Part shown: positions 1-25,833 of the stretch, piece after piece
Layout of the letters: each line of letters opens with the position of its first letter
Numbering within the stretch: the stretch's first letter is position 1
Virus record (IMG/VR): IMGVR_UViG_3300009008_000221
Coordinates: 1-25,833 of that record
DNA: 25,833 nt
Source of the DNA: a virus
Direction: 5' to 3' (one strand)
Translations under genes and position numbers: made by a program
Notes under the pieces: model-generated
Seen by the model: the letters and a program-made list of their open reading frames with translations, nothing else
What the model was told of the DNA's origin: nothing
The model's database searches: none

Positions 1-119
1 GCTGTAAAGCCAACAGATGTGTCTAATGCTACGCTTGTACTCTTTAAGTTGTACGCATTAATAGAACTACCAAATGTAACACTAGCACTAATAATTGCGC
101 CTTGTGTTACAGTAGCAGT
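1..119. repeat. Left copy of 119-bp terminal direct repeat (circle closure)
   Basis: Bases 1-119 are identical to 25715-25833. The fibre reading frame on the minus strand is open through both copies and stays in frame when they are merged. This is what an assembler leaves at the ends of a circular or circularly permuted molecule. The non-redundant genome would be 25,714 bp. A true 119-bp direct terminal repeat is the alternative, but it would fall in the middle of a gene. Confidence 0.95.
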
Positions 120-788
120 ATCAGACATTGTTGCATTTACAATACAATCAATATCACCTACTCTAGTACCTACAATACTAGCATCCCATGTTAATGCTGA
201 ACTAACATTAACTCCTGCTGTATGTACAATACCACTGTCACCAGTGCTTTGGTTAAACTGTGAAGTTAATAACCAAGTATTTTGCCATACATCCCAATTA
301 TCCCAAGTAGCAACATCAGCCCATCCATATTTGCCTTCTGCTTCTAATGTGATGAAATTCGTTGCTGTTGTATCTTGAGTAAACTGCGTAGTTAATGATA
401 ATTCTGCTTCTAGTAATGGGTTTAATACTGCAGATGCACTTTGTGTAAACTCTGTAGTTAATGCTACTGCACCTTCAATAATAGTTTCAACTTCTGCACT
501 AATACTAGAAGCAAACTCTGCCTGTAAAGATACACTACCATAAGTGTATATTACAGGGTTTAGTACTGCATCAATCGTTGTACTAGCACTTGCATGTATT
601 GCTTCAGTCATATAACCATCGGCTACATAATCATCTGCTACATAGTTAGTGATTGTACCGTACACAAAATTAGGAATTACGCCCGCAATTGTTGTACTAG
701 CACTTACATGCATAGCATCAGTCATATAACCTGATGCTACATAATCATCTTCTACATAATTGCTAATTGAACCTAGTACTAGTGCCAT
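1..788 (-). CDS. Fibre/virion surface protein, N-terminal part of a gene crossing the circle junction
   Basis: The frame starts at ATG 788 (MALVLGSISNYVEDDY) and stays open to base 1. It continues at 25714 and stops at TGA 25164-25162, giving 1341 nt or 446 aa. The N-terminus holds two diverged copies of a unit (DDYVASGYMTDAMHVSASTTI and DDYVADGYMTEAIHASASTTI, split here only by the 38-residue period). A tryptophan-rich patch follows (GWADVATWDNWDVWQNTW), then long Ser/Thr/Ala-rich beta-type sequence. No enzyme motif is visible. The gene lies 12 bp downstream of another fibre gene and overlaps the adaptor gene at its far end. That setting and composition suggest a repetitive tail fibre or virion decoration protein; this role is inferred. 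The plus-strand frame at 19-378 is its shadow. Confidence 0.8.
   Translation of the reverse strand, partial: MALVLGSISNYVEDDYVASGYMTDAMHVSASTTIAGVIPNFVYGTITNYVADDYVADGYMTEAIHASASTTIDAVLNPVIYTYGSVSLQAEFASSISAEVETIIEGAVALTTEFTQSASAVLNPLLEAELSLTTQFTQDTTATNFITLEAEGKYGWADVATWDNWDVWQNTWLLTSQFNQSTGDSGIVHTAGVNVSSALTWDASIVGTRVGDIDCIVNATMSDTATVTQGAIISASVTFGSSINAYNLKSTSVALDTSVGFT
570..775 (-). repeat. Imperfect tandem repeat, 114-bp period, inside the fibre gene
   Basis: About 86 bp at 574-659 recurs at 688-773 with a 114-bp offset (38 codons) and some substitutions. In protein terms the copies read DDYVADGYMTEAIHASASTT and DDYVASGYMTDAMHVSASTT. Keeping the frame across the repeat supports real coding on the minus strand and growth of the fibre by internal duplication. 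Confidence 0.8.
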
Positions 789-800
789 TAATTTAACCTA

Positions 801-1199
801 TTAATTTAAACTAATTGTTAACTGTCCTGCGTTAATTTGGAATGTATCTCCATCTGTAACTGTTTTAGATACAGTTAATGCACCGTAAAACAATAAGTTA
901 CCACCAGTAGTATTATCGTAAATACCTGCGTGTGTAACAGTACCCCAGTTACCACCTGATGCAGTTGGGAATGTAACATTACCACTGTTAGATGCTGAAC
1001 CACCACTTGATGCACCAAATGTTACTGCTGTTCTAGCGTAAGCATTACCTGATACTTCTGTTACAGAACCTGTTTCACCGTCTGCTACTGCTGTGAATAA
1101 TCCTACTGTTAATGTAGTTGGACTTGTAAAATCCGTTGTGCCTTTACCAAGTACATGGTCTAGGACTTCATTTTCTAAATAATTAGTTGCCGCTGACAT
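801..1199 (-). CDS. Small tail fibre / virion structural protein (132 aa)
   Basis: The protein opens MSAATNYLENEVLDHVLGKG and continues with TLTVGLFTAV, YARTAVTFGASSGGSASNS, WGTVTHAGIYD and GGNLLFYGAL, ending in TFQINAGQLTISLN. This pattern (NYLEN..LDH, VGL.TA, GN.YAR..VTF, WG.VTH.GI.D, LLFYGAL) is familiar from a widespread family of small phage fibre-associated proteins of full length about 130 aa. It is a beta-rich virion component; its exact place in the fibre is unknown. An AAGGAGAAATAAAG-type ribosome-binding site precedes ATG 1199. It sits between two larger fibre genes on the same strand. Confidence 0.85.
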   Translation of the reverse strand: MSAATNYLENEVLDHVLGKGTTDFTSPTTLTVGLFTAVADGETGSVTEVSGNAYARTAVTFGASSGGSASNSGNVTFPTASGGNWGTVTHAGIYDNTTGGNLLFYGALTVSKTVTDGDTFQINAGQLTISLN

Positions 1200-1246
1200 C
1201 TTTATTTCTCCTTGTTGTTAGTCTAATTAACCCTAGACTTAATGGG

Positions 1247-2086
1247 CTACGCAATGTGCGTAAGTTTTAAATGTTGTGTTGGTACATAGTAACTACCACT
1301 ACCACGAATCTCAATTACTGTAGTTGTTGCTAATGTGAATATTGCACTAAGTGCGTAGATACCATCATTAGTTGTACCAATTTCACGATAACCACCACCA
1401 CTACTACTAGCAATTGTTGATGATGTAGTTACATTGTATATAAGTGTACTAAAATGCCCATCAACTGCATTAGTCACAGTTTGAAAATGCTCTAATGTAT
1501 AAGAACCCGCAGGTAATGTAAGTTGATAACCTGACAGTGAATAATAACTCGATGGGTCTGTTAAACCAAATATAGTTCGTCTGTACGGTGATGTTTCTTC
1601 ACCACCGTAGTTACCACCACCAGTTGAATTAACTTCAAATACACATATTTCACCACCTGTACTGCCTGCACTAGGTGTTTCCCATGTTAGTGAACCTGCT
1701 GTAGCACCTGCTGTTAAGACTTTACCGTCGTTAGTAGTACCTGTAGCAGGCACATGTAAACTACCGTCTGTAGTAGGATGTGTGTACACTGTATCTGTAA
1801 ATACAGCACCTGCTGGTACATTAGTTTGTACCTGTGAATCATCAACTTTATCATCTAATGCTGTCTGTAACCCTGATACTTCTGCAATACTGTGTGTAGC
1901 AGGGTGTGTGTAGTTGTTAGCATTTGCTTCGATGCCTGCTAACTTAGCACCATCACCATTAGTAAATTCATCTTTAATAGCATTGACATTGTCTGCCATT
2001 TGCTTAATATCTGCTCTAGCATTAGCAGGACTATCTGTACCTGCATCTAAGTTAGTTGTATCAACTGTAATTGTTGGCCATGCCAT
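1247..2086 (-). CDS. Tail fibre protein with beta-sandwich-like C-terminus (279 aa)
   Basis: The N-terminus MAWPTITVDTTNLDAGTDSP, followed by NARADIKQMADNVNAIKDEF, is the stereotyped start of phage fibre proteins that begin with a virion-attachment helix. Residues about 60-140 are low-complexity linker (THPATHSIAEVSGLQTALDD and 'GTTNDGKVLTAGATAGSLTW'). From about 145 on, GEICVFEVNSTGG and LTLPAGSYTLEH through YYVPTQHLKLTHIA look like a jelly-roll or C1q/TNF-like trimer head, a common receptor-binding design. It starts 10 bp after the stop of the S74 fibre gene, so the two are probably co-transcribed. Fibre assignment is strong; the domain name is inference from pattern only. Confidence 0.85.
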   Translation of the reverse strand: MAWPTITVDTTNLDAGTDSPANARADIKQMADNVNAIKDEFTNGDGAKLAGIEANANNYTHPATHSIAEVSGLQTALDDKVDDSQVQTNVPAGAVFTDTVYTHPTTDGSLHVPATGTTNDGKVLTAGATAGSLTWETPSAGSTGGEICVFEVNSTGGGNYGGEETSPYRRTIFGLTDPSSYYSLSGYQLTLPAGSYTLEHFQTVTNAVDGHFSTLIYNVTTSSTIASSSGGGYREIGTTNDGIYALSAIFTLATTTVIEIRGSGSYYVPTQHLKLTHIA

Positions 2087-2095
2087 AAGTTACTC

Positions 2096-3772
2096 CTATT
2101 GACCGTTTAATGCATTAATCTGAGTTTGTAAGTCATCACACTTTGCTGTTAATTCCTGTACTGCTTTAATCAATGGACTGATAAATTCTGTGTAACCAAC
2201 TGATAATACATCGTTACCACCGTTGATATTATGGTCTTGATAACCACCAAAATCAACACCCATGTCATCTATTACTTGCTTAACTTCCTGTGCAATAACA
2301 CCGTGGTGTTTACGCGTACCTTTGCGAGAACCATCTTTTGGTACTGCATTCATACTAGGGACACCTTCTTCATCTGTTGTGATATCATAATAATCATCAC
2401 GCATATCCCATTTAAAATCAACAGGTCTTATAGCATTGATAAAATCCAATCCTAATACAGTGTCTGTGATTTCTGTCTTATCGCGTTCGTCTGAACGGTT
2501 TTGAACAGCACCATAAGCATAAGTTGTTGTTCCTGATTGTCCTAATTGAATTTGCTGACTACCCGATACTCTTGATGCCGCGCCAACACAAGTAGCGTTT
2601 GTGTAACTGTATGTCGTATTCGAAGATTGGTCCCAATATCCAGCGAATGTGCCGAGTGAAGTACATTCGCTCGCAGTTCCTGCTTTAGCATTTGTACCAA
2701 TTGCAGTTCCATCCATACCATTTGTAGTTGCGTAACGGCCGACTGCAGTTGCGCCTGTATTTGAACAAGTTGTACGGGCACCAAGTGCAGTTGAATAATC
2801 AGTAGTTACACTAGCATTTCGTCCAATTGCTACAGTGTCACCCTTTGTGTTTGTTACATCATAACCAATTGCAACAGAAAATCCATCAGTACAACTTGTA
2901 CTATAACCGATTGCAATTGACCTACCTGAAGTTGCTGAAGCACTTGTACCAATTGCAATATCATGATAGCCACCTGCTGTACTAGCACCTGAACCAATCG
3001 ATAAACATTCATCACCACCAGCAGTAGGTGCAGAGGTGAAATCACTACCACCATTACCTGTAACCCAGTTGTTACTAGCACCACCACCTGCGGCAGTTGT
3101 CCAACTTAAATTACCAGCACCGTCTGTTTTAAGAACTTGGTCTGCAGTGCCATCCGTTGATGGGAATATCATTGAATTATAAAATACAACTCCATCTGTG
3201 GTATCTGCTCTAAGCATTGATGTACCGCCCATCATTACATTAAACTTACCTGGGTAGCCTGTTACAGGTTCTGATGTTAATGTAAATGTTGCAGATGTAC
3301 CAGTGTGTTCAAGTACATGTGCGTTAGTAGTTATTTTTGCTTCTGGTCTACCTGTGTCAGTGGTGTAGAAATTTGGCTCAAGTAATAAAACATTTTGACT
3401 TTTAGAATCACCTTCAAATAATAGTTTTTCGTTATTAGTACTACCTAATGTAATTTGGTTTCCAACACCTGTTGAAACGATATCTCTGTCCTGTACATCT
3501 AAGTTACCACCTAACTGTGGAGTAGTGTCTTCAACTACATTATTAATACCACCACCGCCACTAATAGTTTGTGCAGTCCATGTGCTTGTAGCATTATCGT
3601 ATGCTAGTGCTTGACCATCTGTTGGTGTTGTTGCATTAACATTACTTAAATCACTTAATGATTCGCCTGTAATGTTTTCTAGTTTATCGGTGTTTAAGTT
3701 AGTAAAGTTATCGTCTAACTCAGTGTGTGTTAATTCTGAACCTTTACCTGCTCGTGTAGTAATACTTGACAT
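2096..3772 (-). CDS. Tail fibre/spike with YadA-like head repeats and S74 intramolecular chaperone (558 aa)
   Basis: Residues 1-75 form a fibre-type attachment region (ELTHTELDDNFTNLNTDKLE, then LSNVNATTPTDGQALAYDNA). Residues about 257-362 carry repeated AIG units about 14 residues apart (DIAIGTSASATSGRS, IAIGYSTSC, VAIGYDVTN, VAIGRNASV, TAIGTNAKAG), the signature of YadA-like left-handed beta-roll heads. The last 130 residues match the peptidase S74 chaperone: SDERDK supplies the Ser427/Lys432 dyad, followed by the LDFINAIRPVDFKW and HHGVIAQEVKQV blocks and SVGYTEFISPLIKAVQEL. In this family the chaperone drives trimerisation and cuts itself off just before the serine, leaving a mature fibre of about 426 aa. 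Likely host receptor binding. The C-terminal helix (about 530-556) is a trimer stalk. Confidence 0.93.
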   Translation of the reverse strand: MSSITTRAGKGSELTHTELDDNFTNLNTDKLENITGESLSDLSNVNATTPTDGQALAYDNATSTWTAQTISGGGGINNVVEDTTPQLGGNLDVQDRDIVSTGVGNQITLGSTNNEKLLFEGDSKSQNVLLLEPNFYTTDTGRPEAKITTNAHVLEHTGTSATFTLTSEPVTGYPGKFNVMMGGTSMLRADTTDGVVFYNSMIFPSTDGTADQVLKTDGAGNLSWTTAAGGGASNNWVTGNGGSDFTSAPTAGGDECLSIGSGASTAGGYHDIAIGTSASATSGRSIAIGYSTSCTDGFSVAIGYDVTNTKGDTVAIGRNASVTTDYSTALGARTTCSNTGATAVGRYATTNGMDGTAIGTNAKAGTASECTSLGTFAGYWDQSSNTTYSYTNATCVGAASRVSGSQQIQLGQSGTTTYAYGAVQNRSDERDKTEITDTVLGLDFINAIRPVDFKWDMRDDYYDITTDEEGVPSMNAVPKDGSRKGTRKHHGVIAQEVKQVIDDMGVDFGGYQDHNINGGNDVLSVGYTEFISPLIKAVQELTAKCDDLQTQINALNGQ

Positions 3773-3784
3773 ATGTTATGCTCC

Positions 3785-4027
3785 CTATTTGTCTTGCTTA
3801 TGTTGTAGCAAATTATATATTTGGTCCAACTGTGTTTCGATTCTGTGAAGTGCATTATTGAACTCGTTTTTAGCAACATAGTTCTTTGGTAATTCTACTT
3901 GACAGTTATTAATCTTATCGTCTACTTCTTTTAACTTGTTCAATGCTTTAGTAACAAAGTATGCGTTAGGTAGTATCACAACTGTTACAAATACTTGCCA
4001 TAACAATGTCATTTCCTCTGTCCCCAT
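3785..4027 (-). CDS. Membrane-anchored coiled-coil protein (80 aa), possible holin or spanin-like
   Basis: Residues about 6-28 (MTLLWQVFVTVVILPNAYFV) form one hydrophobic segment. Residues 28-80 are charged helix with heptad-like spacing (NKLKEVDDKIN; PKNYVAKNEFNNALHRIE; QLDQIYNLLQHKQDK). The LPKNYV.K.EF...L.RIE..LD.I...L block occurs in many small phage proteins of this shape. One transmembrane helix plus a soluble coiled coil fits an inner-membrane spanin or pinholin-like protein, and this is the best lysis candidate in the genome; neither role is proven. It starts 13 bp before the S74 fibre gene. ATG 4027 has AAGGAT upstream, and a terminator lies between it and the next upstream gene, so it probably has its own promoter. 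Confidence 0.65.
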   Translation of the reverse strand: MGTEEMTLLWQVFVTVVILPNAYFVTKALNKLKEVDDKINNCQVELPKNYVAKNEFNNALHRIETQLDQIYNLLQHKQDK

Positions 4028-4044
4028 TGCAAATCCTTGTGTAA

Positions 4045-4072
4045 GTTTATTTATTATTTATATAAAAGGCGT
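4045..4072 (-). promoter_or_regulatory. Possible leftward promoter motif, also present at 4611-4638
   Basis: On the minus strand this AT-rich stretch reads ACGCC-TTTT followed by TATAAATAATAAAT, just upstream of the 4027 gene. A related string, ACGCC-TTTTT-ACTG-TATAATATAAATAAA, lies upstream of the 4570 gene. The shared ACGCCTTTT plus TATAAATAA layout suggests a common promoter or activator element. No good -35 hexamer is seen, so this is tentative. Confidence 0.35.
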
Positions 4073-4100
4073 TGTGTATTAATACCGTTACTACAGGCGT

Positions 4101-4123
4101 AAAAAAACCGCAATTAAGCGGTT
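4101..4123 (-). terminator. Rho-independent terminator, leftward
   Basis: On the minus strand AACCGC, a TTAATT loop and GCGGTT are followed by a run of T residues (seven in all, counting the last two of the stem). This is a textbook intrinsic terminator, 22 bp past the stop codon of the 4145-4570 gene. It should separate early leftward transcription from the fibre block. Confidence 0.85.
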
Positions 4124-4144
4124 CATTGTTGTTAAGTGAATTGC

Positions 4145-4570
4145 TTACTTAATATCAAAGAATTTGTTCATGAAATCGTCTGATTTGCGTTGTGCTTTAG
4201 TACCTGCTTTAACTAATATAATATCAATCTCAGTACCGTCAAATGCTTTGTTCCAACGACCTATCATACCACTCGGTACATCCTTACCTTGGGCTAATTG
4301 TTTTTGTAGGTCTTTGACTATCTGTGTTGCACTGTACTTGCCTTTACTATCACGCTTTTGTGTTAGTAGACCTTTGAACATTGATTCAAACTCTTGCTTT
4401 TCACTAGGTGTTAATCTATCAATACTATCTGCTAGTGCATTGACTGTTTCTGTTAAGCGTTTAGTTTCGGCTTTGTCTAACTTATAATAAGTTGTTGCGA
4501 AATTGTTACCTGGGCGTGGTGGTAATTCTTTTGTAGTGTAGTACTCGTACTCTTGGTCTTCGGTTTGCAT
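4145..4570 (-). CDS. Unknown charged helical protein (141 aa), last gene of the leftward early block
   Basis: No family is recognised. The protein is hydrophilic, with no signal peptide or membrane segment. Residues about 31-70 are helical and charged (YKLDKAETKRLTETVNALAD, then LTPSEKQEFESMFKGLL), and a Lys-rich stretch follows (TQKRDSKGKYSATQIVKDLQ). The C-terminus reads IGRWNKAFDGTEIDIILVKA. ATG 4570 has a strong site, AAGGAGTTAACTATG. The nine bases GGAGTTAAC of that site are the exact complement of the loop of the stem-loop at 4642-4693 in the same transcript. A clean intrinsic terminator follows the gene. Position suggests an early or host-interaction protein, but function is unknown. 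Confidence 0.7.
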   Translation of the reverse strand: MQTEDQEYEYYTTKELPPRPGNNFATTYYKLDKAETKRLTETVNALADSIDRLTPSEKQEFESMFKGLLTQKRDSKGKYSATQIVKDLQKQLAQGKDVPSGMIGRWNKAFDGTEIDIILVKAGTKAQRKSDDFMNKFFDIK

Positions 4571-4641
4571 AGTTAACTCCTTGGTTTTTACATGTATTTA
4601 TTTTGTTACTTTATTTATATTATACAGTAAAAAGGCGTAAG

Positions 4642-4693
4642 AAAACCTCATTAATTGAATAATTTGGAGTTAACAATACGGTAATGAGGTTTT
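4642..4693 (-). ncRNA. Leader stem-loop with 12-bp arms and anti-RBS loop
   Basis: AAAACCTCATTA (4642-4653) pairs perfectly with TAATGAGGTTTT (4682-4693) around a 28-nt loop. The loop contains TAATTTGGAGTTAACA on the plus strand, nearly identical to the loop at 5010-5061, although the arms are unrelated. Read as minus-strand RNA the loop shows GTTAACTCC, the exact complement of the GGAGTTAAC ribosome-binding site of the gene it precedes (4572-4580). The transcribed strand is not known, since stems are symmetric. Confidence 0.65.
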
Positions 4694-4700
4694 AAAGGGC

Positions 4701-4778
4701 AGGACTTGAGAGAACAATAATCGATTTACTTTAGGAATCTAGTTCATGGCATCAAAAACTAGTTAATACTCAAGTCCT
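4701..4778 (-). ncRNA. 78-nt stem-loop structure with nested hairpin
   Basis: AGGACTTGAG (4701-4710) pairs with CTCAAGTCCT (4769-4778), ten perfect pairs. Inside, CTAGTT (4739-4744) pairs with AACTAG (4757-4762). The length resembles a tRNA, but no T-loop or D-arm consensus is present on either strand, so it is not called a tRNA. It lies in the gap between the 4790-4978 and 4145-4570 genes. Probably a structured RNA or processing/termination element. Confidence 0.5.
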
Positions 4779-4789
4779 AAATGTATTTA

Positions 4790-4978
4790 TTAATAACCTA
4801 ATGACTTAGTAGATGAATTTGCTTCAATTAGTTCTTGAATTAAAGTGTAATCTTCATCACTAACTGTAATGATGTAATCTTCTTTTGAATTAAACACAAA
4901 AGATATGTTATTTGCTTTAAGTGTATTCAGTAATGCAATGAAATCTTTAACAGGTAAATCTTGTATCTTGAATTTCAT
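4790..4978 (-). CDS. Small unknown protein (62 aa)
   Basis: The sequence MKFKIQDLPVKDFIALLNTL, then NISFVFNSKEDYIITVSDED and YTLIQELIEANSSTK, alternates beta and alpha segments in a compact way (beta-alpha-beta-beta-alpha). It has the acidic, well-mixed composition of a real small folded protein. No family is recognised. The start is uncertain because no clear Shine-Dalgarno sequence precedes ATG 4978; a stem-loop at 5010-5061 lies just upstream. It stands alone between structured non-coding stretches, which is typical of early phage genes that act on the host, but nothing in the sequence shows what it does. Confidence 0.55.
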   Translation of the reverse strand: MKFKIQDLPVKDFIALLNTLKANNISFVFNSKEDYIITVSDEDYTLIQELIEANSSTKSLGY

Positions 4979-5009
4979 GATTTTTAGTAAATGCGGATTA
5001 GTTTAAAAT

Positions 5010-5061
5010 AATCCCTTTAGATATTTGATTAATTTGGAGTTAACATTGAACTAAAGGGATT
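5010..5061 (-). ncRNA. Leader stem-loop with 11-bp arms, same loop as 4642-4693
   Basis: AATCCCTTTAG (5010-5020) pairs with CTAAAGGGATT (5051-5061) around a 30-nt loop. The loop contains TTGATTAATTTGGAGTTAAC on the plus strand, nearly the same string as in the 4642-4693 element, while the arms share nothing. Independent arms with retained pairing and a shared loop are what selection for structure looks like. It lies 31 bp upstream of the 4978 start codon in the minus direction. Confidence 0.65.
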
Positions 5062-5371
5062 GTACCTACTTTTACAGTGTAGGTAAACTGCACAATCGAC
5101 GCACAAGTACAAAGTGAACATGAACTCGGGTTCCCTTGCACTTGAACATTTATTTAGTGCTTGTTTTGTTACACACAGAAAAACAAGTAAAAACTGCGAA
5201 AGTAGTAAAGTAACCAATTAGCCGAGTCCTTTACTAGTGTATCTAAGTTAGGTGCATGTTTTTACAGAACATGCAAACTGTTAACTAATAATATAAGGAT
5301 ATATTATAACAGTTTTACACACACTACTGCTGAAGTGTAATGTTGGGGTGAACTCCCCATGTGTTTTGGTA
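5062..5371. other. Gene-poor stretch dense in hairpins
   Basis: No convincing gene is present; the minus-strand frame 5029-5217 starts at TTG with no ribosome-binding site and crosses several hairpins. Perfect inverted repeats seen are: TACCTAC/GTAGGTA (5063-5085), CTTGTTTT/AAAACAAG (5160-5187), TAGTAAAG/CTTTACTA (5203-5236), GCATGTT/AACATGC (5254-5274), AAACTGTTA/TAACAGTTT with an inner TAATATA/TATATTA stem and AGGA loop (5275-5315), ACACT/AGTGT (5321-5338) and GGGG/CCCC (5345-5358). The first and fourth share the loop string TTTTACAG despite different arms. Confidence 0.7.
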
Positions 5372-5614
5372 TTATACCCCATATTCATCTTTGGGGTAAA
5401 AAATAGGTTGCTTACCTGTGCGTTCAATTTCTAAATCAATGTAAGTTTGTCGCTCACCTTGCATTTCAAGTAATTCTTGTGCTGAAAATTCTTTGTACTG
5501 TTGTTCATTAATATCATCACTCACTTCAATGCTGTTAATATTAATACCCAAGTTTTTGCATAAGGTCATAAGCGACTTTACATCTTTTTCAATTTTGTTA
5601 CTATTAATTATCAA
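5372..5614 (-). CDS. Small unknown early protein (80 aa), translationally coupled
   Basis: The frame starts at TTG 5614, which overlaps the TGA stop of the upstream gene (CATTGA), with GGAG seven bases before it. An overlap plus ribosome-binding site argues for coupled translation from this TTG. The protein is charged and helical (NSNKIEKDVKSLMTLCKNLG, then DDINEQQYKEFSAQELLEMQ and ERQTYIDLEIERTGKQP). No membrane segment, zinc motif or known family is seen. It is co-transcribed with the 6081 gene from the leftward promoter at 6198-6225 and probably acts early. A hairpin (GGGG/CCCC at 5345-5358) follows the stop codon. Confidence 0.65.
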   Translation of the reverse strand: MIINSNKIEKDVKSLMTLCKNLGININSIEVSDDINEQQYKEFSAQELLEMQGERQTYIDLEIERTGKQPIFYPKDEYGV

Positions 5615-6081
5615 TGTAATACTCCATGCACTGATTCAACTTCATCACCACAAGAATGGCAATGTAAAATTAATTTTAAATCTTTGTTAATGCGTTGTTC
5701 ATCAAGTAGGTATTGTACACCATCACCAATCACTGTACCATCAACTTTAAATAAAATTAATAACGCCAATTGATATGCACTGTAAGTTGCTAATTGCCCA
5801 AGAATTGAATTACTAAGTTGACCTACTTCGTTTTCGTATATTATTTGTTGAATAATAGTGTTTAAGTTCTGTTGCTGTACAGAAAACATTTGAAGTGCTT
5901 TATCATCTTTGTTTTCATCAACAAAATCTTGTAATTCGCTTTGTGAGTTAGCGAGTTTAGATTGTGTTGCAATATCTGCAATTGCATTCCACACCATTTC
6001 AATTTGGTGTGATTTTTTTTCATCACCTGTTACGGTTGCTTTATTACCTTCAATAGTAATACTGTATTCATGGAAGTTCAT
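5611..6081 (-). CDS. Unknown early protein (156 aa) with His/Cys-rich C-terminus
   Basis: This is the first gene downstream of the strong leftward promoter. The N-terminus forms short beta strands (HEYSITIEGNKATVTGDEKK). The middle is helical and Gln/Asn-rich (residues about 40-100), with a hydrophobic stretch at about 98-112 (ATYSAYQLALLILFKVDG) that is too short and mixed to call a membrane helix. The tail LILHCHSCGDEVESVHGVLH offers H140, C141, H142, C144, H152 and H156 as a possible metal site. The start ATG 6081 has AAGGAT upstream and lies in a leader of about 110 nt that contains the stem-loop at 6113-6158. No family is recognised. Confidence 0.72.
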   Translation of the reverse strand: MNFHEYSITIEGNKATVTGDEKKSHQIEMVWNAIADIATQSKLANSQSELQDFVDENKDDKALQMFSVQQQNLNTIIQQIIYENEVGQLSNSILGQLATYSAYQLALLILFKVDGTVIGDGVQYLLDEQRINKDLKLILHCHSCGDEVESVHGVLH

Positions 6082-6112
6082 TAGTAAATCCTTATCTTGG
6101 TTAGTTAAAATC

Positions 6113-6158
6113 GGTAGTCAATTACTGTACTTGTGTTAGGAAGGAGTTCATGACTACC
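6113..6158 (-). ncRNA. Leader stem-loop ahead of the leftward early genes
   Basis: GGTAGTCA (6113-6120) pairs with TGACTACC (6151-6158) around a 30-nt loop. On the minus transcript the loop reads TGAACTCCTT, which is complementary over ten bases to AAGGAGTTCA, the ribosome-binding site of the divergent plus-strand gene (6316-6325). Loop size and position before a leftward gene match the elements at 4642 and 5010. Confidence 0.55.
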
Positions 6159-6197
6159 TAGTTGATGGAAAATATAAAAACTATCAACTTGTGTGCA

Positions 6198-6225
6198 ATT
6201 ATACACACATAACATATCATGTCAA
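6198..6225 (-). promoter_or_regulatory. Leftward sigma70-type promoter
   Basis: On the minus strand a consensus TTGACA (6220-6225) lies 16 bp from a consensus TATAAT (6198-6203). The -10 box lies between the arms of TGTGTG (6190-6195) and CACACA (6204-6209), an inverted repeat that could be an operator. It points at the 6081 and 5614 genes with a leader of about 110 nt. Confidence 0.88.
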
Positions 6226-6245
6226 ACTTTTTTTACTTTATTTAT

Positions 6246-6273
6246 TTGACATGGAATTTAATTAATGTATAAT
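6246..6273 (+). promoter_or_regulatory. Rightward sigma70-type promoter
   Basis: A consensus TTGACA (6246-6251) and consensus TATAAT (6268-6273) are separated by 16 bp. It lies back to back with the leftward promoter, 20 bp between the -35 boxes, and both begin TTGACATG. It drives the 6328 gene and, through the 6742-6780 element, the 6779 gene. Confidence 0.9.
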
Positions 6274-6327
6274 GAACCGTATCTGAACAATAATGTTTAG
6301 ATAATTCAATAATATAAGGAGTTCAAA

Positions 6328-6717
6328 ATGAACAAAAATAACGAAGAAGTAAGAAATGATTTTGACCAAGTAGTAATGCGCTTTGGGGATTTTTACCAAG
6401 AAGCAATTGGGTTTGATGTTAGTTTCTATTGCGGATATGACGACATCGATAATGTACTAGGACTTAAAGAAGTGTTGGAAAATCCAAAAGATACTATTTA
6501 CAATAAAGCGTGGTTAAACGCACTACCTGTGAAAGTATTTGATAAAATCGTCGACGAGTGTATCAAGGCATCAGTTAGTGCTACCGCTGATGGGTATTTG
6601 GATAATGATACTTGTATGGAACATATTACTGAACTCAAAGAATATCATGACAATGCCGATTTCATTAAAGATGAATTTTCCAAGGATTTTGCAACTTTAT
6701 GTAAGGTTAATGTATAA
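6328..6717 (+). CDS. Unknown early protein (129 aa), paralogue of the next gene
   Basis: Start ATG 6328 follows AAGGAGTTCAAA, an optimal ribosome-binding site, about 50 nt downstream of a consensus promoter, so strong early expression is expected. The protein is acidic with no membrane segment or catalytic motif I recognise. Residues about 13-110 align with the 123-aa product of 6779-7150: DFDQV/DFNQV, ENPKDTIYNKAWLNALPVKV against KDPRNTIYNPMWLSELPMKI, and GYLDNDTCMEHITELKEY against GYINIDTFMEYMNELQLY. The pair looks like an old tandem duplication. High acidity and early expression would fit a host-directed or DNA-mimic-type protein, but that is speculation. Confidence 0.82.
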   Translation: MNKNNEEVRNDFDQVVMRFGDFYQEAIGFDVSFYCGYDDIDNVLGLKEVLENPKDTIYNKAWLNALPVKVFDKIVDECIKASVSATADGYLDNDTCMEHITELKEYHDNADFIKDEFSKDFATLCKVNV

Positions 6718-6741
6718 TTAAATTTACTTAACAAATAATAT

Positions 6742-6780
6742 AGGACTTTTCAAATGAAAAGTCCTTTTAGGACTTTTCAT
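6742..6780 (+). promoter_or_regulatory. Two-way hairpin switch over the start of the 6779 gene
   Basis: The ten-mer GGACTTTTCA occurs at 6743-6752 and 6770-6779, and its complement TGAAAAGTCC lies between them at 6755-6764. The middle arm can pair upstream (11 bp, 6742-6752 with 6755-6765, then a short T run, terminator-like) or downstream (12 bp, 6754-6765 with 6769-6780, TTT loop). The downstream fold buries both the AGGA site and the AT of the start codon of the 6779 gene. The folds exclude each other. A 17-codon frame (ATG 6754, MKSPFRTFHDFSRTNFK) starts in the middle arm, overlaps the next gene out of frame, and could be a leader peptide. Confidence 0.75.
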
Positions 6781-7150
6781 GATTTCAGCAGAACAAACTT
6801 TAAGTGACTTTAATCAAGTACAACAACAACTAATTGATATGTACATCGAACGACTTGATTTTAACATTACTGAATTTTGTAGTGATTACACAATCGGTAC
6901 TATTATCGGTAAAGATAAGGTACTAAAAGACCCACGAAATACTATCTACAACCCAATGTGGTTAAGTGAATTACCTATGAAGATTTACTTTGAACTCATT
7001 GATGCTTGTATTGAAACTTCAATTAATCACAAAACCAAAGGTTACATCAACATTGATACTTTCATGGAGTACATGAATGAACTTCAATTATATCGTCGTA
7101 ACCCAAACTACACTGATGAATTAGGTGGGTTAGTATCACCTGTGATTTAA
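6779..7150 (+). CDS. Unknown early protein (123 aa), paralogue of the 6328 gene
   Basis: The frame opens MISAEQTLSDFNQVQQQLID and contains NTIYNPMWLSELPMKIYFEL, the best conserved block shared with its upstream neighbour. No known domain is recognised. ATG 6779 is preceded by AGGACTTTTC, and both the site and the start codon lie in one arm of the 6742-6780 hairpin, so translation is probably conditional. It lacks the acidic C-terminal tail of its paralogue. The stop codon overlaps by 3 bases with the stop codon of the convergent minus-strand gene (shared TTA/TAA at 7147-7150). Two copies kept side by side, one under a separate structural control, suggest divergent timing or dosage. Confidence 0.82.
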   Translation: MISAEQTLSDFNQVQQQLIDMYIERLDFNITEFCSDYTIGTIIGKDKVLKDPRNTIYNPMWLSELPMKIYFELIDACIETSINHKTKGYINIDTFMEYMNELQLYRRNPNYTDELGGLVSPVI

Positions 7151-7773
7151 ACTTCAATGAATAATCGCTTAAATGCTCGCTCTTGGTCTTCTGATGCAGT
7201 TGATGCGTACAGGTTTTCTTCCATGTCTTTGAAGTAAATATCCCATCTATCTTGTAAGTAATAAAGTAAATGCTCAGCATCTAATGTACTTCTGAATTTT
7301 GCATCTTTGTGTCGTTTGATGTGCTTATCAACAACATCTAATGGGTACGACCTATCATCTTCGTGATGTACATCAACATAACCTTCACCATAAGTTTTGT
7401 AAAATTCAAGCATTGCTGTGAAAATATCATTTTCACCTAAATCACTAGCAGATGACACATCAGTTAATTTGTTAAATTCATCTTCGTTCATATAAAAATA
7501 GTCGTTGTTTAAATTTTTATCAAATACATGCACTGAAACTAATATTTTATTATCAATAACTTTAGGTTTAACCCAATGCAATGAAGTATCATCGATGTAA
7601 CTATGCACCTTACTAACTATAGTTTCGTTGTTATCATCGAATTTATACAAACTAAAGTTGTACTCATTACCCATGTAATGACAATCAATACCAGTTGAAC
7701 TTGCAGTTAGTCGTTCCCAAAGCAAAATATCCATAAGTGCTTCTTTAGTAATTACCTTTGATTTGTAAATCAT
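7147..7773 (-). CDS. Unknown protein (208 aa) downstream of the polymerase-like gene
   Basis: The frame is open from TTG 7791, but ATG 7773 (MIYKSKVITKEALMDILLWE) with GGGAAAATAT before it is the better start, resembling the GGGAAAA leader of the upstream gene. The product is soluble, acidic and mixed alpha/beta: HYMGNEYNFSLYKFDDNNET, then KILVSVHVFDKNLNNDYFYM, HHEDDRSYPLDVVDKHIKRH and EHLLYYLQDRWDIYFKDMEE. HHEDD is a possible metal-binding cluster, though nothing proves it. It lies about 30 bp behind the polymerase-like gene on the same strand, so a role in DNA replication or metabolism is plausible from position only. Confidence 0.7.
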   Translation of the reverse strand: MIYKSKVITKEALMDILLWERLTASSTGIDCHYMGNEYNFSLYKFDDNNETIVSKVHSYIDDTSLHWVKPKVIDNKILVSVHVFDKNLNNDYFYMNEDEFNKLTDVSSASDLGENDIFTAMLEFYKTYGEGYVDVHHEDDRSYPLDVVDKHIKRHKDAKFRSTLDAEHLLYYLQDRWDIYFKDMEENLYASTASEDQERAFKRLFIEV

Positions 7774-7803
7774 ATATTTTCCCGAGTTCAATTAAAGCGA
7801 TTA

Positions 7804-9174
7804 TTATAACGCTTTTACAGTAACAGTTAAGTTGAATTTCTTAAAACCTAATTCAATTTTGTTAATTTCAGTAGTTGTTAAATTACCCATGTAAACACCA
7901 TCATGTACTGAAAGTCTAATCTTACGCTTGTACTTCTTTAAAACAGTCTGCATTACTTTAGTTTCAAAGTGTTGATACATGTAATTAAGAACCTTGCCTT
8001 TCTTAAGATTTTTAGTAATGTCGCCATTAGTGTGCAATGATGGTAATTTCAACTTCTTAAGATGTTGATTATGTTTTACCAATGCTTCTTGAATTGCTTG
8101 TAATTCACTGTAGTAGCCTTTAACAAATGTATGTTTAACAAAGCGATTGTACTGTTCTACTGTAAAAGTACCATCGTTAACTAATGTGAAGTATTTTGCT
8201 TGACCTGGTGATTTAATTTCATGAATCACCGAACCCATTCCAATTGCTGTAATTCCTCGCTTAGCACTCTTAACATTTTCATCAGTACAATTATCCAACC
8301 CAAACACGAACTTAGTAACTTCATGTCTTATTGAACTTTTAAAGCGTTTGAATTGCTTCAAGTACTTGTGTGGTAGGTTGTATTTCTTGGCTTCTTGAAT
8401 TAAGAACGAGTTGCTACATGAATTAATATCAATTTCAGTACAACCTTTAAAACACGCTTTACGAACTTCTTTAGGTGTGAATTGAACATTAGTGTATCTT
8501 GAACCTCGATAATACTTACGCCCAAAGTCTGACATTCTAATAACATGTGGAATATAACCATTTGCTGAATTAATAAACAACAACTGCTTAGCAATTGCTC
8601 TATGTTTACGGTCTTCAGTAGTACAACTGAAGTCTTGCAATGCATCTGAATTAATGTAGATTTTATCAATCACATCATTCGGCTTAGTTAATGAATCAAC
8701 AACAACAGTAGCACTTGAACATAACATCTTAACTTCTGCATTTAACTCAGTTGATATTTGAACATCACTAATACCTATACGAGTATTACCATCTTTAACT
8801 ACAACTAGTAATGGGTTTACTTCTTGTATTGCTTTCCAAGTGATGTATGGTTTCTTATTAACATTAAACTTGTCATTATTAAACACTGGTTTATCAAACC
8901 TAAACTTGTACAATCGATTGTTACCTTGTCTATTAATATTACGCCATATCAACTGATTAATGACATTATTGTAAATCATTGTTACTTTATCAACTGCTCT
9001 GTGTAATGGGTAACCGTAATGCTTGTGTATTAGTTCAGATGTTTTGTTTATGTAATGTTGTTTGTGTGTTAACTTGTCTTTACTATTAACGAGGTGTGTT
9101 TCACACACCGTCGTACTGTCGATAGTGTTTGTGGTTTGTGGTGTGGGTAATGCTTGGGTGTTAGTGCGTGTCAT
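7804..9174 (-). CDS. Divergent family A-like nucleic acid polymerase core (456 aa)
   Basis: Three blocks in the right order and spacing resemble the palm/fingers of DNA polymerase I-type enzymes. Motif A-like: CTEIDINSCSNSFLIQEA with D249. Motif B/O-helix-like: IRHEVTKFVFGL with R283, K288, F291 and G292. Motif C-like: IRLSVHDGVYMG with H424 and D425, preceded by a helix (YMYQHFETKVMQTVL) where Pol I has its Q-helix. A-to-B (39) and B-to-C (137) spacings are close to Klenow (about 50 and 125). Residues 1-200 match nothing I know, and no 3'-5' exonuclease motifs are seen. Motif A also recalls the D-x-S-C-S of T7-type RNA polymerases, so a DNA polymerase, primase-polymerase or RNA polymerase role all remain open. 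Start ATG 9174 follows GGGAAAAAC. Likely the phage replicase. Confidence 0.65.
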   Translation of the reverse strand: MTRTNTQALPTPQTTNTIDSTTVCETHLVNSKDKLTHKQHYINKTSELIHKHYGYPLHRAVDKVTMIYNNVINQLIWRNINRQGNNRLYKFRFDKPVFNNDKFNVNKKPYITWKAIQEVNPLLVVVKDGNTRIGISDVQISTELNAEVKMLCSSATVVVDSLTKPNDVIDKIYINSDALQDFSCTTEDRKHRAIAKQLLFINSANGYIPHVIRMSDFGRKYYRGSRYTNVQFTPKEVRKACFKGCTEIDINSCSNSFLIQEAKKYNLPHKYLKQFKRFKSSIRHEVTKFVFGLDNCTDENVKSAKRGITAIGMGSVIHEIKSPGQAKYFTLVNDGTFTVEQYNRFVKHTFVKGYYSELQAIQEALVKHNQHLKKLKLPSLHTNGDITKNLKKGKVLNYMYQHFETKVMQTVLKKYKRKIRLSVHDGVYMGNLTTTEINKIELGFKKFNLTVTVKAL

Positions 9175-9346
9175 GTGTTGTGTTTTTCCCTATTATTAAA
9201 AAAAAATATATACTACCATAATATCCTGTAGTAATATACTTTGTGAATTATAACATTAAATCGATTTAATTGTTTGTAGTTATTTACACTTAACAGTGTA
9301 AAATATGTAAATACAGTTACATTATTAACAATATTAGGAAATTATA
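9175..9346. promoter_or_regulatory. Divergent intergenic region with two perfect palindromes; possible operator or origin
   Basis: Between the divergent polymerase-like and zinc-protein genes lie a 16-bp palindrome centred on ATCGAT (9255-9270) and TTTACACT-TAAC-AGTGTAAA (9283-9302). A third, looser repeat is TACTAC/GTAGTA around 9215-9235, and an A/T run lies at about 9199-9212. A minus-strand TATAAT sits at about 9248-9253 beside the first palindrome, without a good -35. The layout fits regulator binding sites for both genes or a replication origin beside the replicase gene. Confidence 0.5.
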
Positions 9347-9727
9347 ATGAAATATCAAGAAGCAGTAGATTTAGGACTTGACACTTATGTACCTGATAAT
9401 CCTTGCGAGCGTGGACATTATCATCGTAAAGTTAAAGGCAGGTATTGTGTTGAATGTAAGAAAATCACAGACGAACTTTACAGAAACGACCCGCTTAGAA
9501 AAGCCAAATTAGCAGAAAAACAAAGAGAGTATCGCGCAAGCAAAGGTGACGAATACCGAAAATACATTACCGAGTACATGCGTGAGTATCGTAAAACTGA
9601 AAGACACAAGGAATGGCGTAAGAAGTACTACGACGAAGTAGCATCACCATCGGCTAAGCGTTTACATAGAAAATTGTATTTAGAAGAACAAGAAGCAAAG
9701 CGCAAAGCACAACAAAATAATGAATGA
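9347..9727 (+). CDS. Basic zinc-binding-type protein (126 aa), HNH-associated N-terminal motif
   Basis: Residues 19-38 read PCERGHYHRKVKGRYCVECK, giving C20, H24, C34 and C37. This PC..GH...(R)...C..C motif is familiar from phage zinc-ribbon modules at the front of HNH or endonuclease VII-like proteins. Here no HNH block follows. The rest is a strongly basic helix-rich region with repeated E-Y-R-K patterns (QREYRASKGDEYRKYI, YMREYRKTERHKEWRKKYY). That composition suits nucleic acid binding. Start ATG 9347 follows TAGGAAATTATA. It overlaps the next gene by 8 bp, so the two zinc-type proteins are coupled. A DNA-binding accessory to the divergent polymerase-like gene is an inference from position. 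Confidence 0.75.
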   Translation: MKYQEAVDLGLDTYVPDNPCERGHYHRKVKGRYCVECKKITDELYRNDPLRKAKLAEKQREYRASKGDEYRKYITEYMREYRKTERHKEWRKKYYDEVASPSAKRLHRKLYLEEQEAKRKAQQNNE

Positions 9728-9968
9728 ACCTTTACGCAAGCACTTAGTAGAACATTACACATTTTCACAAGGTCATGGTAAACATTTAGATAAAACTGAA
9801 TTTGTTGTTGAAGGTAACACATTCATTAGACTTAAGAACTGTTCTAAGTACAAATGTAGTCATTGTGATAAAACATTTAAAGAAATGCCTGTTATTAATT
9901 GGCGTTTTAATAAAACAACAAATAAATGGCGAGGTAGGTGTAGTTGCAGAAAGAATTTCCTACCCTAG
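9720..9968 (+). CDS. Small cysteine-rich zinc-finger-type protein (82 aa)
   Basis: The start ATG 9720 overlaps the end of the previous gene by 8 bp. Cysteines C41, C46, C49, C74 and C76 (CSKYKCSHCDKTF and RGRCSCRKNF) could form one treble-clef or ribbon-type zinc site, with CSHCDKTF resembling a zinc-finger knuckle. Basic residues surround both clusters. No catalytic domain is visible. It is likely a DNA- or RNA-binding partner of the 126-aa product; the exact family is not recognised. The following 45 bp to the convergent 10014 gene contain only a weak inverted repeat. Confidence 0.75.
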   Translation: MNEPLRKHLVEHYTFSQGHGKHLDKTEFVVEGNTFIRLKNCSKYKCSHCDKTFKEMPVINWRFNKTTNKWRGRCSCRKNFLP

Positions 9969-9986
9969 GCTTAAAATTCTTTGATT

Positions 9987-10017
9987 CTAGTGTACTTTAT
10001 TGGGGTAGTAATACTAG
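9987..10017. terminator. Weak inverted repeat between convergent genes
   Basis: CTAGT (9987-9991) and ACTAG (10013-10017) face each other between the plus-strand zinc gene and the minus-strand 10014 gene. The stem is short and the loop long, without a clear T run, so terminator function is only a guess. Confidence 0.25.
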
Positions 10018-10343
10018 GAGTTAAGTTTACTCAAATAATGCTCTGTAACAGGAATTGCTTCAGCCATAACTGCTTCGATATCAACTGTTAAATCGATGTG
10101 TTTGATTTGTTCTTGAACATCAATTAATGCTACATTGATAATTTCATCGATTTGGTCTATATCGATATAATCACCAAGTGCTTTTAGTTTCTTCACATCG
10201 ATAGTTCTAGGTAATTTTGTATCTGTGTTGTAACTGATGTGAATCTTATCGATGAACTCCGTAGCAAACTCAGTTTTATCAACCGAATCAACTAAGCGTT
10301 TCCATCGTGCAACTTGTGCTTGTTGTTGTAAATTAATTGACAT
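10014..10343 (-). CDS. Unknown soluble protein (109 aa) at the end of the tail operon
   Basis: An open frame extends to GTG 10358, but ATG 10343 (MSINLQQQAQVARWKRLVDS) overlaps the end of the exported-peptide gene and gives a more usual start. The sequence is helix-rich and acidic in its second half: KTEFATEFIDKIHISYNTDT, then KLKALGDYIDIDQIDEIINV and LIDVQEQIKHIDLTVDIEAV. No signal peptide, membrane segment or enzyme motif is present, so it does not look like a lysin. It is the last leftward gene after the short fibre gene and the 52-aa exported peptide. In phages of this type that place often holds lysis or host-range genes, but the sequence does not say which. Confidence 0.7.
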   Translation of the reverse strand: MSINLQQQAQVARWKRLVDSVDKTEFATEFIDKIHISYNTDTKLPRTIDVKKLKALGDYIDIDQIDEIINVALIDVQEQIKHIDLTVDIEAVMAEAIPVTEHYLSKLNS

Positions 10344-10491
10344 CGCATTTACAAACACAAGGTTGTTGCTGTTGTTGTGGGTTCATCATTTTCATCATTT
10401 GTCCTGGCATTTGCATCATAGGTGCAAAAAATGCAAATGCACTAGCACTTAATACAATACCTGACAAAAACACTAAGGTACATTTAGTCAT
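10333..10491 (-). CDS. Small exported Met/Gln/Cys-rich protein (52 aa)
   Basis: ATG 10491 shares its A with the TAA stop of the upstream fibre gene (TAATG overlap), and the TAA stop lies inside the start of the next gene. The N-terminus MTKCTLVFLSGIVLSASAFA is a good signal peptide (short basic start, hydrophobic core, AFA cleavage box). There is no lipobox cysteine. The mature part is about 32 residues: FFAPMMQMPGQMMKMMNPQQ, then QQQPCVCKCDVN. It is thus unusually rich in Met (seven) and ends in C-V-C-K-C, a composition seen in metal-binding or disulfide-bonded peptides. Overlaps on both sides support real translation. Role unknown: lysis helper, superinfection exclusion or metal binding are all possible. 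Confidence 0.7.
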   Translation of the reverse strand: MTKCTLVFLSGIVLSASAFAFFAPMMQMPGQMMKMMNPQQQQQPCVCKCDVN

Positions 10492-10940
10492 TATGTTGCG
10501 CTAATCAATGAACCTAATGCAATACGATTCCATTGGTAAATGCCTGCACCTGCATCGTAAGTACCGTTTGATACTGCTAATGAAGCACTACCTGCATCAC
10601 CATCACTACAATAAGCAATAGTACCTGCAGGATGGTTAAGTGCTTCTAATTCAGCAGTTGTTTTTGCTTGTAAACCTAATGCGTATTGTAGTAATACAAT
10701 ACCTGTTGATGGTTGCATTACAATATCATTAGAACCACCACTTGTAAAAGTAGTAGGCATATTAGCATTTGGTACTTGTCCACTACTATCTAGTGGTGCT
10801 ATACCATCTGTTGTATTTCTTGAATCAATTAACTCACTTAATCTAACAAGTGCGTTGTGCAATTCTGCTCTTGCTAAACCTACACTATCTGATGCATCAT
10901 CTAAATGTGTGTATGTTATGTCGTTTGTTGGGTAACTCAT
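10491..10940 (-). CDS. Short tail fibre-like protein (149 aa)
   Basis: The N-terminus MSYPTNDITYTHLDDASDSV, then LARAELHNALVRLSELIDSR, is the helical attachment segment common to phage fibre proteins. TTDGIAPLDSSGQVPNANMP is the typical fibre linker motif. The rest is Gly/Ser/Ala-rich and beta-like (GTIAYCSDGDAGSASLAVSN and 'IYQWNRIALGSLISAT'), resembling the tip domains of small virion proteins. ATG 10940 has an AAGGAATTAAC site and lies 9 bp after the tail-tip gene. It is likely attached to the tail tip as a side fibre. Confidence 0.8.
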   Translation of the reverse strand: MSYPTNDITYTHLDDASDSVGLARAELHNALVRLSELIDSRNTTDGIAPLDSSGQVPNANMPTTFTSGGSNDIVMQPSTGIVLLQYALGLQAKTTAELEALNHPAGTIAYCSDGDAGSASLAVSNGTYDAGAGIYQWNRIALGSLISAT

Positions 10941-10949
10941 GTTAATTCC

Positions 10950-13900
10950 TTATCTAATTTGATTTTCTACTAAAACAAAGTCTGTAAAAATACCTTTGTC
11001 GTTTTTAACTTGTATTACATTCGGTAATCCGTACACAGTTAAATCAATAACTGCATCTGTTACATTATTAGTGGCTATGTCAACAACTTTAATTTCTGGA
11101 TTGTACGAAACTGCATCTAGTCCAATGTAACTACCAGTAACATTTAGTGTTTCTGTTTCTGCAGAATTAATCCAAACACCTCTAACTGCTTTTAGTCTAT
11201 TTACTGAAAAAGTATTACCTGCACCATCTTTAAACTTAGGATTCTTCATTGCAGGCACAATATCAATTTCTCTAGCACCAACTGCACCTGTTAATACAGA
11301 TGTATCTAAATCTTTGTATGAAATTTGTGCAGAAGCGTTTCGTATAATCTCAAAATCATAATCGTGTATTGCTACTTGGTCACAACCACTTGTACCTGCA
11401 CCATATATGTGGAAATAAGGCACTGCGTATGATTGTCCAGTAATGTTACCAACGACCGCTGGACTGTGGTAATTACCTGCATTACTTGTTGGCGAGGATG
11501 CAGTAAATGTGTAAATTAATGTATCACTTGAATCATAAATCTTCCAGCCGATACCATACAATGCATAACTGCCATTTGCTGTATCATTATCAGTGAATCC
11601 AACAACACTTACAGTTGCTTTACCTACAGCAACAAACTCCTCGTCTGCATTTAAGTAAACACGGTTTGCTTCAACTACACTTGGTGGGTAATAATAACCA
11701 TCAATTGTTGAACTTGTGCAACCTGTTAATGGATGTGTTGAATACCATGCACCACCATTACCGTTATCTGCAAGTCCACCAGGTTCCCAATCTGCCCATG
11801 CATCGTGCAAATCGTGTTGTGCATCTGACCCTAATGTACAATTTGGATGTCCTGAACCTGGCGGTGATTGTAGTTGACACCACATCAAACCACCATCTTC
11901 ATTTAGTTGTGTATTACCAACAGCATCAACTACAATACCTGTTGGATACGAACTACTAGATAATATACCTCTAATAGCATTTTCGCCTTCGCGATACGGC
12001 ACAGTAACACTAACTATAGTACCTGAACCTTCGTGTCCAGTAACATCAACAGGCACAACTTTAATATCGTATGTAATTCCTGTTATTAGTTTAGTAGTTT
12101 GTACTTTAAATGAGTTAGAAGTTTGATTACCAAGAAATACCCATTCTTCGCTATTAGGTGCTTGTGCATATACTCTAAACCCTGAAACTAACGAATCTAC
12201 AAGTTCATCAAAATTAATTTGTAACCCATTGTACCAAATACCATTTTTTATAATATTTAAATCTAATGTTGAAACAACTGTTAAATTAGTAATAGTAGGC
12301 AAACTGTAACTTGGAACAAATTCATCAATTTGCGTATTGTTATCTAATCCATAACCAACAGGCACAACTAATTTTTGTTTAGTAAACGGAACACCCATTG
12401 CGGCTAATCTTAATGAGAAACTTGTGTTATTCCACTTATTGCCTAAATTGATTTCATCAATGTGTTGTTTGCATTTTAAACCAATTGACATATCAATATT
12501 TCTAGTAACTTCAATAACAACAAACTTATCATTACTTAAATTCGCTTTAGGATATGTAACTTCAATTATGTCGTACACTCTAACATTTGCATGTTTTGGA
12601 GATAGTGTTAACGACACTGTGTTATTAAACTGTGCTTCGTAGAATCTGTATTCAATTGCTGGCATGTTACCATTAATTGACATTTTCTTAATATGTGTGT
12701 CATCAACAGCAACTTTGTTTAATCCATTGTTTGAATTAAAATTTCTACGCCATGTAGGTGGGTTTTCAGGATATACTACTGTTTCGTTTTCTTCTTGTAT
12801 ATAACTGTATTCGTATTGATAAGGTATTTCGTTGTTTGGAGTACTTAATAATTGTATTCCGCCTACAACATCTGATTCAGCAACAGTATGTCTTACAATA
12901 TCCAAATCATTTTCAATTGTAGGTAGCGATGATGCACTTGAAGTTAAACTAAATAATCCGCCTTTAACATCGTGTGTGACATAGTTGGGGTCAATTCTTA
13001 ATATAAACTTACCATCTTCGTAAATTAAAGCACAACCTACTTGCCATAACATACTTTTAATATTACTGATTATTGAACCTGTTGTGTTAATTCTGTAAAA
13101 CTTACTCACTTTGAATAGTTCGAATACTCCATCATTATTTAAAAATGAAATAACATTAGCAAAACTTGTTGAATCAATATCAGCAGGGTCGATACCAGCA
13201 CCGTGTTTAGTACTAATTAAATATTCGTATAGTAGACTAACTAGTGAATTATCAGCAGATGATGTTAAACCTAATGGTGTTTCAACTGCAGAATAATCAG
13301 CAGATTCAATTCCCTTTACATAAAACTTAAAATTAGGTTTTCTGCGTATAAATGTTTGGTTTTTTCCGTGGTCTGCATCGGGATATCTTAATCTAATTTT
13401 TACTACAGATAATCCTGGATATGTTGCTTTATCATTATGCCATGACGGAACAAAATTATTGTTTGCGGTTATGGATGCAACTTTCCATGCATTATATACA
13501 AACCGACCATTGTCATCTGTTGCATCAAGTACATTATGCGAAGTGTCTAAGTTGTATTGACCATCATCTTCACCACCAATGTGTCTACCATATCGAATTA
13601 ATGTTTGATTTGTGCCGTCATCTTTACCAGTATCTGCTTCGATTTTTAATCCAGTGCCTAACCCTTCATGTAACACATAAGTTAAATGTAAGTATTTGTT
13701 GTCTGTGCCTGAACTTGAAATGTGAGATTCAATGCCACCAATCTTAACCCATGTTGATAAAAAGTTAAACAATGACAAGAACTGCGATGCAGATGCATAC
13801 ACAACTGGAATTGTATAATTTCCACCTCTACGATTAACAGTTGTGCCTCTTGTTTCGTTGCTATCCGCTGAAGGCATGTCTGGTATATCAGGTGTAATAG

Positions 13901-13997
13901 CATCTACAATCCAATCAACTACAGCACCAACAGTGTTATTCCATACCTTTTTAGCAGGATGCCAAACATATTTTTTCCAATACTTACTAATACCCAC
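10950..13997 (-). CDS. Tail tip / central fibre protein, gpJ-like (1015 aa)
   Basis: This is the largest gene, directly after three baseplate genes, the place of lambda J. The N-terminus (MGISKYWKKYVWHPAKKVWN) carries an amphipathic start, then RRGGNYTIPVVYASASQFLS, where tail-tip proteins have their RG.G...PV.YG-type hub region. The middle (about 200-560) holds hub-like beta domains (SADNSLVSLLYEYLISTKHG; SNIKSMLWQVGCALIYEDGK). About 590-690 looks like a fibronectin type III module (LVSGFRVYAQAPNSEEWVFL; TGITYDIKVVPVDVTGHEGS). The C-terminal third is beta-rich with SSPTSNAGNYHS-type repeats, probably receptor contact. Start ATG 13997 overlaps the preceding gene's stop. Confidence in the role is high by context and domain layout. 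Confidence 0.85.
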   Translation of the reverse strand: MGISKYWKKYVWHPAKKVWNNTVGAVVDWIVDAITPDIPDMPSADSNETRGTTVNRRGGNYTIPVVYASASQFLSLFNFLSTWVKIGGIESHISSSGTDNKYLHLTYVLHEGLGTGLKIEADTGKDDGTNQTLIRYGRHIGGEDDGQYNLDTSHNVLDATDDNGRFVYNAWKVASITANNNFVPSWHNDKATYPGLSVVKIRLRYPDADHGKNQTFIRRKPNFKFYVKGIESADYSAVETPLGLTSSADNSLVSLLYEYLISTKHGAGIDPADIDSTSFANVISFLNNDGVFELFKVSKFYRINTTGSIISNIKSMLWQVGCALIYEDGKFILRIDPNYVTHDVKGGLFSLTSSASSLPTIENDLDIVRHTVAESDVVGGIQLLSTPNNEIPYQYEYSYIQEENETVVYPENPPTWRRNFNSNNGLNKVAVDDTHIKKMSINGNMPAIEYRFYEAQFNNTVSLTLSPKHANVRVYDIIEVTYPKANLSNDKFVVIEVTRNIDMSIGLKCKQHIDEINLGNKWNNTSFSLRLAAMGVPFTKQKLVVPVGYGLDNNTQIDEFVPSYSLPTITNLTVVSTLDLNIIKNGIWYNGLQINFDELVDSLVSGFRVYAQAPNSEEWVFLGNQTSNSFKVQTTKLITGITYDIKVVPVDVTGHEGSGTIVSVTVPYREGENAIRGILSSSSYPTGIVVDAVGNTQLNEDGGLMWCQLQSPPGSGHPNCTLGSDAQHDLHDAWADWEPGGLADNGNGGAWYSTHPLTGCTSSTIDGYYYPPSVVEANRVYLNADEEFVAVGKATVSVVGFTDNDTANGSYALYGIGWKIYDSSDTLIYTFTASSPTSNAGNYHSPAVVGNITGQSYAVPYFHIYGAGTSGCDQVAIHDYDFEIIRNASAQISYKDLDTSVLTGAVGAREIDIVPAMKNPKFKDGAGNTFSVNRLKAVRGVWINSAETETLNVTGSYIGLDAVSYNPEIKVVDIATNNVTDAVIDLTVYGLPNVIQVKNDKGIFTDFVLVENQIR

Positions 13998-14335
13998 TAC
14001 ACAATCTCCTGAATTTCAACATTACACCCATTGTTAGTTGGGATGTAGTTACCTATGTACTTAGCGTTAAATTTTCTTGCCGTTGTTGTTAATAAATCAG
14101 TAATATCAGCACCTGATTGAGGTGTAACAACACACATAACAATAGTTGCTTCTGAATTAGGCAAATACTGTCTTTCAAATAACACTAAATCTTTGTCTAT
14201 TAAATGAAGTTCATTAGACCCATTTAATATATCTGCTGATAGGTGTTCTGTGTTGATTTCCCAACCGTATTGCTTTTTTACAATACCTTTAAGTCGTTTT
14301 AGTTGCCCATCCATTGAGCCTAAAGGCACTATCAT
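13997..14335 (-). CDS. Baseplate/tail assembly protein (112 aa), position of lambda K/I
   Basis: ATG 14335 forms an ATGA overlap with the stop of the upstream gene, a better start than the upstream TTG 14350. Visible blocks are MDGQLKRLKGIVKKQYGWEI, ILNGSNELHLIDKDLVLFER and ATIVMCVVTPQSGADITDLL. The order matches lambda L-K-I-J, but there is no Cys/His/Asn triad of an NlpC/P60 peptidase, so the usual K-type peptidoglycan hydrolase seems absent. A small alpha/beta protein of unknown family, probably needed for tail-tip assembly. Its stop overlaps the start of the tail-tip gene. Confidence 0.7.
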   Translation of the reverse strand: MIVPLGSMDGQLKRLKGIVKKQYGWEINTEHLSADILNGSNELHLIDKDLVLFERQYLPNSEATIVMCVVTPQSGADITDLLTTTARKFNAKYIGNYIPTNNGCNVEIQEIV

Positions 14336-14928
14336 CCCTTTTGACCCCAAGGTATTGTGATATCAGTATCAATATCCTTAAATTCGTTTGAATAACCTAT
14401 TAATCTATTGCGTTTACACCAAGCAATATAATTTTCATGCTGTGATTTAACATCATTAGTTCTATTAAAGTCATAAAGTGTATGTGACCCGTGTAATGTT
14501 ACAATTGAGTTGTTAGGTGAAGTTTCAAAGTTTCCTGTTTGAATTTTACCTTTGTACACAATAACTGGATTACCTACTGCTTGTGAATCTTCGTCTAGAA
14601 TTACTTTATACAAAGTAAATGGCGCATTTGAATGGTCATTGTTTTGTATAGTTTGTACAAATGTTGCTGTTAATCCTGAAATAGTAATTGAAACATTTTT
14701 TCTAGTTACTTCACTAGTTGAATCAACTGCCATTGCTTCTATTAATAACCCACCGTAGTAAGTATTACTATTAAATGTTCTGTCGAATGGTAATGTACTT
14801 AATCTAAGTGTAGCACCAGTATCGTATGAGTTAGATGATGAATTCCAAAAAGTAATATCAACTAAATCAACGATTTGGAACTTACCACTCTCTAATTGAT
14901 TTAATTGTGCTGTACTAAACAATGCCAT
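14332..14928 (-). CDS. Baseplate hub-type minor tail protein (198 aa)
   Basis: The protein starts MALFSTAQLNQLESGKFQIV and has the strand-rich pattern of tail hub/gpL-like proteins: LVDITFWNSSSNSYDTGATL, TRKNVSITISGLTATFVQTI and PFTLYKVILDEDSQAVGNPV. It ends FKDIDTDITIPWGQKG, close to the D..FK......I.WG ending that marks the phage hub domain family (DUF2163/BR0599-like). Start ATG 14928 overlaps the stop of the upstream distal-tail gene by one base. It would cap the tape-measure end of the tail and bind the tip protein. Family assignment is from motif memory and gene order. Confidence 0.75.
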   Translation of the reverse strand: MALFSTAQLNQLESGKFQIVDLVDITFWNSSSNSYDTGATLRLSTLPFDRTFNSNTYYGGLLIEAMAVDSTSEVTRKNVSITISGLTATFVQTIQNNDHSNAPFTLYKVILDEDSQAVGNPVIVYKGKIQTGNFETSPNNSIVTLHGSHTLYDFNRTNDVKSQHENYIAWCKRNRLIGYSNEFKDIDTDITIPWGQKG

Positions 14929-15569
14929 TAGATATCTTCTCTTAAATTAAATGCAAGTGTAGTAAAACCTTTAGAACCTGTTGAATATTCCATTGTAGTA
15001 CCGTCTAAAAACACTTTCATGGTTACATCCATTACATCAATAGTTTCACTTGTGGTAATTGCTGTTTGCAAACTAGGACTAATACTAAATCCACCATCAC
15101 CTGTAGCATCAGGGTTTGTAATATCAGTTATTTGATACACTTTAGTGTGATTACTAAAAGTAATATAATCACCAATTGTTAAAAAGTCACCATCTGTACC
15201 AGAACTATAATAAGTGCTTGTCCAATTACTGTTATATGTAATTGCACTATCGCCAACAGAAGCACCAGCGTCTACAGTTAATGTTTTATCAGCAGGTCCA
15301 CTTAATGTTGCTCTAGCACCTGCACTATCACTGTAAATGCTTAGTGGACAATCAAACTCTGTTAATTGACCTTGCATGCTTTGTAAAAAACCTGTTACTT
15401 GTCGTGCTTCGTTTCTATCCATTGGTGGATATGTAACTTGTATTGTAAAAAAGTGTCCGCCGTAGTTCAATCTATAAACTTTACCAGTGTCTGTTGATAC
15501 ACTTGTACCTGGAAATACACTGTTAATTTCTATATTACTAAATTCTTGTGGAGTTGGTAATGTAGGCAT
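14928..15569 (-). CDS. Distal tail / minor tail protein (213 aa)
   Basis: The pattern GHFFTIQVTYPPMDRNEARQ, then VTGFLQSMQGQLTEFDCPLS, is typical of phage minor tail proteins that follow the tape measure (a '..V.YP.M...E...I..FL...G....F' block). The middle holds an inserted beta domain (GASVGDSAITYNSNW; GDFLTIGDYITFSNHTKVYQ; ITDITNPDATGDGGFSISPS). The end STGSKGFTTLAFNLREDI closes the distal-tail fold. ATG 15569 has AAGGATAAGAT upstream, lying in the last codons of the tape-measure gene. Probable ring at the end of the tail tube. Confidence 0.8.
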   Translation of the reverse strand: MPTLPTPQEFSNIEINSVFPGTSVSTDTGKVYRLNYGGHFFTIQVTYPPMDRNEARQVTGFLQSMQGQLTEFDCPLSIYSDSAGARATLSGPADKTLTVDAGASVGDSAITYNSNWTSTYYSSGTDGDFLTIGDYITFSNHTKVYQITDITNPDATGDGGFSISPSLQTAITTSETIDVMDVTMKVFLDGTTMEYSTGSKGFTTLAFNLREDI

Positions 15570-15572
15570 ATC

Positions 15573-17348
15573 TTATCCTTGTAATAATGCAGGTTGCTCA
15601 TGCACTGCTTGTCTAACCATACCAATAATCATTGGCTTTCTTGTTTGTAGCAATTGGTCAAATCCACTAGCATCAGTTGCATTAATGTTAAATGTAACAT
15701 TAACAGGTTTACCACCAGACTGTGCGTTAGGTGTAATAGTACCTGTTCTACCAGGTGTAAAGATTTCAGGACCACGCTCACCAACTAGGTAAGGTGTGTT
15801 ACCTGTTGTAGTACCACCAAACTGTCTACCTTGATACTGCTGTGAACGAATCTGTGCTACTTGCGCAAAACCCATTGCAATTTGCGCACCTGCCATAATA
15901 AATGACCACGGTGGTGGATATGTAGCAAGTGCTTTAGTGGCACCTGTGTATGTGTTCATCACTGCTTGTGCAATATTAAATGCCTTAGCCGCCTTAAATG
16001 CTGTTTTATTATGTTTACCAAGTTCAGTTAATGCACTACCCATAGTTGCAATTGTATTTTGTACTTCTTGCTTCTGTAATGCAGTTTTTGCTGTTTCGTA
16101 TTGTTTATCAGAAATTAATTTACTTTGATTGTACTGCTTAAGCATATTAAGTTTCTGATTATAGCCCGCTTCTTCAAGTGATAATTCCATCTTAAGTGAA
16201 TTATCAGTAAACGAATTAATAGTATCGTATGCTTCTTTGCGACGCTCAACTTCTTCTTCTAATGCTTTGACCTTTGCAGGGTCTGGACCAGCGGCTCTTT
16301 TTTCACTTTCAGCAAATGCGGCTTTATTCTTCTCAATCTCTTGTCTAATGATTGCGTGTTGGTCGCCGTACTGTTGCAGACTTGCAATTTGTGTATCAAC
16401 CATGTCTATTTGATTTTGAGTTGCTTGTTTCCACAATTCATCGCCAATAGTCAAGTCTTGCATTAATGACTTCTTGAACAACAACAGTTTGTTTATTTTT
16501 TCTTCTGTTGTTAGTTGCTCTTTAGTCTTATCTGTTGCATTTTTAGTACTACCAGCAAGTTTATCTGTTTCATCACTAGCGATAGTTAATGCATCTGCTA
16601 GTACGCCTGCAATTTCAGCAACTGCTTTTAATACACCAAACAGCCCTGATTCTTCCATCCATGATGTAACCATCAAGTCTGCTGAAACACCCAAGTTTTG
16701 AAATGCTACACTAACATGATTTGCTTGTTTAGCGGCGTTACCACCAAACTCTTTGCCAAGTGTTTTAAACAAAGTATCGGTTATCTTCTTAGCACCTTCT
16801 GCAGATTTACCAAATTCAGTAATCTCTAAACGAGTTAGACCAAGTTGTTCTTCTAGTATTCTAAACACTGGAACACCACGGTCTGCTAGTCTGTTAACAT
16901 GTTCTAGTCCAAGTCCACCTGCTGTAGTACGGGCTAACATGTCTGCCATTGCAGTCATTGTGCCTAGTCCGTCTGTTGTGATAGCCGCAGTATCTGCGAA
17001 TGTCATCATTAACTCGTTAGTAGGTTCAATGCCAGCGGCTTTTAACTTAATAAATTCGCGAGATAAATCACTAACTGTGAACTGTGTGTTTTCTGATAGT
17101 TTAAGTAGTTGCTCGAATGATTGAGCACCTTTTACAGATGAACCCGATACACTATCCAGTGCAATTTGCAAACTATTAAATGAAGCAGATGTTTGCACCA
17201 TACTGCTACCAACTTGCATTGCTTCTTTACCTAGATTTACGAATGCATTTAACTTAACAGCACTTAAGTCCTTGTTAAGTTTGTTAATCGCTTTAGTTGC
17301 ACCTCTTACATCAGCATCAATCTTTAGTGTAGCATCACTTCTTGGCAT
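15573..17348 (-). CDS. Tape measure protein (591 aa)
   Basis: The N-terminus LKIDADVRGATKAINKLNKD, then coiled coil, and the block FTVSDLSREFIKLKAAGIEP with DTAAITTDGLGTMTAMADML and LADRGVPVFRILEEQLGLTR are standard for siphovirus tape measures. A hydrophobic region follows (NIAQAVMNTYTGATKALATY, PPPWSFIMAGAQIAMGFAQV), and the C-terminus carries the characteristic LVGERGPEIFTPGRTGTITP motif. At about 1.5 angstrom per residue a tail near 90 nm is expected, short for a siphovirus. ATG 17348 has GGGAGAG upstream and overlaps the end of the frameshifted chaperone by 14 bp. No muralytic domain is visible. Confidence 0.93.
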   Translation of the reverse strand: MPRSDATLKIDADVRGATKAINKLNKDLSAVKLNAFVNLGKEAMQVGSSMVQTSASFNSLQIALDSVSGSSVKGAQSFEQLLKLSENTQFTVSDLSREFIKLKAAGIEPTNELMMTFADTAAITTDGLGTMTAMADMLARTTAGGLGLEHVNRLADRGVPVFRILEEQLGLTRLEITEFGKSAEGAKKITDTLFKTLGKEFGGNAAKQANHVSVAFQNLGVSADLMVTSWMEESGLFGVLKAVAEIAGVLADALTIASDETDKLAGSTKNATDKTKEQLTTEEKINKLLLFKKSLMQDLTIGDELWKQATQNQIDMVDTQIASLQQYGDQHAIIRQEIEKNKAAFAESEKRAAGPDPAKVKALEEEVERRKEAYDTINSFTDNSLKMELSLEEAGYNQKLNMLKQYNQSKLISDKQYETAKTALQKQEVQNTIATMGSALTELGKHNKTAFKAAKAFNIAQAVMNTYTGATKALATYPPPWSFIMAGAQIAMGFAQVAQIRSQQYQGRQFGGTTTGNTPYLVGERGPEIFTPGRTGTITPNAQSGGKPVNVTFNINATDASGFDQLLQTRKPMIIGMVRQAVHEQPALLQG

Positions 17349-17834
17349 TTAAACTCTCCCGTTCAAGTTCGTTTACTTGTTTGAAGTAAGCGACCCATAA
17401 TTTAATCTCGAACACTGACAATTCCATACCTTGTTGTAGTGTAAGACTTAGTTCCTTGCAAATTTGCATTAGAACAAATAAGTCAGTGTTCGTTTTTAGT
17501 TTTTTTCAATTTCCTCACTACTAACTTCGCCATTGTTAATTGCACCTGCTACTTTAATAACAATGTTTGGGTCTGCTTCATTCATCAATGCAGTTCTGTC
17601 TGCATCTTTAAATAATCGCTTACCATCACCATCTCTTGCTTTAATAATAATAGTTTCAATTAATGCATCAACTGTTTTACCTGATGCTTGTGCATTCATT
17701 ACCTTTGATTCGTCTTTAAACGAATAAGTTGGGTAGTAGTACACATCCAAATCCCACTCATCAACATGAAACTTTTTTAAGTTATTGTCAACAGATTCGT
17801 TGAAGTGTTTTGTTACTTTATCGATTACGCTCAT
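17335..17834 (-). CDS. Tail assembly chaperone GT fusion made by -1 frameshift (166 aa)
   Basis: The upstream frame (17834 to 17496) ends GAA AAA AAC TAA. A shift of one base back at A-AAA-AAC (17499-17505) joins codons 1-112 to a second frame running from CTA 17499 to TGA 17335, adding 54 residues (LKTNTDLFVLMQICKELSLT, then ELSVFEIKLWVAYFKQVNEL). The second frame is open exactly up to the start of the tape-measure gene and has no ribosome-binding site of its own. This is the arrangement of lambda G and GT: the short form coats the tape measure, the fusion recruits tail tube subunits. The slip site is the classic X-XXY-YYZ type. Confidence is high because position, site and open frame agree. 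Confidence 0.88.
17496..17834 (-). CDS. Tail assembly chaperone, unshifted G-like form (112 aa)
   Basis: The frame starts at ATG 17834, overlapping the end of the preceding gene (ATGA type). The protein is acidic and helical at its ends (MSVIDKVTKHFNESVDNNLK; ADPNIVIKVAGAINNGEVSS) with a beta block DEWDLDVYYYPTYSFKDESK, and KTVDALIETIIIKARDGDGK in the middle. Gene order (major tail protein, gp10-like, this gene, tape measure) and the -1 slip site at its end identify it as the G-type chaperone. Most ribosomes should stop at TAA 17496-17498, giving an excess of this form over the fusion. Confidence 0.88.
   Translation of the reverse strand: MSVIDKVTKHFNESVDNNLKKFHVDEWDLDVYYYPTYSFKDESKVMNAQASGKTVDALIETIIIKARDGDGKRLFKDADRTALMNEADPNIVIKVAGAINNGEVSSEEIEKN
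17499..17505 (-). promoter_or_regulatory. -1 ribosomal frameshift site A-AAA-AAC
   Basis: Read on the minus strand in the upstream frame, GAA AAA AAC is followed at once by TAA. Slipping back one base on AAA-AAC keeps pairing and enters a 54-codon open frame. The stop codon directly after the site may favour slipping through ribosome pausing. No strong stem-loop is obvious right downstream. Confidence 0.85.
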
Positions 17835-18223
17835 TTAAACTTCCTATGTATTTTTTGAATTAGTTCAGTTAACATACCGTTTGGTCTTTGTTTAGACCAA
17901 CCTTGTTCTAATCGCTGTGCGTATGGAACTCTGTTAACTAATTTTAAGTTTTTACCTCTACCTATTAATTTCCAATTTCTGCGGGCTTTACCACTATCAA
18001 ATGGAGTTAAAGGTTTAACTTCGTTTTTAGCATAACTCATCATTGCTGTTACTTTCTTAGCAGTAGCCTTTTCTAGTTTATTTTTTAAACTAGGGCTTGT
18101 CATCATCTTACCTGATATTCTAATCGGTGCATTACCCAAAGTAGGAGTTGGTTTATCCCCACCTTTAAGTACTTTCCACCCAATTGCTTTAGTTGCAATT
18201 CTTGCTATTAATGGTAATGCCAT
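17831..18223 (-). CDS. HK97 gp10-like head-tail joining or tail completion protein (130 aa)
   Basis: The block TPFDSGKARRNWKLIGRGKN followed by NRVPYAQRLEQGWSKQRPNG is the hallmark of the HK97 gp10 family (..TPvdTG.lr.sw......v.N..pYA..lE.G.S.qaP.G). The N-terminus is basic (MALPLIARIATKAIGWKVLK). The family acts at the neck or tail end during joining. Here it comes after the major tail protein rather than before it, an unusual order. Its stop overlaps the start of the chaperone gene, so expression is coupled. Confidence 0.82.
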   Translation of the reverse strand: MALPLIARIATKAIGWKVLKGGDKPTPTLGNAPIRISGKMMTSPSLKNKLEKATAKKVTAMMSYAKNEVKPLTPFDSGKARRNWKLIGRGKNLKLVNRVPYAQRLEQGWSKQRPNGMLTELIQKIHRKFK

Positions 18224-18239
18224 AATGAGTTATTAACTA

Positions 18240-18632
18240 TTAAGTTGCAGTGCCGATTGTTACATCGCCTGTACCTTGGAATGAGATACTTGCTTCAACC
18301 ATACCTTCTAAAGTACTATTAATACTTAATCCAGTAATTAAGATGTTACCTGTAACTTTAGGGTCGCCAGTTCCACTAGTTGCTGGGTAGCCAATAAATG
18401 CTACTGAACCTGTGTTTACTGAGTCTAAAATGTTACCTGCAACAGCCGTACTGTAGTAAATGTCTGCTGAACCTGACCACTCTTTTAAACCTTGTTTAAA
18501 AGTTTTAGTATCAGCCGTCATAACAGTATTTTCAACAGTATTGATTGTTAAATCCATGCTCCAAGAACGCAATTCAGCGACTGCATCGCCTTCAATGGTT
18601 AAACTACCATCTTGTCCTGTGTATGTTGCCAT
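18240..18632 (-). CDS. Major tail (tube) protein (130 aa)
   Basis: The protein starts MATYTGQDGSLTIEGDAVAE and continues LRSWSMDLTINTVENTVMTA and LKEWSGSADIYYSTAVAGNI, with KVTGNILITGLSINSTLEGM and VEASISFQGTGDVTIGTAT at the end. This is the typical tail-tube pattern (G..Gs...g....I..W......t.en........). ATG 18632 has AAGGAGAAAG in the upstream small gene, the strongest site in this stretch, in line with need for many copies. At 130 aa it is a compact member of the tube-fold family. Confidence 0.9.
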   Translation of the reverse strand: MATYTGQDGSLTIEGDAVAELRSWSMDLTINTVENTVMTADTKTFKQGLKEWSGSADIYYSTAVAGNILDSVNTGSVAFIGYPATSGTGDPKVTGNILITGLSINSTLEGMVEASISFQGTGDVTIGTAT

Positions 18633-18781
18633 CAGTCTTTCTCCTTATTGATTGGTTTTTTAACGGCTTTTAGTTCAATTTTGTCTGATTTAACTTTGTA
18701 ACCTGCATTATTCCATGCTGTTACTTGGTCTTCATTGACTTTAATTTCACGCTCACCGTTAGTTAAAGTTACTTTATTCAT
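18632..18781 (-). CDS. Small head-tail region protein (49 aa)
   Basis: ATG 18781 overlaps the stop of the tail terminator gene, and its TGA stop overlaps the ATG of the major tail protein (TGATG). The product MNKVTLTNGEREIKVNEDQV, then TAWNNAGYKVKSDKIELKAV, shows the V.V....V..W...GY.V pattern found in small proteins near the head-tail genes of many phages. Highly charged, no membrane segment. The double overlap shows it is part of the same translation chain. It also supplies the ribosome-binding site for the tail protein, so its translation may tune tail protein output. Confidence 0.8.
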   Translation of the reverse strand: MNKVTLTNGEREIKVNEDQVTAWNNAGYKVKSDKIELKAVKKPINKEKD

Positions 18782-19209
18782 AACTCACCTCGTGTGTATG
18801 TATAATAAATTTCAGTTGTTATTTCAACCTTACCAAATGGTTCAACAACATCAAAATCAACTGTAATATCACGCACTTGTGTCCACTTAGCATTACCATC
18901 TCTAGTTCTGTCTAAATCAATCACTTCTTCAATGCGTTCAATGATATTGTTGCGTTGAGTATCAATGTTTGCCCCATTAACCCATGCTACAAATGTAATT
19001 TCAAGAAACCCTTCTCTAGTGCCATTACTGCCACCTTGTGTTAGGTCTGCTCTAGATTCATTTGCAGTTGCAATATAGATTGCAGGAAATTGTTGTCGGC
19101 TTAAACTCTCTGGGTCGAACAAATCTCTTGTTACTAAACCAAAGCGTGGGTCGTCAGCATCACTTAAAACACTAACTAAATCTTCAACAATTAATTCCCG
19201 TTTGTTCAT
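18778..19209 (-). CDS. Tail terminator-like protein (143 aa)
   Basis: The block NKRELIVEDLVSVLSDADDP with QQFPAIYIATANESRADLTQ and REGFLEITFVAWVNGANIDT is characteristic of phage tail terminator/completion proteins of the gpU type (the 'R..i...i...L......P.iyi........r....'). It lies between the head completion gene and the major tail protein, the standard place. ATG 19209 adjoins the stop of the upstream gene. It would end tube growth and join tail to head. Confidence 0.78.
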   Translation of the reverse strand: MNKRELIVEDLVSVLSDADDPRFGLVTRDLFDPESLSRQQFPAIYIATANESRADLTQGGSNGTREGFLEITFVAWVNGANIDTQRNNIIERIEEVIDLDRTRDGNAKWTQVRDITVDFDVVEPFGKVEITTEIYYTYTRGEL

Positions 19210-19632
19210 CTATCGTTCCAACTTTAAAAACACTTCAGGTGATTTTTCTGAGTCTGTAATAGCACCGCTACTATCAGCATCATATTCAATTCCATCGCGA
19301 AGAATTAAATCAAATTCTTCTTCATATCGGTCTTTATAAAAGTCCAACATAACTTGAAATCTATCACCATCGGTAGTAAACTGAGTTAACTTAGGTAAAA
19401 TGTAATAACTTAGAACATGAAACACAGCAACTCGTGTGAACTGCGATTCCGTTAACAAAGAAGCGTCCATCTCTGAAGATGAAACACCTCTATGTCTTGG
19501 GTACCATTCAATTCTAAGTCGTCTTAGAATATCATTGCGTGTTTTAGCATGTTCGTCACTAAAATCTTGGATGCCATAATCATATAAATCAGGCATATAT
19601 TCCAAGATATCGTTGTCTGTGCTCATGCTCAT
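19210..19632 (-). CDS. Head completion / connector protein (140 aa)
   Basis: Helix-rich, acidic protein directly after the capsid gene: DILEYMPDLYDYGIQDFSDE, then HAKTRNDILRRLRIEWYPRH and ESQFTRVAVFHVLSYYILPK. Place and helical build fit the connector (gp6/gp15-like adaptor) that binds below the portal. Two in-frame ATG codons (19632, 19626) are possible; the first has AGG upstream at suitable distance. No closer family name can be given. Confidence 0.72.
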   Translation of the reverse strand: MSMSTDNDILEYMPDLYDYGIQDFSDEHAKTRNDILRRLRIEWYPRHRGVSSSEMDASLLTESQFTRVAVFHVLSYYILPKLTQFTTDGDRFQVMLDFYKDRYEEEFDLILRDGIEYDADSSGAITDSEKSPEVFLKLER

Positions 19633-19652
19633 AACTTATACCTACTTAAAGA

Positions 19653-20477
19653 TTAAGCCGCGTCTAGAATCATTACACCACGACTTGCGTCTACAAGGCC
19701 AACACCAGCATGTAGTGATGCTACTGCATCCCAACCTACTGCTTCAGCACGGCGTGCGATTTCTAAATCAACATTTCTCTGCATACCAATTCGCATTGCA
19801 TCTGCACCGAAAATTGCCATCTTAGGATTAGTAACACCTGTGTTAGTTGCATCTAGGTAAGATGAAACAAAACAAGATACACCTGCTAAAGTACCGAAGT
19901 AACCTGAACGAAGTGCCGCACCTTGGAATTGGTCACCACCAGCAAATGCTGTACTACCAATGTCACCCATTAGTGCCGCATAAGCATCAGTTGAAACTAC
20001 ACCAAACAATTGACCTGTTTCACCACCACCACGAATTGTAGCAACTGCGGCGAAGATTTCAGCCATGTCTAAATCACCTGAAGTGATTTCTTGTGCTGTT
20101 AAATCACCAAGTACATTTGCAACATCAGCATCAAACTTCGCTGAAACTGAATTACCTAATGCACGACCAATTTCACTTGGGTCAATGTTACCTAAATCAC
20201 GAACTACTGAACGAGCCGCGTATAAGTCAGCATTAATTGTGTTTTTAGTGTCTGCTGGGTTTGTAACACCAACATCACCTGTAATACCACTAGTGATAGT
20301 TGAAGCAGTAACTGAAGCAAGTTCAGGTACTTGTAGTACACCATTTGGTGCATTTACTACTGGAATTAACTGACCACCTAGAAATAATGAACTTTCGTGA
20401 GCGGCGAAAACAGTTGCGGCTTTTGCTGGAACAAATAACGCATCTGTGTTGGTAGAACTAATATATGAATCTGCCAT
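19653..20477 (-). CDS. Major capsid protein, HK97-fold type (274 aa)
   Basis: After a short N-arm (MADSYISSTNTDALFVPAKA) come ESSLFLGGQLIPVVNAPNGV (E-loop/N-terminal strand region), GRALGNSVSAKFDADVANVL (spine helix-like), VSTDAYAALMGDIGSTAFAG and YFGTLAGVSCFVSSYLDATN (P and A domain strands), and AIFGADAMRIGMQRNVDLEI near the end. Small, Ala/Gly-rich with few Cys or Trp. It follows the scaffold gene and has the strongest ribosome-binding site of the head block (AAGGAGAATAAAAATG). The fold is assigned by pattern and gene order; no protease gene is seen, and the N-arm is short, so maturation cleavage seems unlikely. Confidence 0.9.
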   Translation of the reverse strand: MADSYISSTNTDALFVPAKAATVFAAHESSLFLGGQLIPVVNAPNGVLQVPELASVTASTITSGITGDVGVTNPADTKNTINADLYAARSVVRDLGNIDPSEIGRALGNSVSAKFDADVANVLGDLTAQEITSGDLDMAEIFAAVATIRGGGETGQLFGVVSTDAYAALMGDIGSTAFAGGDQFQGAALRSGYFGTLAGVSCFVSSYLDATNTGVTNPKMAIFGADAMRIGMQRNVDLEIARRAEAVGWDAVASLHAGVGLVDASRGVMILDAA

Positions 20478-20498
20478 TTTTATTCTCCTTGAATATTG

Positions 20499-21161
20499 TT
20501 AAATTAACCCGTTAGCCTTAGCATCTGCGTACTTTTGACGGTCTAATGGGTTTGTCATGTCTAATGTATTTAAATCAATTACACTAGGCGCATTATTACT
20601 AATTGCGTTTGTTGTACCTGAACCTTTTGGACCTGCTTGAACAAAATGTGGGTTTGTTTGTAAGAATTCACTTACTAAATCATCAACTTGCATTAAATCA
20701 CCCGATTCTGTGTATCTTGGTTGATTATTACTATCAATGATTTCAACTTGCCCATCATTTAACTTAACTTGTGTTTGTAGTAAAGCAACTACTTGGTCAG
20801 GATTAACTGCCTTATTAGTACTTGCTGAACTTAACAAAGCACCGTTAACTTTGATGTTCTTTAGTTCCTGTTCTAGGTTTGAAATAACTGCATCTTTTTT
20901 TGTAACAGTTTCTTTCAAAATTGAATCAAATTCACCTCTTGCTTTTTTTTCATTTAGAAGTTTTTTTTCTTCTTGTTGTACAAGTTTATCGTAGTGCTCA
21001 ACATCAATACTACCGTACTTTTTATCGTACTTGTTGCGTTCTCTATCAACGCGTTGTGCAACTAACTTGTTTACTTCTTCTTGAGTAAAAGTCTTTTCCT
21101 GATTTTGTGCTACGGAATCAGTATCCTGTTCTACCAAATTTTCTGTTATTGTTTCAGACAT
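20499..21161 (-). CDS. Capsid scaffolding protein (220 aa)
   Basis: The sequence is charged and mostly helical: KTFTQEEVNKLVAQRVDRER, NKYDKKYGSIDVEHYDKLVQ and QEEKKLLNEKKARGEFDSIL, a coiled coil over about residues 25-105. The F-T-Q-E-E-V-N-K-L-V opening is a hallmark of phage scaffolds. The C-terminus (TNAISNNAPSVIDLNTLDMT, NPLDRQKYADAKANGLI) is a short helix that would contact the capsid protein. It sits between portal and capsid genes. It should assemble the procapsid and be lost from virions. Confidence 0.9.
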   Translation of the reverse strand: MSETITENLVEQDTDSVAQNQEKTFTQEEVNKLVAQRVDRERNKYDKKYGSIDVEHYDKLVQQEEKKLLNEKKARGEFDSILKETVTKKDAVISNLEQELKNIKVNGALLSSASTNKAVNPDQVVALLQTQVKLNDGQVEIIDSNNQPRYTESGDLMQVDDLVSEFLQTNPHFVQAGPKGSGTTNAISNNAPSVIDLNTLDMTNPLDRQKYADAKANGLI

Positions 21162-21226
21162 GTTGTTTAACCTCGTTATGTATGTGAGTAAAAGCCTGCA
21201 TTATTGCAGTGTTGTTAATTATTTAT

Positions 21227-22576
21227 TTAATTTTTGTTATCGGTGCTAATATCAATTGTTTTTACAACATCTAGCACTTCTTGTAAATCATCGCTATTGT
21301 CGATAATCAACATAGCGATTTTCTCCTCAATTTTTTCTCTTAACTTAGGATTAGTAGTTAACGCTAATGCCTTTTCAAGTACTGATAAATCATTTTCTGT
21401 ATCATGTGCATTAAATGAATCTGGGTACTTAATAACACCATCCCATGTTGTGTTAGACATCATAGCAATTAATTGCCATACTTGTTCTTCTGCTAATTCT
21501 AAGTTATCTGCTTTTTCAGCAAGTCTTGCGTTCAACAAACGGAACTCTGTTTCCATTGCAACACCTGACATTGATTTTGTTTCTACTGTGCGTATTGCAC
21601 CTACATTAGACATACGGTTAATTGATTCAACTTTATCAGCAATAGCCGCTCTAATGCTGTCTAATGATTGTGAGTTTGGTTGTAATAGATAAGGTTTTAA
21701 ACCTGGGTCCATATCCTCATCGATTTGAATAATTGCACCTGCACCTGCACCTGCTTCTGTACTTGCTGTTTTAACTAGTGATGGGTGACTACTTAATCTA
21801 ATGATTTGTTCAATTTCACTGTTTTCATCAAATATTGCGCGTTGCATATCTGCAATGTCTGCAATATCACTAATACCAACACCTGGTGTATAATCGCGTT
21901 GTGTGTACACAGGTACTGCTGTGATTTTATTGTACGGATTAGGTACACTTTGTACATCAACTGTATTGCCATCTTCACTGATAATAACTGTATCAGTGCG
22001 GTCTGTGTAATAACACTTGTAGTGATTCTTACCTTCTGCTACTTTTAAATATGTTAATTCAGTAGTACCGTTATCAAAGCGTGTGTACTGCCAATCTAAT
22101 ACATTAAGTGGGTTAATTACACTTACATAAGGTCTAATGCCATTATCAAGTTCTTCTTGTCGTGTAGTAACTTCAAGTGAAGGTCTATCAACAATAATCC
22201 ATGCGTGACCAAATACACTTGCTAAAATACTAGCCTGTTTCATGAAGTTATCCCAACTACGACCTTCTCTGTCTGCATCTTCTAAAAAGTCTGCTAGTAC
22301 TGGGTCGTTTTGTAACTTACCAAATTGTCTAGTAGGTGCTTCAGCAAACAAAAATGATGTATAAATCTGTACAATTGATGCACAATGATTATCTAGTGGT
22401 GTTTGTTCAACACGGCTCTTGTATTGGTTGTTAGATTCAAATGTGTAACGAGTTAAGTAGTTCTTACTTTTATAAGCATGACCACCCTTGTACGAGTCCA
22501 TATAAAAAGCCCATTTACTGGCAAGACTTTTGTACATCTCGTGTTGTTCTTCTAATGAGTCTTTTGTATATGTCAT
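21227..22576 (-). CDS. Portal protein (449 aa)
   Basis: The dodecameric head gate for DNA entry and exit. Blocks that fit the DUF4055-type portal family include YKGGHAYKSKNYLTRYTFES (wing start), ASVFGHAWIIVDRPS with RPYVSVINPLNVLDWQYTRF, then AVPVYTQRDYTPGVGISDIA and DMQRAIFDENSEIEQIIRLS, and SNVGAIRTVETKSMSGVAME (the stem and tunnel loop region). The C-terminus is helical (crown). It directly follows the large terminase gene, separated by 28 bp. Size is normal for the family. Confidence 0.92.
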   Translation of the reverse strand: MTYTKDSLEEQHEMYKSLASKWAFYMDSYKGGHAYKSKNYLTRYTFESNNQYKSRVEQTPLDNHCASIVQIYTSFLFAEAPTRQFGKLQNDPVLADFLEDADREGRSWDNFMKQASILASVFGHAWIIVDRPSLEVTTRQEELDNGIRPYVSVINPLNVLDWQYTRFDNGTTELTYLKVAEGKNHYKCYYTDRTDTVIISEDGNTVDVQSVPNPYNKITAVPVYTQRDYTPGVGISDIADIADMQRAIFDENSEIEQIIRLSSHPSLVKTASTEAGAGAGAIIQIDEDMDPGLKPYLLQPNSQSLDSIRAAIADKVESINRMSNVGAIRTVETKSMSGVAMETEFRLLNARLAEKADNLELAEEQVWQLIAMMSNTTWDGVIKYPDSFNAHDTENDLSVLEKALALTTNPKLREKIEEKIAMLIIDNSDDLQEVLDVVKTIDISTDNKN

Positions 22577-22604
22577 ATCGATAACCTTATTTTGTTATAT
22601 TTAT

Positions 22605-23843
22605 TTAAATGGTACCTACGCCCCATGTACTTTGCTTGTACACAGGTACTTCTTTGCGCACTGGGTACAAGTATTCAATCATATAACCTATTGCATCGTT
22701 GGTATGGTCATAACCTGAATCTTTATCGGGTACCTGTGTGCCTTCTTTGTAAATTTGCTTTTGTAAGCCGTTAATAACATGCTTACATTTAGCATCAATG
22801 TGTACTTTAACAGTACCATCACTTGATTCTAATGCTGAGTTAACTGCATTAATTCTATCTCGAACAGGTGGATGTTTTTTCTTGTGTTTAACAACAAAAC
22901 CTGCATTTTGTAGTATTGAAATGTCTGTTCTACCACCTGCACTAGTTTTTCGCTGAGAACCTGCTGGGTCTGGGTAAATTACAATACGCTGTTTTGGATA
23001 GCGTGTTTTAATCTCTTGTACAAGTTCATCTGTGTTACTTGAGTAGATGATTATTTCATCAAATATGTGTAAACCTTCTTTAGACTTAATCGCAACTCCT
23101 GCACTAATCGGGTTAACATTGAAGTCGCATCCGATATGCACTTCTTTAACATCTTCTGCATTAAACTTTGCTTGTTTAACATGCGTTTTTGTATCAAAGT
23201 TGTAATAGATTTGACCTGCGTAAGTTTCAAATGATGCTTCGTATTCTTGTCTGAATGTTCTATCATCTAAATCTCTCCTTGCTTGCTCGATTTCTTTTGC
23301 AGAAACTCGGCCCCCTTGTAATGTAGTAAACTGCCATGATTCCCAATCTTCATCGCCTTCTTGTTGGCCTTTTTGATACATATCAAACGACCAGTTACCT
23401 TGACCTGCAGGTGTTGTAATAAACATTGCACTGCCATTCTTGTCAGATAATGTAGGTCTTAGCACTTCTGCCCATGCTTCAGGTTTTGTATATGAAAATT
23501 CGTCCATTACGAGGTGGTCTAAACCCACACCACGCAACGAATCGAACTTATCAGCCCCCCGTAAACCTATTGTTGAACCGTTAACTAACTCAATAGTTAA
23601 TTCAGTTTCATTCACCTTTGCAACCCAATTTAAATCCTGTAATTTAGCCTTTAACGGCTTCCAAACAGTTTGCTTTGCTTGTTTATATGTGGGTGCTACA
23701 TAAAACGCAGTCTTGTCAGGTAGGCGTGCATGTTTAGCAAGTTCGCGAACGGATAGGAAAGTTTTCCCCGCTCTTCTTCCAGCAACGATTACCTTGAATC
23801 TAGCATCTGATGCAGTAACTTGCTTTTGCCAATCACTTAACAT
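22605..23843 (-). CDS. terL: Terminase large subunit (412 aa)
   Basis: The DNA-packaging motor and nuclease. Walker A AGRRAGKTF (residues 21-29), Walker B HLVMDEF (D114, E115), and the coupling motif MFITTPAG (140-147) form the ATPase. The RNase H-like nuclease shows GCDFNVNP (D240), IYPDPAGS (D292) and DHTNDAIGY (D383). All key residues are present, so it should be active. ATG 23843 has AGGAGTATTAT upstream; that site directly abuts the start of the plus-strand HNH gene. Length of about 410 aa is at the short end of the family. Confidence 0.97.
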   Translation of the reverse strand: MLSDWQKQVTASDARFKVIVAGRRAGKTFLSVRELAKHARLPDKTAFYVAPTYKQAKQTVWKPLKAKLQDLNWVAKVNETELTIELVNGSTIGLRGADKFDSLRGVGLDHLVMDEFSYTKPEAWAEVLRPTLSDKNGSAMFITTPAGQGNWSFDMYQKGQQEGDEDWESWQFTTLQGGRVSAKEIEQARRDLDDRTFRQEYEASFETYAGQIYYNFDTKTHVKQAKFNAEDVKEVHIGCDFNVNPISAGVAIKSKEGLHIFDEIIIYSSNTDELVQEIKTRYPKQRIVIYPDPAGSQRKTSAGGRTDISILQNAGFVVKHKKKHPPVRDRINAVNSALESSDGTVKVHIDAKCKHVINGLQKQIYKEGTQVPDKDSGYDHTNDAIGYMIEYLYPVRKEVPVYKQSTWGVGTI

Positions 23844-23854
23844 ATAATACTCCT

Positions 23855-24358
23855 ATGCATTTTCATACTAAGCGAGCAATTGACAGATTTCATTCCATGT
23901 ACGAACCAATTCCCGAATGTGGGTGTTGGCTTTGGACTGGCGGTACTGATAAAGACGGGTACGGTAGATATTCCCTGTTTAATCGTACTGAAAATCATTT
24001 GAGAGGTGCGCATCGCGTAAGTGTGTACCTTGACAACAGAAATCCAATTGGTAAAGTTGTTATGCATACCTGCGATAATCCTTCTTGTGTTAACCCAGCA
24101 CATTTGAAAGTTGGTACTATTCAAGATAACAACCTTGATAAACTTAAAAAAGGCAGACAATCCAAACTCAAAGGTTCTAGCAACGGTACTTCTAAACTTA
24201 CTGAAGTACAAGTTAAACAAATTCGCCAAGAAGCAGTAGTAGGTAATCGCACGGGTTACAATAACGGTAGCAACATCAAAGAAATTGCTATTAAATACAA
24301 TGTTAGTATTGAAACTATTCGTAAAATTATTCATCGTCATACCTGGAAGCATATTTGA
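23855..24358 (+). CDS. HNH homing-type endonuclease (167 aa)
   Basis: Encoded opposite to its neighbours, between the terminase genes. The block ECGCWLWTGGTDKDGYGRYS, AHRVSVYLDN and VVMHTCDNPSCVNPAHLKVG is the HNH_3-type core (H71, N80, H83, with C73 and C78). DNNLDKLKKGRQSKLKGSSN resembles the DNA-binding NUMOD-like linker, and the C-terminus (SKLTEVQVKQIRQE; IKEIAIKYNVSIETIRKIIH) adds a helix-turn-helix. Such free-standing nucleases are mobile genes that cut related phages and are often found beside terminase genes. No Shine-Dalgarno precedes ATG 23855, so the true start or its promoter is uncertain. It may also help packaging, as some HNH proteins beside terminases do; this is inferred from family knowledge. 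Confidence 0.9.
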   Translation: MHFHTKRAIDRFHSMYEPIPECGCWLWTGGTDKDGYGRYSLFNRTENHLRGAHRVSVYLDNRNPIGKVVMHTCDNPSCVNPAHLKVGTIQDNNLDKLKKGRQSKLKGSSNGTSKLTEVQVKQIRQEAVVGNRTGYNNGSNIKEIAIKYNVSIETIRKIIHRHTWKHI

Positions 24359-24394
24359 CTTTGTTATAACTGATTGTCCTGTACTCAGTGGCAT
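24359..24394 (-). pseudogene. Possible 5' remnant of a small gene interrupted by the HNH gene
   Basis: ATG 24394 has AAGGGAAATAA before it, a good ribosome-binding site. The 12 codons up to the HNH stop codon read MPLSTGQSVITK, similar to the start of a small 'MPL..G.S...' phage protein found near terminase genes. Beyond that the frame continues only as antisense of the HNH gene with implausible composition. This suggests the HNH gene inserted into this reading frame. Short evidence, so low confidence. Confidence 0.35.
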
Positions 24395-24468
24395 TTATTT
24401 CCCTTTAATATATGTTGAACTTCACGCCAAATAGGTTGTTCTTTTGTGCCGAAATTAATCATGTACAT
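24385..24468 (-). CDS. Possible mini-gene (27 aa) after small terminase
   Basis: ATG 24468 overlaps the TAA stop of the small terminase gene (TAATG). The product MYMINFGTKEQPIWREVQHI (27 aa in all) has normal amino acid mix and ends over the start of the 24394 remnant. Overlaps on both sides copy the style of the rest of the operon. It may be a real tiny gene or merely spacing; no family is known. Confidence 0.3.
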   Translation of the reverse strand: MYMINFGTKEQPIWREVQHILKGNKCH

Positions 24469-24836
24469 TACTCATCCTTCCAAGGTAACGGCATCTTCTC
24501 ATCGTCGTCTTTAGGTCCTTGGTCTGTTTGTTTAAGCATTTGTTTACCTAACCAAACAAGCATTGTTGTATTGCCGTTGAATGCTTCTTCTAGTTGTTTG
24601 GCTCTTAACTTCTGCTTAGTTTTTTCTTTTTCTTCATTGATGATAGGTCTAAAATGCGTTAACAATGTTGCTTCAGGTACATCAAAATACTTAACCATAT
24701 CTGATACTGGACAATGCAAACTTGCTAACATACGCACTTCTTCTTCAGATATTATTACTTTGCCTTTACGCTTTGATTTAAACTCAAGACCGTTTTTAAC
24801 AACTTTGTATGGCTGTGCTACCTTCTTAACTGACAT
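24468..24836 (-). CDS. terS: Terminase small subunit (122 aa)
   Basis: After a basic lead (MSVKKVAQPYKVVKNGLEFK) comes a helix-turn-helix-like segment EEEVRMLASLHCPVSDMVKY followed by FDVPEATLLTHFRPIINEEK, then the block KQLEEAFNGNTTMLVWLGKQ with MLKQTDQ, which is a familiar small-terminase motif (..A..G...m..wLGKq.L.q.D.). The acidic tail (KDDDEKMPLPW) probably contacts the large subunit. It would bind the packaging site and start packaging. ATG 24836 shares its A with the stop of the adaptor gene. Confidence 0.88.
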   Translation of the reverse strand: MSVKKVAQPYKVVKNGLEFKSKRKGKVIISEEEVRMLASLHCPVSDMVKYFDVPEATLLTHFRPIINEEKEKTKQKLRAKQLEEAFNGNTTMLVWLGKQMLKQTDQGPKDDDEKMPLPWKDE

Positions 24837-25165
24837 TAGATAGTCCTATCCTTAACAAAAACACGGAAATAGCGTTCTTCTGTAAGTCCGTTTACAGTAG
24901 TAACAGTATTAGTTACTCTGTAATTATTGGCATCAACACCAGCAGTTAACCATATGTGTGTTAAATGATTTGTGCTATCTAATGTTGTAGTAGTACTTGC
25001 TAATGGAGTTGCATCACCTGCAATTGTTTCAATTGTCCATGTGCTTGTATCAAGTGTATCACTACCATTAATCCATTTAGACCAATCAATTGTGTAATCT
25101 AATGTTGATTGTGGGTCTTTCTCAATGTATGCGCCTATTCTGTCTTTGTTGAATCCTGTACTCAT
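24836..25165 (-). CDS. Phage fibre-tail adaptor-type structural protein (109 aa)
   Basis: Blocks YIEKDPQSTLDYTIDWSKWI, then TSTWTIETIAGDATP and NHLTHIWLTAGVDANNYRVT, with VNGLTEERYFRVFVKDRTI, match a well-spread family of Ig-like virion proteins with the motif K-D-P-x(3-5)-LDY-x-x-DW and W-L-x-x-G, known from databases as fibre-tail adaptors or decoration proteins. ATG 25165 overlaps the TGA stop of the long fibre gene. The link of fibre block and terminase in one strand fits this adaptor role. Confidence 0.75.
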   Translation of the reverse strand: MSTGFNKDRIGAYIEKDPQSTLDYTIDWSKWINGSDTLDTSTWTIETIAGDATPLASTTTTLDSTNHLTHIWLTAGVDANNYRVTNTVTTVNGLTEERYFRVFVKDRTI

Positions 25166-25833
25166 GCCGCTTCTCTCAAATGTGGTTTAATTGGAACTTG
25201 TAAAGTTCGTGTTTCTTGTTTAACAATAATTGTTCTTGATTCAGGCTGTACTGTTAAGTATCTAGTAGGGTCTGTTGTATAAACTCTTGCTACTAATGAA
25301 CTAGTCATCGCAGAACTAATAGTTAGTTCAGCATCGAATATTAAACCTGCGTTAGTTTCACTACTAAATTCAGCACTAGGTGTAATAGTAGTAGTTTGGG
25401 TTACAGCGGAAACAACTGTTGAATTAAATGTAAATGGTACAGCAACAGTAGTACCAAGGAAAGGTGAACCCAGAGCAGACCAGTTCGTTAATAGACCAAC
25501 TGGTAAGTCAGCGCCAATTAATAGCCCTGGGTCTGTTGTTTGTGTTGCTGTAACATCACAGTTAATTTCAGTAGTAAGTACACCACTAATTGTACATGTG
25601 TAAGTTGTATCACTACTAACAGTTAATTCTGCTGATTGTGAAACATTACTTGTACAAGTTTTACTAAGTTCACAATCAATTGATAATGCAGATGATTGTA
25701 TTATTGTTGGTGTTGCTGTAAAGCCAACAGATGTGTCTAATGCTACGCTTGTACTCTTTAAGTTGTACGCATTAATAGAACTACCAAATGTAACACTAGC
25801 ACTAATAATTGCGCCTTGTGTTACAGTAGCAGT
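25162..25833 (-). CDS. C-terminal part of the fibre gene crossing the circle junction
   Basis: This is the continuation of the gene starting at 788. The frame is open from base 25833 (copy of base 119) to TGA 25164-25162. Sequence is Ser/Thr-rich with repeats of the form S.E.....L..D.... (PTIIQSSALSIDCELSKTCT; TTDPGLLIGADLPVGLLTNW; SPSAEFSSET-like strands). The end (ARVYTTDPTRYLTVQPESRT, VKQETRTLQVPIKPHLREAA) is a conserved-looking VYTTDP...TV..E.R...V..E.RT..V closing domain typical of marine phage virion proteins. The stop overlaps the adaptor start (ATGA). Only 25162-25714 is unique sequence; the rest duplicates 1-119. Confidence 0.8.
   Translation of the reverse strand, partial: TATVTQGAIISASVTFGSSINAYNLKSTSVALDTSVGFTATPTIIQSSALSIDCELSKTCTSNVSQSAELTVSSDTTYTCTISGVLTTEINCDVTATQTTDPGLLIGADLPVGLLTNWSALGSPFLGTTVAVPFTFNSTVVSAVTQTTTITPSAEFSSETNAGLIFDAELTISSAMTSSLVARVYTTDPTRYLTVQPESRTIIVKQETRTLQVPIKPHLREAA
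25715..25833. repeat. Right copy of 119-bp terminal direct repeat
   Basis: Exact copy of 1-119. The repeat is inside the long fibre gene and preserves its frame, as expected when a circular sequence is cut open with an overlap. Features here should not be counted twice. Confidence 0.95.

What the first reader, a model, noticed from the sequence alone, without database searches (positions are those of the whole stretch)
7804..9174. Compact, highly divergent polymerase-like protein as the only visible replication enzyme
Seen: the 456-aa product has a motif A-like DINSCSNS (D249), an O-helix-like R283-x4-K288 with F291-G292, and a motif C-like VHDG (H424, D425), in the order and approximate spacing of family A polymerases. 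Known: family A enzymes use these residues for metal and nucleotide binding, while T7-type RNA polymerases have a DxSCS motif A. Inferred: this is a stand-alone palm without exonuclease, with an unmatched 200-residue N-terminus that could hold priming activity. No helicase, primase or single-strand-binding gene is recognisable, so it may be a self-sufficient or host-assisted replicase of an undescribed branch.
Basis: partly seen in the sequence, partly recalled or inferred. Interest (0 to 1): 0.8.

Follow-up and report, generated by a model that had tools for sequence, protein, structure and literature searches.

The report
Divergent small phage family-A-type polymerase
A small bacterial virus carries a stripped-down DNA-polymerase-like enzyme, invisible to standard protein databases and related to an almost unstudied group of polymerases from viruses, plasmids and transposons, which is the only replication enzyme recognisable in its genome and probably starts (primes) copying of its DNA.

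Summary
The 456-aa ORF (window 7804-9174, minus strand) is real and encodes a divergent family-A-type polymerase. It matches nothing in Pfam, PHROGs, NCBIfam or PDB sequences, but four syntenic phage homologues (40-45% identity) keep the catalytic set: GR218-219, N229/Q231, R238, D249, C253, R283, K305, G314 and HDG 424-426. Profile comparison joins them through plasmid and phage proteins (E 4e-19) to DNA polymerase I (E 1e-8 combined; 2.6e-4 direct; best of 100 column shuffles 0.026). A five-sequence AlphaFold2 model (pLDDT 71) finds Klenow and other family A polymerases as its ten best PDB matches, and virophage replication proteins (TV-Pol type) among viral models. A tree separates it, with the plasmid/phage relatives, from canonical PolA (support 100/99). 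So 'polymerase' is supported. T7-RNAP kinship found no support (underpowered test). No helicase, primase or SSB was recognised in a near-complete 25.7 kb genome, and one near-complete sister phage has an unrelated ORF in its place. Best explanation: a TV-Pol-like primase-polymerase that starts replication on host machinery. The fold is near-certain; priming is inferred. New variant of a known kind, without a described family or biochemistry.

The parts
7804..9174 (-). Divergent family-A-type (TV-Pol-like) polymerase, 456 aa
   Evidence: ORF; 4 homologues; profile match to PolA; AF2 + Foldseek; tree
8650..9174 (-). N-terminal region, residues 1-175, unmatched by sequence; residues 1-35 modelled with low confidence
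   Evidence: No Pfam/PHROG/NCBIfam match; not covered by profile matches to relatives; AF2 pLDDT < 50 for 1-35
8482..8523 (-). GR(218-219)...N229-x-Q231 block: beta-hairpin arginine and the NLQN-like motif of family A
   Evidence: Invariant in 5; strands 208-214 and 220-223 in the model; aligned with E. coli TGRLSS..NLQN
8413..8430 (-). Motif A, D249-I-N-S-C-S254; catalytic Asp; Ser/Ala instead of the Glu 'steric gate' at D+5
8326..8328 (-). R283, invariant Arg of an early fingers helix
8233..8262 (-). Motif B (O-helix): K305-x8-G314, paired with E. coli K758 and G767
   Evidence: (helix 298-312)
7900..7905 (-). Motif C, H424-D425 (HDG-V-Y)
   Evidence: Invariant in 5; aligned with E. coli H881-D882
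7147..7791 (-). 214-aa acidic protein of unknown function, directly downstream on the same strand; co-conserved with the polymerase in two relatives
   Evidence: no family match
9082..9126 (-). Conserved hairpin with compensatory changes; in three relatives it lies just upstream of the polymerase ATG, here inside the first 31 codons
   Evidence: no Rfam match
9175..9346 (.). AT-rich (20% GC) divergent intergenic region upstream of the polymerase; candidate promoter/origin region
9347..9727 (+). 126-aa small Cys/His-rich protein, divergent neighbour conserved in the phage group
   Evidence: phrog_1081 E 6e-5; conserved in five relative contigs

Best explanation
The gene encodes a minimal, exonuclease-less polymerase of the family A right-hand fold, belonging to a divergent phage branch close to the TV-Pol group. 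Shown computationally: the palm and fingers core, two invariant catalytic aspartates (D249, D425), the template-side beta-hairpin arginine (R219) and the O-helix lysine (K305). Inferred: it acts in initiation of phage DNA replication. It binds single-stranded template at the phage origin, possibly with a partner protein, makes or extends a short primer (DNA, or RNA given the missing steric-gate Glu), and hands over to the host replisome, because the phage encodes no recognisable helicase, clamp or replicative polymerase. Confidence is about 0.95 for a family-A-type polymerase fold, 0.85 for TV-Pol-like kinship, and 0.6 for the priming/initiation role.
For: Four syntenic homologues at 40-45% identity keep every catalytic residue. 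hhalign: family vs PolA E 2.6e-4 over the whole palm/fingers; family vs bridge proteins 4e-19; bridge vs PolA 3e-8; combined vs PolA 1.4e-8; controls 0.026 or worse. A bridge HMM built without any sequence of this family finds only this ORF in each of the four contigs that carry it, E 2.7e-22 to 3.6e-18. AF2 pLDDT 71; the ten best PDB matches are all family A DNA polymerases, best Klenow 1kln E 1.3e-5, prob 1.0; virophage replication proteins such as Zamilon V6BPG7 E 6e-7. Context of relatives: a Polaromonas plasmid relative lies 10 bp upstream of repA; another relative lies next to transposases in Ma-LMM01, in line with Iyer 2008 (PMC2579912). A TV-Pol-group enzyme, CCPol, has shown primase-polymerase activity with its partner MP (PMC7581432). 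No other replication enzyme was found in this genome.
Against: No direct evidence of activity. No linked helicase, a hallmark of TV-Pols and CCPol. No demonstrated SSB-like partner. The TV-Pol RxxxK motif is not present in the O-helix (K-4 is V/I/T). CCPol uses dNTPs and needs MP to prime. Model confidence is moderate (pTM 0.55), with motif C at pLDDT < 50. One near-complete sister phage (G007, terminase 71%) has no polymerase, so the function is replaceable.
Confidence: 0.62

Rival explanations
1. It is a primer-dependent DNA polymerase (elongation or repair) rather than a primase; priming comes from the host DnaG or from transcripts.
For: The fold is closest to PolA; CCPol without MP only extends primers (PMC7581432).
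Against: No exonuclease, clamp or helicase; the motif A 'steric gate' Glu of DNA-specific PolA is Ser/Ala; the TV-Pol-like relatives sit beside initiator or transposase genes rather than replisome genes.
Confidence: 0.22
2. It is a single-subunit RNA polymerase that transcribes phage genes.
For: Superficial DxSCS-like motif A; no steric-gate Glu.
Against: No profile match to T7/SP6 RNAP (but PolA vs RNAP also fails there, so this test has little power); no RNAP among the ten best PDB fold matches, first one at E 0.25; it keeps the PolA-type N.Q block before motif A; motif A-B and B-C spacings (56 and 120) match PolA (53 and 124).
Confidence: 0.06
3. A polymerase-fold protein that lost catalysis and serves as an initiator or template-binding factor.
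For: Fast divergence; some secondary family A residues are missing (Y766-like position is M/L; R754-like position absent).
Against: Both aspartates, His, R219 and K305 are invariant across homologues only about 40% identical.
Confidence: 0.06
4. Chance resemblance; not a polymerase.
For: No match to any curated family, including PF00476, even at E 10.
Against: Independent profile, fold, motif-order and phylogeny results agree.
Confidence: 0.03

Closest known systems
TV-Pol family (Iyer, Abhiman and Aravind 2008, PMC2579912), e.g. virophage replication proteins and, by inference, Microcystis phage Ma-LMM01 gp030
   Same: Standalone 400-600 aa family-A-like palm without nuclease; beta-hairpin Arg; two catalytic Asp; mobile-element or virus setting; fold match to Zamilon and Qinghai Lake virophage proteins; linked through bridge proteins to gp030
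   Different: No D5-type helicase, resolvase or integrase recognised in the genome; no RxxxK in the fingers; extra ~175-aa N-terminus of its own; no direct profile match to gp030 alone (E 0.63)
CCPol-MP / PolA-SSB primases of Bacillota mobile elements (PMC7581432, PMC10061031)
   Same: Family A polymerase core on a mobile element, exonuclease reduced or lost; proposed priming role
   Different: CCPol is close to housekeeping Pol I and linked to MP and a helicase; here the core is far more divergent and neither partner is found
Canonical family A DNA polymerases (E. coli Pol I, T7 gp5)
   Same: Motif order, motif spacing and fold
   Different: Split from them with support 100/99; no exonuclease found; steric-gate Glu and R754/Y766-like residues absent; below Pfam PF00476 detection
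Uncharacterised Caudovirales proteins A0A6J5NAK1 and A0A6J5NHK2 (BFVD)
   Same: Best structural matches, E 1.7e-17 and 1.4e-15, over nearly full length, ~20% identity
   Different: Function and genomes not examined here
Polaromonas plasmid pW9NP1 and pH8NP1 ORFs
   Same: Same motif series; in pW9NP1 10 bp upstream of repA
   Different: Different N-terminal region; motif B keeps the Y-G pair lost here (M/L-G)

Membership tests
Family A DNA polymerase (fold-level superfamily) | Motif A Asp and motif C His-Asp | tested here: met
   D249, H424, D425 invariant in 5; H424-D425 aligned with H881-D882 and motif A with D705 of E. coli (combined profile for motif A)
Family A DNA polymerase (fold-level superfamily) | Right-hand palm/fingers fold | tested here: met
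   Ten best PDB matches all family A, best E 1.3e-5; model moderate (pLDDT 71)
Family A DNA polymerase (fold-level superfamily) | O-helix R-x3-K-x7-YG | tested here: inconclusive
   K305 and G314 invariant; R at K-4 absent; Y replaced by M/L
Family A DNA polymerase (fold-level superfamily) | Match to Pfam PF00476 | tested here: not met
   No match at E 10
Canonical DNA-specific PolA | Steric-gate Glu at motif A D+5 | tested here: not met
   S/S/A/S/S at residue 254
Canonical DNA-specific PolA | 3'-5' exonuclease domain or remnant upstream | tested here: not met
   N-terminus matches no family; profile match begins at the thumb/palm
TV-Pol | Beta-hairpin with conserved Arg before the palm | tested here: met
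   R219 between strands 208-214 and 220-223, invariant
TV-Pol | Two catalytic Asp in an RRM-like palm | tested here: met
TV-Pol | RxxxK in the fingers helix | tested here: not met
   R283 is followed by A/T at +4 in all five; K305 has V/I/T at -4
TV-Pol | No nuclease fusion | tested here: met
TV-Pol | Linked D5 helicase, resolvase, integrase or transposase | tested here: not met
   Only Walker A in the window is the terminase; no integrase found among ORFs scanned
TV-Pol | Phylogenetic grouping with TV-Pol-like proteins rather than PolA | tested here: met
   Split 100/99, but long branches and few sequences
PolA-SSB (CCPol-MP) primase | Co-encoded OB-fold SSB partner | tested here: inconclusive
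   214-aa downstream protein co-conserved in 2 relatives, no family match, not folded
PolA-SSB (CCPol-MP) primase | De novo DNA primer synthesis | not testable with these tools
   Biochemistry needed
T7-type single-subunit RNAP | Profile similarity to T7/SP6 RNAP | tested here: inconclusive
   No match, but PolA vs RNAP also gives none in this test
T7-type single-subunit RNAP | D-x-x-C-S register of motif A (C at D+3) | tested here: not met
   C253 is D+4 in all five

The most novel reading that the evidence does not exclude
A self-sufficient primase-polymerase of a new family-A branch that alone starts replication of a roughly 25.7 kb tailed phage without any phage helicase, SSB or RNA primer, recognising the conserved hairpin beside its own gene as its start site.
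Probability: 0.12. Interest if true: 0.85.

Novelty: new variant of a known kind. Interest (0 to 1): 0.56.

Why it matters
Nearly all known primases are DnaG or AEP type. TV-Pols were predicted in 2008 to be primase-polymerases, and the 2020 CCPol paper states that, to its authors' knowledge, no other proposed TV-Pol had been characterised biochemically (PMC7581432). A 456-aa standalone enzyme in a small tailed phage, with no helicase attached, is a convenient test object for whether this fold can prime by itself. It also shows that small tailed phages counted as 'lacking a polymerase' may hide one below database detection.

Tried and rejected
Direct searches with P0001 (Pfam, PHROGs, NCBIfam, PDB sequences, phages, viral contigs) found nothing or only weak hits; homologues were reached through the terminase of relatives. 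Single-sequence AF2 was useless (pLDDT 30). Both genome-contig scans and the viral scans with the tail protein and with the Polaromonas pair gave no relatives; the scan with a conserved tail-gene alignment gave four relatives but no new polymerase copies. T7-RNAP kinship: no support found, underpowered. Iterons or repeats in the intergenic region 9175-9346: none found. Direct profile match to Ma-LMM01 gp030 alone: negative; the link exists only through bridge proteins.

Full report
OBSERVATION. The ORF exists at 7804-9174 on the minus strand (456 aa). The record is a 25,833-bp virus record with a 119-bp terminal overlap, so a near-complete genome of about 25.7 kb. The other genes are mostly tailed-phage structural genes (terminase, portal, major head, tape measure). 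The closest cultured phages by terminase are Pelagibacter phages HTVC111P/112P/202P/026P at 52-53% identity; their annotations name no DNA polymerase and three of the four name a DnaD-domain protein. The host of the window phage is unknown.

HOMOLOGUES. Direct searches gave nothing. Relatives were found by their terminase, and whole-record searches then recovered homologues; the last one came from an alignment scan. The four homologues (L087, L088, L089, L092) are 40-45% identical to the window protein over the full length and lie in a similar gene neighbourhood: divergent 126-aa and zinc-type 82-aa genes on one side in most, the 214-aa gene downstream in two of them. Invariant residues in all five include G218 R219, N229, Q231, R238, F242, D249, C253, Q260, R283, K305, A310, G314, E404, H424 D425 G426 and Y428.

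WHAT IT IS. tblastn with family members gave two weak hits: a Polaromonas plasmid ORF (E 5e-3) and an unannotated Desulfovibrio phage ORF (E 1e-2). Both contain the same series GR..(L)Q..R..D / R / K-x7-YG / HDG. Further members came from the plasmid protein: pH8NP1 (E 4e-58) and an E. coli plasmid ORF (E 4e-4); it also weakly hit Gordonia phage Gustav DNA polymerase I (E 0.1). hhalign: this family vs bridge proteins E 4e-19 (prob 99); bridge vs PolA E 3e-8; this family directly vs PolA E 2.6e-4 (prob 42.5); combined vs PolA E 1.4e-8 (prob 95.5). The direct alignment runs from the thumb to motif C and pairs K305 with K758, G314 with G767 and H424-D425 with H881-D882; in the combined alignment the motif A aspartate also falls in register. 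Column-shuffled profiles reached at best 0.026 in 100 trials and the reversed profile 0.58. A bridge HMM containing none of this family finds these four ORFs, and nothing else, in the six relative contigs searched (E 2.7e-22 to 3.6e-18). Note that two of the four bridge sequences were themselves found through weak hits of this family.

STRUCTURE. A five-row AlphaFold2 run gave pLDDT 71.4, pTM 0.55, with strand 246-251 carrying D249, helix 298-312 carrying K305, and a hairpin 208-214/220-223 carrying R219. The ten best PDB matches are family A DNA polymerases (Klenow 1kln E 1.3e-5, prob 1.00; Taq; T7; Bst), and the first T7-type RNAP relative (yeast mitochondrial) is at E 0.25. In BFVD the best matches are two uncharacterised Caudovirales proteins, followed by several viral replication proteins including Zamilon and Qinghai Lake virophages, which belong to the virophage group typified by Sputnik, whose replication protein is TV-Pol type in Iyer 2008 (PMC2579912). 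Weak points: rmsd values are large, TM-scores are below or near 0.5, and residues 421-425 have pLDDT < 50; the distance D249-D425 could not be read out.

TV-POL LINK. The combined and bridge HMMs searched against Microcystis phage Ma-LMM01 pick out gp030 (506 aa; E 3e-6 and 7e-7), beside transposase genes gp031/gp032. Iyer 2008 reports a TV-Pol-containing element in Ma-LMM01; that it is gp030 is my inference. The link from this family to gp030 runs only through the bridge proteins (own vs gp030 alone E 0.63; bridge vs gp030 4e-8). A tree of 14 palm domains splits canonical PolA (4 rows) from this family plus the TV-Pol-like proteins (10 rows) with support 100/99; long branches make inner placements unsure. 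The TV-Pol features beta-hairpin Arg, two Asp and no nuclease are met; RxxxK and a linked helicase are not.

MECHANISM. Shown by computation: a polymerase core with an intact catalytic set. Inferred: a function in initiating phage replication. Reasons: no helicase, primase or SSB was recognised (only the terminase has a Walker A motif); in pW9NP1 the relative lies 10 bp upstream of repA; the TV-Pol-group enzyme CCPol is an experimentally proven primase-polymerase when joined by MP (PMC7581432, PMC10061031). The Glu at motif A D+5 that excludes ribonucleotides in Pol I (my knowledge) is Ser/Ala here, so use of NTPs is possible but untested; CCPol uses dNTPs. Against a stand-alone replicase: sister phage G007 (terminase 71%; 23.4 kb, with the tape-measure gene running across the contig ends) has no homologue and no other detected polymerase, and carries an unrelated 287-aa ORF at the corresponding place. 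The gene is therefore a replaceable module, which fits an initiation factor on host machinery better than an essential replicase.

HAIRPIN. A 45-nt element (ACTATTA..CACGACGGTNNNN...NNNNACCTCGTTAATAGT) lies just upstream of the polymerase ATG in L120, L112 and L092, and inside codons 17-31 of the window ORF (9082-9126). It has four pairs with changes on both sides, 98.6% of cells paired (2 of 500 shuffles reach this) and slid controls at 24-49%; only four sequences are involved and the double changes come from one of them (L120). No Rfam family. It may be an operator, a regulatory RNA or an initiation site; if it is a leader element, the true start of the window protein may differ from the ATG at 9172-9174.

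VERDICT. The protein is a divergent TV-Pol-like family A polymerase without a described family; the priming role is the best inference at about 0.6.

Noticed in passing
window 9082-9126 (minus strand); L120 ~690-735; L112 ~1185-1230; L092 ~9845-9890: Conserved covarying hairpin beside or inside the start of the polymerase gene, one match found in each of four phage lineages; no Rfam match.
   Followed up: partly
L114 14274-15137 (minus strand): Unrelated 287-aa ORF of unknown function occupies the polymerase locus in sister phage G007; possible alternative initiation protein.
   Followed up: partly
window 6328-6717 and 6779-7150: Two adjacent plus-strand genes encode proteins that look like diverged tandem paralogues (shared stretch around NP+DTIYN..WL..LP.K); unknown function.
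   Followed up: no
window 9347-9727 and 9720-9968: Small Cys-rich pair (126 aa and 82 aa, zinc-ribbon-like spacing), conserved and divergent to the polymerase gene; candidate replication or transcription accessory proteins.
   Followed up: partly
window 23855-24358: HNH endonuclease (phrog_6254, E 1e-27) on the opposite strand directly beside the large terminase gene.
   Followed up: no
L098 2209-4512: Unannotated 767-aa TV-Pol-like polymerase with an N-terminal HTH-like stretch and a C-terminal extension in Desulfovibrio phage 7757.
   Followed up: partly
L101 2377-3681; L103 3001-3300; L100 2072-3217: Cyanobacterial plasmids and a 377-kb E. coli plasmid carry ORFs with TV-Pol-like motifs annotated as hypothetical or not annotated; the cyanobacterial ones may be plasmid replication proteins.
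   Followed up: partly
L112 4959-5414: A relative phage encodes an aspartyl/asparaginyl beta-hydroxylase-like protein (PF05118, E 5e-17) near the polymerase.
   Followed up: no
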